Part shown: piece by piece, positions 1 through 64,000 of the stretch
Position numbering within the stretch: position 1 is the first letter of the stretch
How the letters are laid out: every line of letters begins with the position of its first letter
Virus record (IMG/VR): IMGVR_UViG_3300031951_000034
Span: 62,001-126,000 of that record
Origin: a virus
DNA length: 64,000 bases
Direction: 5' to 3' (one strand)
Position numbers and translations under genes: made by a program
Notes under the pieces: generated by a model
Databases searched by the model: none
Seen by the model: the letters and a program-made list of their open reading frames with translations, nothing else
What the model was told of the DNA's origin: nothing

Positions 1-1
1 T

Positions 2-277
2 ATAGAAATACATAACTGGTTTGACCAAAGCAAAGAAATGTTTGCTGATTTCAGGCACAGAGCTTTAAGGCATCACTCCGAAGGCATATATCAATGTGAA
101 AGACAATTTGGCACAACAATAACACTATCTACCGGAAAGATCATACCGACTAGGTGGGTTGCCGAACAACATGTAGCAGAAGACTTGGGACGTATACCAA
201 GTATTCAGGACTGGTTTGAAAATATACAACCAAAGACCTGGATGAGAAGACCGCAAAAATTAACAGAAGAACTATAA
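2..277 (+). CDS. DUF6915-like protein (5' truncated)
   Basis: The reading frame is open to the left window edge, so the N-terminus is missing; the first internal ATG is at 38. The remaining part has the pattern FRHRALRHHSEGI, then FG, then TRWVAEQHVAEDLGRIPS and a C-terminal W-M. This matches what I recall of the DUF6915 family, found in phages and bacteria with unknown function. It is followed after 2 bases by the next gene. Confidence 0.7.
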   Translation: MEIHNWFDQSKEMFADFRHRALRHHSEGIYQCERQFGTTITLSTGKIIPTRWVAEQHVAEDLGRIPSIQDWFENIQPKTWMRRPQKLTEEL

Positions 278-279
278 AA

Positions 280-588
280 ATGGAAAATAAACAAACACAA
301 AAAAACAATAAATTCATGTTTAAGTGGAAGAAAAGATTTGGCGATGACAGATCTTTTAGTTGGTTAGAGTGTCACATAAAAGAACTAGGATGGACTTATG
401 GAATAGAAGAAGGGTTTAAAAAAAATGGATATACTGCATGGGTTGAGCTAGTTAGGTTCGCTGAGCCAGTTACTATAATTAAAAAACCAGCAAAAACTAT
501 AGAGGAAGCAGAAAAAGAGTGTAAAAAACATTTTGTATCTACTTCCGATAAGATTCAGGAATATATAAAGAAAAACAAAGTAAAATAA
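280..588 (+). CDS. hypothetical protein, 102 aa
   Basis: I do not recognise this protein. It is lysine-rich and soluble, with aromatic residues in the first half (W-K-K-R-F, W-L-E-C) and a charged helical C-terminus ending in a KKNKVK tail. It lies two bases after the preceding gene and two bases before the next, so it is part of the same transcription unit. Start is ATG with an A-rich leader and no Shine-Dalgarno sequence. Confidence 0.6.
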   Translation: MENKQTQKNNKFMFKWKKRFGDDRSFSWLECHIKELGWTYGIEEGFKKNGYTAWVELVRFAEPVTIIKKPAKTIEEAEKECKKHFVSTSDKIQEYIKKNKVK

Positions 589-590
589 AG

Positions 591-1016
591 ATGAGTACTC
601 ATCCAAGGACAGATAAAGTTTCAACTCCACATATAGGTTTTTACTCATGCGCCACAGTACCATCTAGTTTTGCCGCTGAGCTGGAAACAGAAAATGAGTC
701 ACTAAAAAAAGAAATTGAAACACTTAAAACTAAAATAGTTAATCAATGTGATCGTATACGGTATTTAGAGGGTGCCACAAGTCATGACTGCGGAACACCG
801 CTTTCAATAGCATTACGCGAGCGTGATGATGCCAGAAATGCTTTTACAATCGCAACAGACGAAATGGTTAAGGCACAATCAAAGACGCGAGAAATATCCA
901 TGAAACTACAGACAGAATTGTCAGAATTAAAGCTGCATAATAGTAATTTGCAAATGTCCAACATACGATTAAATAATTTATTATGCGAACACGGAATACT
1001 TGAATATGGGAACTAA
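591..1016 (+). CDS. coiled-coil hypothetical protein, 141 aa
   Basis: Residues about 28-62 form a heptad-like helix (ETENESLKKEIETLKTKI), and a second helical segment fills residues about 95-130. The N-terminal 25 residues are polar and not helical. Short coiled-coil proteins like this are common filler genes in large phages; no function can be assigned. Its last bases overlap the following start. Confidence 0.6.
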   Translation: MSTHPRTDKVSTPHIGFYSCATVPSSFAAELETENESLKKEIETLKTKIVNQCDRIRYLEGATSHDCGTPLSIALRERDDARNAFTIATDEMVKAQSKTREISMKLQTELSELKLHNSNLQMSNIRLNNLLCEHGILEYGN

Positions 1017-1278
1017 AAAAAGATGTATAGATATGGTGCGGACAACTGACGGAAGGCACCCAGAAGACGCTATATATGAGGTGGTGTCGTTTTTTATAAA
1101 ATTAAATGAATTAATGAATTTAGAGTTTTCAAGATTATATAAAAGTTTAAATATGAATCACCAAGGAATTAAAATACTTCAAGAATACATAAATTCTTGC
1201 CGGAATCATGATTTTGAAGATTTTTCACATTATCTAGAAACAATTAATAAAGATTACAATAAATTAATAAAAAAATAA
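1006..1278 (+). CDS. hypothetical protein, 90 aa
   Basis: ATG at 1006 is preferred over an in-frame TTG at 1000. It overlaps the previous gene by 11 bases. The protein is mostly helical, begins MGTKKRCIDM and ends with a lysine run. Not recognised. Confidence 0.55.
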   Translation: MGTKKRCIDMVRTTDGRHPEDAIYEVVSFFIKLNELMNLEFSRLYKSLNMNHQGIKILQEYINSCRNHDFEDFSHYLETINKDYNKLIKK

Positions 1279-1279
1279 A

Positions 1280-1621
1280 ATGAGCAATAATGAGTATACC
1301 CCCCATAAATGGGTTATAGTTAAAATATATGGAGAAAACATAAAAACCACTTATAAGGTTTTTGGCTGCTGGTACGGGGGGTACACAGGCAGCGATTCTT
1401 GGCAAATGAACAGCGGAATACAGAGCGCTGAAAAAGTGGGAGAAAATTGGATATTTAAAGGGTTTTCTGGGTCTGTGTACATATGTAATCCAGGAAATTA
1501 TGGATTAAGTCTATACTGCAGTGGCGAACTTGAACAAATTATAGAAAGGTCAAAAAAAGAGGGGGTTACTGTTTGGCCTATGCATGGTGGCCTCGACTGG
1601 ACTAAATTTGATTATGAGTGA
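1280..1621 (+). CDS. hypothetical protein, 113 aa
   Basis: A beta-rich protein with many Trp, Tyr and Gly residues (W-V-I-V-K-I, G-C-W-Y-G-G-Y-T-G-S-D-S-W, then repeated S-G and Y). The pattern resembles a family of small phage proteins of unknown function, but I cannot name it. The stop overlaps the next ATG. Confidence 0.6.
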   Translation: MSNNEYTPHKWVIVKIYGENIKTTYKVFGCWYGGYTGSDSWQMNSGIQSAEKVGENWIFKGFSGSVYICNPGNYGLSLYCSGELEQIIERSKKEGVTVWPMHGGLDWTKFDYE

Positions 1622-1808
1622 CGAACATAAAGTCGTAAGATTAATTCAAGACTCCCAAAGAATGGGATTCAAGATAAGAAAATGTAAAAATGGACTACAG
1701 TTAATACACAAGAATAAAAATGTCCATATACACACTATTCATAAGGGGAAGAGAGCATTACATCCATTGATCAGATTTCTTGATAAAACATCTGCAATTC
1801 TTCAATAA
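1614..1808 (+). CDS. hypothetical protein, 64 aa
   Basis: The ATG at 1614 gives an ATGAGTGA overlap with the preceding stop. An upstream in-frame ATG at 1584 is less likely because it would overlap by 38 bases. The product has one predicted beta-hairpin (GFKIRKCKNGLQLIHKNKNVHIHTI), the general shape of HicA/YcfA-like small RNA-binding proteins, but this is only a resemblance. It converges with the terminase gene and overlaps it by 7 bases. Confidence 0.5.
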   Translation: MSDEHKVVRLIQDSQRMGFKIRKCKNGLQLIHKNKNVHIHTIHKGKRALHPLIRFLDKTSAILQ

Positions 1809-3517
1809 AATGGTGCAACCTCTTCTCCTATGTCTCTGATGTATGGTGCATTGACGGACATATTTGATGGCATACCAGCCATAGCAGGTAAATCAGTTAT
1901 TCCAAGTGCAGCAGTAAATATTGCATATCCCAGTGCATGTACAAAGTCGTCTGGTCTATCTTTATATCTGCTGTACCTTCTGACAGTTATTCCATGTGTA
2001 TTAGAGATATCTTCTGTAAAGATAGCTAATAAATCTCTAGTGTATTGCTCAAACCAGCTTCCGCTAGGGAACCTAATTCTCTTAGATTTGATTAAAGAAA
2101 ATACAATATATATTATTGTTGTCCTATCAACCGTAAAGCAGTTATTTGTTTGCGGTATGAAAAATCTTTTTGTTGTGCCGTAAGCGATGGATGCAACGGG
2201 GGTATTCATGTGTTGACTAAGGTTAGGATTTTGCACACTTCCTACAAAGCCTGCATCAGCCCCCACTAAGTCAATCCTGCTTCCAGTTGCTCTAGTCAGG
2301 TATTCTCCAACGATATAGTGTCGTTGCTCGTCAGGAATTCCTGTGGGCCTAATAGCAGCAAAACAATCAAAAACCCCGTTTCTGTACCCCACTGCCGTCC
2401 CAACAGTAAAACTAACTATTTCTGCACCACCCCAGTCTACACCGCCAGTAACTCTTTGATATTGCTGTGAGTTCCATATAGTGTCTTTCTCAATTGGCAA
2501 TGTACTTGCCTCAATAATGTCTTGTTGTGTAATTGGTACACCGCCTTGAGAAGTTGGTATCCCCAATATTTCCTGAAGGAATCGTGCCTCTGAATAAGCG
2601 GACGATCCATGCAACTTATTGTATACCGTATCTATATATCTAGAGTGTGGAGTTATTCTATCTTTTATTATTATTTGTGGAATATGGTAACCTTCTTTAT
2701 CTCTTTTAATCGGATCGTATTGAAATAATGGCCTCCATTCCCCCATCTCCACATCCAGTAATTTTTTACATTTAACACAGCTTATGCCATTTATTTGTAT
2801 CATGTCTAATACATTACCAGCTAGTGTTGGTGTATTTTCATGCTTACAGTACTGACACTTCATAAACCATGTATTCTGTGTAGATGAATCGAACAAAGTT
2901 GTAAGCGTATTATCTACTCCTCGTGCTGTTCCAAAATAACTTTCATATCTATATTCAGATGTACCAACTACTTCTCGAATTTGAGGTATAAAATCCGAGT
3001 TTAAATCTTGGGTTTCATCAAACATTACCCAATCCACACTTAAGCCAAGTGCGTTTTGGGCATTGTTAAAGCAGGAGATTCCAACATATCTACTGCCAGT
3101 CATAAAACTTTTTTCGTGCACATTGTTCATGCAGCTGCTGTCTGAAACAGCCCATGGTAATAATTTTCCATGTATCATTGGTTGCATAAACATACTATGC
3201 AATCTCTGTGTATAAATAGACATAGGAGCAACATAGAGAAGTCTAAAAAACTCTCTCCACCAACAGTGCATTAAAATAGAGCTGCTTATAGATACGGTTT
3301 TGCCGATCTGTCTGCCGCACATGTAAACATCCTTCAAAGCCTTTCGTGTTTTTCTAAACATTGGAGAAAACATCGGTCTTCTGTGAAGGATGTCTAGAGG
3401 CTTTCCTTGAAAGCTTATAGAAGACGGCACCATGTTTACTAGATCTAGTCTTGGTGCCAATTTAGCGTACAATTGCTGAAGCTCCTCTTTGGAGATGGAA
3501 GTTGTTGTATTGCTCAT
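1802..3517 (-). CDS. terL: terminase large subunit
   Basis: The ATPase-nuclease motor that packages DNA into the prohead. Walker A is GRQIGKT (residues 68-74), Walker B is VMFDE followed by TQD (about 164-171). A zinc-ribbon-like insert follows (CxxC at 221/224 and 247/250), as seen in GpA-like terminases. The RNase H-type nuclease domain starts at about 359 with GVDWG (D361), has D421 in GADAG and a C-terminal D in RPDDF. Length 571 aa is normal. It is the only plus-strand exception in the window: it is read leftward and converges on the small gene at 1614. Confidence 0.93.
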   Translation of the reverse strand: MSNTTTSISKEELQQLYAKLAPRLDLVNMVPSSISFQGKPLDILHRRPMFSPMFRKTRKALKDVYMCGRQIGKTVSISSSILMHCWWREFFRLLYVAPMSIYTQRLHSMFMQPMIHGKLLPWAVSDSSCMNNVHEKSFMTGSRYVGISCFNNAQNALGLSVDWVMFDETQDLNSDFIPQIREVVGTSEYRYESYFGTARGVDNTLTTLFDSSTQNTWFMKCQYCKHENTPTLAGNVLDMIQINGISCVKCKKLLDVEMGEWRPLFQYDPIKRDKEGYHIPQIIIKDRITPHSRYIDTVYNKLHGSSAYSEARFLQEILGIPTSQGGVPITQQDIIEASTLPIEKDTIWNSQQYQRVTGGVDWGGAEIVSFTVGTAVGYRNGVFDCFAAIRPTGIPDEQRHYIVGEYLTRATGSRIDLVGADAGFVGSVQNPNLSQHMNTPVASIAYGTTKRFFIPQTNNCFTVDRTTIIYIVFSLIKSKRIRFPSGSWFEQYTRDLLAIFTEDISNTHGITVRRYSRYKDRPDDFVHALGYAIFTAALGITDLPAMAGMPSNMSVNAPYIRDIGEEVAPFY

Positions 3518-3553
3518 TAATGATAATAAATATTGAAATGGATACTAATATAT

Positions 3554-3718
3554 ATGTACAATCTAGCAATTAAAATGTTCTACAAACAAATCGAGAGCAT
3601 TGGAGAAAAAATAATACTTGCAATAAATCGCGAAAGGGTTAAACAAGAATTAAGAGCTCCAACGTATTACGATTTATATAGTAGACCTGATAAGTATAAA
3701 GGAAAGATATTTTTCTAG
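3554..3718 (+). CDS. hypothetical protein, 54 aa
   Basis: Start chosen at ATG 3554; a TTG at 3533 is in frame but sits only 15 bases from the divergent terminase start. The protein is short and basic with an N-terminal helix and a C-terminal segment rich in Tyr (APTYYDLYSRPDKY). Not recognised. Confidence 0.45.
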   Translation: MYNLAIKMFYKQIESIGEKIILAINRERVKQELRAPTYYDLYSRPDKYKGKIFF

Positions 3719-3762
3719 GGTCTCTAATAAATATGATTTAAGTCAGGGCAATAAAGAAAGAA

Positions 3763-4158
3763 ATGTTAAATAAAAAAGAACTTAAAAAATACTCAAAAAG
3801 CAAAAAATTTTATTGTTGTATAACGAATGAGATTATTGCTCCTGACCGAGTAGAATATTTATTGAGCGAAGGGGTTTCAGAGGATATGCTAACTAGTCTT
3901 CGAGGGGCAGAGCTGACCTACAAACCAAGAAAAATTATTGTAGTGGATGATGAGGGTACTCATTTTTTCTGCGACAAGATAGATAATACTAGGGCATGGG
4001 CCCACGAAAGATTTGGCGATGCTCCCCCTGAGGACACAAATTATCTAGACGATATCGAAGAAAAGAAAAATAAAAAGATTGAGGAAACTTCTGTGTCCTC
4101 GGTAGAAGGGGTAACCATAGTAAAAGAAGAAGACGAAGAAGGAGAAGACGAGACATAA
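3763..4158 (+). CDS. hypothetical acidic-tailed protein, 131 aa
   Basis: The first 90 residues include a CCIT motif and a globular alpha/beta region. The last 40 residues are extremely acidic (EEDEEGEDET at the end). Acidic tails are common in phage DNA-mimic or chaperone-like proteins, but no function is proven. The next small gene overlaps its stop. Confidence 0.55.
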   Translation: MLNKKELKKYSKSKKFYCCITNEIIAPDRVEYLLSEGVSEDMLTSLRGAELTYKPRKIIVVDDEGTHFFCDKIDNTRAWAHERFGDAPPEDTNYLDDIEEKKNKKIEETSVSSVEGVTIVKEEDEEGEDET

Positions 4159-4316
4159 TGAAATCTAGAAATCCTAAAAAATACATGGAAAAAGATTTAC
4201 AAGACTCTAGTCTTTCCAAGTTTCAACCATCTAGATCTTTAATATTTGCTAAACTACCAACCATAGAAGAAAAGACAAAACAACAACGCAAAACAAAAAA
4301 TGACGACGACAACTAA
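4158..4316 (+). CDS. hypothetical protein, 52 aa
   Basis: A short frame with ATG overlapping the previous TAA (TAATG). It begins MKSRNPKKYMEKDL and ends with a polar stretch KNDDDN. It is supported by tight coupling to both neighbours rather than by homology. Confidence 0.5.
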   Translation: MKSRNPKKYMEKDLQDSSLSKFQPSRSLIFAKLPTIEEKTKQQRKTKNDDDN

Positions 4317-4443
4317 TCTTGTTCTCTCAATAACTTGCTTAATTCTTAGCAGTATATTGTTGAGTAAATTAAAAATAACCATAAGCGGTAAAAATGTTGA
4401 GATTGATTTAATGCCACATCTTCATAAAAGCTCTTCAATATGA
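4300..4443 (+). CDS. small single-span membrane protein, 47 aa
   Basis: One N-terminal hydrophobic segment (NLVLSITCLILSSILL) followed by a short polar tail. It overlaps the previous gene by 17 bases and the next by 4 (ATGA). The size and topology are those of small phage membrane proteins such as lysis accessories, but that role is only a guess. Confidence 0.5.
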   Translation: MTTTTNLVLSITCLILSSILLSKLKITISGKNVEIDLMPHLHKSSSI

Positions 4444-4574
4444 CAGAGCCTATATTTTTGATTGGAGCCTCTATTTTATCTTTATGTATTTGCTTGGTGA
4501 CCAAAAAAATAGAAAAAACTAAAGCCATACAAAAGATAAAAGAAGAAAACGAATTAATTCTACTCAACTACTGA
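4440..4574 (+). CDS. small single-span membrane protein, 44 aa
   Basis: N-terminal hydrophobic stretch of about 18 residues (IFLIGASILSLCICLV) followed by a charged helical region (KKIEKTKAIQKIKEENE). This is the shape of an inner-membrane spanin or membrane anchor, but it is short for a spanin. It is ATGA-coupled to the preceding membrane peptide. Confidence 0.5.
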   Translation: MTEPIFLIGASILSLCICLVTKKIEKTKAIQKIKEENELILLNY

Positions 4575-4576
4575 AG

Positions 4577-4834
4577 ATGAAAAAAGTACAGGTATCAAAA
4601 AATAATTCACAATTTATTGGAGTTTATTTTGTATCATATGTTGTCCTATGTGGGCTTATTATGGGCAAAATACTTACACCAATCGCCTTCTTTTTATGGC
4701 TTTTTATTGGATGGGGTATATCTAGGTTTCTTTCAGATATGTTCGTAGTGGGAAGTGATGTAGCTAAAACATCAGCATGTGCTGCTATATATCTTTCTGG
4801 ACTATCTGCAATTTCGTTTTTGAGATTCATATAA
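4577..4834 (+). CDS. multi-span membrane protein, 85 aa
   Basis: Three hydrophobic segments are visible: about residues 13-33, 34-52 and 62-80. The glycine and tryptophan pattern (FLWLFIGWGISRFL) is typical of small phage holin-like or membrane proteins. It sits in a run of four small membrane genes, which suggests a lysis or envelope function, but nothing proves this. Confidence 0.55.
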   Translation: MKKVQVSKNNSQFIGVYFVSYVVLCGLIMGKILTPIAFFLWLFIGWGISRFLSDMFVVGSDVAKTSACAAIYLSGLSAISFLRFI

Positions 4835-4840
4835 GTTATT

Positions 4841-5179
4841 ATGAAAATTAATTTTATCGAAACTTTATTTTTGTTTTTAATTTTTGCATACTTTGCTAAA
4901 TATTTTATTTTGGCTATAGTCTATTTAATACAGGAGTCAGATATATTTAGCTACGTAAGAGGTTATATTGAAGTAAAATATAGCGGATCGAAATTAGAGT
5001 ATCTAATTAACTGTCCATATTGTCTGTCTTATTGGGCAGGGTTACTTCTTGCCTGCTTGTTTCTATTTACGTGCTTTACATACGATAACATTATATCATA
5101 TATATCTTTATGTTTTTTACTGTGGATAACCGCAAGTGGTGTCTCAGTTAAAGGATTAAAAGATAGAGATAATAAATAG
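4841..5179 (+). CDS. DUF1360-like membrane protein, 112 aa
   Basis: Two or three membrane segments with a central Cys motif NCPYCLSYWAG at the start of the second span. The CxxCxxxW arrangement next to a membrane helix is the hallmark of DUF1360-type phage and bacterial proteins, whose role is unknown. Confidence 0.6.
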   Translation: MKINFIETLFLFLIFAYFAKYFILAIVYLIQESDIFSYVRGYIEVKYSGSKLEYLINCPYCLSYWAGLLLACLFLFTCFTYDNIISYISLCFLLWITASGVSVKGLKDRDNK

Positions 5180-5181
5180 TA

Positions 5182-5640
5182 ATGGATATAAAATCATTAA
5201 TGGAGTGTAGTTACGTTACCGACGTAATTGAAAAGGGAGCAAACGTAGAGTTTGATACCTATATTTACTCTAGTGATGACATGTCTATTAAAAAAGTTAC
5301 AATACGCTGCCCAGTCTCTGGAGACTTTATACTTACCGAATGCGCGCAAATCATTGGGCATGAGTCTAATGACGAAACAAAAAATATTTTAAAAGATCTA
5401 TTTACAGCTCTCGATGAATCCTCAAGAGTAGAAAAAAGTATAGTCAATAAAGATGTAGTTTATACTCCATTTGATACTTCTATAAAAGAGGGCGTAGGGC
5501 ATTTCTTGAAAGAATTAAATTTAGATATAGAAGATGACATAGAGGATATAAAATTTAATTTTCTATCTAAATGTTCTAAAATCTTCACCAAAGTATATGA
5601 GCACAACAAAAACAAAAAATACGACACAGGAAGACAATAA
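5182..5640 (+). CDS. hypothetical protein, 152 aa
   Basis: A soluble protein with a beta-rich N-terminal half (residues about 20-50) and a helical C-terminal half. I do not recognise it. It overlaps the next gene by 44 bases in another frame, which is a longer overlap than most here. Confidence 0.55.
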   Translation: MDIKSLMECSYVTDVIEKGANVEFDTYIYSSDDMSIKKVTIRCPVSGDFILTECAQIIGHESNDETKNILKDLFTALDESSRVEKSIVNKDVVYTPFDTSIKEGVGHFLKELNLDIEDDIEDIKFNFLSKCSKIFTKVYEHNKNKKYDTGRQ

Positions 5641-6004
5641 CGTGGATCAATCCACTGAAAGCAAGCCAACGACGTCAGCAGAGGTAGACCAACAAATTGG
5701 TGATCAAGCAAAGATAGCCGCAAGGCTTGCGGCGTCCATTTCTCCAGTTATAGCGAGAGAAATACTTAGCGGTAAAATATCTTTTGCTGCTCTTACGGTA
5801 ATTGTAGATAATAAATATAGCGGCACCTTTCCATTTCAGCACGTCATATCAGACGAAGCTACGGAACAGGAAAAACAAGATCATCGACTCAATACCGCAA
5901 AAAATAATATGCTTGCAGCAATAGAATTTTCTAGAACTGCTGGTGTATTTAAAAATAAATCACTTAGATCTTTTGAAGAAGGTTTTTTTGATTCAGGTGT
6001 ATAA
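5597..6004 (+). CDS. hypothetical protein, 135 aa
   Basis: Start ATG at 5597 lies inside the previous gene. The first 30 residues are low-complexity T/S/E/Q, followed by a helical core (KIAARLAASISPVIAREIL). Last gene before a strong terminator at 6026. Not recognised. Confidence 0.55.
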   Translation: MSTTKTKNTTQEDNNVDQSTESKPTTSAEVDQQIGDQAKIAARLAASISPVIAREILSGKISFAALTVIVDNKYSGTFPFQHVISDEATEQEKQDHRLNTAKNNMLAAIEFSRTAGVFKNKSLRSFEEGFFDSGV

Positions 6005-6025
6005 AAAAATAAACAACTTTAAAGC

Positions 6026-6056
6026 AAGGGGCACACAATGTGTGCCCCTTTTTTAT
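6026..6056 (+). terminator. rho-independent terminator
   Basis: A 10-bp G/C-rich stem AAGGGGCACA / TGTGCCCCTT with a 5-base loop, followed by a run of six T residues. It closes the 3554-6004 gene run and separates it from the AAA ATPase module. Confidence 0.9.
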
Positions 6057-6071
6057 TTAACAAACTAAAAA

Positions 6072-7847
6072 ATGAGTTCAATTATCAAAGACTTTGTATC
6101 CTCTAATATTCCATTGATATGGGTATACACACAGGAAGAAGACAGGTTCTTAAGCGACGAATCTAGCGCGTTACTAGGAAAGAAAACAATTAATAGATTA
6201 TATATATATGATGCTTCCGACACTATTAGGGATATAGAGAGAAGCCAAATTCAACCAAATCCTCAAATAATAGATACATCTGATAATGGAGGAGCAGCTC
6301 ATGCAATTGAGATATTCAGTTCGGTTGCAGATGCTCCATACGAAGCGTGTGAGATTGACGGGACAAATGTTTGGGATATTACCCAGAAAAAACTTTTTCC
6401 TGAAAAATCATTAATGATAATGTTTGACGTAGCTTTTTACATGACTGACGCAAACAAGACTAAACACACTAATGCATACCTAACTAGAAAAATAAAAAAT
6501 GCATTACCAAATTTGTTGATGCAAAATAAAGGTATTGTAATAGTAAATCACCACAAAGACATACCAATTGAGCTTGAAAATATCGTAACATACGTTGAGC
6601 ATAAATTGCCAGACGTTGGTAGGATGAAGTCCTTGGTCAGGAGTAGTCAGAACTCTATGTCTATTGCCGGTATACCGTCTATTAGCCTGAGTGAAGATGA
6701 AACAATTAATATTGCTCAATCTTTGACTGGTTTAACTCAGTGGCAAGCTGAAAATGTTTTGTCTCTTGCAAATAGAGCTAACTCTATTGAGTATAGACAA
6801 AATAAGACTCAGCATCGCAACTTTAAAACGGATGTAATAAAGAAGGAGAAATCTAGATTGTTCTCTAAATCTGGGGTGCTAAAAATCATTGAAAGTGATT
6901 GGGGCATGGATCAGGTTGGAGGAATGGAAAACCTAAAGCAATGGGCAAAAGACAGGACATTGATTTTCAACCATGAGGCCAGAGAAGATGGAATAGATCT
7001 GCCCAAGGGTTTATGTGTCGTAGGCCCTGGTGGTACTGGCAAGAGCTGGGTCGCTCAAGCGTTAGGAGTTGAGTGGGACAGATCTGTACTTAGGCTCGAT
7101 ATTGGAGCCTGTATGGGTAGTCTTTTGGGCGAGTCTGAGAGTAGATTAATCAAAGCTTTAACAGACGCTGAGGCGCAAGCTCCCTGCATTCTTTTTGTGG
7201 ACGAGTTTGAGAAATTGTTCGCCGGAGCAGGGGGTGGAGGAAATTTAGACGGAGGTACTTTTCAGCGCATGTATGGTACATGGTTGACTTGGACTCAATC
7301 AAGAAAAAGTGATGTATTTGTTGTTGCCACTACAAATAGTATTACAAATATCCCAGCTCCAGCTTTACGAAAGGGCAGATTTGATGAAGTTATGTATGTT
7401 GGACTGCCAGGGTTAAAACAAAGAAAAGAAATATTTTCAATTCATCTAAGAAAAAGAGGATGGGAACCATCTCAATACAATATAGATATAGATAAATTAG
7501 CTATAAATACTCCAAATAGAACTGGATCTGAAATCGAGCAAATTGTGATAGAGGGATTAATTAAAAAAGTGAAGAGAGTTGGATTTGGTAAAGAAAACCC
7601 AATTACAACAGACCTTCTTATGGAGTCCATAAATGATGTAAAGATTATGGCAGAGCTAAATCCAGAAGAATCCAAAAACCTTTTAGATTGGGCAAAAAGC
7701 CATAAAGTTTTAATGGCTAATAAAGAAGATGATGAGCCTGTTTCTAATAAGATAATAGGAGTTGGTCAAAACACATTCAATAGAATGTCTGGAGTTGGAG
7801 CAAGCACCGAACAAAGAAAGATTGAATTAAATGAAGATGACATCTGA
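6072..7847 (+). CDS. AAA+ ATPase, Ycf46-like
   Basis: Residues 1-260 match the N-terminal region of Ycf46-type ATPases, including the opening pattern PLIWVYTQEEDRFL. The AAA+ core has Walker A GPGGTGKS (about 317-324), Walker B ILFVDEFEK (about 373-381), sensor 1 ATTN and an arginine-finger region KGRFDEV. The family is known from plastids, cyanobacteria and large phages and probably remodels a protein partner; its substrate is unknown. The DUF1257-like and DUF2997-like genes downstream are its usual companions. Confidence 0.85.
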   Translation: MSSIIKDFVSSNIPLIWVYTQEEDRFLSDESSALLGKKTINRLYIYDASDTIRDIERSQIQPNPQIIDTSDNGGAAHAIEIFSSVADAPYEACEIDGTNVWDITQKKLFPEKSLMIMFDVAFYMTDANKTKHTNAYLTRKIKNALPNLLMQNKGIVIVNHHKDIPIELENIVTYVEHKLPDVGRMKSLVRSSQNSMSIAGIPSISLSEDETINIAQSLTGLTQWQAENVLSLANRANSIEYRQNKTQHRNFKTDVIKKEKSRLFSKSGVLKIIESDWGMDQVGGMENLKQWAKDRTLIFNHEAREDGIDLPKGLCVVGPGGTGKSWVAQALGVEWDRSVLRLDIGACMGSLLGESESRLIKALTDAEAQAPCILFVDEFEKLFAGAGGGGNLDGGTFQRMYGTWLTWTQSRKSDVFVVATTNSITNIPAPALRKGRFDEVMYVGLPGLKQRKEIFSIHLRKRGWEPSQYNIDIDKLAINTPNRTGSEIEQIVIEGLIKKVKRVGFGKENPITTDLLMESINDVKIMAELNPEESKNLLDWAKSHKVLMANKEDDEPVSNKIIGVGQNTFNRMSGVGASTEQRKIELNEDDI

Positions 7848-8031
7848 GCAGAAGCAATTAATGGAAGAACTTGAACATTATAAAATAACAAGCCAAGAAG
7901 ACCTTGAAAACTGGATACAAAATTATTGTGAGTATCTAGTCGCAGAAGGTATAGCTGGCGAAAAATCAAACGGTAAATACTATATCAAAACAGAAGAACA
8001 AATAAAAAAAGAACTAGAGGAGATAATATAA
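7831..8031 (+). CDS. hypothetical protein, 66 aa
   Basis: A small charged helical protein overlapping the end of the ATPase gene by 17 bases (a second ATG at 7837 is possible). Located between the ATPase and the DUF1257-like gene, so it is probably co-expressed with that module. Not recognised. Confidence 0.55.
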   Translation: MKMTSEQKQLMEELEHYKITSQEDLENWIQNYCEYLVAEGIAGEKSNGKYYIKTEEQIKKELEEII

Positions 8032-8032
8032 T

Positions 8033-8419
8033 ATGTCACACATGGTCGTTATGTCGATGCCCGAAATCAAAGACTTGGAGGTACTTAAAAAAGCCTGCAA
8101 CAGACTCGGGCTTAAATTAGATCTAAACAAAAAGAGCGCTAAATATTACGCAGGACAAAACATGAAATGTGATGCCGTAATTTCTAGCGATAAAAGCACA
8201 TATGAAATAGCTGTTATCAAAAAGGGGAATGGGTATGAGATTCAGGCTGATTTATTTGACGCTAGACTCAAAGAAATAGTTGGGCCAAAAGCTGGAAAGC
8301 TTAGTCAAGCTTATCAAATTGAGCAGCATAAAAAGACTGCCAAGCTGAAAGGTTATCAAGTGCTTGGTGAAAAAATAAACCCAACTAACGGAAATATTGA
8401 ACTGAGGGTCAGAATGTAA
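8033..8419 (+). CDS. DUF1257 (Ycf35-like) protein, 128 aa
   Basis: Starts MSH and has the arrangement expected of DUF1257: an N-terminal segment on which a helix LEVLKKACNRLGLKL follows, a beta region, and a Tyr-containing helix AYQIEQHKKTAKLKGYQ near the C-terminus. The family accompanies Ycf46-like ATPases in cyanobacteria, plastids and phages; biochemical role unknown. The stop overlaps the next start (TAATG). Confidence 0.75.
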   Translation: MSHMVVMSMPEIKDLEVLKKACNRLGLKLDLNKKSAKYYAGQNMKCDAVISSDKSTYEIAVIKKGNGYEIQADLFDARLKEIVGPKAGKLSQAYQIEQHKKTAKLKGYQVLGEKINPTNGNIELRVRM

Positions 8420-8619
8420 TGAGCGATAAAATAGTTAAAATTACGATAACTCCAGAGGGAGAAGCTAAAATAGACGCACAAGGATTCACTGGTGGATCAT
8501 GCAAAGACGCAACAAAGATATTTGAAAATTTGTATTCAAATAAACTTGATTATGCAGATAAGCCAGAGCTGTATCAAGGAGCTAGTTGCGCGTCTCAATC
8601 TGTGAATGTAAATCAATAA
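8419..8619 (+). CDS. DUF2997-like protein, 66 aa
   Basis: The pattern KITITPEGEAKIDAQGFTGGSC followed by a helix (KDATKIFENL) is that of DUF2997, a small family found beside DUF1257 and Ycf46-type genes. The C-terminal half is less conserved. Function unknown; the context implies a three-part complex with the two upstream products. Confidence 0.75.
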   Translation: MSDKIVKITITPEGEAKIDAQGFTGGSCKDATKIFENLYSNKLDYADKPELYQGASCASQSVNVNQ

Positions 8620-8620
8620 T

Positions 8621-9007
8621 ATGCCATCTAAGGAAAAGAAAGTTAATGATATTTCTATAAACTTCTTGGATGACGGATCTGTAAAAAGTATATATTACGA
8701 TGAATTTTTTGGCATTAATGATTCAAACAATCTTAAAGTCGAAAGAATAACTGATGTAGAGTTCGATAATGCTACCCAGAAATGGGTAGCAAGATTGATT
8801 TCTACAGGGGAAATAATATCAACGCATAAATTAAGAAATAAAGTTTTGGCTGATGAGGTAAAGGCAGCAAGTAAAATGTTGTTCAACGGTATAGAAATAC
8901 AGCCAAGCAAAATCAAAAGAAATGAAAGCAAAAAAACAAAAAAAAGCAAAGTTAGCTCAAAGATCAAACTCTACAATTGTAAAACCACAAAAAGTAAATC
9001 TAAATGA
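8621..9007 (+). CDS. hypothetical protein, 128 aa
   Basis: Beta-rich N-terminal part (SIYYDEFFGI, ATQKWVARLISTGEI) with a basic lysine-rich tail of about 35 residues. Not recognised. The basic tail is encoded by sequence shared with the start of the next gene in another frame. Confidence 0.5.
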   Translation: MPSKEKKVNDISINFLDDGSVKSIYYDEFFGINDSNNLKVERITDVEFDNATQKWVARLISTGEIISTHKLRNKVLADEVKAASKMLFNGIEIQPSKIKRNESKKTKKSKVSSKIKLYNCKTTKSKSK

Positions 9008-9410
9008 AGATCAAAGATATATATTACTATGTAATATAGTTGATTATTTGGGTTCATACGGAATTACAAAAAACAAAGAAATATCTGAACTTGCTAATGT
9101 TCTTCTAAGTCATGATAAACTTAGAGGAATAAAAAGATCTAACACTTGCTATAGAAAAAAAGTGATAGGAGAAAAATCAAAGTTTAATGAAGCACTGAGT
9201 TCTGTTGACAATAATATTGAGAACAATGCTCCAGTATATACTGAGTATTATTCTTCTAATAAATCTTGCAAAAACAATGAGTGCAAAATTAATCCCGAAA
9301 ATAATAATCAAACCAAAACTAGGTTAATTAACCAGGATGAAATCAATGTAATAATCGGGGAAATAATGTCTTTCATGAAAAACATTAAACTTCCTTCGAT
9401 GGCTGGCTAA
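8922..9410 (+). CDS. hypothetical basic-headed protein, 162 aa
   Basis: The start at 8922 lies 86 bases inside the previous gene; no later ATG exists until well into the protein, so the overlap seems real. Residues 1-25 are basic, the middle is helical, and the C-terminus has an SFMKNIKLPSMAG segment. Not recognised. A terminator follows. Confidence 0.5.
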   Translation: MKAKKQKKAKLAQRSNSTIVKPQKVNLNEDQRYILLCNIVDYLGSYGITKNKEISELANVLLSHDKLRGIKRSNTCYRKKVIGEKSKFNEALSSVDNNIENNAPVYTEYYSSNKSCKNNECKINPENNNQTKTRLINQDEINVIIGEIMSFMKNIKLPSMAG

Positions 9411-9431
9411 CACAACAAAAACAACTTAATT

Positions 9432-9468
9432 GCGGGATAGTATTTAAATATACTATCCCGCTTTTTTA
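9432..9468 (+). terminator. rho-independent terminator
   Basis: A 12-bp stem GCGGGATAGTAT / ATACTATCCCGC with a 6-base loop and a T6 run immediately after. It ends the AAA/DUF1257 unit just before the ATG at 9471. Confidence 0.92.
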
Positions 9469-9470
9469 TT

Positions 9471-10532
9471 ATGAGCGTAATAACAGCAGAACAAATAAAG
9501 GAATCTAACAACGAAATATCTTGGGCCCAAAAACTGTCTTCTGACATCTTTAAACATGGTGTCTTGATAAACGTTACAATTAGCAGATGGGAGGCTAAAT
9601 TAACTCAAACAGAAGACGATCAACAGGTTCTTGGAATAGATACAGATAATACAATTTATACTCCTGGTTTCAAGTATTTGATCCCAGTAAAAAAAATGTC
9701 TAAGTTTTCTGTATATAGAACAAAATTAAATAATTTACTTGATAGGTCTTGCTATAGGGTACCAGGACTAAAGGGGTCTAGGTTTGTACCAAAAGATTAT
9801 TACCCTACTTTAAAGAACTTTTTAAACTCCGAGAAACAGAGATTCAATAAGGAAGTAGAAATCTTTAGAGAAGAGTATCCAGGACTCAAGGAAAAACAAA
9901 TAAATAAATTCAATGAAAAATATCCAGAATACTCTGGATATATGGATCAGTTTTACCCATCAGAAAACGAAATAGCTAGAAAATTTAATTATTCTTGGAC
10001 TATTTATTCATGGGCACAAACAGAAATAACTGAAATAGCTATAGATGCTAAAAATGACTTATCAGAGAAAGCTGCGCAACTTGTATATCAGGCTGGTATG
10101 CAAATAAGAGAGCATATTGTAAAGGCAACTGAAGATGTTGTAGCTGTTATACAAAGCGGTAGAAAACATACTCGCGGTCAAAACGTAAGGATGCACTCTA
10201 TAACGAATTTTACAAAAAGGCTTAACGAGCTTAAACAGATAAATTTGTTTAACGATCCAGACGTAGAGAAAACCATCAATAATGCATGTGAAGCTGTTTC
10301 TCGTGTATCTAATTGGAATAAAAATGATTCGGATGCACTGGACCTTGAAGCAAGTCTAACTAGGATAGTTGGTACACTTAAAAAAGAGGTCGAAGAAATT
10401 CAAGAAAATCCAGAACGCATGACAGTAATAAGAAAAGCGATTGAGGAGTCAGAAACTGATGAAAACGAGCAAGAGGTTAATGTATCCTCAGTGAGAAGAA
10501 ATATTTACATTTCTAATGAAGACACAGAATAA
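9471..10532 (+). CDS. DUF3150-like protein, 353 aa
   Basis: A long soluble, largely helical protein. The opening HGVLINVTISRWEAK and the YPxxNE-type segment FYPSENEIARKF fit my recollection of DUF3150, a family of phage and plasmid proteins of unknown function. It overlaps the reverse transcriptase gene by 17 bases, so the two are probably translated together. Confidence 0.5.
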   Translation: MSVITAEQIKESNNEISWAQKLSSDIFKHGVLINVTISRWEAKLTQTEDDQQVLGIDTDNTIYTPGFKYLIPVKKMSKFSVYRTKLNNLLDRSCYRVPGLKGSRFVPKDYYPTLKNFLNSEKQRFNKEVEIFREEYPGLKEKQINKFNEKYPEYSGYMDQFYPSENEIARKFNYSWTIYSWAQTEITEIAIDAKNDLSEKAAQLVYQAGMQIREHIVKATEDVVAVIQSGRKHTRGQNVRMHSITNFTKRLNELKQINLFNDPDVEKTINNACEAVSRVSNWNKNDSDALDLEASLTRIVGTLKKEVEEIQENPERMTVIRKAIEESETDENEQEVNVSSVRRNIYISNEDTE

Positions 10533-12147
10533 AGCAATACAATACAAAGTATTTTTGATTCCTAAAAAAACAAAAAAATTTAATAAAAAAAATAATATAT
10601 GTATTGAAAAGAAATTTGCGGCAAACTTTTTAGATGTTAATTCAAATAACTCTAACAAGTTTATACACAAATTAGCAAAATTCACTAATTGCTTGTCACA
10701 AGATACTAGACGAGAAATATTAAGTGAGTTTAATATTTCTAATTATTCTAAGAAATTCTGTAAAACGCTAAAGGATGTTTTCTATGGATATGATAGTAAC
10801 TCTGCTGAACATATGAGATATTTTTCAGAGTTAATCACATTTCTAGAGGAGTGCATTATACCCAGAAAAGAAGACCACCGGGTAATTTTAGCTCCACAAG
10901 ACGAACTAAAGCAGGTTCAATCAGGAATTGCGGAACAATTAAATAGGTTTAAGCCACATATAAATGCATTTGGATTCGCAAAAAACAAGTCTGCTTTGGA
11001 TTCAGTGAATCTTCATTTATTCAAGAATGAAAAACCTGAATTATTAATCAATGTTGATGTGAAAAACTTTTTCGGAAGTTTTACGGAAAAACAAATAAAG
11101 AGTTCATTGCTTGCACATCAAATAATAGAAGAAGATGTATCTAATATAATAGATGTTTGCAGCATAAAATTAAATAAACGAAATATATCGAAGTTAATAA
11201 GCTTGATTTGCTGCTCTGTTGTTGACTTTAATCATTTAAGAGTATCTTTGATTGAAAAGTCAATTGGATCAAAAGAAATAAATTCATATTTGTATCCCAG
11301 AAGTTCTTATGTATGCACAGAAAGACAACACCAAGTGTTTGGAGCTGAAAGGCCAAGACTTGGCCTTTCAGCAGCTGAAAGGCCAAGTACGTTTCAGGAC
11401 TTTTGCGTTTTATTTCCGATTCATGGGCAATTAAATCAATATAATATAACAGAAGCCATAAAAAAGGACCGCGAGATATTCAAACTGTTTATGTCGGAGT
11501 TCATTGAAAAATGCGTATACAATGCATTTGAAATGAAATGGGTAAACAAAGATACAATACTTAAAATAATAAAGGATCTATTTAACATAGGACCATCAAT
11601 AAAATTTGATGATTATTTTTTGCCTCAAGGATCTCCAGCTAGTCCAGTTATAACAAATATAGCTTTTAAGTTATTAGACTATCGCTTAACTAGATTATCC
11701 GAAGAAAAGGGAGCTGTTTATTCTAGATATGCTGATGATCTTTCTTTTACTTGGCCAACCAGGCACGGTAAAAAATTCATAAATATTTTTATGTATAAAG
11801 TTGGAAAAATTTTATCCATGAATGGTTTTGAACTAAATAAAAAGAAAAGCAAAGTAATTGGTACTGGCGGTAGAATGGAGATACTTGGGTACGTAATGAA
11901 CAGCGGTAAGCCAACCATTGCCCCTGCGTATGTAGAGGCAGTAAGGACAGAAATATTAAAACTAAAGGACAAAATAAAAGATGGATTAATTCAAAACGAA
12001 CTAAGGTTTTTGTCAGAATGTTCAAAGATAAAAGGTAAAATAAATTTTATCGCATCTGCAAATCCTCACAAGGCAGACAAATTGTCTAGCTTGCTGTCAA
12101 TAATTAATCCTCCAATCTCCAATAGAAGGAAGATATCGGCGGATTAG
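10516..12147 (+). CDS. retron-type reverse transcriptase
   Basis: RNA-directed DNA polymerase, 543 aa. Visible motifs are ILAPQDELKQVQ, GFAKNKSA, VDVKNFF (about 179-185), LPQGSPASPVITN (about 369-381) and the catalytic YADDLSF (Y405, D407, D408). The QGSPASP and YADDLSF forms are those of retron and related RTs rather than DGR or group II intron enzymes. Two oddities: about 190 residues separate motifs VDVKNFF and QGSP, far more than the usual 60-80, and this insert contains a triple palindrome in the DNA. No ncRNA fits upstream because the start lies inside the previous gene. Confidence 0.88.
   Translation: MKTQNKAIQYKVFLIPKKTKKFNKKNNICIEKKFAANFLDVNSNNSNKFIHKLAKFTNCLSQDTRREILSEFNISNYSKKFCKTLKDVFYGYDSNSAEHMRYFSELITFLEECIIPRKEDHRVILAPQDELKQVQSGIAEQLNRFKPHINAFGFAKNKSALDSVNLHLFKNEKPELLINVDVKNFFGSFTEKQIKSSLLAHQIIEEDVSNIIDVCSIKLNKRNISKLISLICCSVVDFNHLRVSLIEKSIGSKEINSYLYPRSSYVCTERQHQVFGAERPRLGLSAAERPSTFQDFCVLFPIHGQLNQYNITEAIKKDREIFKLFMSEFIEKCVYNAFEMKWVNKDTILKIIKDLFNIGPSIKFDDYFLPQGSPASPVITNIAFKLLDYRLTRLSEEKGAVYSRYADDLSFTWPTRHGKKFINIFMYKVGKILSMNGFELNKKKSKVIGTGGRMEILGYVMNSGKPTIAPAYVEAVRTEILKLKDKIKDGLIQNELRFLSECSKIKGKINFIASANPHKADKLSSLLSIINPPISNRRKISAD
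11344..11387 (+). repeat. triple alternating palindrome inside RT gene
   Basis: The 14-mer GCTGAAAGGCCAAG occurs at 11344-11357, its exact reverse complement at 11359-11372, and the same 14-mer again at 11374-11387. Single A residues separate the copies. Either neighbouring pair can form a perfect 14-bp stem. It stays in frame through the RT coding region. Confidence 0.95.
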
Positions 12148-12162
12148 AAATAAGAAATATTA

Positions 12163-12705
12163 ATGTCTAAGAAAAGTAAGAAAAATGAAATACAAATAAA
12201 TCCTGGCGACAATGTGTTGCTGCAATTACCCAAAAACCAACCAGGAAGAAATGTTTGCTGCTCTGTTCGTGTGCTAAACAGAAAATGTGAATCACCCGAC
12301 AAATTCATTGGACAAGTAATTGAGATAGTTTCAATGGATTACTCAAACAAAGATTTTGTTCCTGGAAAAATATTAGAATTGCCTAAATCCAAAATAGTAT
12401 CGGCACATTCATCTATGTTAAACGGAGAAAAAACCTTTTTGACAATTGACGTCTCAAATGGTTGTATTTCCGCAATATACAGGACGGATGGCGAGATAGA
12501 ACCAATAAATGTTAGAGTGATTGACACCGACTATGAGTCTGATCAAGTATTCAGGGTTGATGCCGTGTCTGCACCATTAATAACTAAGGTAATAAATGAA
12601 CAAAATGATCTTCCCAATATTTTTTCATCAGAAGAATTAAATAATGAAGGCTACATAGGAGTAACTGGGGATCCTGGTCCGATAGGGCCGCCTGGAATAC
12701 CATAA
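12163..12705 (+). CDS. hypothetical protein with collagen-like tail
   Basis: 180 aa. The first 155 residues are beta-rich and not recognised. The C-terminal end carries Gly-X-Y triplets (GDPGPIGPPGIP), a short collagen-like segment of the kind found in phage fibres and decoration proteins. This suggests a trimeric virion protein, though it sits among replication genes. Confidence 0.55.
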   Translation: MSKKSKKNEIQINPGDNVLLQLPKNQPGRNVCCSVRVLNRKCESPDKFIGQVIEIVSMDYSNKDFVPGKILELPKSKIVSAHSSMLNGEKTFLTIDVSNGCISAIYRTDGEIEPINVRVIDTDYESDQVFRVDAVSAPLITKVINEQNDLPNIFSSEELNNEGYIGVTGDPGPIGPPGIP

Positions 12706-12743
12706 TTATAAGTCATAAATAAAATACAATAACCTAAAATATA

Positions 12744-13898
12744 GTGAAAATTAAAATCGCACACTTAGCGGATCTACACATAGGAAGTTACCAATACGGA
12801 ATAACAAAAAGAAAATTAAATACTTACAAAAATAATTTAAAAATAGCAAAAGAAATTTCATTAAAACATAATCTTGTTATTGTCGCTGGAGACGTGTTCG
12901 ACTCTGTCGAACCCTCTCCAGATGACGTAAAATGCTGGATAGATATGTGTAAAATCTGGTGGGACAGTAATTGCAAGGTTATTGCTTGCTCGGGAAATCA
13001 TGACAAGGTGGTAGGTCAACATCAGTGGGTTGATCTAGGAAATGAAGAGGGTTTTAGCTCTGAATCAGAACTAGACGAGTCCGGCTCCAAATACATTATA
13101 AACGAAAAACTGTCTCCACTTAAAATTGTATGGATTAGCCATACAAAAAAGTCTGAGCTAAAAACAAAGATAGACAAGATTCCAGATGGACTGGATATAA
13201 TAATGATGCATCAATCAGCTGGTCATTTTTTGGCATCTATCATGAGGCCAGAACTAGATGAGGATGATATGTCATTATTGTCTAAAAAATGTAAATATTT
13301 AGCTCTTGGTGATTTACATATTCATAAAAAAATGCAGATTGGTGAATGTACGGTATGCTATCCAGGAAATGTGGATTTCTTGAGGTTATGTGATATGTAT
13401 AATAATTTTAGATACATATCACTTATATATGACTCCGAAAAATCATCAATTGAGTCTATTACATCTGTTCCTTATACACCGCATCAGAGTACAAACATTT
13501 TTAACTTTGAGTCGAGTACAGATTGTATAGAAAAAATAATGGGTTCAAGTGATTTTAACATATTTAGATATGACCCAGATAAGTCGTCAGACGTAATGAC
13601 GGTTATAGATAAAATAAAATCAAATGAATTGCTCGCTGACAGCGTTTACTACTTCCATAAAAACGTATTCAAGAAAGAAAAGGTAGAGTCAGGTGAGACG
13701 GACATTAACGAAACAAGTTGTTTCAATAATGACGCACAGTTTCTAAATCTTGCGAAAAAAGAAAAAACACTAGATTTGAGGGACTTCAAAATAGTTGAAG
13801 ATATATGGACAAATTCTACACCAGAATTTGTAAAACAAATATTAATGAGTGATTTAAAAAAGGAACTAGATGAAAGTATCAAAAGTGATTCTGAATAA
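12744..13898 (+). CDS. recombination exonuclease subunit, SbcD/gp47-like
   Basis: Mre11-type metallophosphoesterase nuclease. Motifs: HLADLHIGS (D9, H11), VAGDVFD (about 49-55), SGNHD (about 88-92), MMHQS and a later GDLHIHKK. Start is GTG at 12744. It works with the SbcC-like ATPase encoded next (28-base overlap) in end processing and recombination-dependent replication, as T4 gp47/gp46 do. Length 384 aa is typical. Confidence 0.9.
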   Translation: MKIKIAHLADLHIGSYQYGITKRKLNTYKNNLKIAKEISLKHNLVIVAGDVFDSVEPSPDDVKCWIDMCKIWWDSNCKVIACSGNHDKVVGQHQWVDLGNEEGFSSESELDESGSKYIINEKLSPLKIVWISHTKKSELKTKIDKIPDGLDIIMMHQSAGHFLASIMRPELDEDDMSLLSKKCKYLALGDLHIHKKMQIGECTVCYPGNVDFLRLCDMYNNFRYISLIYDSEKSSIESITSVPYTPHQSTNIFNFESSTDCIEKIMGSSDFNIFRYDPDKSSDVMTVIDKIKSNELLADSVYYFHKNVFKKEKVESGETDINETSCFNNDAQFLNLAKKEKTLDLRDFKIVEDIWTNSTPEFVKQILMSDLKKELDESIKSDSE

Positions 13899-15663
13899 CT
13901 TTGCTCAACACAAGAGAGTGGAGCATTCATTTGAAGAAAATATAATAGGAATAGTTGGCAAAAATGGTTCAGGCAAAAGTAATTTTGCAAACGCCATTTC
14001 AATCGCTATGACTGGCGAGTTCGGCAAAAAGAAGAAGAAGGATCTTATAACGTTTGGAGAAAAGACTGGCGATATATTCGTTGAGGGAGATATAAATGGA
14101 AACAATTTTTCCATAAGTAGATCTCTTCACGGTAACCAGTGCACATTAAAATATAATAATGAAGAAATTGAGGGAGCTGATTCAGTAAATGAAAGGGTTC
14201 TAGAATTACTTGGATGCGAAAAATCTTTTTTATCAAATATGGTTTTTGTTAGCCAGACAGATATTCTAGGGGTTTTGTTTGGAAGTGTTGCAGAGAGAAA
14301 TAAAACACTTAGGAAGTTTTTTGGTCTACAAAGGTTAGAGGGTTTGGACGATGCATTGACGTCATGGCACAGAAATATATCGTACCCAGCCCTTATAGAT
14401 GAAGACCAAGCAAAAAACGCTATATCAAGCATAAGGTCAATGATTGATGAGAATAATAATTCTGTACAATCAAAGATGTCCGAGATAATAGAACTAAAGG
14501 AATCTATAGATGGAATAGATTTCAATAAAATAACTAAGAATTACTCTGATTCACTGAAGAAAGACAGATTATCTGAAGAAATATCCAGAATAATAAATCA
14601 ATTGGCAGATTCAGAGAAAGAACTCAGCTTGCTAGTTAAACCTACAATTGATATAGATAAAATTCAAAGAATAAAAGAGTCTTCAGAAGGCATAGATCTA
14701 CTGATTGGCGCTCAAAAAAACGAACTAGAAATATTACAAGTATTCTTAAAGCACGATGGTGGGTCAATTACAGAATGCCCTTTGTGCAACTCTACCGTAG
14801 GATCAGAGAACCTAGATGATTTTAGGGAGAGAGAGAGAAAGCTCAGACAAGACATAGACAAAAATATTTTTAAATCAAATGAATACAAAAAAGAATTAAG
14901 GCAACTTGATCGTATTGTATCTACTTATGAAGTAGAAAAAAAGCAACTACTTAAAACTATTTCTAATAGTAATGAGCTACTTGATAGCAAAAAAAAAGAA
15001 TTTGATAGCAAATCGTTTCCATCTCATTCTCCAGATAAATATCAAGACGGTATAAACTTTTATAATAATGTTACCTCAAGTATCCAAAAACTTGAGTCTG
15101 AAATATATTTAATTCAATCTACAAATAAAAAATTAGAGACACAGCTACATGCACACGTATTAGACCTTAAAAAAGCCAATAATAGTAAGCTTTTATACTC
15201 TGGTACAAAGACGCATCACTCAAGAATCTCCAGAATAAGAGATATATTCAGGCATGACGGCTTGAGTGGAGTTTATATAAATCATCAAATGAATAAGATG
15301 TCTCAATCAATTAATGAATACCTTAATAGATTTGGTGCTGCTTATAATGTAAAGCTTGGTCAAGACAATGAATTTATATGCGATTTTGGAAACAAAGTTA
15401 GACCATCAAGTGATTTGTCTTGCGGTCAAAAAGTCGTACTATCTCTAGCATTTAGGTTTGCTGCAAGAGAGATATTCACAACTGGAGTAAATTTAATAGT
15501 TCTTGATGAACCGACTACATGGTTAGACAGAGAAACTATATTGAACTTCAAAAATATAATAGAAAGTATTTCTGAGCTTTCTGACACTAACAATTTACAA
15601 ACATTGATTGTTACTCACGAGAGATCATTAATGCCTTATTTTAAACAAACCATTGAATTTTAA
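13870..15663 (+). CDS. recombination ATPase subunit, SbcC/Rad50/gp46-like
   Basis: SMC-like ABC ATPase. Walker A GKNGSGKSN is at about 31-39, a zinc-hook CPLC at about 302-305 between two coiled-coil arms, the ABC signature LSCGQK at about 515 and Walker B LIVLDEP at about 541-547. It pairs with the upstream nuclease. At 597 aa it is compact like T4 gp46. Confidence 0.92.
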   Translation: MKVSKVILNNFAQHKRVEHSFEENIIGIVGKNGSGKSNFANAISIAMTGEFGKKKKKDLITFGEKTGDIFVEGDINGNNFSISRSLHGNQCTLKYNNEEIEGADSVNERVLELLGCEKSFLSNMVFVSQTDILGVLFGSVAERNKTLRKFFGLQRLEGLDDALTSWHRNISYPALIDEDQAKNAISSIRSMIDENNNSVQSKMSEIIELKESIDGIDFNKITKNYSDSLKKDRLSEEISRIINQLADSEKELSLLVKPTIDIDKIQRIKESSEGIDLLIGAQKNELEILQVFLKHDGGSITECPLCNSTVGSENLDDFRERERKLRQDIDKNIFKSNEYKKELRQLDRIVSTYEVEKKQLLKTISNSNELLDSKKKEFDSKSFPSHSPDKYQDGINFYNNVTSSIQKLESEIYLIQSTNKKLETQLHAHVLDLKKANNSKLLYSGTKTHHSRISRIRDIFRHDGLSGVYINHQMNKMSQSINEYLNRFGAAYNVKLGQDNEFICDFGNKVRPSSDLSCGQKVVLSLAFRFAAREIFTTGVNLIVLDEPTTWLDRETILNFKNIIESISELSDTNNLQTLIVTHERSLMPYFKQTIEF

Positions 15664-15667
15664 TTAT

Positions 15668-16015
15668 ATGGTAAACAAAAAAAAAGATCTTGGTATATCA
15701 ATATCAAAAACTAAGAAGGCATACAAATTGCTGTCGATAAAAAAAGTTGACGATAAGGTTTACCCACTTTTTATTGACAAAAAGAACAGCATACCAATTG
15801 GTGAATGGATAAAAGCAAAAAGCTTGCCAACCGATGGTTTTAGGCTTAGGAGTGGTTGGCATTCGTGCATGACGCCGAATGCTCCACACCTGACAGAGAA
15901 AAATAGAAAATGGTTTCATGTAGAAATATGTAACTACAAGGAATTTGAAAGACCAGATGCACAGGGAAAAAAATGGTATGTATCTGAGTGGATCAAAATC
16001 CTGAAACCCGCTTAA
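15668..16015 (+). CDS. hypothetical protein, 115 aa
   Basis: Start ATG 15668; a TTG at 15653 is also in frame. The core has GFRLRSGWHSCMTPNAPHL and a C-terminal WYVSEWIKI. This pattern recurs in phage proteins of unknown function that I cannot name. The histidine/cysteine arrangement could bind metal. Confidence 0.55.
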   Translation: MVNKKKDLGISISKTKKAYKLLSIKKVDDKVYPLFIDKKNSIPIGEWIKAKSLPTDGFRLRSGWHSCMTPNAPHLTEKNRKWFHVEICNYKEFERPDAQGKKWYVSEWIKILKPA

Positions 16016-16027
16016 CTGAAACTTTAA

Positions 16028-17458
16028 ATGAAATTTAATATAATTAGATCTAATGGACTTATAAAAATACAGCCATTCAACACCGAAATACTCGAAGAGC
16101 TTAGTTTTTTCTATAAATATAGAGCAAAGATAAAAAAAAGTTTTTTTGACAAAAGAATAGGAAAAATAAGAGAAATATTAGTTGATGGTCCATTGAAGGT
16201 GATAAAGAAGAATCTGTATTCCTTCACAAAGGATCAAACAGGTATCATTACACACGATGGGCTTTTACCTAGAGTTAAGAACTACCTAGATCTTAATTCA
16301 CATGAATACGAGGTGGAGAACATTGGAGACGGCTTTGCAAAACCCGTAATTACCGATAGAGTGTATGAAGGGTTGTATCCAGATCAAAAATGTGCAGTTG
16401 AGCTTATGCTGTCGCAGGACGGTGGATGTATGATCGAAGCGGCTACAAATACTGGTAAAACTAGAATTATTGCCTCTATCTGTAGAGCATATAAAGGCAA
16501 AAAAGGAATAGTTGTTACTAATAGACAGTCAGTTGCAATAAAACTTTACAAAGATTTAATAGAATTGTCGCCAGAGTCTAATCCTGGAGTTTATTTATCT
16601 ACGGCTAAAAAGAGTGGAGACACAATGGTAATCACATCTTCTTCTTTAGATAAATTTAATCCAGAGTCAATAGATTATATAATTTATGACGAAGCGCATG
16701 GAGCGGGTAGTGAAGTTCGTTCACAGAATTTATTAAACTTCAAGGGTGCAGTTAGGTATGGTTTGTCTGCGACTCTTGGAGGCGGGTTCAAAGGAATAGA
16801 TAAATATCTGGAGTCAATATTTGGTCCAATAGTATTTAGTCTTACAGACCAACAACTTGAAGCAATGAATAGAGCTACACCGCTCCATGTACATGTCATG
16901 GATATAACCACAGGGCCAGCATTCTCTAGTGGAACACAATCATTGACGATGGAGAGAAACGGAGTATGGTTCAATCGACAGAGAAATAAGCTGATAAAAG
17001 AATGCGTGGATATATGCCCACCAGACCAACAATTAGTTATATATGTAAGAACTTATACTCATTTAGAGGAATTGATGTATAGGTACCTGGACGATTCATT
17101 TAAGGTTTTTCACGGAAAACTTCCAGCCAAGGAAAAGAAAAAGTTATTAGACGGATTCAATAGTGGAGAAATAAAAAGAATGGTTTCCACTGATTGTTTG
17201 GCTGAGGGTGTGGACCCCAAAAATCTTTATGTGATCATAAACGCAAATTGGATGCAATCGGATATATCTGTTCTACAAAAAGCTGGGAGAAATAGAAGAT
17301 TAACCGATGGCAAGGAGTTTGGGGTTGTGATAGACTTTAATGATTGTTGGGATGAACGCATGACCAGGAAATCAAAAAATAGATTAAAACATTATTCAAC
17401 AAAAGGTTATAAAATATTTGAATCGTCATCTCCCTCTAAAATAGAGTTTGTAAAATGA
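16028..17458 (+). CDS. SF2 DNA helicase, UvsW-like
   Basis: ATP-dependent helicase, 476 aa. Motif I is ATNTGKT (about 139-145), motif II YDEAH (about 219-223), motif III LSATLGG, and the C-terminal lobe ends in QKAGRNRR (motif VI). The N-terminal 110 residues resemble the small substrate-recognition domain of T4 UvsW. The probable role is branch migration and fork remodelling during recombination-driven replication. The ATG overlap with the next gene suggests coupled translation. Confidence 0.88.
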   Translation: MKFNIIRSNGLIKIQPFNTEILEELSFFYKYRAKIKKSFFDKRIGKIREILVDGPLKVIKKNLYSFTKDQTGIITHDGLLPRVKNYLDLNSHEYEVENIGDGFAKPVITDRVYEGLYPDQKCAVELMLSQDGGCMIEAATNTGKTRIIASICRAYKGKKGIVVTNRQSVAIKLYKDLIELSPESNPGVYLSTAKKSGDTMVITSSSLDKFNPESIDYIIYDEAHGAGSEVRSQNLLNFKGAVRYGLSATLGGGFKGIDKYLESIFGPIVFSLTDQQLEAMNRATPLHVHVMDITTGPAFSSGTQSLTMERNGVWFNRQRNKLIKECVDICPPDQQLVIYVRTYTHLEELMYRYLDDSFKVFHGKLPAKEKKKLLDGFNSGEIKRMVSTDCLAEGVDPKNLYVIINANWMQSDISVLQKAGRNRRLTDGKEFGVVIDFNDCWDERMTRKSKNRLKHYSTKGYKIFESSSPSKIEFVK

Positions 17459-17721
17459 GTAATACAAAAATTCAAAACACTATTGATTCCTGCCTGTGCG
17501 AGGATCAAGAAATTCAATTAGCCGATGGGTATGAAGATGCCTTTGTGGGTATTGCTACTCAATTTGATAGGACATTTGCTGTTTATGATCGTGCCAAGTG
17601 CGTAGAGACCCTTATGAAAGACATGTCTCACGACGAAGCCGAGGAATACTTTCAGTTTAATGTCGAAGGAGCTTATGTAGGAAAAAACACCCCAGCCTTC
17701 ATTTGCTTTGAAAGGAGCTAA
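17455..17721 (+). CDS. hypothetical protein, 88 aa
   Basis: Conserved phage pattern: Y-E-D-A-F-V-G-I, then VYDRAKCVETLMKDM, then HDEAEEYFQFNVEGAYVGKNTPAF. This family is frequent in phages of many hosts but has no known function. ATGA overlap with the helicase gene. Confidence 0.7.
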   Translation: MSNTKIQNTIDSCLCEDQEIQLADGYEDAFVGIATQFDRTFAVYDRAKCVETLMKDMSHDEAEEYFQFNVEGAYVGKNTPAFICFERS

Positions 17722-17722
17722 A

Positions 17723-18379
17723 ATGGCAACAAACGAAAGCCAGCAAGAAAACATAACACCATGGAACATAAAAAAAATATACGAAATTTTTAGAAGAAGA
17801 TCGACACCAGGATATAAATCTGGAACAAAATTTGATGATTGCTGGATAAAACTAGCAAACACACTTAAACAAAAAAACATATGCCCCGTTCTCTATTTGG
17901 AGAGTTTGTTCGAGAAATGGGGAGGTATTCCATTTCCATCTCAGCTATGTGGCGAGCGCTCTATGACAATCTTCAGTCAATACCTAGAAAAAGGTGAAAC
18001 AGTTGGTCAAATGGAGTTCGAGAATGAAATAAGAATACTAAATAATTATTTAAATAACCCAAATAATAAGGAAAAAGAATTGGACGATGTTTTATTGTTA
18101 GATTTTTTACCAATAAAATCATACACAAGAGTATTGCTTTGTTCTGATAACATCTTCGATAAACTAAAAAAATATACAGGCACTGCAATTGCAGAATTAA
18201 AGTCAAACCCCTCAACAAATAAATACATAAAAGAAAACTATGTCTCAAGATATATCAGATTATTTCCACAAAGAATTTCAAAGAGCATTAATAGCGAATA
18301 TAATGAGATCCCCGAGCCTTCTTCAGGTTCTCAGAGACGGGAGGATGTCCCAATTAGACGTAGACCTTCCAATACATAG
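17723..18379 (+). CDS. hypothetical protein, 218 aa
   Basis: One of the few genes here with a strong Shine-Dalgarno sequence (AAAGGAG at 17711-17717), which fixes the ATG at 17723. The protein is mainly helical with a serine/arginine-rich tail. It overlaps the DnaB-like gene by 140 bases in a different frame. Its position just before the helicase could fit a helicase loader, but there is no sequence motif for this. Confidence 0.55.
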   Translation: MATNESQQENITPWNIKKIYEIFRRRSTPGYKSGTKFDDCWIKLANTLKQKNICPVLYLESLFEKWGGIPFPSQLCGERSMTIFSQYLEKGETVGQMEFENEIRILNNYLNNPNNKEKELDDVLLLDFLPIKSYTRVLLCSDNIFDKLKKYTGTAIAELKSNPSTNKYIKENYVSRYIRLFPQRISKSINSEYNEIPEPSSGSQRREDVPIRRRPSNT

Positions 18380-19643
18380 AGCTGTAATACAAGCATGTAT
18401 TGAAATACTAAAACATCAGAACCAAGAAGTTGTTAACGGCATACACATGGAGCTTTTAGCTTTGCAGCTTAATTCCATGATAAAAATTGGTGTAATAATG
18501 GAAGAGGAAAAGCCTGGCTTAATAAGCGAGGTAGATAGAATGTACTCCATGAGCATTCATCCAGAGTATTTTCTTTCTATACTTCCAAGTTATTTGTCTG
18601 AAGTAAGAATAAAACGATTAATAAAAGGATATAAGCCAGGAGAAGCTGTAGACCTTGCAAGAAGGCTTGAACTTACAATCGATGATACAATGTCGATAGG
18701 TAAGGAAGAAGAAGATGTTGAGGTGTCCCCATTAATAACCCCCTTGCTGTCTCACACTCCAGTAATAACTGTGCCAAGTGGAATAAGCTCCATAGACTCC
18801 AGAATGACTGGTGGACTTGGTAAGGGGGAGCTTGGTATAATTTGCGGTATGACAGGTTTAGGAAAGACAACCCTAGCCGTTAATTTTTGTTGGGGGGCTG
18901 CATCTGCCACATACAAAGCTCTATTGATTACACTGGAGATTCCAGCCAAAAAAATATCAGAACGTTTGTATTCAAGAATAACTCAAATAGATTATTCTAG
19001 GATTCGTTCTGGTGACAATGGCGACATGGAAAATGTAAATAGAGAGGTATGGGGTATAGTCAGCCAGGTCCCAGATCGTATAAGACAAAACTTCAGGATA
19101 CTGGATTTTTCTAAGGATTCTTGCTCTATCAAAGAAATCGGAAAAAGGCTCTCTAAGATGAGAGCACAAAACGATTTGCCAGATGTTGTATTTTTAGATT
19201 GGCTAGACGCCTTAGAAACAGACCCAGAGGATAGAATAAAGGGAACAGTAAAAAGAGAATTACGACATGAATTGAGAGAGTATTCAAATAAATGCTCTGA
19301 ATTGGCCAAGGAATATAATGTAGCTTTTTGGGCTACGACACAATCTAATGCCAGTGGAGACAACAACAGAAACATTAGAATGACTAACGCCTCCGAGGGA
19401 TTTGGCAAATCTCACAGGTGTTCAGTGTTCTTAGGTATAGGAGCTACTGACGCTGACCGAGAAACTGGAAGGCTTACAGTTAAAGCCGGAAAGATGAGGG
19501 ATGGTCGAATATTTGAGACACAAATACAGGCCAGGCTCGATAAACAAACCTTTGAGGATGTACCACCAGACTTAGATTTTGCACCACCAGAAGCTGCCAA
19601 TTTTACTCCAATAAATGAAAGAGGCGCAAATGCTAATAGATAA
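18240..19643 (+). CDS. replicative DNA helicase, DnaB-like
   Basis: Hexameric SF4 helicase, 467 aa. The N-terminal helical domain spans residues 1-130. The RecA-like core has Walker A GMTGLGKTT (about 204-212), Walker B VVFLDWLDA (about 315-323) and a helicase motif ATTQSNAS with a downstream GFGKSHR. The primase gene follows with a 29-base overlap, so helicase and primase are co-produced. Confidence 0.9.
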   Translation: MSQDISDYFHKEFQRALIANIMRSPSLLQVLRDGRMSQLDVDLPIHRAVIQACIEILKHQNQEVVNGIHMELLALQLNSMIKIGVIMEEEKPGLISEVDRMYSMSIHPEYFLSILPSYLSEVRIKRLIKGYKPGEAVDLARRLELTIDDTMSIGKEEEDVEVSPLITPLLSHTPVITVPSGISSIDSRMTGGLGKGELGIICGMTGLGKTTLAVNFCWGAASATYKALLITLEIPAKKISERLYSRITQIDYSRIRSGDNGDMENVNREVWGIVSQVPDRIRQNFRILDFSKDSCSIKEIGKRLSKMRAQNDLPDVVFLDWLDALETDPEDRIKGTVKRELRHELREYSNKCSELAKEYNVAFWATTQSNASGDNNRNIRMTNASEGFGKSHRCSVFLGIGATDADRETGRLTVKAGKMRDGRIFETQIQARLDKQTFEDVPPDLDFAPPEAANFTPINERGANANR

Positions 19644-20673
19644 AGAACAGGTCATTAAGCAGTTTCCAGAAGCTAAAATCTCAAATGCTAGTGGACACAT
19701 AGAATATGTTGTACACTGCAGAAAGTTCCACAAAAAGGGTGGAAAATATAAACTATCTATAAACTCAGAAACAGGCGCATTCATGTGTAATGACTGCGGC
19801 TGGAAGGGAAATGCTCTTCAAGAGTTCTTTGACGAAGGTTCTCAATTTTTTGCGAGTATGAAAATACATCGCAGATATGATGTACCTGAATCGACCAGCT
19901 CTTTTAGGTCGTATAACCACGTGGAATGGAGAGATGGTATACCTTCTCCAGGAAAACTAAAATCAATATCTTGCCTGGACCCCAAACATCCAGCTGTAAA
20001 TTACCTAAGAGAAAGAGGTGTCACAGATAGTGATTGCCATGCATATGATATACAATATTGTACTCATGGTTACTATTACTTTTGCTCAAGATTAGGTACT
20101 ACTTCTGGAAGGATTATTTTTCCAATATATATGTCAAACAAGCTTGTTGGGTGGCAGGCAAGACAAGTAGACAGAAACAACCCAGAGAGAGAAGTTTGGC
20201 ATGGAGAGGAAGTTGGATGGTGGAAACCCAAGAAGGTTAAACTATCTGACGGTAAAATAACGTATAGTGATTACGAAGTCCCTAAGTATTACACATGCCC
20301 TGGAATGCATAGATCAAGGTCTTTATTAAACTTTGATTATGCTATAAAAGACAGTGACATGGTTGTTGTAGTTGAGGGACCGATAGACTGTATAAAGGTT
20401 GGGGAAAGGTCTGTTGCAACGTTCGGCAAAAAGATAACAAAAGATCAAATACGTATATTAAAATCTAATTGGTCTAAAGTATTGATGATATTAGATGAAG
20501 AGGTAGATACTAATGAGCCATGGTTTAAGGAGCTTGAAAACTCATTCGAAGGGGTATATTTTTTATGGATGAAGTTGTCCGATTTTGAAGACCCTGGTTC
20601 TGCTCCAAGAGAAGAAATATGGAAACAAATTAAACAAAAGACAAAAAATGACTACAGTGCAAAAATATCCTGA
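19615..20673 (+). CDS. DNA primase (zinc ribbon plus Toprim)
   Basis: N-terminal zinc-binding part: Cys and His near residues 36-41 and CNDCG at about 59-63. The Toprim domain has VVVVEGPID (about 248-256) and MILDEEVD (about 291-298), the acidic metal-binding motifs. Length 352 aa and position after the helicase fit a lagging-strand primase. The start at 19615 overlaps the helicase; ATG 19630 is an alternative. Confidence 0.87.
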   Translation: MKEAQMLIDKEQVIKQFPEAKISNASGHIEYVVHCRKFHKKGGKYKLSINSETGAFMCNDCGWKGNALQEFFDEGSQFFASMKIHRRYDVPESTSSFRSYNHVEWRDGIPSPGKLKSISCLDPKHPAVNYLRERGVTDSDCHAYDIQYCTHGYYYFCSRLGTTSGRIIFPIYMSNKLVGWQARQVDRNNPEREVWHGEEVGWWKPKKVKLSDGKITYSDYEVPKYYTCPGMHRSRSLLNFDYAIKDSDMVVVVEGPIDCIKVGERSVATFGKKITKDQIRILKSNWSKVLMILDEEVDTNEPWFKELENSFEGVYFLWMKLSDFEDPGSAPREEIWKQIKQKTKNDYSAKIS

Positions 20674-20899
20674 TGACATAGAAAATATTATTTATGAAAT
20701 ACTTGCAAGTGTCCCGGAGGACTCAAATGGCATAAGTATTTCAGATATTTTTCAAGTCATTATACAGACAAGAAAAATAGATATTAAACCTGAAGCAGTT
20801 TATCAATTTATACAGAGAATGTGTAAAGAAGGTATGGCAGAGAAGATAAATGAAAACTTATATAAAGGTATTAAGTTTGATCCTGAGTTCCCCATTTAA
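20648..20899 (+). CDS. small winged-helix-like protein, 83 aa
   Basis: ATG 20648 chosen over an in-frame ATG at 20585 that would lie deep inside the primase gene. A helix-rich N-terminal region (DDIENIIYEILASV) is followed by ISISDIFQVI and a second helix, then a short beta pair ENLYKGIKF, the layout of a winged-helix domain. Function unknown; last gene before the structured RNA block. Confidence 0.5.
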   Translation: MTTVQKYPDDIENIIYEILASVPEDSNGISISDIFQVIIQTRKIDIKPEAVYQFIQRMCKEGMAEKINENLYKGIKFDPEFPI

Positions 20900-20905
20900 A
20901 GAATA

Positions 20906-21203
20906 AATAAATTTTTGGCTTTTGATGGCAGATTGCCATCTTTTTAAAATGCTTATAGCAACTCGACGCTCGCAGATAGCAGGCGTCATGTAATTCTTCA
21001 GTAAACGCTTGCAGACCTGCAAATTACCGGGTACCGGCTGCACAAGTGCAGCCTTAACCCGGAATTTGCAGGCAGCGGCGCATTACTGAAGAATTGTACT
21101 CCGCCGCGAGGGGAGGAAACCGTCCTGAACCACCCGGTGGGCAGCCTGGTTGCACCAGGCAGCCCAACCGGGCCAGTTCAGGACTCATTCGCAAAAATTT
21201 ATT
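20906..21203 (+). ncRNA. structured RNA element 1 (about 298 nt)
   Basis: Closed by a perfect 12-bp stem (20906-20917 with 21192-21203). Just inside is GGCTTTT and a 7-bp hairpin (20924-20930 / 20934-20940, loop GAT). A nested arm follows: 20992-21004 pairs with 21083-21095 (13 bp), inside it 21016-21025 with 21063-21072 (10 bp), then 21027-21032 with 21057-21062, tipped by an 8-bp hairpin 21036-21043 / 21046-21053. A second arm pairs 21122-21130 with 21176-21184. GCGGCG at 21075-21080 matches CGCCGC at 21102-21107 across the 13-bp stem, which makes a pseudoknot. The plus strand is assumed from the neighbours. No known family recognised. Confidence 0.8.
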
Positions 21204-21211
21204 ACTATAAA

Positions 21212-21604
21212 AAGTTCTGGCTATTAGACAGAAGGTTTCTGTCATTTTATTATGTCACGTACATATAAGTGGTGTCCTGAGGCACCAGAGTAACTGGTCC
21301 GCCACGACACGAGCTGGATCGTGCCCACGGAATTCGTCAGGGGAGCTCACTCCACCCGGCAGGCCCATTAGGCCCTGCCGAGGTGGAGGAGCCTCCCCAG
21401 ACGACCTTCCTTTGGGCACGTCCTACTCGTGCGTGCGCGGCCTTCCAACCGTGCCAACACTGTAGGGCCCTGGAGCCTCGCGCCCCGGTTCTCTACGTGT
21501 CTGGGTCACGGCGTTCACCGGGGAGCTTCTGCTCCAGGGCCCTCACAGTATGGCACGGTGTACGGCCACCAGTTACAAACTCTTACGAGTTTTACGCAGA
21601 ACTT
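21212..21604 (+). ncRNA. structured RNA element 2 (about 393 nt)
   Basis: Closed by an 8-bp stem (21212-21219 with 21597-21604). It starts with the same motif as the others: GGCT, then a 7-bp hairpin 21227-21233 / 21237-21243 with loop GGT. Long helices inside include a 13-bp pair 21464-21476 with 21531-21543, an 8-bp pair 21449-21456 with 21551-21558, GTAACTGGT pairing with ACCAGTTAC near both ends, and a multi-step hairpin between about 21320 and 21420. Near the 3' end lies a small AAACTC/GAGTTT hairpin, then ACGCAG at the closing stem. Confidence 0.8.
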
Positions 21605-21618
21605 GAATAAAATATAAG

Positions 21619-21975
21619 AAAATTTCTGGCTTTTGTTGCACGGTTGTGCAACTTTCATCATTGCAGTTTAGTCAATGTAAGGCCTGCACTGTGGCGTCAT
21701 AGAAAATCACGATCTACGCCCCTCACAGCGGGTCTTCAGGCCTACCACCGGTAGGCCTGAAGGTCCCCGTCTGGAGAGGCTGCGATCAGGTCTTGGACGC
21801 CTGTAAGTACAGGCCGTAAGCGGATCTCTCGCCGGTTCCACACCGACGGGCCCTATCCGGCTATCCACGGGTTGCTAACTGAGGTGACCTACGGTCACCT
21901 CAGACCGCACGCCCGTGGAGCCGGAGCGCCCGCAGTGCGCAACCGGCAATTCGCTCCTTTCTACGCAGAAATTTT
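21619..21975 (+). ncRNA. structured RNA element 3 (about 357 nt)
   Basis: Closed by a 10-bp stem (21619-21628 with 21966-21975). The 5' motif is again GGCTTTT plus a 7-bp hairpin 21635-21641 / 21646-21652 (loop GGTT). Internal helices: 12 bp 21735-21746 with 21750-21761; 11 bp 21879-21889 with 21893-21903; CCACGGG 21865-21871 with 21912-21918 continuing into TCCGGCT/AGCCGGA; GCCGGTT near 21831 with AACCGGC near 21941. The closing strand ends four bases before the polymerase ATG at 21980, so folding could affect its translation. Confidence 0.8.
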
Positions 21976-21979
21976 TAAA

Positions 21980-22831
21980 ATGAATAATCCAACGAAATTA
22001 AATATACTGCCACTCCATACACATACGACATACAGTCTTATGGATGGGGTGTCTGACATAGATCAGTACATAAAATACTGCAAACAAAACAATATTGATG
22101 CATGTAGTTGCACTGACCATGGATATGTACTAGGTCTATACGATCTAATAACAAAAACTAAAGAATCTGGAATTAAGGGTATTCCAGGAATTGAGATTTA
22201 TCTAGCTCCACATTCAGAATATATATATAACCAAAACTTAAAGAAATTTGATTATTTTCATTTGACCCTGTGGGCAGCAAATAAAACTGGATATGATAAT
22301 TTATTATCAATTTCTAATTGCTCATGGGGGCACGGAAGAGTTGTAAAAAAATTTGGTCAACCAAAGCCAAGGGCAATATGGGAAGACCTTGAGTCATATA
22401 GAGATGGTATTATATGTGGAACTGGATGCATCGAGGGGCCAATAGTTAAACCATTCCTAAGAATGGAAAAAGATATGGCCACTTATAATGCGTGTAGACT
22501 GATGGACATATTTGGAGATAAATTGTTTGCAGAAGTTATGCCGCACTCTGTAGATAGAGATTGGACAACTAAAAACATTTACCAAGTTGACAACGAAAAT
22601 GGCATAACCTATACATTCTCTGGATCAGATATAATCGAAACTGAGATTGGTTCCATAACTGTAAAAGAGGCGTTTGAAAAAAAAGTGTCTCAAATCTATT
22701 CAGCAATTACAAACAGACCTCAAGATATGCCGCTTTCAGATAGGATAATAACTATCGAAGATGAATCTATTGACTCAGAAGATGATCAAGGCTGTCAAAA
22801 GATAATGCCAAGAAAAATAGTAATAGATTAA
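21980..22831 (+). CDS. DNA polymerase III alpha, N-terminal part (PHP domain)
   Basis: Start ATG 21980, immediately after structured RNA element 3; an upstream in-frame ATG at 21872 would read through that RNA. PHP motifs are visible: LPLHTHTTYS (about 10-19) and CTDHGY (about 46-51). Pol III-like sequence runs to about residue 200 (FAEVMPHSVDRDW). The last 80 residues (from about 205) are not normal alpha-subunit sequence and include GSDIIETEIGSITVKEAF, which resembles the first block of a Hint/intein fold. The frame then stops and the polymerase resumes in another frame after 25 bases. Confidence 0.8.
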   Translation: MNNPTKLNILPLHTHTTYSLMDGVSDIDQYIKYCKQNNIDACSCTDHGYVLGLYDLITKTKESGIKGIPGIEIYLAPHSEYIYNQNLKKFDYFHLTLWAANKTGYDNLLSISNCSWGHGRVVKKFGQPKPRAIWEDLESYRDGIICGTGCIEGPIVKPFLRMEKDMATYNACRLMDIFGDKLFAEVMPHSVDRDWTTKNIYQVDNENGITYTFSGSDIIETEIGSITVKEAFEKKVSQIYSAITNRPQDMPLSDRIITIEDESIDSEDDQGCQKIMPRKIVID

Positions 22832-22856
22832 GCATTGATATAGAATTTATATAAAT

Positions 22857-25616
22857 ATGAGAGTAAAACAATCTACGTGGAGAAACACAAGTTCTCCGAT
22901 ATTTCTGAGAAAAGAATGCACAGAGACTGCACCGACTGGCGACTTCCAGAAATCAGGCAATGAATTAATTATGAAAATAGCAAGAGCTCACAATATTCCA
23001 ATATTGTTAACTCTTGACGCACACTTTGTGAACAAAGATCAAAAAATGGTGCAAGATCTTTTATTGCAAAATGGCAGAGATGAAGATAGTGGACTTAGGT
23101 TTAGCACTAAGTACTATCAAATGAGTTCAAACCAGGCATGGGAAAAGTGGCTATCACTTCATGGAACAAGCTTTTCAAGCCACTTCCAGGAAGGAGTAGA
23201 AAGCAACCACAATCTTGCTGGTTTGTGCGAACAAATATCCCTAGAGAAGAAATATCACTTACCAGAAGTTTCTTTCCCAAGAGAGGTGATAGAAATTTCT
23301 ACCTCCTATGAAGATAAATTAAAAAATTTAATTTATTGCTTGATAGATAGCAATGGAAGAATGAAAAATACGGAAGAATATAGAAATAGATTGGACAAAG
23401 AGATCCAAGTTATTTCTAATAATGGAAAGATAAATCTACTTCCGTATTTTCTATCTCTCTATGAAATCTGTGAACAGGCTAGACAACTAGGAATATGGAT
23501 TGGTGCTGGAAGAGGCAGCGCTGGTGGATGCCTTTTGGCTTACTTACTTAAAATTACTCACATCGACCCAGTTAAATATAACTTATCGTTTGAGAGATTC
23601 TTGTCTTCTGGTCGAATAAACAGAGGAAAGCTTCCCGACATAGACATAGACTTTAGTGAACCAGATAAAATAGCTGAGGCACTAAAATCCAAGTATGGAG
23701 ATAAATTTGTAAGAATTTGCACTACCGGTACAAATAAAGTAAAGAGCGCAATTAGAGACGTAAGCAGGGTGATACTAGACACCAAATTTAATGAGGCCAA
23801 TAAATTGATGGTGGACAAGGTTTGCAAGACCATAAACAATGTTCCACAAGGATTTAGCGATCTCTTAAAATGGCTGCATGGATGGGATGACGAAGAAGGT
23901 CACCACGCTGGAGAATTAGAAATAAATAAATCTCTATATAACTTCTTTGATGAGCATCCCTCCGTTCAATCCTTGGTGGAACAGATTATTGGTATTCCAA
24001 AATCACTTGGTCGTCACGCTAGTGCTTATTGCCTATCTGACGTACCGATTAATGAAATTGTACCAGTATGTAGAATTGGAGAGGAAGAATGCACGCAGTT
24101 TACAATGGAGGCTGTGGAATCGATGGGGTTGATTAAATTTGATCTACTTGGATTAAATACACTTAAAGACATCGGTAACTGCATACGACTGATTAAAGAA
24201 AGACACAACAGAGAAATCGATATATACAACGTTCCAGAAGAACCAATTGTGTTTAAAGAATTCTGCAAAGGTAAAACAGAAACGGTATTCCAATTTAATG
24301 GTCCCGTACCAACCAAGGTGTGCAGACAGATAAAGCCTAGCAGTATAATTGATTTAGCCGCAATTACGGCTGCTTGCAGACCAGGCACAATGTATGCGTT
24401 GATGTATGACGAACAAGAAGACGAAACAACAACACTTATAGATCTATGGGTAAAGAGAAGGCAGGGTAAAAAAGAAGTCTCTTATCTACACGAAGACCTA
24501 AAAGATATACTTTCTAATACACATGGCATTGTTTTGTTCCAAGAGCAAATATCTGCGATGTTTCAAAAATCTTGTCAGTACTCCCCAGAGCAAGCCGACG
24601 AGATTAGAGAGATAATAGGAAAGAAAAAACTCGATAAAATGAACGAGATTCTTCCAGACATTAGGAAGAGGCTCCAAGATAGAGGGTGGGATGCCACGCA
24701 AATATCCGCTTTTGTCAGTTTATGTAGGTCTAGTAGTAATTACGCGTTCAACTTAAGCCATAGCGTTGCTTATTCGTATATGGCATATGTTTGTATGTGG
24801 CTAAAGTCTCATTACCCGCTAGAGTGGTGGACGGCTATTCTTCAAAACTCAAATCACGAAGACCTAGCTCAAAACGCTAAATACTTTTCTGAAATAGTAA
24901 AGTTACCCGATGTAAACATCAGCCAGGTAGATTTCTACATCATAGATGATTCAGATAAAAAAATAGTGTATCCATTGACTATGGTGAAGGGGGTAAAAAA
25001 TGCCTCCCAAGAAGTTTTTGAGAAAGCCCCGTATTCTAGCCTCAAAGACTTTTTTGACAGAGTTGACAAAAAAGTAGTAAATAAGAGAGTTGTTAACGCA
25101 TTGATCTTTGCTGGTGCTTTAGATAAATTGGCCACTGTAAAATCGAAAGATAAGGTTGAGACAAGAAATAACTTAATCCATGAGTATAACATTCTCAGGG
25201 GAGAGAAAACTAGTAAGGTGCTATCTAAAGGCGAAATTGATATTTTAGAGAGCAAGAGCTTATGCATAGGGAGTCCCGACGTTGTTGATTATTTCATTAG
25301 CAAAGGAATGAACTCATGCATAGACATACCAGAGGTAATGCTAACACACGAAGGATATACAGTAAAAACAGCTGGAATAATCCTGGCAGTCAAAAAAATA
25401 AAGACTAAAAAAGGTCAGGACATGTGTTTCATTGACATTGGGAACAAAGAGTTTCAGGTTAGCATTACATGCTTTCCCGAGATGTATGAACAGGTAAAAG
25501 ACAATATCAATATCGACAAAGTAATATTGGTAACAGGTAAAATTAATGTATATAACGACAGAAAATCAATTATAGCCGATTCAGTAAGAGTATACAACAT
25601 AGACGAAATAAACTAA
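22857..25616 (+). CDS. DNA polymerase III alpha, catalytic part
   Basis: Main polymerase of the phage, 919 aa. Pol III alpha sequence begins at about residue 35 (SGNELIMKIARAHN, TLDAHFVN). The nucleotidyltransferase site includes GRGSAGG (about 218-224) and PDIDIDF (about 260-266). A helix-hairpin-helix-like region and a C-terminal OB fold (from about 840) follow. The first 30 residues are unlike any polymerase and may be out of frame or an artefact of the split. It should act with the PHP part encoded just upstream. Confidence 0.88.
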   Translation: MRVKQSTWRNTSSPIFLRKECTETAPTGDFQKSGNELIMKIARAHNIPILLTLDAHFVNKDQKMVQDLLLQNGRDEDSGLRFSTKYYQMSSNQAWEKWLSLHGTSFSSHFQEGVESNHNLAGLCEQISLEKKYHLPEVSFPREVIEISTSYEDKLKNLIYCLIDSNGRMKNTEEYRNRLDKEIQVISNNGKINLLPYFLSLYEICEQARQLGIWIGAGRGSAGGCLLAYLLKITHIDPVKYNLSFERFLSSGRINRGKLPDIDIDFSEPDKIAEALKSKYGDKFVRICTTGTNKVKSAIRDVSRVILDTKFNEANKLMVDKVCKTINNVPQGFSDLLKWLHGWDDEEGHHAGELEINKSLYNFFDEHPSVQSLVEQIIGIPKSLGRHASAYCLSDVPINEIVPVCRIGEEECTQFTMEAVESMGLIKFDLLGLNTLKDIGNCIRLIKERHNREIDIYNVPEEPIVFKEFCKGKTETVFQFNGPVPTKVCRQIKPSSIIDLAAITAACRPGTMYALMYDEQEDETTTLIDLWVKRRQGKKEVSYLHEDLKDILSNTHGIVLFQEQISAMFQKSCQYSPEQADEIREIIGKKKLDKMNEILPDIRKRLQDRGWDATQISAFVSLCRSSSNYAFNLSHSVAYSYMAYVCMWLKSHYPLEWWTAILQNSNHEDLAQNAKYFSEIVKLPDVNISQVDFYIIDDSDKKIVYPLTMVKGVKNASQEVFEKAPYSSLKDFFDRVDKKVVNKRVVNALIFAGALDKLATVKSKDKVETRNNLIHEYNILRGEKTSKVLSKGEIDILESKSLCIGSPDVVDYFISKGMNSCIDIPEVMLTHEGYTVKTAGIILAVKKIKTKKGQDMCFIDIGNKEFQVSITCFPEMYEQVKDNINIDKVILVTGKINVYNDRKSIIADSVRVYNIDEIN

Positions 25617-25636
25617 GACAAAAAATAAATAAATTA

Positions 25637-25813
25637 ATGAAATTGCCCCAAAATATAGAAGAAAATATCATTATATATTTAGAGGCTGCGCGATTAGCGT
25701 TAGCCGATGCAGATATATTCGACTACATAGCTGAACAACTTGATATATCAGACGATGAACTTATTGATCTTCGCGATGATCTACAGAAATATCTCGGCTG
25801 TGTAGAGGAATAA
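25637..25813 (+). CDS. small acidic protein, 58 aa
   Basis: ATG at 25637 after an A-rich leader. A helical protein with many Asp and Glu residues and a D-I-S-D-D-E-L repeat-like centre. Not recognised. It lies between the polymerase and the ssDNA-binding protein and is probably co-transcribed. Confidence 0.5.
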   Translation: MKLPQNIEENIIIYLEAARLALADADIFDYIAEQLDISDDELIDLRDDLQKYLGCVEE

Positions 25814-25847
25814 TTAGATAAAAACAAACAACAAACACAACAAAAAT

Positions 25848-27098
25848 ATGGCACTAGGAATAAACGAAACAATACAAGGCGAAACAAAAACATCAAAACA
25901 CTTAGTCTACAGAGAGGGAGTAAGAGTTCAATACACCAAAAAAGATAAAAATATAACTGCATGTATTTTACCTGCAATTGCAGATATAAATGACAAAGCT
26001 AGTTATCTTTCATACAGGCAGGAAGATGATCCTCAAATGTTTACAAAATGGGCGGTTGGATTAAAGTTTCATCCATTTGTGAACAGAGATCAAAATATCA
26101 TCAGTCCTACATCGTTCGATCATACCGCTTACGACCCAATTGATGAGTTCATTAGAGTTGCAAAAGCAGATCCAGAATATTGTGAGCTCGCTGGATTTGG
26201 CGCTGACGGAAAAAGAATGCCGAATGCGTATAAAAACCCAGATGTTAGGCTTAGCACTAAATGGTCTGGATATATTGTAAATTCAATCATTCTTTATGAT
26301 CGTGATCAAGATTCTGAAAAATCGATTCTATTGCAAATACCAAACACAGCATTTAGGCGCTCTGGCTCAGCAAAAGATGGAGGTCAGCAATGGGGACTAT
26401 TATCGGAGCTAAACAGAAAAAATAGAAAAGCAGATTCTGGGTCTGCTGATAGTTATTATTGGGGGGATATAACAGACCCCAAAGCTCTGATTCCATGTAG
26501 TCTTAAACTGACACCGAACCCCGCTGGGGGTATAGCCATATACAATATGGTGCCTATTGACGATGAAGATCCAGTCAAAATCTCAAGGACTACCCTTGAA
26601 AGTAGGTATGACCTAGACAATGTTTTATATGAAATCACTGAATCAGAAATGATAGACAGAATGGTTTATTATTTCTCTGATGTGCCCAAGCTTCTAAAGA
26701 GAGCTTATGCATCTAGGGTTCCAAACATTGATAGACTTATTACTAGCGCAAAAGCGGTCAGAGTAACAGTAGAGGATCAAGACGAGGATAATGACACAAT
26801 TGAAGAGTCTTTTGTTGCTTCTAGTAAAAAGAACAATAAAGTTGAGTCAAAATCATCATCAAAATCTATCGAAGATGAAGAGGAAATTGGAAACGAGAAT
26901 ACAAGAAGTTTCGCCCCAGAAGAGGATGATCTTCCAGCTCCTTCCAAAAAATCAAAAAATATAGTAGTTGACGAAGACGAAGATGAAGATATAGATATGT
27001 CAGAAGACAAAGAAATATCAGTGCCCACAAGAAAGGTATCCAAAACTTCTTCGGCTTCAGAGTCCAAAAAAGTAAGCATTAGAGATCTAATGGATTAA
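25848..27098 (+). CDS. probable single-stranded DNA-binding protein
   Basis: 416 aa. The first 300 residues form a globular domain with a charged, aromatic N-terminal part. The last 110 residues are a long acidic, Ser-rich tail (DEDEDEDIDMSEDKE), ending with a conserved-looking VSIRDLMD tip. An acidic tail with a terminal peptide is the hallmark of SSB/gp32-type proteins that dock partners. The position between polymerase and recombinase agrees. No family match can be seen in the core, so this is inferred. Confidence 0.55.
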   Translation: MALGINETIQGETKTSKHLVYREGVRVQYTKKDKNITACILPAIADINDKASYLSYRQEDDPQMFTKWAVGLKFHPFVNRDQNIISPTSFDHTAYDPIDEFIRVAKADPEYCELAGFGADGKRMPNAYKNPDVRLSTKWSGYIVNSIILYDRDQDSEKSILLQIPNTAFRRSGSAKDGGQQWGLLSELNRKNRKADSGSADSYYWGDITDPKALIPCSLKLTPNPAGGIAIYNMVPIDDEDPVKISRTTLESRYDLDNVLYEITESEMIDRMVYYFSDVPKLLKRAYASRVPNIDRLITSAKAVRVTVEDQDEDNDTIEESFVASSKKNNKVESKSSSKSIEDEEEIGNENTRSFAPEEDDLPAPSKKSKNIVVDEDEDEDIDMSEDKEISVPTRKVSKTSSASESKKVSIRDLMD

Positions 27099-27107
27099 TT
27101 TATAATC

Positions 27108-27145
27108 AAAATACGCCATAGCCCCCACTATGGCGTATTTTCTTT
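27108..27145 (+). terminator. rho-independent terminator
   Basis: A perfect 14-bp stem AAAATACGCCATAG / CTATGGCGTATTTT (27108-27121, 27128-27141) with loop CCCCCA. Being A-tailed and T-tailed it could work on both strands. Confidence 0.88.
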
Positions 27146-27183
27146 AACTTTTACATAATAATAACACAATCAATAATTTAAAT

Positions 27184-28554
27184 ATGCCAAGACCAAAGAA
27201 AATAAAAACAGACGAATTAGCATTAATCAACCCCATTGATCAATATTTTATGGAATCTGCTAGTTCAATTGAAGAGAAATACGGCCTAGACAGGGTTAGC
27301 TCTGCCTTAGAGGAGGACGCAAACCTAAAGTATTTAGAGGTTCCAGATCTAGGACTACAATGGAGCCTTGGAAGAAAGGGATTTGCTTTGGGCAGGGTCA
27401 TGCAAGTAATGGGATCTGAGGGATCTAGTAAAACTAGTTTTGCATTATGGGTTGCCAATATTTGCATGAAGTCTGGGGGGATAGCTGCCATGATCGAGAC
27501 CGAAATGGCTTCTTCCACAAGGCACATGAAAAACTATCTTAGTGATCCAGCGAGATTCAGGATTTTCCACGCAGACACTATTGAAGATGGCCTTAAGATG
27601 ACTATTGACCAATTGAATCTATTTCTTCGCATAGATCCACAAGGAGTAATACCTAAAGTTTTAATTTTTGATAGTATTGCTGGTTCCTCAGAAGCAAGAA
27701 CGCAAAATGATGAAGACAACTTTATTCAAGCAAGGGTAGGTGGTTCGGCAAAGATAATTAAAGACGCCACAAATTTAATTAAATGTAAATTAAAAGAAAC
27801 AAATACTTTATGGATAGTTTTAAATCAGGGCAGAGAGTTAATTCAAACAGCCTTTGGGGGTGGATTAATCCCCGACATTGATAAGATGATCGGTTCAGGA
27901 GGAAAAGCTATTCCCTTCGCGGCAACATATTGGCTTATTTTAAAAAGAAACGCCGCAACAAAAGAAGACGGAGCCACCTCCGGTTTTAAAGTTAAAGGTG
28001 TTTTCAAGAAGAATAAATTAGCACAGCCAGGTAGAATTTTTTACTTTAATGTAAAATGGGGAGAATCTTTTGATTTTATTGAATCCACTACAAATCTTTT
28101 GGCTGCTGCAGTGCCTGCTCTTCCTGAAGGAGCCGACCCAAACGAACCAGTCAAGAAAGGCGGAATACTTGGATTGCAGGCTGCTAAAGGTGGCACATTT
28201 TTCAGCGAAGAGCTAAATATAGATAAAACTGAGGCAATGAAAGCTGAAGATATTTACGAACTAGCTCATAGCGAAGAATACTATAAGAGATGCCAAGAAG
28301 AGCTAGGGGTGCCAACCGAAGACACGGTAGCCACTTTTAACTATGAGGCTGCACTGCAAAATAAACACAAAGCATTTAAAAAGGCAACAAATGAATCAAG
28401 ACTTAGCACTGAACTCTCCCCATCATCAGTATCTTCACCAATCGGATCAGATGACGGGAAGCAACAAAATGATGAAATTGAGGAAAAAGGCAGCGACAAT
28501 GATTTCATCCAAGATGAAGCTGGGGATCCCATCGAAGCTCTTGTCGAGCAGTGA
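27184..28554 (+). CDS. RecA/UvsX-like recombinase
   Basis: 456 aa strand-exchange protein. Walker A is GSEGSSKTS (about 79-87), Walker B VLIFDSIAG (about 159-167); the IETE stretch contains the catalytic Glu of RecA-like ATPases. A KGGI-rich region and an acidic C-terminal tail complete it. It should load on ssDNA with the preceding SSB-like protein and act with the SbcCD-type nuclease and UvsW-type helicase. Confidence 0.88.
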   Translation: MPRPKKIKTDELALINPIDQYFMESASSIEEKYGLDRVSSALEEDANLKYLEVPDLGLQWSLGRKGFALGRVMQVMGSEGSSKTSFALWVANICMKSGGIAAMIETEMASSTRHMKNYLSDPARFRIFHADTIEDGLKMTIDQLNLFLRIDPQGVIPKVLIFDSIAGSSEARTQNDEDNFIQARVGGSAKIIKDATNLIKCKLKETNTLWIVLNQGRELIQTAFGGGLIPDIDKMIGSGGKAIPFAATYWLILKRNAATKEDGATSGFKVKGVFKKNKLAQPGRIFYFNVKWGESFDFIESTTNLLAAAVPALPEGADPNEPVKKGGILGLQAAKGGTFFSEELNIDKTEAMKAEDIYELAHSEEYYKRCQEELGVPTEDTVATFNYEAALQNKHKAFKKATNESRLSTELSPSSVSSPIGSDDGKQQNDEIEEKGSDNDFIQDEAGDPIEALVEQ

Positions 28555-28984
28555 AGATGCCTTCCTTGAGTTAAACTCGATGCTATTCTCTAATGAGTAT
28601 GTAATAGAAAATTATCAGACACTATACGGAAGATTTAAATTCATATTTGACTGCTCTGACGAAAGATCATTTGAAATAAATAAAATATCAGATATCTTTT
28701 ATAAAAGCTGCAAATCGACACCTGATCATCCTTCTTTTAGAGATTTGTTTTTACATAGAAGCGAAGAGGTGTTAGAAAAATATGTAAGTCATATCTCTAG
28801 TGTATCTCAAATTGCCCTTGTACATATGAACTCTACACACGACTCTTTATACATATGCGTAAGCGATGAATTTAGCGAAAACGTGTTTGTGCCACATATT
28901 AAAATTCCAAGCAGTATTAACGGAGGTAGAGATGGATTGATAATATTTCCATTTAAGAACTTTTTAGATAATTTTAACTCATGA
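28514..28984 (+). CDS. hypothetical protein, 156 aa
   Basis: ATG 28514 chosen; the frame extends upstream to 28343 but that part reads recA tail sequence in another frame. Overlap with the recombinase is 41 bases. The protein is alpha/beta with no recognisable motif. It is ATGA-coupled to the RuvC-like gene, so it may be a recombination accessory. Confidence 0.5.
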   Translation: MKLGIPSKLLSSSEDAFLELNSMLFSNEYVIENYQTLYGRFKFIFDCSDERSFEINKISDIFYKSCKSTPDHPSFRDLFLHRSEEVLEKYVSHISSVSQIALVHMNSTHDSLYICVSDEFSENVFVPHIKIPSSINGGRDGLIIFPFKNFLDNFNS

Positions 28985-29469
28985 ATAAAATATGGATAGG
29001 TTGGGATAACGGCATTGGAAATATAAGCGCTGTCTGGGAGGACAAACTTGCAGACTATAGAATAACTCCTGTAAAAAAGTGCTTAAATTACACCAAAAAA
29101 GTTTCATACATAAATAGGCTCGATAGAAATAAGTCCAAGGAATTAATCTTATCCTGGATAGATGGATATATGCCTGTTATTTGTATAGAAAGGCCGATGG
29201 TAAATCCTGGCAGATTTAAGGCCACCGCATCAGGATTAAGAGTTCTTGAAGCACAGGAGTGTCTAATGGAGGATTTATGCTTGCCATATAGATTTATAGA
29301 CTCTAAAGAATGGCAGAAAGTTATGTTACCAGAAAATATTAAAGGACCAGAAACAAAAACTGCTTCTTTGGCTGTAGGTAAGAGACTTTTCCCCCACCTA
29401 TCCGAAAAATTCAAAAATGATGCAGACTCACTTTTAATAGCTGAATACATGAGAAGAAAAAATTTTTAA
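28981..29469 (+). CDS. RuvC-like Holliday junction resolvase
   Basis: RNase H-fold nuclease of 162 aa. Acidic positions expected of RuvC are present: WIGWDNGIG (D9), CIERPMV (E at about 71) and NDADSLLIAEY near the C-terminus (D at about 146 or 148). It probably resolves recombination junctions before packaging. The start overlaps the upstream stop. Confidence 0.8.
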   Translation: MNKIWIGWDNGIGNISAVWEDKLADYRITPVKKCLNYTKKVSYINRLDRNKSKELILSWIDGYMPVICIERPMVNPGRFKATASGLRVLEAQECLMEDLCLPYRFIDSKEWQKVMLPENIKGPETKTASLAVGKRLFPHLSEKFKNDADSLLIAEYMRRKNF

Positions 29470-29472
29470 TTT

Positions 29473-29844
29473 ATGAAAGATGTAAACTTATTAAATAACT
29501 TTTCGGAATCAGAAAAAATTCCCAATTTTTTAATGTGCATAGACGAGAATGACACAGAGTATGTTTTGCATTCTGGGGCTTATCCCTGTCTAGTTAGAAT
29601 AAATGGAATAGCCACTGACGAAGAAGACGATGAAGAAGACGATGATGATTACGGTGGATTAGAAGTAATCGATAAATACAAAAATCAACAATCTAAAGAC
29701 TCATTTGTTTTTGACGTAGAAGTTTTTAAAATTACTGAACTTGGGCTAAAGCCAATGGGGAGGGAAAGATCTTTAAAATCCGTAAAAGATTTAATAGGAA
29801 GATCCATCGATTATTATATTGCACAACAAGAGCAAGAAGATTAA
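29473..29844 (+). CDS. hypothetical protein, 123 aa
   Basis: A small soluble protein with a central acidic run (about 50-60, D and E only), flanked by beta-rich segments such as FVFDVEVFKI. Not recognised. Confidence 0.5.
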   Translation: MKDVNLLNNFSESEKIPNFLMCIDENDTEYVLHSGAYPCLVRINGIATDEEDDEEDDDDYGGLEVIDKYKNQQSKDSFVFDVEVFKITELGLKPMGRERSLKSVKDLIGRSIDYYIAQQEQED

Positions 29845-29855
29845 TATATAAAAAT

Positions 29856-30389
29856 ATGGCTAAAAAGAAAAACAAACCACAAGATGAATTAGAAGTAGAC
29901 TCGGTAGAGTCTACCTCTACAGAAGATACAAGCGCAACTGACACTGTACAGGAAAGCTCAGAAACCCCTGTTGTAGTTGAGGCACAGCAAGAGCCATCGT
30001 TACAACCAGAAGAAACAAAAGAAGAAGTTAAGGTTCAAGAGGATGTCCCAAAAATTAAAGAGGCGTCTACTGAAAACAAAACAGTGGAATCTGATTTCTC
30101 TACTCTTGAGTCTATCGCTAAATTTGTTACAAAAACTGATCCAACATTTGCTACCAGTTTCTTTAGCTTAAATAGGGGGTCGGAATCCCTTTTGATTAAA
30201 CAAGCTGGTGGAGTTTATTGTTTCTGTCGTGTGGTGCCAAGAAGCAGAAATCAAAACGGTCAAATATGGGAGGCAGAATTTTTAACCAATGTTCCTGCTC
30301 AGGTTCACACAAAATTGGTAAAAATCTTGAAGGATGCTGGAGTGCCTGACTCAAAGAGACAGTTCTTTAATCCATCTGGCCACCTGTAA
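29856..30389 (+). CDS. hypothetical protein with acidic linker, 177 aa
   Basis: Residues 1-85 are a low-complexity E/V/T/Q linker after a basic start MAKKKNK. The C-terminal 90 residues form a compact domain ending in a proline-rich strand (VPDSKRQFFNPSGHL). Unrecognised. Last gene before the terminator at 30417. Confidence 0.5.
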   Translation: MAKKKNKPQDELEVDSVESTSTEDTSATDTVQESSETPVVVEAQQEPSLQPEETKEEVKVQEDVPKIKEASTENKTVESDFSTLESIAKFVTKTDPTFATSFFSLNRGSESLLIKQAGGVYCFCRVVPRSRNQNGQIWEAEFLTNVPAQVHTKLVKILKDAGVPDSKRQFFNPSGHL

Positions 30390-30416
30390 TAGTTTAGATA
30401 CTATAAAGGTTATTTT

Positions 30417-30446
30417 AAAAGGGGCACGTTGAGTGCCCCTTTTGCT
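30417..30446 (+). terminator. rho-independent terminator
   Basis: AAAAGGGGCAC / GTGCCCCTTTT, 11-bp stem with a 5-base loop. It closes the recombination gene run. Confidence 0.9.
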
Positions 30447-30465
30447 TTTAGATGGGTATCAAATT

Positions 30466-30563
30466 ATTGGCTATAATGAGCCATAATAATATGTAAGTAA
30501 TTTACTTACATTTGTTAACAACCAACATTGCTGGTTGTTAATGAATCTGTTAACAACCAACAT
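30466..30563 (+). promoter_or_regulatory. operator-like inverted-repeat cluster
   Basis: Within 100 bases upstream of 30587 lie an inverted pair GGCT/AGCC (about 30470-30483), TGTAAGTA-ATT-TACTTACA (30492-30510), TTAACAACCA / TGGTTGTTAA (30515-30524, 30532-30541), and a 16-base direct repeat TGTTAACAACCAACAT (30513-30528 and 30548-30563). This looks like a set of binding sites for a dimeric regulator controlling the next genes. Which protein binds is unknown. Confidence 0.55.
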
Positions 30564-30586
30564 ACAACAATAAATAAAAAAATAAA

Positions 30587-31546
30587 GTGCAACAAACACT
30601 TACAAGATCCGTGACCCACGGAAAAACTGGGTCATTAATTAATGTAAATACATACAACAAAAATCAGGTAACCATTTTGCCTGAGGAGCAAACCCAAATA
30701 GGATTTGCTCTAAAACAAGGGAACACAGTAAAGGTGGCTTCTTACAAAGTAAGAAATGGTGTTGCAAGACTCATGGGAGCGTCTTGCGGCACACCTCCTT
30801 TTATTGTGAACAAGACAGAGCAGGCCAGTGTAAACTGGGCTACTGCTGCCTTGCCATTGCCGCATGGAAATTATGTGGCTCCCAATGGAGGTAGTTGCGT
30901 TCAGACTCCAAAAGGTGTCGTGAGCAAAGCAACCGTCCCAATAAAAAGTCTTGTGACATTAACGCAAGAGCTGTTTAGACAACCCGGAGAAGATAGACTA
31001 AACTTGTTTGGTCTTGATAGCTCAGCTCAGGAAAAAACCGATGGGTGCGAAAAAGTAACCTTGAGACTAGGCAAGCTGAAGGCTTGTATATTCACTCGGT
31101 TTCTGACGACTCTATACGGTCCATCCCCAGAAACGGCGATGTTGTTTAAAAACATCATGAACTCATTGAGGGTCATGGATAACCAGACAATGAAAATGAA
31201 TCTACTAAAGCTCTACAACTGTGTAGAGCAACACGTAGAGAAAGGAGTAAGTTCTTCGACTTCGTTGGTTAGATCGAAAAACTTTAACTTCGGTAGACAG
31301 AGAGATAAACTACTAAAGATTGTGTCATTCCTGCCCGAGCTTGCGGGCCTGGATGACCAGTCACAAATTGACCTTTATAAGGTTAAAAACACAAGGGAAC
31401 AAATTCCACTGATCAGTGTTGTGGAAATTAACTTCCCTATGTCAGTCAGTAAAGCAGATAATGTCGGCGAAAACTTTTGCTTCCCTTCGACGTGGACAAA
31501 GTCCCCGTTTGAGGTGAGTCAAAAAGGTGAATCGGATACCTTTTAA
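30587..31546 (+). CDS. hypothetical protein, 319 aa
   Basis: Start is GTG at 30587 (no better ATG). The protein contains several Gly/Pro-rich beta segments in the first third and a helical middle. No motif is recognised. Its codons are visibly richer in G and C than most neighbours, and it sits directly after an operator-like region, which suggests a strongly and separately expressed gene. Confidence 0.6.
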   Translation: MQQTLTRSVTHGKTGSLINVNTYNKNQVTILPEEQTQIGFALKQGNTVKVASYKVRNGVARLMGASCGTPPFIVNKTEQASVNWATAALPLPHGNYVAPNGGSCVQTPKGVVSKATVPIKSLVTLTQELFRQPGEDRLNLFGLDSSAQEKTDGCEKVTLRLGKLKACIFTRFLTTLYGPSPETAMLFKNIMNSLRVMDNQTMKMNLLKLYNCVEQHVEKGVSSSTSLVRSKNFNFGRQRDKLLKIVSFLPELAGLDDQSQIDLYKVKNTREQIPLISVVEINFPMSVSKADNVGENFCFPSTWTKSPFEVSQKGESDTF

Positions 31547-31585
31547 AATACCGAAAACAACTAAAACACATAAACAATAAATATT

Positions 31586-31957
31586 ATGCTTAGTCAGGTA
31601 ACGAATACAGCAACAAAATTCGCGGTTAAAAATGCTCCAATTGTAGGTAAGTATGCCTTACAAGTAGGGGTGTCCACAGCTAAAACGGCAATCGGGGTGG
31701 CTACCACCTTGTGGGCCGTTGGCGCAGGAATCTGCATAGCAGAGAAAGTTAAAAATAAAGCCAGCAAACTCAGTGAGCTATTCGAAGAAAAACGGCGCAA
31801 TCGGGAGCTGGAGGAATTGAAATCGTTTACGGCTTCAGGAACAGACACTGTGATCAGTGAAACTATTTCTGAGGACACTGTAAAAGAATCGAAATTCAAT
31901 GTCGCTGATGTCAAATCGATCTTTGCGAAACTGACGAAGCTTCATCAGTTAAACTGA
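31586..31957 (+). CDS. hypothetical membrane-associated protein, 123 aa
   Basis: One hydrophobic alanine/valine-rich segment at about residues 30-52 (TAIGVATTLWAVGAGICIA), then a basic/charged helix and a polar C-terminus. Its 3' end is part of a hairpin that may terminate the transcript. Function unknown. Confidence 0.55.
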   Translation: MLSQVTNTATKFAVKNAPIVGKYALQVGVSTAKTAIGVATTLWAVGAGICIAEKVKNKASKLSELFEEKRRNRELEELKSFTASGTDTVISETISEDTVKESKFNVADVKSIFAKLTKLHQLN

Positions 31958-31962
31958 TGAAG
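31940..31962 (+). terminator. possible terminator hairpin at gene end
   Basis: CTTCATCAGTT / AACTGATGAAG, an 11-bp inverted repeat with a one-base centre that spans the stop codon of the preceding gene. There is no clear T run, so termination is uncertain. Confidence 0.4.
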
Positions 31963-31994
31963 ACGCCAGTTGTCATTAAGACAGCAGAGTCTCA

Positions 31995-32062
31995 ATAACC
32001 GCCATATTTATGCGTATATACTATAAGGTTTGTCCTTATAGTATATACGTATGGGGCGTTAA
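31995..32062 (+). promoter_or_regulatory. long intergenic hairpin
   Basis: A perfect 16-bp stem CGTATATACTATAAGG / CCTTATAGTATATACG (32013-32028, 32034-32049) with loop TTTGT. It is extended outward by an imperfect CGCC/GGCG helix. It lacks a T tract, so a role in RNA stability, antitermination or regulator binding is as likely as termination. Confidence 0.6.
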
Positions 32063-32131
32063 GATAACTCAATAAAAACAGCAAAATGCTATTTTTTTTG
32101 AAAAATTAAAAAAATGTGTAAGATATATATA

Positions 32132-32180
32132 CCTTTGTGATTAATTATTTATTTTGACAAATAATTTAATTACAAAGGTT
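32132..32180 (+). promoter_or_regulatory. imperfect palindrome upstream of 32194
   Basis: ACCTTTGT at 32132-32139 is the reverse complement of ACAAAGGT at 32173-32180, and the A/T-rich flanks between them also pair nearly continuously. It ends 14 bases before the start codon and could be a leader hairpin or an operator. The 5' half (TACCTTTG) also resembles a Bacteroidota -7 box. Confidence 0.5.
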
Positions 32181-32193
32181 AAAACAAAACATT

Positions 32194-32856
32194 ATGAAAA
32201 AAGACAACTTTATTTTAGCTACTGACTATAAAAATAGTTTTTTTAGCGCCGTCTTTTCTTTTGAAACAACTGTCTCTCCTATCAAGGGGCTGGACAAATA
32301 TGACCTTCTTCATGCCTACATGGTAGGCGAAATAATAAAAAGGTTTGATAAAGTGTATGAAAGTGATGAACCTCGACCATTCGTAGTTCAGCATTTGCTA
32401 GACCAGGTAAAGACCGTAATAAAATCTATAAAAAACAAATCACCAAATAAAAAAATAGAAAACTCATCAGATGAAATAAAAAAAGAATACCCTATTGAAA
32501 CAGGGCAAATAGATAAACTAATAGATGACGATACTGGATTTGTAGTTGGGACTTTTTTTGTGCCAATGATGTTGTCAGACACGTTAAAAGAATTTGATAT
32601 ACTTGAGTCAAAGAAAAAGAAAAATCTATGCCACATAGATATTCAAGGACAGTTTTTAAATGAATCTATAAATAATTTTTCTTTGATGTTTGACATGTTC
32701 TTTGATCTGATAAGGCAGAAAAACAACAATGACCCAAAGATAACAGAAGAAATGGTGTCAATTACAGCAGACCTACTTAAAGAGACGATAGAGTTATCTC
32801 TTGTTTCTACGGGAGAATTTGACGCATATGCGGAACGCAAAAATCAAAAAAAATAA
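32194..32856 (+). CDS. hypothetical protein, 220 aa
   Basis: Mostly helical with a KKEYPIET/DKLIDDD segment in the centre. No family recognised. It is preceded by a 236-base leader with two large hairpins, so it is probably independently regulated. Its end overlaps the AT-hook gene. Confidence 0.55.
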   Translation: MKKDNFILATDYKNSFFSAVFSFETTVSPIKGLDKYDLLHAYMVGEIIKRFDKVYESDEPRPFVVQHLLDQVKTVIKSIKNKSPNKKIENSSDEIKKEYPIETGQIDKLIDDDTGFVVGTFFVPMMLSDTLKEFDILESKKKKNLCHIDIQGQFLNESINNFSLMFDMFFDLIRQKNNNDPKITEEMVSITADLLKETIELSLVSTGEFDAYAERKNQKK

Positions 32857-33475
32857 AATAGCGAAAACTAAAACCGAAGCACCGAAGAAAAGGGGAAGAC
32901 CGCCAAAAAATAAAGTAGCTACAAAAATAGTAGAGACTAAAAAGAGGAGAGGAAGACCCCCCAAAGCAAAGCTAGTAAAAAAGGATATTCCAGCAAAGAG
33001 AAGGGGAAGACCACCAAAATTAAATAAAGAGGTGGAGAAACCAATCAAAAAACTGGAACCCAAAAAACCTATTATCAAATATGAAAACGAATTTGAAGCA
33101 AAACTTTTCATAAACCAAAAACCGTCTAGTAAACAAATAGATGAATATTCTAATTGGCTGGTAAAATACAATGAAGCTGTGGCTCAGACAGACTTCGAAA
33201 AACAAATAAAGCAAATAAATTCACTCCAAGAAATCGTAAATAAGGTGGTAGACAGTTCTACAGTAAATATAGTTATTCTACCTATCTTTGTAACCAAAGG
33301 AGACAAAATTACTTTTGTGCTGTTTGAACCTTTTGATAAAGGGGTTGAAGTGATCATCAAATATAAGACTGGTCTGGTTCCACCTCACTTGACATCGTCT
33401 GTAAAACATACAGCCGTGTGCAACAAAATTACTGAATCGGTACAAAAATTTGTTCCCGTAGGTGTTTGTTGTTGA
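32828..33475 (+). CDS. AT-hook DNA-binding protein, 215 aa
   Basis: ATG 32828 preferred; a TTG at 32801 is also in frame. Three AT-hook motifs of the form RGRPPK occur in the first 65 residues (at about 22, 41 and 59), separated by lysine-rich linkers. Such hooks bind the minor groove of A/T-rich DNA. The C-terminal 140 residues form a separate unrecognised domain. A role in phage or host chromosome organisation, or as a transcription factor, is plausible. Confidence 0.7.
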   Translation: MRNAKIKKNKIAKTKTEAPKKRGRPPKNKVATKIVETKKRRGRPPKAKLVKKDIPAKRRGRPPKLNKEVEKPIKKLEPKKPIIKYENEFEAKLFINQKPSSKQIDEYSNWLVKYNEAVAQTDFEKQIKQINSLQEIVNKVVDSSTVNIVILPIFVTKGDKITFVLFEPFDKGVEVIIKYKTGLVPPHLTSSVKHTAVCNKITESVQKFVPVGVCC

Positions 33476-33515
33476 GTATGATATTCAGTCAAAAAAATAA
33501 TTTTTAAAAATAGTA

Positions 33516-33544
33516 TTGACTTAAAAAATTTTTTTGTGTATCAT
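33516..33544 (+). promoter_or_regulatory. sigma70-like promoter
   Basis: TTGACT at 33516-33521 and TATCAT at 33539-33544 are 17 bases apart. Transcription from here would start just before the structured leader at 33561. Confidence 0.55.
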
Positions 33545-33560
33545 CCGAACTTGTTCTTTT

Positions 33561-33669
33561 CCCGAAACGCGTATGCCTCCTATTTTTACGCTCCGTTTAG
33601 ATCCGCGTAGCGGAGATCAACGGACAAGCGCAAGCTTGAGTCAAAATCGGTAGGCAACAGCGTTTCGGG
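33561..33669 (+). ncRNA. structured leader RNA or small RNA
   Basis: Closed by a 10-bp stem CCCGAAACGC / GCGTTTCGGG (33561-33570, 33660-33669). Inside are TGCCT/AGGCA (33574-33578, 33652-33656), CCGTT/AACGG (33593-33597, 33619-33623) carrying a hairpin TCCGC-GTA-GCGGA, and CAAGC-GCAA-GCTTG (33625-33638) with a GNRA tetraloop. It lies in the 235-base gap before 33711 with no T run, so it could be a cis-regulatory leader. I recognise no riboswitch class. Confidence 0.65.
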
Positions 33670-33710
33670 CTTATAATACTGGAAAGTTTGGAACAACAAT
33701 TAAAACAAAC

Positions 33711-34664
33711 ATGAAAACAAAAAAAGAAATTGCTCTTTTAAGAAAAAAATACATGGATCAACTTAGTAGCGTTATTTGTGAATCACATTTATGCTCTGTT
33801 GAACGTGAACAGAAATTATTAAAAGGTAAAAAAAGAAAGAAGCATGCCTCTAAAATTGGAAAAACTTTACCAAAGTTTGAGCAATTAGAGTTATTTGTAT
33901 CAGTAGATCAGTATGTTGATGTAAATGTACACGGCAAAGAAGCCATAGACGATTTAAATTGTGAGGAGGTAATGGTTTCTGAAACAGAAATTAATAAGGG
34001 TAAAGTTCCTGAACAAAGTGTTTCATTGGTTTCCCCTATCATGACGGAAGAACCTATTATAAATATTCGCCGTTTTGAAAATATAGTGTCTTGGATTCCC
34101 TCACAGATAAAATTCAATGATTTAATTGAAGAAGAATATCTTACTCTTGAAGAATTAAGGTTATGGTTGTCTAAAGATGATTTGTACAGTCTTCTATACA
34201 AAGACCAGATAAGTGACGAAAACAATACAGATTTCTTTACAGAAAAAGAAGCAGAAAGATTTGTCGGCGAATTTTTTAATACAGAACAGGGGCAGGAATA
34301 CCTGATGTATAAGTGGAGAAAAGCAATTAGGTGTATAAACAATGAATTGCGATCTAGGATAGGAATTATCAGGTTAGGTAAAAATAGGCTGCCTAATAGT
34401 CCTAGGGTTTGGATAGGTAGAAATTCTTGCGCAGGGTCAAGTAGAATATTAGTTAAAGGATTTGACTCAGAACTGGAATTGGTAGCAGAGAAACTTGTCA
34501 ATGCCTTTGTCGGTAAAGATGCTTTTGATAAAGCATGGGACCTTTGTTATCGCGGCGGGACATGGAAGATAACTGTTTATGATAAGTCAACAGTTGGAAA
34601 AACTATCCCCAAAATAAATAGCACGTTTTACATAGAAGAATTTGAAGGAGACGACCTACTATGA
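33711..34664 (+). CDS. hypothetical protein, 317 aa
   Basis: The N-terminal 50 residues are basic, followed by a beta-rich region and a C-terminal domain with GRNSCAGSSRILVKG and FYIEEFEGDDLL. The protein is not recognised. It has its own promoter and structured leader. The next gene is ATGA-coupled. Confidence 0.6.
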   Translation: MKTKKEIALLRKKYMDQLSSVICESHLCSVEREQKLLKGKKRKKHASKIGKTLPKFEQLELFVSVDQYVDVNVHGKEAIDDLNCEEVMVSETEINKGKVPEQSVSLVSPIMTEEPIINIRRFENIVSWIPSQIKFNDLIEEEYLTLEELRLWLSKDDLYSLLYKDQISDENNTDFFTEKEAERFVGEFFNTEQGQEYLMYKWRKAIRCINNELRSRIGIIRLGKNRLPNSPRVWIGRNSCAGSSRILVKGFDSELELVAEKLVNAFVGKDAFDKAWDLCYRGGTWKITVYDKSTVGKTIPKINSTFYIEEFEGDDLL

Positions 34665-34906
34665 ATGAAACAATAAAGGAATTAAACAAACTACAGAAAG
34701 ATTTAAATTTATATTTTAAAAAAGTAAAACTAGAAACCAAAGACTTTAGACAAAGATACAAAAAATTATCTAAAAAAGTTGCAAAATTTATGGACAAAAC
34801 AAATGATCCAGACAAGTTATTTAAGTTAGACAAGCCACTTGTTAAATGCGATCAAGAGCTATATGAACTGGAATCTTACTTCTCTGAATGGGAGTATTAT
34901 CACTAA
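34661..34906 (+). CDS. hypothetical helical protein, 81 aa
   Basis: A lysine-rich, coiled-coil-like helix (KELNKLQKDLNLYFKKVKL) followed by a second helix. It overlaps the previous stop by 4 bases. Unknown function. Confidence 0.55.
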   Translation: MNETIKELNKLQKDLNLYFKKVKLETKDFRQRYKKLSKKVAKFMDKTNDPDKLFKLDKPLVKCDQELYELESYFSEWEYYH

Positions 34907-34921
34907 GTAGTTAAATATTTT

Positions 34922-35167
34922 ATGGAAAGACCAACAATAAACAACACAAATGCAGTGTTCCAAGCTGGAACAACAATCGGAACATATCTATCACAGGCTA
35001 TTACTGAGATCGATAAACAACTAGGAGAGGGTTACGCTGAGAAACATCCCGAGCTTGTTGCGGAGTGCGTACGCTCCCAGACAATGGATTTTAATTCTAC
35101 GGCACTTGGTGCCGTTCTATACGAGATTCGAGACGTCTTGGAAACACGCATTGACGCCAAGCTATGA
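34922..35167 (+). CDS. hypothetical protein, 81 aa
   Basis: A soluble helical protein (YLSQAITEIDKQLGEGYAEKHPELVAEC) with codons richer in G and C than its neighbours. Small proteins of this layout are common in phages; no function known. ATGA overlap with the next gene. Confidence 0.55.
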   Translation: MERPTINNTNAVFQAGTTIGTYLSQAITEIDKQLGEGYAEKHPELVAECVRSQTMDFNSTALGAVLYEIRDVLETRIDAKL

Positions 35168-35376
35168 GCCTAAGGTATGAGCAATATTCAAGTCTGAGCA
35201 GAACAAAAAAATTTTTGATTGATGTTTCTCTCATGCAAACAAAATCAAAGAAACTAGAAAAACTTAAGAAAGAAGCGTCTAGTTGCCTAAAACATTTTCC
35301 TGCCCTCTCAAATACAGGAATACCAATTTGGTCTAATGATAATTTTACCAATGAAGAAGGCGACCCCACGTTTTAA
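35164..35376 (+). CDS. hypothetical protein, 70 aa
   Basis: Short basic helical protein with a C-terminal aromatic part (FPALSNTGIPIWSNDNF). Coupled to the preceding gene. Not recognised. Confidence 0.5.
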   Translation: MSLRYEQYSSLSRTKKFLIDVSLMQTKSKKLEKLKKEASSCLKHFPALSNTGIPIWSNDNFTNEEGDPTF

Positions 35377-35381
35377 ATAAA

Positions 35382-35576
35382 ATGGAAAAATCCAGGGAAG
35401 AACTAATTCAAGAAGTTAAAAACTTGACTGAAGGGATTCACATATGCATGGATACATTAAGAATAATATCTTGTCCAATGCGCCCAGATGGCACTTACAA
35501 TAATGACAGAGAGTCTTGCAGGATAATGGCTTTAAAGGCCATAAATAAATCAGAAGAAATAATATACAAACAATAA
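35382..35576 (+). CDS. hypothetical protein, 64 aa
   Basis: A small helical protein with a loop containing CPMRPDGTYNNDRESC in the middle. Not recognised. Two bases separate it from the next gene. Confidence 0.5.
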   Translation: MEKSREELIQEVKNLTEGIHICMDTLRIISCPMRPDGTYNNDRESCRIMALKAINKSEEIIYKQ

Positions 35577-35577
35577 A

Positions 35578-36045
35578 ATGAAATTGTCTCTACAGCAAAT
35601 AACTAGAATTATCTCTACCTCTCCGGTAGACGATAACACCAAAAACTCTATCATGCAGAATATAAATGAGTATGTTAGAGAGCAGCAGAATCAGGGAACC
35701 GAGGAGACTCCTCCAAAGCCACAGAAATATCCAGTTACCATATTGGTGGGTTCTCAAGAAGTGTTAGATCAAGTAAATTCTGATCAATTGTATGCATATA
35801 CGGTTTTGGTTGCAGAAACAGAAAACCATAATGAAACAATTAATGAGCTGAGAAAAACAGCCGTTTTATATAACACAGAGAAAAAACGCAAAAAAAGTAA
35901 GATATATAGATTTACTGATTGTTTTGAGAGATTGAAAACTAGTCACCTTGATCAGAATCCCCTTAGAATATTGACTAAGGAACCGGCGATTTTGCTTAAA
36001 ACGAGCAATTTTGCCATTTCACATCAAGATAATGGTCAGGGATAA
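35578..36045 (+). CDS. hypothetical protein, 155 aa
   Basis: An N-terminal helical segment, a Gln/Glu/Pro-rich linker (about 38-55) and a beta/alpha core (YPVTILVGSQEVLDQVN). Not recognised. It overlaps the following start by 14 bases. Confidence 0.5.
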   Translation: MKLSLQQITRIISTSPVDDNTKNSIMQNINEYVREQQNQGTEETPPKPQKYPVTILVGSQEVLDQVNSDQLYAYTVLVAETENHNETINELRKTAVLYNTEKKRKKSKIYRFTDCFERLKTSHLDQNPLRILTKEPAILLKTSNFAISHQDNGQG

Positions 36046-36283
36046 ACTTTATTACCTAGTTTATCAAAGACATATTGGGGGGAAATCCGTTACCTATTTG
36101 CCAGTAGGCATAGTTGTAGGTATTCACGGAACAGAATCACTGATACTTAGTTACCCGAAAAAGCAAAGAAAAATGATAGGTTTTTTTGCTACGCATAGGA
36201 CCGAATTGAAAGATGAAGAAATTAAACATTACACAAAAAATAAAATATTAGCGAAGTTTTCTCAAAATATAAAATTTGGTTAA
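36032..36283 (+). CDS. hypothetical protein, 83 aa
   Basis: ATG 36032 preferred; a TTG at 36011 is in frame. A small beta-rich basic protein (KLYYLVYQRHIGGKSVTYLPVGIVVGIHG). Last gene before two terminators. Not recognised. Confidence 0.5.
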   Translation: MVRDKLYYLVYQRHIGGKSVTYLPVGIVVGIHGTESLILSYPKKQRKMIGFFATHRTELKDEEIKHYTKNKILAKFSQNIKFG

Positions 36284-36288
36284 CAAGT

Positions 36289-36312
36289 AGGGGGCAGGAA
36301 ACTGCCCCCTTA
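36289..36312 (+). terminator. terminator hairpin
   Basis: AGGGGGCAG-GAAA-CTGCCCCCT, a 9-bp stem with a GNRA tetraloop. Downstream Ts are few. Confidence 0.75.
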
Positions 36313-36336
36313 TGTTAGAGTTAGTAGAACGAAATG

Positions 36337-36360
36337 CGCCCCAAAAGTTGGGGCGTTTTT
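36337..36360 (+). terminator. rho-independent terminator
   Basis: CGCCCCAA-AAG-TTGGGGCG followed by TTTTT. The second of two terminators isolating the Ubl gene from upstream transcription. Confidence 0.9.
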
Positions 36361-36416
36361 CGTTTTCACTAATGATACGATTGGTTTAGGTGTACCAAAG
36401 TAAAATGCCTCGATTA

Positions 36417-36432
36417 GTTTGTTTCGACAAAC
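36417..36432 (+). promoter_or_regulatory. UUCG-capped hairpin in the Ubl leader
   Basis: GTTTGT-TTCG-ACAAAC, a 6-bp stem with a TTCG tetraloop 21 bases before the Ubl start. Such a cap may stabilise the 5' end of the mRNA. Confidence 0.5.
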
Positions 36433-36453
36433 AAACAAAAAAAATAAAATAAC

Positions 36454-36681
36454 ATGAAAGTCAAAGTTAGCTTCGGTGGAAGAGATAATATGGCAGAACT
36501 CCCAACTGGGTCGAATCTTGCCTGTATCAAGAACAACAAGGTGTTGGCTGCTCGCATGGGTTGGGACGAGGGCGGCTCAATCAGCTTCATCGTCAATGGA
36601 GTAAACGTCAGTGACACTACTGTTCTCAATGATGGGGATTGGATTTCGATCCAACATAAGGCTCACGAAAAAGCCGCTTAA
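36454..36681 (+). CDS. ubiquitin-like beta-grasp protein
   Basis: 75 aa. The order of strands, the central helix-like region (NLACIKNNKVLAARMG), the VNGVNV turn and the C-terminal LNDGDWISI segment is that of MoaD/ThiS/ubiquitin-like beta-grasp proteins. E2-like, E1-like and JAB genes follow within 5 kb, so it is probably the conjugated modifier. Unlike ubiquitin, ThiS or MoaD it does not end in GG but in KAHEKAA, so activation chemistry or a processing step may differ. Codons are G/C-richer than neighbours and the gene is bounded by terminators, which suggests strong separate expression. Confidence 0.7.
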   Translation: MKVKVSFGGRDNMAELPTGSNLACIKNNKVLAARMGWDEGGSISFIVNGVNVSDTTVLNDGDWISIQHKAHEKAA

Positions 36682-36738
36682 TATATTTATTTTTATTTTA
36701 TTTATTTTTCTCCCATAACGCTTTGATCGTTAGTTGTT

Positions 36739-36776
36739 AAGCACTAGCCCTCTTTATTGGGGGCTAGTGCTTTTCT
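36739..36776 (+). terminator. rho-independent terminator
   Basis: AAGCACTAGCCC / GGGCTAGTGCTT (36739-36750, 36761-36772) followed by TTTT. It ends the Ubl transcript. Confidence 0.9.
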
Positions 36777-36801
36777 TGTTAAAACTTAAAAACAAAAAAA
36801 T

Positions 36802-37665
36802 ATGAAACCATTTTTTGGTGTTACAGAAGAAGGAATGATAGTGAGGTATGAACCTCATGTAATCATCAATCCAGACGAGGTTCTGGCTAAAATGAACAAC
36901 AGGGATTTTAGAACTATTTTTAGGTATGATAGTTTTTCAATGCCGGTAAGTTCTTCAAGTTATAAATTGGATCAATATAAAAAGGTAGCATTTAATCTTT
37001 CTATTACTTCTAAAAATTCATGCGTTTTCTGGAGCTTTTTACCGGGGCTTCCATTTGATTCATTTTTTAAGATCTCTGAGGTTTTTCCTGGAAAACTGGG
37101 TTTTATCCCATGTTATGAAAGATACTACGGGGAACCAGCAAGTGACGTAGTAACCGATAAATTGTGGTGGGACACAGATAGCACAAATTGCCTTAACAAT
37201 GATTTTGAGTTGCGACCATTACTCGCAATAAATATAGATCACGTAAGTAAGCAATCTATTATGTTTCTTGTTTTTAATATTTATGACCGCAAGAACAAGG
37301 TTACACTGGGAAACTTCTTGCCTCCAATTACTAATATATACAAGGACTGTCGTGTCTGTATGGGCCAAAGACATAACCCATCATTTGCGGAAGAAGATCT
37401 AAACTTACACAATATTGTGCAAAAAGAAATTACGTGGTTTTTTGAGACCAGGATGAATGGAGATCTTGCGCAAGATACTATTGATAGACAGACAATAGCA
37501 AATTCTCTGTTTAGGTGGGACGAACACAAGGCGTGCTTACCGTCTGCTAGGCCGGTGCAAACAATAGTTAACTCTAGAGTTGGAAACTATTATATAGATG
37601 GTCTCCCCCTTGATGATAAAAATGTTTGCGATGAAAACACATCTTGCAAAATTTTCTATATTTAA
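36802..37665 (+). CDS. E2-like protein (PRTRC-B / Prok-E2 type)
   Basis: 287 aa. The motif PPITNIYKDCRVCMGQ (about 175-189) corresponds to the N-x-Y-x-x-G-x-V-C-x-G pattern I recall for the prokaryotic E2 family that includes PRTRC protein B. C186 would be the transfer cysteine. A beta-rich region precedes it (residues about 60-170), as in an E2/UBC fold. The E1-like, Ubl-like and JAB-like neighbours support this. Assignment rests on the short motif and context. Confidence 0.6.
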   Translation: MKPFFGVTEEGMIVRYEPHVIINPDEVLAKMNNRDFRTIFRYDSFSMPVSSSSYKLDQYKKVAFNLSITSKNSCVFWSFLPGLPFDSFFKISEVFPGKLGFIPCYERYYGEPASDVVTDKLWWDTDSTNCLNNDFELRPLLAINIDHVSKQSIMFLVFNIYDRKNKVTLGNFLPPITNIYKDCRVCMGQRHNPSFAEEDLNLHNIVQKEITWFFETRMNGDLAQDTIDRQTIANSLFRWDEHKACLPSARPVQTIVNSRVGNYYIDGLPLDDKNVCDENTSCKIFYI

Positions 37666-37674
37666 TTCATAAAT

Positions 37675-38022
37675 ATGAACTTATATCAACAATTGTTGAG
37701 AGCCCCCACGCTTAAAGTTGCTCAAAAAGCAATACATGGAGACATGGAGTCAAGGGTTCATTCACTAAACGACAGTCTTTCTATTTACAGAAAGGTGTAT
37801 TGCTGGTTCCCTGTTCAGTACCATGGAGACACTGAAGAGGACGAGGACGATACAAAAAGAAAGACAATCCCAGAGGAAGCAACAAGGGAGTTATTTTTTA
37901 GCCGGATTTTATCTGGACAACTAAAAAGTGAGTCTCTTGAGTTTTATAATCAGAACAAGAAAGTTGATATATCTGATACAACAGATGAGCAATTAAACTC
38001 TTTGTTCAAAAAAATAAAATAA
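37675..38022 (+). CDS. hypothetical protein of the Ubl cassette, 115 aa
   Basis: A helical N-terminus (YQQLLRAPTLKVAQKAI), an aromatic strand YCWFPVQYHG, an acidic stretch and a lysine-rich end. It sits between the E2-like and E1-like genes and directly before a terminator, so it may be an accessory of the pathway. Not recognised. Confidence 0.5.
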   Translation: MNLYQQLLRAPTLKVAQKAIHGDMESRVHSLNDSLSIYRKVYCWFPVQYHGDTEEDEDDTKRKTIPEEATRELFFSRILSGQLKSESLEFYNQNKKVDISDTTDEQLNSLFKKIK

Positions 38023-38040
38023 ACAAACAACAAACAAAAT

Positions 38041-38070
38041 AGGGGGACTATTTATTAGTCCCCCTTTTTC
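38041..38070 (+). terminator. rho-independent terminator
   Basis: AGGGGGACTA-TTTAT-TAGTCCCCCT with further Ts. It separates the E2-like pair from the E1-like gene. Confidence 0.9.
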
Positions 38071-38076
38071 TATAAG

Positions 38077-38796
38077 ATGAAAAACTTCTATATAATTGGA
38101 TGCGGCGGAGTATGCACTTACTTTTTGCCCGCATTTTTTAAAACAATAAATCACGACAAGCGTTTTTCCGGTAGCGCCGTAACGCTAATAGATGGAGACA
38201 CTGTGGAGCAAAAAAATCTGTTAAGGCAGAACTTTTATACAAATCAAGGCGGCTCTATCATAAATGCTTATAAATCGGAGGTTCTAGCAATGCACTACGT
38301 GAACCAATATCCAGGCTTAAATATTGAAGCAAAAACAGATTATATTACTGATTCATTTCCTGTTGAGGAAAAATCTTTTATTTTTTGCTTTGTAGATAAC
38401 CACCCAGCCAGAAAAGATATTTTATCTGTAGTAGATATATATTCTTGTGAGGCTATTTTTGCCGCAAACTCTTCAATAAGCAGTCATGCTTATTATTACA
38501 ACAGCAAAATGAGTGGTGGGAGCATGGACCCTAGAACCAGGTTTCCAGAAATATTGACCATAGATACTGGTAGCCCTATTAGGGCTGCTGGATGTGACAC
38601 AGAAGCTAAACTCAATGATGTCCCTCAAACAGCTATAGCTAACCAAATGGCGGCTACTCATGCTTTGTTTATGTGGAATTTTTGGGCAACAGAAAGTAAA
38701 AAAATGTCAAAAGAGGAAACTTATGAGGTTTGGCCAATTGAGTTTATGAATAATTCATGCAGATATACAACAATTGCGGTAGAGAATCTAAAATAA
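38077..38796 (+). CDS. ThiF/E1-like adenylating enzyme
   Basis: 239 aa Rossmann-fold E1. Visible are the nucleotide-binding loop IIGCGGV (about 6-12), LIDGDTVEQKNLLRQ (about 38-52, with the Asp and the N-x-x-R pair of ThiF enzymes), a lysine at YKSEV and CFVDNHPAR (about 106-114). C173 in AAGCDTEAKL is a candidate catalytic cysteine. It would adenylate the Ubl C-terminus. The size and layout recall PRTRC ThiF proteins. The next gene begins one base after its stop. Confidence 0.82.
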   Translation: MKNFYIIGCGGVCTYFLPAFFKTINHDKRFSGSAVTLIDGDTVEQKNLLRQNFYTNQGGSIINAYKSEVLAMHYVNQYPGLNIEAKTDYITDSFPVEEKSFIFCFVDNHPARKDILSVVDIYSCEAIFAANSSISSHAYYYNSKMSGGSMDPRTRFPEILTIDTGSPIRAAGCDTEAKLNDVPQTAIANQMAATHALFMWNFWATESKKMSKEETYEVWPIEFMNNSCRYTTIAVENLK

Positions 38797-38797
38797 A

Positions 38798-40528
38798 ATG
38801 AACATAACAGAAAATGTCTCAAGTGAGTGGTTAGCGTGTGGACCCTATGCAGGGGGTCAGATGTGGAGAAATCAATTATATAATTGCACGACACATCAGG
38901 TATACAAACACAAAACAACAGATAGATCATCTATATCTGGTTATATGGATTATAGCACAAGACTTACAAAAAACTTAATTACTCCAATGGTATACGGAGG
39001 AATAGGTTTGCAGTCTAATCCAAGAGAACTTACGTCCTCGAAGACATGGCTTATGCCAGATTTTTTCGGAGATCCATTTGACCACCAGATTCATTATAAT
39101 TTTTATGATACACTAAAGCCTTGCGGGTTTTACCATAAGATTGCAATAGAATCTTTGTGGTCATTAATACGCAATTTTTCTTTTATTAGATATACTGTAT
39201 TATCTGAGACCAGGCAGATAAATTTTAAATCTTGTAGAATTAAAAAAGGGCAATATATTAGCGTAAATAGCACAGAGGATAATAGAAGTGGTCACAATCA
39301 TTGTGCAGTTGAAACAAAAAATTGTCGTCAAATTTCTTACTCAAATAACAACAATTTTGTTTTTAATCATTTCGACTTAAATGATATTTTTATATCTTCT
39401 TACATAGTTTCAAACAATATTGGATTGTTTATATTGCCCAGTGGATCCATATTTTGGCTTAAGCGCAATAATAATACATGGACACCATGTATTTGCGAAT
39501 ATGAGATACCTAAATCATTCCCGAAGGGTAACGTCAAAATCAATTTTAGGGAGATTGATGAGGACGGAATAGCAAAAGATGAAGTAATTTTTTGCTGCTC
39601 TCAAAGGGAGCAATATCTACATAAAACTATCGCCAAAATGATCAAAGAGGATGTAATAAGAATTGCGGTAAGTAATATAAAATCAATTAAGTATGAAAAT
39701 GCCGTATCAAATCACCAGATAAGCTCGTCAACTATGGCAATGCTTATCAAAAATTTCGATTCAGCAATTTTTAATCAGCTAAAGGTAAAAATTCTTCAAA
39801 ACACTAACATAAAACCCTTAAAAACGTTTAATGATTTAGTTGATACAGTCACCAAAAAAAGAAGGGTACATCTTAATGCAATGCAATACTCTAAAGACAG
39901 TATGCTGCTTGCAAGAAAAGAGGCATTTAAAGCATGCAAGAATAATACACCGATCTTCTGGGAGATTGGCAAAAAAGTAGACTATATACAAAATGCAATA
40001 CACAAGTCAGGGCTCGGTAGCGAGAGCAGTACTTTCTATGATCTCAATCTAGATTATTTTAACCTCTCAGAAGAGAGGGTCTGTCTTGCTGAGCTTGGTT
40101 ATTCATCGCCATCTATTAGTCGTTCTAATAGGGTTGCTCGAAGCATTCAAAGCAATCTACTCAGGAGAGATAACGATGACATATGGGTAGCTCAGAACAT
40201 GTATTCTTATTTGAAGATTAACCCTAAGCAGGTAAAAATTAATAATACTACCGTTAATGTAAGCGTAAATTTAAGTGTAACTAAAACAGAAATATGTAGA
40301 TATAACGTTGAGTTGAACACAACTTACGATATTCCAATCGAGGTTAAAAACCTCGGGGAAAAAGCTATATCTAGGTATATTAAGTTTAGAAGCAAAAACG
40401 AAAATAATGATTGGGCTAAAGAGATAGAAAAAGAAAAACAGTCAGTCAAAGTAGTTAATGCAAAGACATTAAATAATGAAGAAGAAGTAGAAGCACAAGT
40501 AAGTGAAATAAAAGTATTAGAAATATGA
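38798..40528 (+). CDS. hypothetical large protein in Ubl cassette, 576 aa
   Basis: No motif recognised. The N-terminal 300 residues are rich in aromatic residues, Asn and Cys; the C-terminal half is helical then beta-rich (NNTTVNVSVNLSVT) with a charged tail. It is tightly linked to both the E1-like and JAB genes, so it probably belongs to the pathway, as substrate, ligase-like factor or scaffold. That is inference from position only. Confidence 0.6.
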   Translation: MNITENVSSEWLACGPYAGGQMWRNQLYNCTTHQVYKHKTTDRSSISGYMDYSTRLTKNLITPMVYGGIGLQSNPRELTSSKTWLMPDFFGDPFDHQIHYNFYDTLKPCGFYHKIAIESLWSLIRNFSFIRYTVLSETRQINFKSCRIKKGQYISVNSTEDNRSGHNHCAVETKNCRQISYSNNNNFVFNHFDLNDIFISSYIVSNNIGLFILPSGSIFWLKRNNNTWTPCICEYEIPKSFPKGNVKINFREIDEDGIAKDEVIFCCSQREQYLHKTIAKMIKEDVIRIAVSNIKSIKYENAVSNHQISSSTMAMLIKNFDSAIFNQLKVKILQNTNIKPLKTFNDLVDTVTKKRRVHLNAMQYSKDSMLLARKEAFKACKNNTPIFWEIGKKVDYIQNAIHKSGLGSESSTFYDLNLDYFNLSEERVCLAELGYSSPSISRSNRVARSIQSNLLRRDNDDIWVAQNMYSYLKINPKQVKINNTTVNVSVNLSVTKTEICRYNVELNTTYDIPIEVKNLGEKAISRYIKFRSKNENNDWAKEIEKEKQSVKVVNAKTLNNEEEVEAQVSEIKVLEI

Positions 40529-41724
40529 ACAAATTATATATACACAAGGGGGCACCCTTGATAGAAAAGCAGGTAAGTGACAAAGTAACTGGGTTTTTCC
40601 CCGTAGAGTTCACTGAATTAAAGGACGAACCAAAAGCTAAGGTTAACGTGAATAAGATTAGTCTTTCTCTGTGGAGAACGATAAACTTCTTTTTCAAGAC
40701 AGTAGCTAAAAAAGAAAATTCCGAAGCACAGCTTCGTTTATTTTATTCTGACGTAGACAATCAATGGAAGGCTCATGCTTTTCCTCAAAAAGCTAAAACC
40801 GGCATGACAACAAAAGAGTTGTGCGAACATGCAAGCTTTCAGGAGCAGATGAACGAAATGGTTGAAAATGGGAAATACTATCAATATGGTACCATTCATA
40901 GCCATGTTTATGCATCCGCCTTTCAGTCTGGCGTAGATAAAAATGACGAAGCTGGCTGCCCTGGAGTTCACATAACTATAGGCAAACTTGACCAAGCAAA
41001 CATTGACATTAGCCAAAGGTTTACAGTTATTGTTCCAGGTGTCATCTCAACTGATGAGCAAGGAAATGAAGTGGTGGTATCAAAAGCAAAAAAGTTTTTT
41101 ATGCCAGTTGATATGCATGACTTCATTGAGATTCCAGAGGATATGTATGGATCAACAAAATCAATAGAATTGAGAAAAATTATATTCAATTTTGTTGTAT
41201 CTGAAAACTCCGAGGAACTGGTCGATCAAGATCTTGTAAATAAATGGATGAAAAATAGAATTGAGGAGGAGAAAGTAATCAGCACTAGAGTCGATTTTCT
41301 TAAAGATGCTGACAATTATGACTACTCTAATTTTCACTCTAAACAGTTGATGATGTTTGATTCATCAACCAAGAACTACAAAAAAGGTTCAAAAAAAAAC
41401 AACAGATCGAAGATTCAAGACTATATACCAAGCTCTTCGACTTACAAGGTTGGTGACAGAGAAGACCTTGAAAGGTCGGTAAACAAAATTTGTTTACTGC
41501 ATAAAGTGTCTCAACTTGAATTATCTGAGATATTGTTAAATAAATCAGAACAAATTATGTCAGACAATTATATAAATTTATTTAACGACATAGATATAAA
41601 TATTTTATCCGTATATAACTTATACGGATATTCTCTTGGATTAGAAATACAAGACTGGGTACAAGAGAGAATGGCAAAAGCAGCGAAAAACAGTCAAATA
41701 TCACACATATTACAAACACTATAA
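40525..41724 (+). CDS. JAB/JAMM metallopeptidase (PRTRC-A-like)
   Basis: 399 aa. The metal motif HxH-x7-S-x2-D is exact: H125, H127, S135 and D138, in TIHSHVYASAFQSGVD, followed by KNDE. JAMM enzymes remove or mature ubiquitin-like modifiers. The N-terminal 110 residues could hold the upstream catalytic Glu. The C-terminal 180 residues are a further unrecognised domain. It overlaps the previous gene by 4 bases. Confidence 0.82.
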   Translation: MNKLYIHKGAPLIEKQVSDKVTGFFPVEFTELKDEPKAKVNVNKISLSLWRTINFFFKTVAKKENSEAQLRLFYSDVDNQWKAHAFPQKAKTGMTTKELCEHASFQEQMNEMVENGKYYQYGTIHSHVYASAFQSGVDKNDEAGCPGVHITIGKLDQANIDISQRFTVIVPGVISTDEQGNEVVVSKAKKFFMPVDMHDFIEIPEDMYGSTKSIELRKIIFNFVVSENSEELVDQDLVNKWMKNRIEEEKVISTRVDFLKDADNYDYSNFHSKQLMMFDSSTKNYKKGSKKNNRSKIQDYIPSSSTYKVGDREDLERSVNKICLLHKVSQLELSEILLNKSEQIMSDNYINLFNDIDINILSVYNLYGYSLGLEIQDWVQERMAKAAKNSQISHILQTL

Positions 41725-42749
41725 TGAAAACAAACATAAAACACTGGATCATTGATCAAATCTTAGATTCTGTAACAGAAACAAAGTATGACAAAGTTAT
41801 TTTGTCTATGGAGTCTATATGTAATAAGAAGTTTAAGGATATTTTTTACCTCCTTGACGACAATGACATGAAACGCATTGTAAACGACTTGGCACGCAAG
41901 CAAATCTTGATCAATCAAGATTTGCTTTGGGAGGACACAATATTAAATAGCGTGTTTAATATTGGAATGTATTCTCCTGATGATATGTATGTTCCACCAG
42001 CAGAGTATAGATCATTCAACATTGATTCTTCTAGCTCTATTGATGTTATTAGTTGTGGACCAACACCTCAAAACGTCAGTTCAGCACATCCTATTTATAC
42101 GGGTGACTTTGAAGCAGATATCGCAAGTCTTGCTAACAAATATCCACACGCTGTAATTTTAGGATGTAGTAGCGCAGCAAACGACTTACACGAGTCAATG
42201 CTTCCAGCCTGGCAAAAATTGCTAAACGAGCATTTCGAAGATCCAAAGAAAGCTTTGGCTGATGCTATAAGTGATTATTGGGTAAATGAGATACAGGGAG
42301 ATTCATGTATCGATAGAGATCAAATACTCTCCGAGTTGTTTGATTCTATTGGGTACGACTATCCATATGTTGGAGAATCTGATGAGTATAATGACGAAGA
42401 AGAAGATATTTCGTCATACAAACACGACACTAATTGTAAAAATAATGTTGAAGAAGAATGCGAGGAAGATGACGACGATTGTTGCATAAGTAATGAATGC
42501 AGTTATAGTAGTCAAAATTCATGCCAAAAATATAATGAATCAATTAGGTTTGTTTCTGGGTATGTAGACATGGAAGATGTCATGACACATACCGATTCAG
42601 GTCTAATTGCTTATGTATTTTCTACTCAAAAGACAGAGACATGTAATAGCCCGATAAACAAAATTTGCTATGTAGTCAAATGGCCTAAGGACCACAATTC
42701 TACAGGAATTATTCTGTTTAATGATCCAATAACAAAGAAAAGACTGTAA
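41724..42749 (+). CDS. hypothetical protein with acidic Cys-rich stretch, 341 aa
   Basis: Starts on the last base of the JAB stop. The middle part has DFEADIASLANKYPHAVIL; residues about 225-270 are strongly acidic and hold many Cys (EEECEEDDDDCC). The acidic Cys-rich run could bind metal. Not recognised, but positional linkage suggests a link to the Ubl pathway. Confidence 0.55.
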   Translation: MKTNIKHWIIDQILDSVTETKYDKVILSMESICNKKFKDIFYLLDDNDMKRIVNDLARKQILINQDLLWEDTILNSVFNIGMYSPDDMYVPPAEYRSFNIDSSSSIDVISCGPTPQNVSSAHPIYTGDFEADIASLANKYPHAVILGCSSAANDLHESMLPAWQKLLNEHFEDPKKALADAISDYWVNEIQGDSCIDRDQILSELFDSIGYDYPYVGESDEYNDEEEDISSYKHDTNCKNNVEEECEEDDDDCCISNECSYSSQNSCQKYNESIRFVSGYVDMEDVMTHTDSGLIAYVFSTQKTETCNSPINKICYVVKWPKDHNSTGIILFNDPITKKRL

Positions 42750-42750
42750 A

Positions 42751-43188
42751 ATGAATATATACTCAACTTGTTATGCAAGTTTGAGTAATACGGTTAAGAA
42801 TGTTATTAACACCACTCATGTAAAACCGTGGGTGGTGTTTTTCTATTCTCCAGAGGAAGCTGGTGGCTCAATATTCTCTCCTGTCAGCATGAGCAATATT
42901 TTTTCACTGAATAAAGAGCAGCTTTTATGTCTGGAGTGCTTCGAGTGTGATGACCCATTTCACCCTCTATGTAGACCGTTTACAAAACAAACAGCAAATA
43001 AAATTAAGGCGTTTTTAGATCCATTTATAAATGAGAACTGTAATTTAATTGTAGCTTGCCCAATGGGCAAAATATCCTCAAGTGTTTCACTCGGGATAAA
43101 TCAAAAATACAACAACTGTAGGGTTATGTTTTACGGCAAAAACACTATAGTTAAAAGAATACAAAACTTAATGTTTTCGGAACTATGA
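42751..43188 (+). CDS. tyrosine-phosphatase-like protein, degenerate active site
   Basis: 145 aa with the layout of small phage dual-specificity-phosphatase-like proteins: a CLECFECDDP-type strand, a helix FTKQTANKIKAFLDPF, then the P-loop LIVACPMGKISSS. The catalytic Cys is kept (C103) but the invariant Arg of C-x5-R is Ser109, and the His before Cys is Ala. It is therefore probably catalytically dead or binds a different ligand. ATGA overlap with the next gene. Confidence 0.6.
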   Translation: MNIYSTCYASLSNTVKNVINTTHVKPWVVFFYSPEEAGGSIFSPVSMSNIFSLNKEQLLCLECFECDDPFHPLCRPFTKQTANKIKAFLDPFINENCNLIVACPMGKISSSVSLGINQKYNNCRVMFYGKNTIVKRIQNLMFSEL

Positions 43189-43694
43189 CAAAAACAAAAG
43201 GAAATAGAATTGTCGCAGATATCACACAAATTAAACAGGGAGTTATAGCACATCCGGTTTCTTTGAATACTGAAGGTAAATATATCGGTGGATATTCATC
43301 TACGCTACGAAAGAGATTCGGTAACGAAGCTTTTAGCGGGTACGAAGCCACATGCAAAAACTACAAAAACGCTCAAAAAGAGAATAAGTCTGTATTACTT
43401 AGGAATGCGCTTGGCAGTGTAGTCGTGGACCCAACTCCAACCAATAGTAATGTATTTATTGCTCATTTATTTTGCATGGAAAACGCAGATAACAAAAATT
43501 ATACAAATTCAATGGCGGTATCTATTTGTATTGATAAACTCAGCCAAATAGCTGCTAAAAAATTTAAAGATTTTTTTGTGTATTTTCCATACAAAATGGC
43601 ATCAGGGATTTATGGGGGAAGTTGGAATATGATAGAGGAAGAGATAAATTCTAAAATAAAGAATTGTAAAATTTGTATCTTGCCTAGGTCATGA
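43185..43694 (+). CDS. macro-domain (ADP-ribose-binding) protein
   Basis: 169 aa. The sequence follows a macro domain: GVIAHPVS, then GGYSSTLRKRFGNEAF, VFIAHLF, and YFPYKMASGIYGGSWNMIEEEI near the C-terminus. These are the positions that in the family bind ADP-ribose. It could remove or read ADP-ribose marks, or process nucleotide signals. It overlaps both neighbours by 4 bases. Confidence 0.75.
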   Translation: MTKTKGNRIVADITQIKQGVIAHPVSLNTEGKYIGGYSSTLRKRFGNEAFSGYEATCKNYKNAQKENKSVLLRNALGSVVVDPTPTNSNVFIAHLFCMENADNKNYTNSMAVSICIDKLSQIAAKKFKDFFVYFPYKMASGIYGGSWNMIEEEINSKIKNCKICILPRS

Positions 43695-44764
43695 ACTCAT
43701 TGCTCGATAAACTTAGAAATAGTTATGCTCCTAAGAAAAGGCCAAAAATAGTTCAACAACCCATAAAACTCGATAAAAATAAAAACCTACTTGATAGACT
43801 CAAGAACAGTTATATCCCTAAGAAAAAATCCCCACAGAAAAAAGCCGGAAGAATTCTACGAGAGGAAAACCAAGATTTGCCGGGAATAATTGATCATATA
43901 TATAAAAGCTCATTGACATACGATTTGCCAAGTTCCTGGCAGGAAAATAGAACAGAGAAAAGAATCATTGACCAGTTTCATTATAGATATCTATACCCCC
44001 TAATTAGGTATAATGCGAAAAACAAGATTACAACAATTGGCATAAGTCTGCCTTCAGATGGTTGGGTCTGGGAACAAGAATTAGCTAAAAACTTTAAAAA
44101 AATGAAAGCTAAGTTCGATTTTATAGGAGTTGAGGGGTCTAGCAATATGGATTTGTTAAAAAGATTTTTAACAAAATCATACAAATTAAATCAAGGACTT
44201 AACAATAACTTTAAAACGAGATGTTATGTTGGTCCTATGTCAAATCTATTGAATGAGATAAATTCAAAGGGATCGATAAAACTTAACTGCTTAGCAAGTA
44301 AACGGTTCTATCCAGTTGATTTTATATATGCAGACTTTATGGGGTATTGGGCTAGTCCAATTATAAATATTATTCTATCTATATTCAATGGCCCCAGAAA
44401 AATAAAGAAAAATGGATGCTTCTTTATGACTATTTACCTAGCTAGAGGAAGCAAAGACAAAAACATTAGACTTGATACAATAGAAGCCGGAAGAAACATA
44501 AATAGAGAAATGAATCTTGGGCTAAATAATTTTAATGTTCATGACTCAAATTATATGTTGAGAGATTTACAGAAAGATAGTGTAATTCAATTATATGATT
44601 TAATTCGTGGAATAGGTGCATTTACTTGGAAGATGGCCTATAAACAAGGTATTCAATTATATGTTCATGATGTTCAAATGTATTACAACGAATACGTAAA
44701 TGAATCCGGCAGAGAAGTAAGATCTCCAATGGCTTCTTTTTACTTTACAAAACTCAACGATTAA
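43691..44764 (+). CDS. possible methyltransferase-fold protein with N-terminal repeats
   Basis: 357 aa. Residues 3-15 and 33-45 are near copies of LLDKLRNSYAPKK / LLDRLKNSYIPKK, likely docking or nucleic-acid-binding repeats. From about 105 on there are Rossmann-like strands: ITTIGISLPSDGWVWE, FDFIGVEGS, VDFIYADFMGYWASP and GCFFMTIYLARGS, in an order that would fit an S-adenosylmethionine-dependent fold. No catalytic motif is certain. Confidence 0.45.
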   Translation: MNSLLDKLRNSYAPKKRPKIVQQPIKLDKNKNLLDRLKNSYIPKKKSPQKKAGRILREENQDLPGIIDHIYKSSLTYDLPSSWQENRTEKRIIDQFHYRYLYPLIRYNAKNKITTIGISLPSDGWVWEQELAKNFKKMKAKFDFIGVEGSSNMDLLKRFLTKSYKLNQGLNNNFKTRCYVGPMSNLLNEINSKGSIKLNCLASKRFYPVDFIYADFMGYWASPIINIILSIFNGPRKIKKNGCFFMTIYLARGSKDKNIRLDTIEAGRNINREMNLGLNNFNVHDSNYMLRDLQKDSVIQLYDLIRGIGAFTWKMAYKQGIQLYVHDVQMYYNEYVNESGREVRSPMASFYFTKLND

Positions 44765-44789
44765 GTAGAACAAATAACCACAAGCAAAA

Positions 44790-44921
44790 ATGGCTTCAGA
44801 TAAAAGAAAAAAAATACAGCAAGAAAAACAAAAAAGGTTAGTTCAGCTAAAGAAAACTTTAGCCAGTGGAAGTAAATATGCAGAAAAACAGAGACTCAAG
44901 AGATTGGGATCTCAGGCTTAA
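44790..44921 (+). CDS. small basic protein, 43 aa
   Basis: A lysine/glutamine-rich helix (KRKKIQQEKQKRLVQLKKTL) likely to bind nucleic acid. It ends 8 bases before the tRNA-Leu gene. Confidence 0.45.
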   Translation: MASDKRKKIQQEKQKRLVQLKKTLASGSKYAEKQRLKRLGSQA

Positions 44922-44929
44922 GTAATTTT

Positions 44930-45013
44930 GGCGCGGTGGCGAAATGGCAGACGCAAAGGACTTAAAATCCTTTGGTTATAATGACCGTGTGGGTTCGAGT
45001 CCCACCCGCGCTA
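44930..45013 (+). tRNA. tRNA-Leu (UAA)
   Basis: An 84-nt class II cloverleaf. Acceptor GGCGCGG pairs with CCGCGCT (one G-U), anticodon loop CTTAAAA gives UAA, T arm GTGGG-TTCGAGT-CCCAC, long variable arm, discriminator A. No CCA is encoded. Confidence 0.95.
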
Positions 45014-45042
45014 TTTATACAAAACAACAAACTATATTATTT

Positions 45043-45315
45043 ATGAAAAAGAAAATAGAGACAGAACAACAATTATTTGTAAGATTTAGCGAAGAAGAAT
45101 CAAACGAGTTAAATATCACTCCAGGAGATAAATTTTCAGTCAAAGTAGTTGATGATGGTATTCTGCTTCAGAAATATGGAAGCATTGAGATAGATCTTTC
45201 AGAAATGTCTAATGAGGTGCTTCAGTTTCTTATCATGGAATCTTGTGATAGGGATATATCAGTAAACGAGGTTTTCGAAGATATAATCAAAAGAGGGGTA
45301 GATAAAGATGAATGA
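45043..45315 (+). CDS. hypothetical protein, 90 aa (AbrB-like N-terminus)
   Basis: Start at ATG 45043; reading back to 44944 would run through the tRNA. Residues 8-40 (QQLFVRFSEEESNELNITPGDKFSVKVVDDGILL) have the swapped-hairpin pattern of AbrB/SpoVT-type antitoxin or regulator domains. The rest is a helical region. ATGA-coupled to the phosphoesterase. Confidence 0.5.
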   Translation: MKKKIETEQQLFVRFSEEESNELNITPGDKFSVKVVDDGILLQKYGSIEIDLSEMSNEVLQFLIMESCDRDISVNEVFEDIIKRGVDKDE

Positions 45316-46085
45316 AAACTTTAATTATACCAGATATACACCAAAGAATAAATAATGTAGACATAGCATTAAGAAATGAATACGACGAAGTAGTTTTTCT
45401 TGGTGACTGGTTTGACTCGTTTTATGAGCCTCCATTTGTTGCAAGCTTCGAAGATACGTGTGTATACCTTAGGGATCTAATTACAAAACACAAAGATAAA
45501 CATAAATTTGTTTTTCTGGTTGGTAACCATGATACCAACTATATTTATTGTAACAACAATTCCTCTACGAAAGCTTGTCCAAAGCTTTTGCCATACTATT
45601 GTTCGGGAGTTACTGGTAATAAAATAAAAAAGTTTAGAAAAATATTTTTTGATAAAGGATTGAAAGATGATTTTTTTATAAAAAACTTTAAATTGGCTCA
45701 TAGGTCTCAGGGGTGGTCATTTTCACATGCAGGGATAATAATGGAACATTTTTCGTATGGATCTAACATAGATAATTTAATTGAAAAAGCTAATGATGCT
45801 TGGAAAAATTTTAGGAACTTGTCTTATAATTGTAACCACCTAGTGTCTTCAGTAGGTGCATGTAGGGGCGGAAGACAAGCAGTTGGTGGTCTTACTTGGT
45901 GTGACTGGCACAATGAGTTTTATCCTTGTAGTCATGTTGGCAAGCAAATATGTGGACACACAACTGTTAAAGAACCAGTAAGTATTGCAAAAGATACAGA
46001 CCATGAGAGCTGGAACCTTGACACTATATTTCACTATGGCATCATAGAGGATGAAGTATTAAGCATTAAAAAGTATGCCGAATAA
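45312..46085 (+). CDS. metallophosphoesterase
   Basis: 257 aa calcineurin-like phosphoesterase. Metal ligands: PDIH (about 7-10), GDWFDS (about 31-36), GNHD (about 71-74), a later SHAG and a C-terminal CGHT. Related phage enzymes are serine/threonine phosphatases or 2',3'-cyclic phosphodiesterases; the substrate is not evident. Confidence 0.83.
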   Translation: MKTLIIPDIHQRINNVDIALRNEYDEVVFLGDWFDSFYEPPFVASFEDTCVYLRDLITKHKDKHKFVFLVGNHDTNYIYCNNNSSTKACPKLLPYYCSGVTGNKIKKFRKIFFDKGLKDDFFIKNFKLAHRSQGWSFSHAGIIMEHFSYGSNIDNLIEKANDAWKNFRNLSYNCNHLVSSVGACRGGRQAVGGLTWCDWHNEFYPCSHVGKQICGHTTVKEPVSIAKDTDHESWNLDTIFHYGIIEDEVLSIKKYAE

Positions 46086-47337
46086 AAATTTAATTCAATC
46101 TATTACTCAGGCATTTACATTCGCAAGGCGAATGGCACCAAAAAAACTTGTATCGATACAGAAGAATGGCCCAGAATTTGGTATAGAGTATCAAAACAAG
46201 CTAATGTTGGCGGATAGACAATTAGGCACTCTTGACTTTGCTAGACCATTTTTACTCGATGTGACTTTAATAGCTATTGGTGCTCCTGGCTGCAAAGACG
46301 TTGACGGTAATATAATTGGTGCAATTTACTTATATAAAGGCGGTAATTATGACAATATCGATAAGAACTGGAAACAGATTTATAAATTTTTATACCCGTT
46401 GACAGGCAACGAAGATAGATTGCCACTAGACGGAACAAATATAGACTTTGGAGCATCTACTACTATGACCTCTGATGGCAAGTTGTTGGTAGTAGGTGCT
46501 CCCGGCGAGAGGTCAGAGGCAGGAGACAGAACTGGAGCTGTATATATATTTTCTATCACGGAATCAAGCCATACATTAATGGCTAAGCTCACTCCAATAG
46601 ACCCAGTGCCTGGTAGAGAGTTTGGTAGGTCGGTAGCAATATCGGATGATGGAAATATATTATCTGTCTGCGATAAAAAAATTAATGATCTGTCTAAGGT
46701 TTATACATTCACTAAATCCGGTAAAGATTTTTCTAGTTGGTTTTTTACCGGAAAGAGAACCACAAGAAACGAACTTGCTACTTTTTATAACTACAAAACA
46801 AAAATATTAAAATTGGGTAAAACTCTTCCAGACAGAATTTTTTATATGGATTCAACTGGTGGTTCTACTCCCTTTGTTTTTGTAGGCAAGGAAAATGTTA
46901 ATGTTTTGGCCATGTCTCAGTCTATCGATGTAGTCTTTTGTACAAAAAACAAAATAGACAAAGAACTGAAAATTCACGGTAATTTAGAGGATCCTAATAA
47001 AACTACTTTAACTGATTGTTTTGGGCATTGCCTGTCTGGAAGTCCACCATTTTTACACAGATTGGCGGTTGGTGCCCCTGGAAAAGATAACTCAAAGGGT
47101 TGTGTATATGTCTATGTATACAATGGCAAAAATTTTTCTTTATTTAATACCTTGGTCCCAGCCGATGCAGAGGAGGGAGATAAATTTGGTTTTTCGTGTG
47201 TTAGTTCGAGCGAGCTGGAGTCAGCCCCCTGTCATATATATGCAGTATCTACCGCTAGAAATAATGTTGGGCCAATTGAAAAAACAAGTAGTTGGTCGAA
47301 TGCATATGAAGTTAAACTTGTTTCAACCAATACATAA
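46075..47337 (+). CDS. FG-GAP repeat (beta-propeller) protein
   Basis: 420 aa. Several blades with the integrin-like pattern are seen: DFGAST...DGKLLVVGAPGE, REFGRSVAISDDGNILSV, and a later RLAVGAPGKDNSKGCVYVY and KFGFSCVSSS. FG-GAP proteins fold as propellers and often bind surface glycans or calcium. Next to probable virion genes, this could be a receptor-binding or decoration protein. The start overlaps the previous gene by 11 bases. Confidence 0.75.
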   Translation: MPNKNLIQSITQAFTFARRMAPKKLVSIQKNGPEFGIEYQNKLMLADRQLGTLDFARPFLLDVTLIAIGAPGCKDVDGNIIGAIYLYKGGNYDNIDKNWKQIYKFLYPLTGNEDRLPLDGTNIDFGASTTMTSDGKLLVVGAPGERSEAGDRTGAVYIFSITESSHTLMAKLTPIDPVPGREFGRSVAISDDGNILSVCDKKINDLSKVYTFTKSGKDFSSWFFTGKRTTRNELATFYNYKTKILKLGKTLPDRIFYMDSTGGSTPFVFVGKENVNVLAMSQSIDVVFCTKNKIDKELKIHGNLEDPNKTTLTDCFGHCLSGSPPFLHRLAVGAPGKDNSKGCVYVYVYNGKNFSLFNTLVPADAEEGDKFGFSCVSSSELESAPCHIYAVSTARNNVGPIEKTSSWSNAYEVKLVSTNT

Positions 47338-47340
47338 ATT

Positions 47341-47649
47341 ATGCACATAGCAGAATTGATAGGAAGCGAGACTATTGATGCCAGGTTCTTGACAAACAAA
47401 GAACTTAAAATGTTAGGTTGGAGCGATAAACCTAACACAATAGGTATCGTTATTGGAGACTTTATTCTAGTTCCAGTTGTATATGGAGAAGAAGATAACG
47501 TTCCAATCTCGGACAATATTCCAGCTTTTTATGAGTTTGATTTTAATGAAGAGATAATTTATCCAATTTCAATTGGGTATTTATCAGAGGGTGGCGCTGG
47601 ACCTACTCCTGGGGCAAGTGGAGCAAGCGGTGCTACTGCTATGCCGTGA
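47341..47649 (+). CDS. hypothetical virion-like protein with collagen-like tail, 102 aa
   Basis: A beta-rich domain (GIVIGDFILVPVVYGEE) followed by a short Gly-rich end (GPTPGASGASGATAMP) with G-x-x spacing. Probably a small structural or fibre-associated protein. It starts 3 bases after the propeller gene. Confidence 0.5.
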   Translation: MHIAELIGSETIDARFLTNKELKMLGWSDKPNTIGIVIGDFILVPVVYGEEDNVPISDNIPAFYEFDFNEEIIYPISIGYLSEGGAGPTPGASGASGATAMP

Positions 47650-47694
47650 AAATTAAAATATTGTATAATACACAAAATGAAATAAATTATAATT

Positions 47695-47928
47695 ATGAAC
47701 AAATACCTTAAAACATATATCGAAAGCCTAAGTAAATTAGCTGCCCCAGACACTTCAACTCAAATCGATGAGCGTATGATGTCTTTGTCTAGCCAAAAAG
47801 CTCCAGTAAAACCACTAAAGCCAAATCTTCCCAAAAAAAATGATGGTCTTATAACCAAGATTCCAGGGCTCCCTGCTAATGCGAAGCCTAGTGAAGCTGA
47901 CTTAAACGATGTCGCAGGTTATAAATAA
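47695..47928 (+). CDS. hypothetical protein, 77 aa
   Basis: Starts MNKYLKTYIESLSKLA, an N-terminal helix that is also present in the next protein. The rest is Pro/Lys-rich and looks disordered. Possibly a virion protein or scaffold fragment. Confidence 0.5.
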   Translation: MNKYLKTYIESLSKLAAPDTSTQIDERMMSLSSQKAPVKPLKPNLPKKNDGLITKIPGLPANAKPSEADLNDVAGYK

Positions 47929-47937
47929 AAGTCAATT

Positions 47938-49227
47938 ATGAATAAATACGCTTCAGAATATTTCAATAGCTTATTCAGTAAAATTGCAAGACAGTTTTCT
48001 CCAGAAGTATTGGAACCTAAGAGGCGTGCGATGGGAGACCCATCGATTGGTGCACCAACAGCAGTGCAAACACAAAACCCCCTGACGCCTGCACGAAACG
48101 CCCTTACTGCCCCGTCTATAAAACCCAACGGAGCTGGCGTTGCGGTTCCCCCAGTTTCTGGAAGTGTGGCATCACCATCTAATTGGTCTAGGTTAATGAT
48201 GAAGGGAGTGCCAACCAAAAATTTAGTTTCTGGTGGACTTGCTGGTGCTGGCATTGGGTTAGCCGCTGATGCGGCAATACCACAATTTTCGGGCGGGGAT
48301 TATTTATCGGAAGTGGGAAACCAATTAAGAAGTTTTGGGATAGATACCGCATCTAGCGCTGCCGGTGCAGGAATTGCATCAGGTGGCGCTGGTTTACTGC
48401 CTGGGGCAATATGGGGGGCTGGAACTAATGCAGCAGGAAAGCTCATGGAAGTGGGCTATGGGTTAAACGAACTTTATAATCCTAACAGCCAACTAAACAG
48501 AGATAAAGCTGAGTCGGATGAAAGAAATAAACGATTAGACGCTCAAAATGCACTAAGAAAAAATCCCATGCCACCAGTAGCTCCGAACAATGGAGGAAGA
48601 CTTTCAGATGGCCAGTTAGCAAATATGGCTGGTGTCGGATTCGCCGGAGACTTGACCCAAAACGCAATAACTAATGCCAACCAGGCTACTGCTCTGCCGC
48701 CAATAAACACTAATGTAAATACTAACAATGGATCTACACCTACTACTCCTACTCCTGCTGCTACACCTTCTGGGAGTGTAAGCAACGAATACCCATCTCC
48801 GGTTCCTAGCCCGTTGCCGTCCCCGCTTCCGGCGCCTGTGCAGCCATCCACGACCACAATAGAGAGCACCCCTACTATAAGCAATACCCCCTCTACGACT
48901 GTTACGCCGCAGCAGGCAGCACCTGCAACAGTTCCTCAAACAGTCGCAAAACCACAAGCAGTGGTCAAGTCTCAATCTAAACCAAAAGCAAATACACCAT
49001 TAAAGAATGTTAATTTTAAGCCTCAAACTCCTAATCCAGTATTGAAACCATCTGTTATAAAACCGAATACTGTGCAGAATAGTAGGCTTGGTGGTCCTTT
49101 AGGTACTGTTTCAAATGTTTTTGGTAGGATCGGAGACACAATGCAAAACGCGGCCAGTGGAAGACTAGGTAAGGGCGATCAATTAAGACAAACAAGTTTA
49201 TTGCCTTGGCAAAACAAAAGAAGATAA
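47938..49227 (+). CDS. probable internal virion protein, 429 aa
   Basis: Opens with MNKYASEYFNSLFSKIA, similar to the previous gene's start. A Gly/Ala-rich hydrophobic section (about 95-165) could enter membranes. The second half is a Pro/Thr/Ala low-complexity region. This mix resembles phage internal or ejection proteins. No enzyme motif seen. A terminator follows. Confidence 0.5.
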   Translation: MNKYASEYFNSLFSKIARQFSPEVLEPKRRAMGDPSIGAPTAVQTQNPLTPARNALTAPSIKPNGAGVAVPPVSGSVASPSNWSRLMMKGVPTKNLVSGGLAGAGIGLAADAAIPQFSGGDYLSEVGNQLRSFGIDTASSAAGAGIASGGAGLLPGAIWGAGTNAAGKLMEVGYGLNELYNPNSQLNRDKAESDERNKRLDAQNALRKNPMPPVAPNNGGRLSDGQLANMAGVGFAGDLTQNAITNANQATALPPINTNVNTNNGSTPTTPTPAATPSGSVSNEYPSPVPSPLPSPLPAPVQPSTTTIESTPTISNTPSTTVTPQQAAPATVPQTVAKPQAVVKSQSKPKANTPLKNVNFKPQTPNPVLKPSVIKPNTVQNSRLGGPLGTVSNVFGRIGDTMQNAASGRLGKGDQLRQTSLLPWQNKRR

Positions 49228-49249
49228 CGAATAAAACAAAACTTTACGA

Positions 49250-49278
49250 AAGCCCTCATATTAAATGAGGGCTTTTTT
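49250..49278 (+). terminator. rho-independent terminator
   Basis: AAGCCCTCAT / ATGAGGGCTT (49250-49259, 49265-49274) and a T run. Confidence 0.92.
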
Positions 49279-49286
49279 ATTTAACT

Positions 49287-49640
49287 ATGAAAACAAAAAA
49301 TAAGAAAAAGGGGAATGAATTCGTATATTTAGTATACTGCAATCCTGACCCGCAATTAGTTTATGGAGTATACAAATCAAAGCATGACGCCATTAGGTAC
49401 GCAATTAGTTTAATAAGATATAGAAAAGAAAAAGCAATATCAAAAGGCCAAACATTTGGTTATTATCATTTTCGTCCATTGATGCAGCCGATGCAGCTAC
49501 TGTGGATGAAAGATAAAAATAATCCTAGTTATTACGACATGTGCGTTTTTACAGCTTGTTTATCTATTCCAGAAGAAAAAAACAATGAATGGGGAGATAA
49601 TGCATGTCACATTAGAGTAGTTAGAAGATTTTTAACATAA
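49287..49640 (+). CDS. hypothetical protein, 117 aa
   Basis: Basic N-terminus, then FVYLVYCNPDPQLVYGVYKSKHDAIRYAISL, a pattern seen in phage proteins of unknown function. It lies just after a terminator. About 125 gene-free bases follow. Confidence 0.55.
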   Translation: MKTKNKKKGNEFVYLVYCNPDPQLVYGVYKSKHDAIRYAISLIRYRKEKAISKGQTFGYYHFRPLMQPMQLLWMKDKNNPSYYDMCVFTACLSIPEEKNNEWGDNACHIRVVRRFLT

Positions 49641-49764
49641 AAGTTTTTATCTTACCTCTTTGACGTTTATTTTTTACTGCAAATCAACATTTTAAAGAAA
49701 CAAAAAATAACACTAGAAATGTTTTGACATAGACCTTTAATTGAATAATCTAACCAAACAATTT

Positions 49765-50379
49765 ATGTACAGAGTAGAAACTGGAAGCAATCAAATTTTT
49801 AGATATGACAATGTCCTAAGGCCGGATATATGCAAAGAAATCTGTGACCTTTTAATTGAATCAAAGGGTGACCACCTAACTAGTTTAAGCCAATCCGATA
49901 GGGTTCCATGGAACGATAATGATGTATGTAATTTTCGTGATATTAAAAATTTAGAGCTAAAGGCAAAAATAAATGAATACAGACATCTAGCTAAAAACTT
50001 AGCGATGGTTATATTTAAAAGTATAGTATTCATAGATTATACAGACTTGGTTGTATGGAGGACGGGAAAGGCTCAAAACAGACATAAAGATAATGGATAC
50101 GTAAATGACAGTCCTCTTAGGTCTAGAAAATTTACATGTATCACATATTTAAATGATGATTTTGAAGGTGGTAGAACTTTTATAAAAACTGAGCGTGGGG
50201 ATGATTATATATCTGATCCAAGAACAGGGTCAGCTGTATTTTTTTACTCAGATGATAGATGTGAGCATGGTGTAACAAAAGTTGAGAACGGAATAAGAAT
50301 GACGCTTCCTATTTGGTTTTGCACCGATTATTCCTCAAGCGAAGAGGCAAGAGATAGTAAAATAGCTATCCAGGCTTAA
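49765..50379 (+). CDS. 2-oxoglutarate/Fe(II) oxygenase, prolyl-4-hydroxylase-like
   Basis: About 204 aa from ATG 49765 (TTG 49741 is an alternative start). The Fe-binding facial triad is visible: HKD within NRHKDNGY (about 106-111) and the distal His in CEHGV, with Arg in NGIRMTLPIWF for 2-oxoglutarate. Phage members modify proteins, or nucleic acid in some cases. Target unknown. Confidence 0.78.
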   Translation: MYRVETGSNQIFRYDNVLRPDICKEICDLLIESKGDHLTSLSQSDRVPWNDNDVCNFRDIKNLELKAKINEYRHLAKNLAMVIFKSIVFIDYTDLVVWRTGKAQNRHKDNGYVNDSPLRSRKFTCITYLNDDFEGGRTFIKTERGDDYISDPRTGSAVFFYSDDRCEHGVTKVENGIRMTLPIWFCTDYSSSEEARDSKIAIQA

Positions 50380-50388
50380 AAAATTTAT

Positions 50389-50463
50389 CGGAGTGTAGCT
50401 TAGCCTGGCTAGAGCGCCTGGTTTGGGACCAGGAGGTCGCGAGTTCGAATCTCGCCACTCCGA
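50389..50463 (+). tRNA. tRNA-Pro (UGG)
   Basis: 75 nt. Acceptor CGGAGTG / CACTCCG, anticodon stem CCTGG with loop TTTGGGA (UGG), T arm GCGAG-TTCGAAT-CTCGC, discriminator A. No encoded CCA. Confidence 0.95.
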
Positions 50464-50480
50464 AATTAATTCATAATAAT

Positions 50481-51008
50481 ATGGAAAACAAACAACAGGA
50501 AAACATAACAAATCAAACAATAGAAATTCCTATACAGCAAGAAAGACCTAGAGTTGAATTTATTCAACCCACAAAAATAAAACTAGGTTATTCCTTTAAT
50601 AAAGAAATGGGTATAGGTGTTTTTGCTACAAAAGATATTGAGCCTGGAGAATTAATTGAAAGGTGCTACGCCGTTCAATTAGCTAACAGATCCAGGTATC
50701 AACATGACCCACAAATAAAAAGATATCTATATACAAATAGATGCGAATGCCAGCAATGCGTTATACATGGGTCTCATATGAATATGGTATTAGGGTATGG
50801 AATGATATATAACCATCAAGACGAACCAAATACTGAATGGAATTTTAAATGGGACAAAGACTATGCAGATGTAATATGTATAAAACCTATTAAAGCTGGA
50901 GAAGAAATATATGTTTCTTATGGTTCTAGTTACTTTAAGGAACGTGAATATTTCTCCGCAAAAGGAGAAGAATTTAAAGAAATCCAAGAAAACTTGATTG
51001 AAAATTAA
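50481..51008 (+). CDS. SET-domain protein
   Basis: 175 aa. Conserved SET features: GIGVFATKDIEPGELIE (about 50-66), GYGMIYNHQDEPN (about 103-115) and IKAGEEIYVSYGSSYF near the end (the Y-G of the active site). SET enzymes are lysine methyltransferases. A possible target is a host or phage protein. It overlaps the RNase H gene by 11 bases. Confidence 0.78.
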   Translation: MENKQQENITNQTIEIPIQQERPRVEFIQPTKIKLGYSFNKEMGIGVFATKDIEPGELIERCYAVQLANRSRYQHDPQIKRYLYTNRCECQQCVIHGSHMNMVLGYGMIYNHQDEPNTEWNFKWDKDYADVICIKPIKAGEEIYVSYGSSYFKEREYFSAKGEEFKEIQENLIEN

Positions 51009-51441
51009 CATATACACCGATGGAGCGTGTTCAGGTAATCCAGGCCCAGGTGGATATTCAGCTATAGTAAAATTTGAAGACAACACCAGAAATGTATTAA
51101 GTCAGGGATACAAAAACACAACAAACAATCGAATGGAGTTGAGGGCAGCAATAGCTGCCCTTAATTCTATAGTTGAGCATAAAAAAAGTGAAGTTGTATT
51201 GTACTCAGACTCAAAATATATCACAGATGCGGTGAATCAAGGCTGGATAATAAATTGGAAAAATCGTAAACTGTCTGGAGTTAAAAACCCTGAACTTTGG
51301 AGACAATTTATTGAGTTGATTGATCAATTTGATAAATTGTCTTTTGTATGGGTTAAAGGACACAATGGACACGAAGAAAATGAACAATGCGATGAACTGG
51401 CAAGAAAAGCAATAAAGGGAGTCCTTTTGGACGACATTTAA
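50998..51441 (+). CDS. rnhA: ribonuclease H
   Basis: 147 aa type 1 RNase H that removes RNA from RNA-DNA hybrids, for example Okazaki primers. Residues: IYTDGACSGNPGPGG (D7), E at about 46 in NRMELRAAIAAL, D at about 69 in YSDSKY, and the HNGHEENEQCDELA end (D at about 133). Start is TTG. Confidence 0.92.
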   Translation: MKINIYTDGACSGNPGPGGYSAIVKFEDNTRNVLSQGYKNTTNNRMELRAAIAALNSIVEHKKSEVVLYSDSKYITDAVNQGWIINWKNRKLSGVKNPELWRQFIELIDQFDKLSFVWVKGHNGHEENEQCDELARKAIKGVLLDDI

Positions 51442-51462
51442 TTAAATATAAACAATAGATAT

Positions 51463-52446
51463 ATGAATAAATTAAAGATATTTGATGAACAAATTTCAAG
51501 AAAACCGAATCTTTACCCATGGACAGATAAATTTATAGAAGCCATGCATAATGGGTTTTGGACAGACAAAGAATTTAATTTTAAATCTGATGTTCAAGAT
51601 TTTGCTGTAAAATTAACCGAGCAAGAAAAACAGATTGTAATACGTACCCTGTCTGCAATAGGTCAAATAGAGGTCGCTGTAAAAACATTTTGGGCGAAAC
51701 TCGGTGAAAATTTACCACACCCATCACTATCTGATTTGGGATATGTAATGGCTAATGTAGAGGTTATACATAATAATGCCTATGAAAGACTTATTTCAGT
51801 GTTAGGCCTTGAAGATGTATTTGAGGAGAACCTAAAACTGGAATGGATCCAGGGAAGAGTTAAATACTTGAAAAAGTATACACATAGATTCTATAAAGAT
51901 AGTAAAAAACAATATTTATATGCTCTTATATTATTTACATTATTTGTAGAAAACGTTTCACTATTCTCTCAGTTTTATGTAATAAACTGGTTTTCCACCT
52001 TCAAAAATGTGTTGAAGGATACAGACCAGCAAGTAAAGTACACTAGAAATGAAGAAAATATTCATGCGTTGGTTGGCATACAAATAATTAATACTATAAA
52101 GAAAGAGTATCCAGAAATTTTTGACAAAGACTTAGAGGATAAAATATTGGAAGAAGCTCAAGAAGCTTTTGTTTCAGAGTCAAAAATAATAGATTGGATG
52201 GTTAATGGAATAAATGAAAACGGTTTGTCTGCAGACATATTAAAAGAATTTATTAAGAATAGGATTAATAATTCCTTGAATCAAATAGGTTTAAAATCCG
52301 TATTCGAAATAGATAAAGAAAAAATTTCTACAACTGTTTGGTTTGACGAACAGCTATTAGCAAACAACATGACAGACTTTTTTCATTCAAGGCCTGTTGA
52401 CTATTCTAAAAAGTCACAATCATTCTCAGAGGATGATTTATTTTAA
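51463..52446 (+). CDS. nrdB: ribonucleotide reductase small subunit
   Basis: 327 aa class I radical subunit. Di-iron-type helices show E-x2-H patterns: VEVIHNNAY and ENIHALVG, and FVENVSLFSQF. It works with the large subunit encoded 250 bases downstream. Only a 76-aa gene separates the two. Confidence 0.9.
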   Translation: MNKLKIFDEQISRKPNLYPWTDKFIEAMHNGFWTDKEFNFKSDVQDFAVKLTEQEKQIVIRTLSAIGQIEVAVKTFWAKLGENLPHPSLSDLGYVMANVEVIHNNAYERLISVLGLEDVFEENLKLEWIQGRVKYLKKYTHRFYKDSKKQYLYALILFTLFVENVSLFSQFYVINWFSTFKNVLKDTDQQVKYTRNEENIHALVGIQIINTIKKEYPEIFDKDLEDKILEEAQEAFVSESKIIDWMVNGINENGLSADILKEFIKNRINNSLNQIGLKSVFEIDKEKISTTVWFDEQLLANNMTDFFHSRPVDYSKKSQSFSEDDLF

Positions 52447-52461
52447 ACAAACAAACACGAG

Positions 52462-52692
52462 ATGACAGTCAGAGATCTAATAAGCAAATTATCCAAAGAG
52501 GATCCTGATTTGCCTGTAGTAGTTGAAGCAAATGAGGCTACATACGATTTGCTTGAATCAATCAGGGAAATAAATATAAGAAAAAATAAACAACAGTGCT
52601 ATTTAATTTGGGATGGAGAGTTTTGTGAAACCGAAAACGACGAAGCAGGTACACAAAAAGCTCTTTTCCTTTGCAGAAAGATGCTGTATTAA
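52462..52692 (+). CDS. hypothetical protein, 76 aa
   Basis: Begins MTVRDLISKLSKEDPDLPVVVEAN, a small phage pattern I have seen often but cannot name. Lies between the two ribonucleotide reductase genes. Confidence 0.6.
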   Translation: MTVRDLISKLSKEDPDLPVVVEANEATYDLLESIREINIRKNKQQCYLIWDGEFCETENDEAGTQKALFLCRKMLY

Positions 52693-52707
52693 CTACAAAA
52701 AATTAAA

Positions 52708-54405
52708 ATGAATAAAGACTGTTATTGGCTAAATAAAGACTCTAGAAAATTCCTTGAAAGAGGTTATTTAATCGAAGGAGAATCCGCTGAGGAACGCATA
52801 AATGATATATGTAAGGCTGCTGCGGGGATCTTGAGAAATCACAAAATATTAATCAAAGACAAAGTAGATAAAACTTTGTTAAACAATTTTGAGGAAAAAT
52901 TTAGTGACTATCTATATAGGGGTTTTTACTCACTAAGTTCGCCCATTTGGGCGAACTTCGGTAGGGAGAGGGGATTACCTATTAGCTGCTTCGGCAGCTT
53001 CATCCCGGATAGTATGGAAGGTATAATGTATAAACTTGCTGAAGTAGGTATGATGACCAAGTACGGTGGAGGTACCTCTGCTTTCTTTGGTGATCTTAGG
53101 GGCAGGGGTGATTCTATCTCCTCTGGAGGAGAATCTACGGGTTCTGTGCATTTTATGGAGTTGTACAATAAACTGATGAACGTTGTTTCCCAGGGTAATG
53201 TACGGCGTGGTTCATTTGCTGCTTATCTCCCCATTGACCACAAAGACATAAATGAGTTCCTTCAAATTAGAGACGAGGGACATGAAATTCAGCAAATGTC
53301 TTTTGGTGTTTGCGTTAGTGACGCCTGGATGGAACAGATGATAAACGGAGACAAAGAGAAAAGAAAGGTATGGGGAAAAGTAATTCAAAAGAGATTTGAA
53401 ACTGGTTATCCATATATTTTCTTCTCAGACAATGCAAATAATAATGCACCAAATATCTATGCAGAAACTGGGCATAAAATATATGCTAGTAACTTGTGTT
53501 CAGAGATAATGCTATCTAGCTCAATGAACGAATCATTCGTGTGTAATCTCTCATCGATAAATCTTGAGAGATGGGATGAATTAGTTCAAACCGACGCTAT
53601 TGAATTACTGGTAGTATTTCTTGATGCGGTGATGCAAGAGTTTATCCTAAAAACCAACGGCAACACATTTATGCAACATGCACATGCATTTGCAGTTAAT
53701 CAGCGTGCACTTGGGATAGGAGTACTTGGTTGGCATTCATACCTGCAATTAAATTTGACTCCATTCGAGAGCATGGAGGCAAAACTTAAGAACGCAGAGA
53801 TATGGAAAATTATTAGGACAAGGTGTGACTCTGCTACCCAGAATTTAGCCGAGATCTTCGGCAGAGCACCCATTTACAATGGTTCAAAAGAGTCTAGGCG
53901 CAATACTACAACATTGGCGGTAGCACCCACTACAAGCTCTAGTTTTATATTGGGTCAAGTGTCTCCAAGCATTGAACCACTCAGTAGCAATTATTTTGTA
54001 AAAGATCTAGCTAAAGGTAAATTTACTTATAAAAATCCTTACCTGAAAAAGTTACTCAAATCGATTGGACAAGACACGGACGATACATGGTCGTCCATTC
54101 TGGTCAATGGTGGGTCTGTGCAACATTTGTCATTCTTGCCCCAAGAAGAGAAAGATGTATTTAAGACATTCGAGGAGATATCTCAGCTAGAGATAGTTAA
54201 TCAAGCCATCCAGCGACAAAAATATATTGATCAAGGACAGTCATTAAACTTAATGATTCCGTCTAACACAAAACCTAAAGATGTGAATGAGTTGTTGATT
54301 CATGGATGGAAGAATGGTATAAAAGCTTTCTACTATCAGAGAAGCTCTAATCCATCACAGAAGTTAGCTAGATCAATATTGTCTTGTACATCCTGTGAGG
54401 CTTAA
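52708..54405 (+). CDS. nrdA: ribonucleotide reductase large subunit
   Basis: 565 aa. Radical-site features: PISCFGS, NLSSINLERWDEL, and the C-terminal CTSCEA redox pair. There is no N-terminal ATP-cone domain, so allosteric activity control by dATP is likely absent, which is common in phage enzymes. Makes dNTPs with the NrdB-like subunit. Confidence 0.92.
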   Translation: MNKDCYWLNKDSRKFLERGYLIEGESAEERINDICKAAAGILRNHKILIKDKVDKTLLNNFEEKFSDYLYRGFYSLSSPIWANFGRERGLPISCFGSFIPDSMEGIMYKLAEVGMMTKYGGGTSAFFGDLRGRGDSISSGGESTGSVHFMELYNKLMNVVSQGNVRRGSFAAYLPIDHKDINEFLQIRDEGHEIQQMSFGVCVSDAWMEQMINGDKEKRKVWGKVIQKRFETGYPYIFFSDNANNNAPNIYAETGHKIYASNLCSEIMLSSSMNESFVCNLSSINLERWDELVQTDAIELLVVFLDAVMQEFILKTNGNTFMQHAHAFAVNQRALGIGVLGWHSYLQLNLTPFESMEAKLKNAEIWKIIRTRCDSATQNLAEIFGRAPIYNGSKESRRNTTTLAVAPTTSSSFILGQVSPSIEPLSSNYFVKDLAKGKFTYKNPYLKKLLKSIGQDTDDTWSSILVNGGSVQHLSFLPQEEKDVFKTFEEISQLEIVNQAIQRQKYIDQGQSLNLMIPSNTKPKDVNELLIHGWKNGIKAFYYQRSSNPSQKLARSILSCTSCEA

Positions 54406-54424
54406 ACCAAACATATCAAAATCA

Positions 54425-54721
54425 ATGAAAGCTATATTAGAATTTGACCTGCCGGAAGATTCCAATGATCATGAATACGCTGTAAAAGGCATTGAAATGA
54501 GGATCTTGATCAGCGACCTCGAAAACGAAATACGCCAGAAATTAAAGTATGATGGAGGCGAATTTGCTGGACAGTGGCATGTTGAAGAGTATAAAGAAAA
54601 TGAGTCGGGGGAGTATGTCCCTGAAAGGGTGGCCAAAACTGCTTGTGACCACACTCTAGAAAAAGTGAGAGACTGGTTAACAAAAGAAAAGATAGAGAGA
54701 AACATACCGGAGTTAATCTAA
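54425..54721 (+). CDS. hypothetical protein, 98 aa
   Basis: ATG 54425 preferred to a GTG at 54395. The sequence FDLPEDSNDHEYAVKG and the helix LISDLENEIRQKLKYDG are shared by many phage proteins of unknown function. Confidence 0.6.
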   Translation: MKAILEFDLPEDSNDHEYAVKGIEMRILISDLENEIRQKLKYDGGEFAGQWHVEEYKENESGEYVPERVAKTACDHTLEKVRDWLTKEKIERNIPELI

Positions 54722-54724
54722 AAA

Positions 54725-54898
54725 ATGCTGTCATATATAAAGAACAAGTTACCATTTAAGGTTTCGCTAATAAGAAACCAAAATAAACGCTGGTATAAAC
54801 CGGTGTGCGTTAGATCTAGAATGCTCATGAATGGCAAATTGAAACCACAAGAATTTCATTGGATGGTATTCTCCATTCAATTGAAATATTTCAAGTAA
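54725..54898 (+). CDS. small basic protein, 57 aa
   Basis: ATG 54725 to TAA 54896. Begins MLSYIKNKLPFKV and is rich in Lys, Arg and aromatic residues. Not recognised; supported by continuity with neighbours. Confidence 0.4.
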   Translation: MLSYIKNKLPFKVSLIRNQNKRWYKPVCVRSRMLMNGKLKPQEFHWMVFSIQLKYFK

Positions 54899-54909
54899 AT
54901 TAAACAATT

Positions 54910-55056
54910 ATGAGTTTTATAAACATAACTAAATATTACCTCAGGAGATTTTTTATGCGATGTCTCCAGCTATGTCCATATTGCTTATCAAGAGTGAATG
55001 GAACTAGGAGTAGGACATATATTTGTCCGTTTTGTAACTATAGATCTAACTTATAA
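54910..55056 (+). CDS. small zinc-ribbon protein, 48 aa
   Basis: Two CxxC pairs, CPYC and CPFC, separated by 17 residues, with basic spacers. This is a mini zinc ribbon that may bind nucleic acid. A terminator follows within 20 bases. Confidence 0.5.
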   Translation: MSFINITKYYLRRFFMRCLQLCPYCLSRVNGTRSRTYICPFCNYRSNL

Positions 55057-55074
55057 AATAATATACTTATTATA

Positions 55075-55110
55075 TGGGGTAATGAGTTAATTCTCATTGC
55101 CCCATTTTTT
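55075..55110 (+). terminator. rho-independent terminator
   Basis: TGGGGTAATGAG / CTCATTGCCCCA (55075-55086, 55093-55104; one T-G pair) followed by T6. Confidence 0.92.
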
Positions 55111-55185
55111 GTTACAAATATGTGTACATATTTTTAACAAAAAAAATCGCAGGTAAACCTCAACTAACAACAACACAACCACACT

Positions 55186-56145
55186 ATGCAGCTTGAGCTA
55201 GACCAACAATCCAACGTCAAATTAGTTTCAGTAACTCAACCACTAGTAAAAAATATTGGGACCCCAGAGGAACTAATTGTTTATTGTGCTAGAGTGTCAA
55301 ATCCATCTAATCAATTTAATAAAGAGACATCTGGTAAACTATTGAACTACTGCATAGATCACGGTCATTGGTCACCATTTGAAATGGCCTCGATGACTGT
55401 TGAAATAACGACATCTAGGGCAATAGCAGCACAGATACTTAGACACAGAAGTTTTAGCTTCCAGGAATTCTCTCAGAGATATGCTGGAGTCACTGGTACC
55501 CAAGAATTAAATTGGAGAGCTCAGGGTAAAACCAATAGACAGGTTGGTGACGAAGAGATTGAATTATCTGATCAGCTAAAAGAAAAGATATACCTATCAC
55601 AACGTCTGTCCCTTGACGTATACCAAAATTTAATTGAGGAAGGTGTTGCAAGAGAGTGCGCCAGAATGATTCTACCACTAAACACAACTACTACTCTGTA
55701 TATGTCTGGCACTGTTAGATCATGGATTCATTATCTTGATCTTAGGTTGGATGAGGTAACTCAAGCCGAACATCGAATCATAGCCCAAAAGATAAAAGAC
55801 ATATTTATTGGTGAGTTCCCAATTATATCTAATGCATTAAATTTTCAATGTATAGACTGTTCCAGTGTAAATTTAAACGAATTGCACGAGCAAATAATTA
55901 GTAATTCATACGTTGCAGATCAAATGTGGAGTACAAACTGTACAGACTTTAAAATAACTGAACTCAAAAGACATAGCCTTGACGAATATTATTTTGAAAT
56001 AAAGGGAGAACCTATAAATGATTTGACGGATCTTGGCTCAACAATCGCTGGAGTAATTAAAATTATTGATGGTGAGTATAAAGTAGACTACTGCGAAGTT
56101 AACAAAATAGGAGAATACAAAAGATTAGCTTATGAAAATTATTAA
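55186..56145 (+). CDS. thyX: flavin-dependent thymidylate synthase
   Basis: 319 aa. The ThyX signature RHR-x2-S-x4-S-x-R is exact in RHRSFSFQEFSQR (from residue 86). The C-terminal 80 residues extend beyond the usual fold. It makes dTMP from dUMP using FAD and folate, and complements the ribonucleotide reductase nearby. Confidence 0.92.
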   Translation: MQLELDQQSNVKLVSVTQPLVKNIGTPEELIVYCARVSNPSNQFNKETSGKLLNYCIDHGHWSPFEMASMTVEITTSRAIAAQILRHRSFSFQEFSQRYAGVTGTQELNWRAQGKTNRQVGDEEIELSDQLKEKIYLSQRLSLDVYQNLIEEGVARECARMILPLNTTTTLYMSGTVRSWIHYLDLRLDEVTQAEHRIIAQKIKDIFIGEFPIISNALNFQCIDCSSVNLNELHEQIISNSYVADQMWSTNCTDFKITELKRHSLDEYYFEIKGEPINDLTDLGSTIAGVIKIIDGEYKVDYCEVNKIGEYKRLAYENY

Positions 56146-56485
56146 AAAGCCATATCAACCTGAAGAAAATGAATATATAAATGATTTCACAGGCGAGTCA
56201 TTTGCGGCTTTCGGTCCAGACTGTACACTAAAAATCAGTTTTGGTTATGGGTCAGAGTTTGATGGCGCAAAAATTCAATTGGATTTAAGCGACAAAGAAA
56301 TTAAGCCAATTCTAGAAATGATTAGGGAAAAATTATGTGATCAAACTAAAAAACACATAGAACAGAAATTAAATGAAACAGAAAACAACTACGATGACGC
56401 AATGCAAACTAGAGATTGGAGTGCTTGCGATTTAGTGGGTAACTGTATGTCATTGTATAGATTTTTATTATCTAAAAATGAATAA
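56132..56485 (+). CDS. hypothetical protein, 117 aa
   Basis: A small alpha/beta protein overlapping ThyX by 14 bases. Includes FTGESFAAFGPDC and a helix KEIKPILEMIREKL. Not recognised. Confidence 0.55.
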   Translation: MKIIKKPYQPEENEYINDFTGESFAAFGPDCTLKISFGYGSEFDGAKIQLDLSDKEIKPILEMIREKLCDQTKKHIEQKLNETENNYDDAMQTRDWSACDLVGNCMSLYRFLLSKNE

Positions 56486-56660
56486 AATAGATGAAATTGT
56501 GGAAATGCTTCGCGTGAGAGGTGAAAATCAAGAATACATTATCTCATATCTGACGAAGATTATTAGAGGCCTTGAGGCTGTAGTACCAAATCCTGTTAAG
56601 GGGTATCTAGAGGTCACAATCCACAACATGACCCCAGTTAAACATAAGACAGAAACATAA
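56478..56660 (+). CDS. hypothetical protein, 60 aa
   Basis: A short helical peptide MNKIDEIVEMLRVRGENQEYIISYL with a beta-rich end. Overlaps its upstream neighbour by 8 bases. Not recognised. Confidence 0.5.
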   Translation: MNKIDEIVEMLRVRGENQEYIISYLTKIIRGLEAVVPNPVKGYLEVTIHNMTPVKHKTET

Positions 56661-57179
56661 ATGAATATATTTGTAATAGATTTAGACCCTCGCACAGCAG
56701 CTAGGCATTTAGTTGACAAACACATATCGAAAATGGTTACTGAAACGGCTCAAATCTTGTCTAACTGTTTTACGTTAGACAGGATGGCCATGAGTGACTG
56801 TCCACGAAACCAAAAAGGCGAAGCAAGAAAACATTCATATCCACACCATCCATGTTGTAAATGGGCACCACAGTCCAGAGACAACATGAGGTGGTTAGTG
56901 GAGCACGCAAGGGAAATGGATATAGAGAGAATGTGGAGATTTGGTAAAGTAGAAACGCATTTCTCAATGAGCTTCATCAACTGGGCTTCTCAAAACTTGT
57001 CCAGTTCTATAGCACCTGAGAGTGGGCTAACCGAGTTCGCGCAGGCGATGCCAGAGGAGTATAAAAGTGATAATGCGGTAGACGCATATAGATCTTATTA
57101 TGCTTTTGGCAAAACTCATTTACATAAATGGACAAGAAACAAACCGAGTTGGATAGAGGAGATAATAAATGGATACTAA
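56661..57179 (+). CDS. pyrimidine-dimer DNA glycosylase-like protein
   Basis: 172 aa. The pattern MNIFVIDLDPRTAARHLVDKH, KMVTETAQIL, HPCCKW and NMRWLVEHA is that of the phage family related to T4 endonuclease V (Pyr_excise-type). It may act in DNA repair, but the family is often annotated only by similarity. Overlaps the next gene by 11 bases. Confidence 0.65.
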   Translation: MNIFVIDLDPRTAARHLVDKHISKMVTETAQILSNCFTLDRMAMSDCPRNQKGEARKHSYPHHPCCKWAPQSRDNMRWLVEHAREMDIERMWRFGKVETHFSMSFINWASQNLSSSIAPESGLTEFAQAMPEEYKSDNAVDAYRSYYAFGKTHLHKWTRNKPSWIEEIINGY

Positions 57180-57648
57180 TCTAGAAAAACAATTATTGGA
57201 TAAATACCCTAAAATATTAAGAGATATGGGGGGAGATCCTAGAGTAACCTGTATGGCGTTTGGCATTGAGTGCGACAATGGATGGTATTCAATATTAGAT
57301 AAATGCATGGAAAAACTTCAATATTTCTGTGATATTTGTGCAAAAGTTAACAGCCCTGTACAGGTTGTCGCAGATCAAATAAAAGAGAAGTTTGGAACAC
57401 TTCAATTTTATTTTAGCGTAGAAGGTGAAGTAGAAGATTACCAACTTCAGTACTCAATTATTGAAAATATAATAGATAATGCTCAACTTGAATCTAGGTA
57501 CACCTGCGAAATAACTGGAGATAGCGGAGCATTATGTAAAAAGGGGAGGTGGCTTAAAACATTATGTAGGCAAAATGCCAAGCATCATGGTTATGTTGCT
57601 GCTGACCCAGAGCTACAAAAATACTGGGACTCTAAAGATAAGACATAA
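57169..57648 (+). CDS. hypothetical protein, 159 aa
   Basis: The motif AFGIECDNGWYSILDKC, QIKEKFGTLQFYF and the Cys pair CEITG...CKKGRWLKTLC match a frequent phage family of unknown function. Two Cys clusters could bind zinc. Confidence 0.62.
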   Translation: MDTNLEKQLLDKYPKILRDMGGDPRVTCMAFGIECDNGWYSILDKCMEKLQYFCDICAKVNSPVQVVADQIKEKFGTLQFYFSVEGEVEDYQLQYSIIENIIDNAQLESRYTCEITGDSGALCKKGRWLKTLCRQNAKHHGYVAADPELQKYWDSKDKT

Positions 57649-57652
57649 TTAT

Positions 57653-57970
57653 ATGAGCAATGAAGACATAGAAGAATACGCTTTCTATGAAAGCGGTTTA
57701 TCTGCACACGGTTGCCTAGAAAAACTAGACCAGTACACCCTAGATGCAATCACTGAATATGGTAGGATTATTCAGAGAATGCACCTAGAGAAAATTAAAA
57801 GTGGTTTTCAAGGTTGTTGTTATGCGTGCGAAGTTGTAGGCATAACCAATCAAGAACTTGAAGCTAAAATCAAAAAGATGGAAGATTCTATAGAAAAATT
57901 AGGACAAACCATTCAAATTATAGACGAGTTAATTAAATTATACAAAAAAGATGGAAATCAAACTTCTTAG
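57653..57970 (+). CDS. hypothetical protein, 105 aa
   Basis: ATG 57653 chosen; the frame continues upstream into the previous gene. Its centre has CCYACEVVG and the C-terminus is a coiled-coil-like helix. Not recognised. Overlaps the next gene. Confidence 0.5.
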   Translation: MSNEDIEEYAFYESGLSAHGCLEKLDQYTLDAITEYGRIIQRMHLEKIKSGFQGCCYACEVVGITNQELEAKIKKMEDSIEKLGQTIQIIDELIKLYKKDGNQTS

Positions 57971-58478
57971 AAATCAGATAAATAGTATACTTACCTTTGC
58001 TGTAAGGGATGAAGATAAAAAAGAATATCTAGTAACTATTGGTAAAATAAATAACATTAGAAATATCGAATCAGTTACTTTTAGAGGGGTCCAGCTCGAT
58101 CAGTCTAATGAACAAGAGGATTATATTAGAAATAAAATACTTCAGGCTGTAGAAGTTGAAATAGATAAAATACAATCTAACCTTGATATATCTTTGGGTG
58201 ATATGCCCGAAGAAAAAGCAGAAGATAAATCTTTCTATGAAGACTTAAAAAATTTTAAAGAAAAGTATCCAGAGTGCTATATAGAATGCTGGACACCTGA
58301 AGATTATTCTTCAATCAAGCATGACCTGGAAAACGAGAATATAGATTATCCTGAGACTAATTGGTCAGATGAATTATGGATAAATGTATCGAACAAACTG
58401 GATCATGATTTTGACGCTAATAATGGTACAAATTGGGATAGGTTGAAATATGTAATTCAAAACTTAACAGCAAAATAA
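57951..58478 (+). CDS. hypothetical protein, 175 aa
   Basis: An alpha/beta protein; a C-terminal acidic, Trp-containing part has WTPEDYSS and a W-N-V repeat. Not recognised. Confidence 0.5.
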   Translation: MEIKLLRNQINSILTFAVRDEDKKEYLVTIGKINNIRNIESVTFRGVQLDQSNEQEDYIRNKILQAVEVEIDKIQSNLDISLGDMPEEKAEDKSFYEDLKNFKEKYPECYIECWTPEDYSSIKHDLENENIDYPETNWSDELWINVSNKLDHDFDANNGTNWDRLKYVIQNLTAK

Positions 58479-58482
58479 GCAT

Positions 58483-58677
58483 ATGATTATAATAAGAAAA
58501 TCTCCAATAAGTAAATTGGAGAATTCAATGGATCTGGACATAACAGAGGAACAGATCCAAAAATGGCAGCAAGGGGAACTAATTCAAAATGCATTCCCCA
58601 ATTTAACAGCCAGTGAGAGAGAATTCATTAAAACTGGGATAACAGACTTAGAGTGGGAAATGATGTTTAAAAATTAG
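58483..58677 (+). CDS. hypothetical protein, 64 aa
   Basis: A small acidic protein with ITEEQIQKWQQGELIQNAFPNLTASEREFIKTGI. This fits a recurrent phage pattern (Q-x-A-x-P-x-L-x2-x2-R-E-F) with unknown role. Confidence 0.6.
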   Translation: MIIIRKSPISKLENSMDLDITEEQIQKWQQGELIQNAFPNLTASEREFIKTGITDLEWEMMFKN

Positions 58678-58681
58678 TTTT

Positions 58682-58954
58682 ATGATAACTCATAGCTACA
58701 AAAAGAATGGAATAAAAAGTGAATTTGTAGATAGATATTATCTTTTTGATATAAATTCTATTAAGGATGAAGAAGATATATTAGACTTTGGAAAACTTGA
58801 GGGGAAATATAAAGAAATTATGTCTCGATATCATAATCTCTCTATTGATGAAAAAAAAAGACAATATCAAAAAAAGAAAATCGTTCGCAGGATAATAAAG
58901 CTAGAGAGAGAAAACGACCCAGATCCTGATTTAGAAATATTAGGGGATTGGTAA
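58682..58954 (+). CDS. hypothetical protein, 90 aa
   Basis: Lysine- and glutamate-rich, mostly helical, with DDPDPDLEILGDW-like acidic end. Not recognised. Confidence 0.45.
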   Translation: MITHSYKKNGIKSEFVDRYYLFDINSIKDEEDILDFGKLEGKYKEIMSRYHNLSIDEKKRQYQKKKIVRRIIKLERENDPDPDLEILGDW

Positions 58955-58998
58955 AAAATTATTGATTTTATTTCTTAATCCTATAATTAAATCCCCCT

Positions 58999-59385
58999 AT
59001 GAATAAAATAAAATATAGAGCATGGAACAATGAAACAAATACATATAAAAACAACGTCTTTCTCTCGGATGACGGGCTTAACCTTATGTATTTTGAAGAT
59101 GCAAAAATTTTTGTGTCCCCATTGTTAACCGAAACATACACAATAGAGCAATACAGCGGATTCGATGATAAATCTGGGGTACCTATATTTGAGAACGATA
59201 TTATAAACTTAAAATACCATTACGCCGATGGTACAGATGACATTGAAGATGTAACTAAAAAGGTAATATTTAACAATGGATCATTTTCATTCGATAATGG
59301 AACTATGCTTGAGTTTAAGTTAAAACCATTTAGCTCTATGGAGGTCATTGGAAACATTAATCAAAATCCACAACTACTTAATTAA
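58999..59385 (+). CDS. YopX-like protein
   Basis: 128 aa. The family pattern YRAWNNETN at the start, the middle IEQYSGFDDKSGVPIFENDIINL and the end FSSMEVIGNINQNPQLL is that of YopX phage proteins. The function is not established. Confidence 0.82.
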   Translation: MNKIKYRAWNNETNTYKNNVFLSDDGLNLMYFEDAKIFVSPLLTETYTIEQYSGFDDKSGVPIFENDIINLKYHYADGTDDIEDVTKKVIFNNGSFSFDNGTMLEFKLKPFSSMEVIGNINQNPQLLN

Positions 59386-59480
59386 TGGAATATTTTTTTA
59401 AGACTATTTTAGCTGTTACTTTCTTTAGTACAGCAATTGCGGTAGTAATTGCCGCCTACATAACAAGCAAGAAAAAATGA
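59385..59480 (+). CDS. single-span membrane peptide, 31 aa
   Basis: One transmembrane helix (FFKTILAVTFFSTAIAVVIAAYI) and a KKK end. It starts on the last base of the YopX-like stop and overlaps the MazG gene by 4 bases. Confidence 0.5.
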   Translation: MEYFFKTILAVTFFSTAIAVVIAAYITSKKK

Positions 59481-59809
59481 ACATACAATATACATTCGAC
59501 TCATACCAAGAAGAGGCATCTAAAACGGCCATATATAAAAATAAACTAATCTATCCAGTACTGGGATTAACAGGAGAAGCAGGAGAGGTAGCAAACAAAG
59601 TAAAGAAAATACTCAGAGACAAAGATGGTAAATTAGATATTGATGATAAAGATAGTATTTGCAAAGAATTAGGTGATGTACTGTGGTATTTAGCCGCATG
59701 TGCAACGGATCTTGGTCTAGATATGAATGATATTGCAGTAAAAAATCTAGAGAAATTAAACTCTAGGGCAGAACGAAACACAATTTCCGGTGACGGAGAC
59801 AACAGATAA
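59477..59809 (+). CDS. MazG-like nucleotide pyrophosphohydrolase
   Basis: 110 aa. MazG motif: LTGEAGEVANKVKK (E-x-x-E), then CKELGDVLWYLAA (E-x2-D). It hydrolyses nucleoside triphosphates and, in phages, may lower ppGpp or clean dNTP pools. Overlaps the next gene. Confidence 0.88.
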   Translation: MNIQYTFDSYQEEASKTAIYKNKLIYPVLGLTGEAGEVANKVKKILRDKDGKLDIDDKDSICKELGDVLWYLAACATDLGLDMNDIAVKNLEKLNSRAERNTISGDGDNR

Positions 59810-60105
59810 TGCAAAAAGACAAAATTACAATTAAGGATCTACGGCAAAACGGATTCAAAGTAAGGGTTCTTCACACAGACCCATATACGATTCCACATGC
59901 ATTCGACGTAAATGAAAAAGCTCTGGAGCTTTCTAAAATTGGAACATGTATAGAGATTAGGGATCCAGAAGGGGTAGAACATAGAGGAGTAGCATTGTGC
60001 AGTAAAGCAGATAACTGGAACAGAAAACTTGGAAACAAGATTGCCCTAGGTAGAGCTTTAAAAACTGTGCCAGATGATTGGTTGAATAAAATTACCACAA
60101 AATAA
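59809..60105 (+). CDS. hypothetical protein, 98 aa
   Basis: Contains KVRVLHTDPYTI, TCIEIRDPEGVEHRGVALCSKADNWNRKLGNKIALGRAL. This resembles a frequent phage hypothetical family. Unknown function. Confidence 0.6.
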   Translation: MQKDKITIKDLRQNGFKVRVLHTDPYTIPHAFDVNEKALELSKIGTCIEIRDPEGVEHRGVALCSKADNWNRKLGNKIALGRALKTVPDDWLNKITTK

Positions 60106-60112
60106 AAAATAT

Positions 60113-60418
60113 ATGAATAAAAACATAAACAACAACAAAGAAACAATAGAACTCAAAAAACAATTAATTTCACTCACTCGTGAGAATAATATTCTTCGTG
60201 AACTTAATTCAGTAACGTCAGCCTTTGTAATTGGAGCAAATGTTTATGACGCTGCTGCAAGAGACATGATGTCCATAAAACAAAAGATAAATAAGTTCTA
60301 CGAGGAAGTAGATAACTCAGAAATTCGTACACAATCTTCTAAGATAACTAAAGTAAAGAAAGAGGCCGCAAAAAAGAAATCGGCTGTGGTAGCTAAAAAA
60401 AAGCAAACAATTAAATAA
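60113..60418 (+). CDS. hypothetical helical protein, 101 aa
   Basis: Asn/Lys-rich, with coiled-coil character (TIELKKQLISLTRENNIL) and a basic Lys-rich end. Could bind nucleic acid. Not recognised. Confidence 0.5.
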   Translation: MNKNINNNKETIELKKQLISLTRENNILRELNSVTSAFVIGANVYDAAARDMMSIKQKINKFYEEVDNSEIRTQSSKITKVKKEAAKKKSAVVAKKKQTIK

Positions 60419-60426
60419 AAATATAT

Positions 60427-60834
60427 ATGAGCGAAGAAACCAATACAGAAAAGACGGAAGACGAATCTGAAGTCCAGGAGCTAAATTATGATGTAATCAT
60501 TAAAAACAATCAACAAAAGACAGTGTTTCTTAATGTCTTTGAGATTGAAGTCACTGACAAAGAAACGGGGGTAATGACCCCATTAATTTACACTAGGTAT
60601 CATAATGAAAGTAGCGTGGTTCCTGGAATTCCTGAGGCGTTGCCAGCAAAATACAGCACTTCAGACCTTAACGGTAATTCTGAAGTCTATACTCCAGAGG
60701 ATAATTACAACATGCTTCTTTCTATAGAGACATCTATAAATCAATATGTTGAATTGAATAACGAGAAACTAAAACAAGGTGCTCTTGCTCTGGCAAACGC
60801 AGAGGACAATACAAAAAATGACAACGAAAACTGA
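60427..60834 (+). CDS. hypothetical protein, 135 aa
   Basis: Acidic N-terminus, a beta-rich centre (QKTVFLNVFEIEVTDKETGV), then a helix. Not recognised. Its stop overlaps the next gene by 17 bases. Confidence 0.5.
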   Translation: MSEETNTEKTEDESEVQELNYDVIIKNNQQKTVFLNVFEIEVTDKETGVMTPLIYTRYHNESSVVPGIPEALPAKYSTSDLNGNSEVYTPEDNYNMLLSIETSINQYVELNNEKLKQGALALANAEDNTKNDNEN

Positions 60835-61414
60835 ACAAGTTGCAAGCACAGAAGAAATTGATGAATTTCAGGTGTGCGACAACGAATACAGCTTTATTGA
60901 TCCATTATTTCAAAAATACATAACAAGAATCAGAAAACACAAACCACAGCTTAATGCATATATGTCCATGGCAGACATTGGACTTGTTAAGCTTGCTGCT
61001 GGTCTAAGTTCTCATTCGGCCTCTCTCCTTAACCAATTTTGGATTGGAGAATATATAGATGAAGGCTCATTAAACCAGGAGGATATAATCTCAGGGGTTT
61101 CAATGGTCATTCACGACATTCACAAAATCTTTGAGGTGCTGGAAATAGAGTCGCTAGTTAAGTGTGGAGACATACCACAAACTATATCTCTAGACTTTGA
61201 GTACGATGAGGTAAAATATTTAGTACAGTTATTGGGGTGTGCCTCACTATTAAACGTAATATCTGGTGATATTCTATCTCAAATATGCGATGATTCTATT
61301 GAGGTTGATTGTGCACAGGTAGTAAAAAGTTGCTCCATGTGTTTAGCGATTTGCTCTACAATACTTGACTATTGTGGAGTTTGCTTTAAAGATGTGATAG
61401 CGAAAAAAGTTTAA
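60818..61414 (+). CDS. hypothetical protein, 198 aa
   Basis: ATG 60818 preferred (60779 is in frame but lies in the previous gene). An alpha-helical protein with a cluster of Cys (VDCAQVVKSCSMCLAIC) near the end. Unknown. Confidence 0.5.
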   Translation: MTTKTEQVASTEEIDEFQVCDNEYSFIDPLFQKYITRIRKHKPQLNAYMSMADIGLVKLAAGLSSHSASLLNQFWIGEYIDEGSLNQEDIISGVSMVIHDIHKIFEVLEIESLVKCGDIPQTISLDFEYDEVKYLVQLLGCASLLNVISGDILSQICDDSIEVDCAQVVKSCSMCLAICSTILDYCGVCFKDVIAKKV

Positions 61415-61424
61415 AACAAGAAAA

Positions 61425-61460
61425 ATTATGGCCGTGAGACTAAACCCTCACGGCCATAAT
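61425..61460 (+). terminator. terminator-like hairpin
   Basis: A perfect 14-bp stem ATTATGGCCGTGAG / CTCACGGCCATAAT (61425-61438, 61447-61460) with loop ACTAAACC. The downstream T run is weak. Confidence 0.6.
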
Positions 61461-61479
61461 CTATCTAATTATTTTATAA

Positions 61480-61553
61480 GTGCCCATAGCTCAATTGGAT
61501 AGAGCAACGCTCTTCTAAAGCGTAGGTTGCTGGTTCGATCCCAGCTGGGCACG
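61480..61553 (+). tRNA. tRNA-Arg (UCU)
   Basis: 74 nt. Acceptor GTGCCCA / TGGGCAC, anticodon arm ACGCT-CTTCTAA-AGCGT (UCU), T arm GCTGG-TTCGATC-CCAGC, discriminator G. No encoded CCA. Confidence 0.95.
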
Positions 61554-61593
61554 TTTCCTTGACTGAACAACAATAAATATATCTAATAGTAAT

Positions 61594-61791
61594 ATGAGCA
61601 ATAAAATGATTCCACCAAGCATAGTTAAGATAGAGGATGACGTAGACGAAATTATGAGACAGGCTAACGAGAAGATAAGTTCTCTTAATACACTAAAAGA
61701 TATGGACAATATTATCAAAAACGTTATTCCAAAGATCTCTGGCGACTCCCCCATAAGGAAGCAGTTAGAGTTGTTTATAAATAAAAAATAG
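61594..61791 (+). CDS. hypothetical protein, 65 aa
   Basis: A small helical protein with IEDDVDEIMRQANEKI and a PIRKQLELFINKK end. Not recognised. Confidence 0.5.
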   Translation: MSNKMIPPSIVKIEDDVDEIMRQANEKISSLNTLKDMDNIIKNVIPKISGDSPIRKQLELFINKK

Positions 61792-61859
61792 CTTTTTTTT
61801 AGCTACCAGCTAAAATATAATTTAATCCTGTTATCATAAAGGCAACCATTTAAAAAGAT

Positions 61860-62165
61860 ATGCTCAAATACAGTATTTATTTATCCTTTGTAGTTATTTT
61901 TAGTTTAGGAGCATTGGCACAAGAGACGGCAACAACAAGATATACACTAGACTCAAATGATTCTTTTACTTCGCTATTCTTCAATAATAGCAATACGTCT
62001 TTATTGTATAATGCCTTAAACATGTCTCAGTATTTGAAGTTTAGTTCACCTCCATTGACTCCAACTAGTACTGGTGTAACTGGACAGATAGCCTATCAAG
62101 ATAACTTTTTGTATATTTGTATTAATACAAATAACTGGAGAAGAATAAGAATGGGAACCTGGTAA
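61860..62165 (+). CDS. secreted or virion-associated protein, 101 aa
   Basis: A signal peptide (residues 1-20) with cleavage likely after ALA in LGALAQE. The mature part has Gly/Thr-rich and beta segments ending in the fibre-like NNWRRIRMGTW motif. Likely exported or part of a tail fibre structure. Its stop overlaps the next gene by one base. Confidence 0.55.
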   Translation: MLKYSIYLSFVVIFSLGALAQETATTRYTLDSNDSFTSLFFNNSNTSLLYNALNMSQYLKFSSPPLTPTSTGVTGQIAYQDNFLYICINTNNWRRIRMGTW

Positions 62166-62521
62166 TGGCTAATACCGATATAGTTGTATTACAGGAGCAA
62201 TCAGATGGATCATTAAAAGAGGTTCTTTTAACTCCTTCCGTAATAAACGCTCAATATGATGTAATTATAGCTAACACAGCGCCAAGTGTTGCGTCCGTAG
62301 CAGACAATCAGATATGGATAAGAAAAACAGATTTACAGCAATTTTTCTTATATAATGATGGAGACACTAGACAGTGGATTCAGCTTCCTCCAGTTCCACA
62401 TACGCACTCAGAGTTCCCCACATCCGGTTTCGGTTCTATGGCGTCTCAGCAAAAAGAAAGCGTAGACATAACTGGTGGTACAATATCTGGAAGTACTTTA
62501 ATAGACTGTGGTGAATACTAA
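62165..62521 (+). CDS. tail-fibre-like protein, 118 aa
   Basis: Contains IWIRKTDLQQFFLYNDGDTRQWIQLPP and HTHSEFPTSGFGSMASQQ, a set of short motifs typical of phage tail-fibre and collar proteins. Likely a small fibre chain or tip. Confidence 0.6.
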   Translation: MANTDIVVLQEQSDGSLKEVLLTPSVINAQYDVIIANTAPSVASVADNQIWIRKTDLQQFFLYNDGDTRQWIQLPPVPHTHSEFPTSGFGSMASQQKESVDITGGTISGSTLIDCGEY

Positions 62522-62574
62522 TAAATAAAATAACTGACACGCGCAACAAGTAATAATATAATAAATCTACTAAA

Positions 62575-64000
62575 ATGGCTAATAAACCAAAAGTAAAAAT
62601 TAAAAGAGGAACAAACACTCCAACTTCTTTACTAGAAGGGGAGCTTGCTATTGATCTCTCTAACCAGAATTTTTTCGTTGGAAATACTTCTGGGACGCCA
62701 CTTGCTATTGGTGGTTCTGGCACCTTTGCGACAAAAACTTATGTAGATAATGCTATTTCTAGCTCAGGAGGTGGCGGCGGTGGTAGTGGCACTATGTCTT
62801 ACCAAAACGCCAATGATGTTACGATCACTGGTGGAAGTATAAATGGAGCTACAATTGGCGCAAGTAGCGCAATGTCTGGTAAGTTTACTACAATTGATTC
62901 CACTGATAACTTAAATGTTGGTGGAATAGCTACCTTTTCTAATGGGGTAAGAGGCCCATCATCTGGAGGTTTAACCACTTCTCCTATAAATCTCTTGAGC
63001 GATTTATATTCCGTCATGGGCAATACAAAGATTGACCTAAATGGAGGGGGAGCCATACAGGGCCTAGGTGCTCCGGTAAATGATAATGACGCTGCAAGAA
63101 AAAAATATGTAGATGATGCAGTTGCTGGAGCAGGCAGCGGCGGTACAACTGTATACAATACAACAGTACCTGATGCAACATATAGCGTGTCAGTGGGGGG
63201 TGCTCAGCCTGCTCTTGCAAGTTCATGGAAGCAAAAAACAATTGTTCAGGCATTAGACGAGATTTTATTCCCAACTGTTTTAGCGTCTATTGGAACAAAT
63301 AAATCTGTTTCTTTGTCTGTTGATGGCGACACTGGACTTCTTGAGATAGGTAGCTCATATTCTAGAACTCTCACTGCCACTTTTGGCAGAGGAACCATTA
63401 AAGATGGTAGTGGGGCGACAAACTCAAATCCTTTGGTGGGGGCAGCCATAGATTATACATTTACTGGAACTGGAATATCTAGTACAAATCAAACAGGCAA
63501 TACACTTTCTTTTGATTCTACTGTTGTATCTGGAGCTAACAGCTGGGCAGTTACAGTAACTCATGGACAGGGTTCTGGTGCTTATTACGATAATAAAGGA
63601 GCAGCAGGAACAAATTTACTTTCATCCAGAGCCGCTGGAAGTACAAGCGATTCTTCTAGTTCTCCATCAATTACGGGGGTTTATCCTTATTATTATCTGA
63701 AGAGTTCCAGCCCAATTACTGTTTCGCAAATGGTTGAGGCAATAGAAAACGGCACGGCTACCAAGGTTATAGCCACTACAACTGGAACAATAACTATTGA
63801 CCCATATTTATTAAATGCGCAACATTTTGCGGTAGCTTATCCATCAAGTAGCACAGAAAAAACATATTACTATATTGATAACTTAAATAAAGGAGCAATT
63901 ACAATTATTTTTAATCCTGTTTCTGCTCCTCAGAGTGTAGTTACTTCATTGTGGACTCGTAACTACTTGATACATACTACGACTAATGCGCAAACAAGCG
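62575..64000 (+). CDS. tail fibre / adhesin protein (3' truncated)
   Basis: The frame runs to the window end (at least 475 aa). The opening KVKIKRGTNTPTSLLEGELAIDLSNQNFFVGN is that of a tail-fibre chaperone-like repeat domain, followed by Gly-rich linkers, ITGGSINGATIG and AARKKYVDDAV repeats of fibre shafts, then beta-rich Ser/Thr sequence. A host-binding tail fibre is likely. Confidence 0.7.
   Translation, partial: MANKPKVKIKRGTNTPTSLLEGELAIDLSNQNFFVGNTSGTPLAIGGSGTFATKTYVDNAISSSGGGGGGSGTMSYQNANDVTITGGSINGATIGASSAMSGKFTTIDSTDNLNVGGIATFSNGVRGPSSGGLTTSPINLLSDLYSVMGNTKIDLNGGGAIQGLGAPVNDNDAARKKYVDDAVAGAGSGGTTVYNTTVPDATYSVSVGGAQPALASSWKQKTIVQALDEILFPTVLASIGTNKSVSLSVDGDTGLLEIGSSYSRTLTATFGRGTIKDGSGATNSNPLVGAAIDYTFTGTGISSTNQTGNTLSFDSTVVSGANSWAVTVTHGQGSGAYYDNKGAAGTNLLSSRAAGSTSDSSSSPSITGVYPYYYLKSSSPITVSQMVEAIENGTATKVIATTTGTITIDPYLLNAQHFAVAYPSSSTEKTYYYIDNLNKGAITIIFNPVSAPQSVVTSLWTRNYLIHTTTNAQTS

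Follow-up and report, generated by a model that had tools for sequence, protein, structure and literature searches.

Retrons are bacterial anti-phage systems in which a single template RNA lies beside the reverse transcriptase (RT). In Ec86, the sequence of which was verified in E. coli genomes, the template starts at a C, followed by G and a2, as known from the 5' end of the msDNA. Published retron ncRNAs have complementary a1/a2 segments, a priming G right after a1, mostly in the context TAGC, and msr hairpins, one of which has a 3-base loop that is contacted by the RT; the start of the template adjoins a2 (PMC6868368; PMC11754653; PMC12405507). The NAXXH motif in region X of the RT deviates in two of 16 validated retrons (PMC6868368). 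Retron-Nex1 (Ne160) is described as having several msr-msd copies and no RT within a kilobase (PMC6868368). Here we report on three elements in a freshwater-type phage which very probably are the template RNAs of a phage-borne, type-XIII-like retron.

Three structured elements ahead of a split polymerase gene

The window, i.e. the whole stretch of 64,000 nucleotides analysed, corresponds to positions 62001-126000 of a 131,288-base virus record (IMGVR_UViG_3300031951_000034) with genes for helicases, a DnaB-like helicase, a primase-like protein, DNA polymerase III alpha and RecA. The polymerase III alpha is split into a PHP ORF (21980-22831) and a polymerase ORF (22857-25616); the same split was present in all relatives examined (L002, L003, L017, L019, L033). 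The elements occupy 20906-21976, almost from the stop codon of a small ORF (20899) to the start codon of the PHP ORF (DnaE/PHP; 21980). This placement and the retron-type RT 8.8 kb upstream had not been seen in the first-pass annotation, which was made from the letters of the DNA and had described three tandem structured RNAs of an unrecognised type.

The features which it had listed were all located at their coordinates. The third element is 359 nt long instead of 357, and its terminal stem has 10-11 bp instead of 10; the stems of 12 and 8 bp of the other two were as described. All three share a common frame: a terminal stem (P1), GGCT, a 7-bp hairpin (P2) with a loop of 3, 3 and 4 nt, respectively, and C-G-CA ahead of the closing strand. 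The closing motif ACGCAG, claimed for elements 2 and 3, was confirmed, as was the GC-richness of the array (55%) in an AT-rich genome (about 35%). When each unit was folded, the MFE z-scores against dinucleotide shuffles ranged from -12.0 to -15.4 and no shuffle was equally good.

A descriptor composed of P1, GGCT, P2 and YGCA retrieved from the whole 131-kb record the three elements and one chance match within a gene; the same descriptor had three matches in 2.8 Mb of control strand. A match at L010 9648 was rejected because it is within a gene, and a second GC-rich region at 48-49 kb because it is coding sequence. No Rfam family was reached by the elements at the gathering threshold, and a permissive search returned scores far below threshold, only microRNA-type noise, in agreement with the annotation. 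A blastn search of the elements against phages gave no real match.

Table 1. Coordinates in the window of the candidate template RNAs, their predicted parts, and the RT with its neighbors.
Feature	Position	Strand	Details
Element 1, retron-type ncRNA (candidate)	20906-21203	+	298 nt; sequence and fold, z -13.4
Element 1, 5' parts	a1 20906-20917; predicted priming G 20918; msr hairpin P2 20924-20940		P2 loop GAT
Element 1, 3' end	predicted cDNA start C21190; G21191; a2 21192-21203		closing motif TCGCAA
Element 2, retron-type ncRNA (candidate)	21212-21604	+	393 nt; sequence and fold, z -15.4; related elements L003_2, L019_2
Element 2, 5' parts	a1 21212-21219; predicted priming G 21220; P2 21227-21243		P2 loop GGT
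Element 2, 3' end	C21595; G21596; a2 21597-21604		closing motif ACGCAG
Element 3, retron-type ncRNA (candidate)	21618-21976	+	359 nt; sequence and fold, z -12.0
Element 3, 5' parts	a1 21618-21628; predicted priming G 21629; P2 21635-21652		P2 loop GGTT
Element 3, 3' end	C21964; G21965; a2 21966-21976		closing motif ACGCAG
DUF3150 protein adjoining RT	9471-10532	+	Pfam PF11348; no match in G003/G006
Retron-clade RT	10516-12147	+	543 aa; YADD residues 405-408 (11728-11739)
Small protein directly after RT	12163-12705	+	155-180 aa in three phages; distribution as RT

The frame covaries among related phages

The polymerase, helicase and PHP proteins served as queries to gather related phages. By the strict descriptor, elements were present at the same site in L003 (three; polymerase 93% identical), L019 (three; 75%) and L002 (two; 68%). 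No elements were found by this descriptor in L017/L018 (polymerase 63-68% identical), and none in L033 (PHP protein 47% identical), where the gene pair abuts without a gap. At the same site of the RT-less L017 (7044-7165) a gap of about 110 nt contains two small hairpins, CCTACC-CATT-GGTAGG and AGCCCC-GCGCAA-GGGGCT, possibly the remnant of an element.

Together with the window, 11 distinct elements were available (3 plus 8 from the three related phages), 226-490 nt long, with z-scores from -6 to -20 and a P1 of 7-13 bp. In all 11 a G directly follows a1, in the context TGGC, and P2 has 7 bp and a loop of 3-4 nt which starts with G; the C-G before a2 is invariant. All 14 pairs in P1 and P2 were formed (100%) in each of nine distinct scaffolds, without a G-U pair, and 11 of the 14 were changed on both sides. 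The covariation score of P1/P2 was 0.88, compared to 0.24 for shuffled and at most 0.17 for slid partners, and 40 double-change cells were observed versus 11.6 in shuffles. Covarying homologues thus exist in other phages, which upholds the earlier view of diverged copies of one architecture in which helices are kept and bases are not.

A retron-clade RT shares the distribution of the elements

The predicted fold of the RT (AlphaFold, pLDDT 78.7) has a low-confidence insertion around residues 257-309. In Foldseek its best 18 matches in the PDB were all retron RTs, and by sequence, too, the best solved structures were retron RTs (Ec67/Ec86). Against PADLOC the window RT matched RT_XIII best (161 bits), followed by RT_III-A (156 bits). 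The L024 RT also had its best match in RT_XIII (186 bits); for the L023 RT RT_XIII came second and III-A first. A strict NAXXH in region X is absent from the phage RTs, which have SVNLH, CANYH or CANFH, and likewise was not found in the nearest type XIII RTs from Firmicutes. The VTG triplet opening region Y is ILG or IVG in the phage RTs.

A domain search identified the RT also in the records of L002 and L019. In these and in the window it is always located shortly before an SbcD-like ORF and is flanked upstream by a DUF3150-type gene and downstream by a small one. The AlphaFold model of the small neighbor was uninformative (pLDDT 49); only in the window phage does this protein have a collagen-like C-terminal tail, GDPGPIGPPGIP. 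RT and elements were both present in the window record, G007, G008, G001 and G004. In the L017/L018 phage (G003/G006) the RT, both neighbors and the elements were all absent and the genes on either side abut; the joint absence represents essentially one phage lineage. The L003 contig (G002) contains the elements, and because it begins downstream of the RT position it is uninformative on the RT. No match to PF04434, i.e. a SWIM effector, was found in G000, G001 and G004, records which may be incomplete. Another retron-type RT, with NALPH, VTG and YADD, is encoded by a 204-kb viral contig (L047, 9974-10828), where its operon also includes genes for ThiF-like and other proteins.

Bacterial type XIII counterparts

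The nearest bacterial RTs were of type XIII, with more than 500 bits to RT_XIII and adjoining SWIM_XIII proteins (PADLOC); the phage RT is only 21-30% identical to them. The type XIII ncRNAs are about 190-230 nt long and located beside or near the bacterial RTs. Sequence and covariance searches located them downstream of the RT at about 15 loci; in many Lachnospiraceae they were on the opposite strand, about 5 kb from the RT. Their termini are TTTCTTG|GCC...TTAG|CAAGAAA or TTTTCTG|GTC...TTTG|CAGAAAA; the G after a1 is in the context TTGGC or CTGGT. Those of L058, TTTTCTG|G...G|CAGAAAA, are nearly identical to the ATTTCTG|G...G|CAGAAAT of the phage.

Multiple ncRNA copies per locus were found in L058 (n = 3), L068 (n = 2) and L086 (n = 3). 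L058 belongs to the cultured and completely sequenced strain Clostridium sp. MD294 (ASF356). Its three ncRNAs (3911-4656, minus strand) lie about 5 kb from the RT (9458-10924) on the opposite strand, with a near-constant frame and unrelated stems. In gapped global alignments the frame was 0.86-0.95 identical between these copies and the paired apical stems 0.59-0.74, which is close to chance. L086 (10987-11697) is a MAG labelled Candidatus Lokiarchaeota in which SWIM_XIII and RT_XIII are accompanied by three ncRNAs in tandem, again with exchanged stems; contamination by a Firmicute may explain the label. Two Archangium loci (L122, 8172-8397; L126, 8155-8379) have an msr that is about 98% identical, whereas the whole msd stem is swapped and fully paired. 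The phage and bacterial systems thus have in common arrays in which stems are exchanged within a constant frame.

A covariance model of the 5' part of the bacterial ncRNAs did not detect the phage elements. Therefore, what ties the phage to the bacterial systems is the RT, the termini and the arrangement, not overall sequence similarity. A generic retron descriptor missed the positive control Ec86; for this reason its negatives carry no weight and only its positives were used.

The arms are hypervariable

Between the window and L003 the flanking DNA is about 83% identical and each element can be aligned well in its basal frame, yet the inner arms of elements 2 and 3 for the most part had no blastn match at all. 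When the inner parts were globally aligned the score was barely above that of shuffled sequence, and all of them fold strongly. At short distance, the window and IMGVR_UViG_3300031963_000205 have 10 differences in 32.7 kb, seven of them inside element 3 (binomial P = 2e-12). Among these seven is one compensatory pair, G21740A/C21756T, which converts G-C to A-T; of the other five, a single change disrupts a pair and the rest are at positions left unpaired by the predicted fold. The changes were G>A, A>C, C>T and T>C, i.e. not adenine-specific. A change at 21421 turns a T-A pair into C-A. In the comparison with the near-identical contig L044 only one of 11 differences is in an element; clustering was thus seen in one of two such comparisons. 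The variant element 3 could have been brought in by recombination with another strain. Whatever its origin, variation over longer distances is far greater in the arms than elsewhere in the genome. A near-identical 99-kb contig (L021/L044) breaks inside element 3, at window position 21739, an effect that strong hairpins would be expected to have on assembly. Arrays of this kind may be recovered too rarely in assembled metagenomes.

Watson-Crick pairing suggests hairpins of DNA

G-U accounts for 3.0% of the predicted pairs in the 11 elements compared to 10-14% in shuffles. Within the helices 803 Watson-Crick pairs, 14 G-T and 25 A-C oppositions were counted. A plus-strand RNA under structural selection is expected to show far more G-U than A-C. 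In 11 of 11 elements the minus strand, which is the strand that a retron RT would make, folded better than the plus strand relative to shuffles (mean z -1.3). In the Clostridium and Archangium ncRNAs the plus strand folded slightly better. The near-lack of G-U and the minus-strand folding indirectly favor DNA hairpins as the presumptive selected form.

Discussion

What is the identity of the elements? The RT clade, the shared distribution, the anatomy, the type XIII termini, the arrays, the covariation of P1/P2 and the scarcity of G-U together lead to the retron reading. P1 corresponds to the a1/a2 inverted repeats, P2 to the short-loop msr stem-loop, and the RT is of the retron clade with YADD. 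The first-pass annotation was thus right on one diverged architecture with homologues and outside Rfam; the 'unrecognised type' is not supported, given the anatomy, the co-occurring RT and the near-identical type XIII termini. Retrons had not been considered. The elements are probably not a new RNA class, and as judged from the sequences there is a high probability that the system works like a retron. Strictly, it does not qualify as a textbook type XIII retron: it lacks NAXXH, VTG, an msd consisting of one long hairpin (the arms are multi-branched) and adjacency of ncRNA and RT, and no SWIM effector was found in the phage records.

The likeness to bacterial type XIII systems, exemplified by Clostridium sp. 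MD294/ASF356 (L058), Clostridium weizhouense (L070) and the Lokiarchaeota-labelled MAG L086, encompasses the RT clade, a1/a2 ending in TTTCTG or TTTCTTG, the G after a1 and the G before a2, the msr hairpin with a 3-nt loop, exchanged stems in a kept frame and arrays of two to three copies, some about 5 kb from the RT. In contrast, the window system is phage-borne, no SWIM effector was found, the RT has a central insertion, and the ncRNAs (226-490 nt versus about 190-230 nt) have branched arms instead of one long hairpin. Eco1 (Ec86) and Eco2 (Ec67) share with the phage a1/a2, the G right after a1, the 3-nt-loop msr hairpin and the RT fold, Ec86 also the C-G-a2 start; they differ by a single ncRNA beside the RT, a TAGC/CAGA context, NAXXH and VTG, one msd hairpin and a dedicated effector. 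Retron-Nex1 resembles the array in its several copies distant from an RT, yet it resides on a bacterial chromosome.

Could the elements act as RNA, as a stand-alone class akin to GOLLD, ROOL or OLE and unrelated to the RT? They are large, highly folded, phage-borne like some GOLLD and ROOL RNAs, without a match in Rfam and missed by the bacterial ncRNA model. We consider this improbable. Presence and absence are shared with the retron RT, the anatomy is that of a retron with termini close to those of type XIII ncRNAs, and the almost complete lack of G-U together with the better folding of the minus strand is the opposite of what selection on RNA predicts. To our knowledge, GOLLD and ROOL have no link to an RT. 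Pairing restricted to Watson-Crick would suit DNA palindromes, i.e. a replication origin, cruciforms or mobile palindromes, which function in double- or single-stranded form and need no reverse transcription; the array is within a replication gene cluster and the phage encodes SbcC/SbcD-like proteins (SMC-type match). Palindromes, however, leave the invariant GGCT, the short-loop P2, C-G-CA and the link to the RT unexplained. The 131-kb record has no further copies, and L017 and L033 do without elements, which consequently are not needed for replication. This makes palindromes a quite remote prospect. An RT plus targeted variation might bring to mind the template and variable repeats of a diversity-generating retroelement (DGR). 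Yet the elements share no sequence with any gene of the record, the changes are not specific for adenine and the RT matches retron and not DGR families; a DGR has next to no chance of being correct.

For the phage-borne retron we infer transcription, processing, priming, cDNA synthesis and function as follows. One RT, encoded 8.8 kb upstream, would serve three template RNAs in trans. Each RNA would be cut from the transcript of the replication operon and closed by a1/a2 (P1). The RT may bind the short-loop P2 hairpin and prime from the 2'-OH of the G following a1. Copying would start at the C of the C-G-a2 end and run back through the GC-rich arms, and the product would be a branched RNA-DNA with folded DNA hairpins. 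The arms would be the working part, free in sequence as long as they are paired; whole stems could then be exchanged while the frame stays. Our guess is that exchange is driven by an arms race with a host or rival-phage protein that binds hairpins or single-stranded DNA. Taken alone, the proposed function is tentative and rather doubtful. Bolder and less probable still is the idea that type XIII-like retrons diversify themselves, with the DNA hairpin produced by the RT returning to, and overwriting, the locus of its template. Copying of a hairpin would preserve the complementarity of the two arms, and the outcome would be template arrays with new stems.

In contrast to the single template beside its RT in bacterial retrons, this phage combines a retron-type RT with three distant probable templates in a replication operon and no recognisable effector. 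In the searchable literature we found no description of the pattern of constant frame and exchanged stems, which these phages share with cultured type XIII hosts, for example Clostridium sp. MD294. It raises the question what the stems recognise and how they are rewritten with both strands still complementary. Natural retrons with long arms and multiple templates are of interest for DNA production in cells. If self-diversification is true, it would represent the retron counterpart of a diversity-generating element, one which varies the structure of a nucleic acid instead of a protein, in phages as well as in bacteria.
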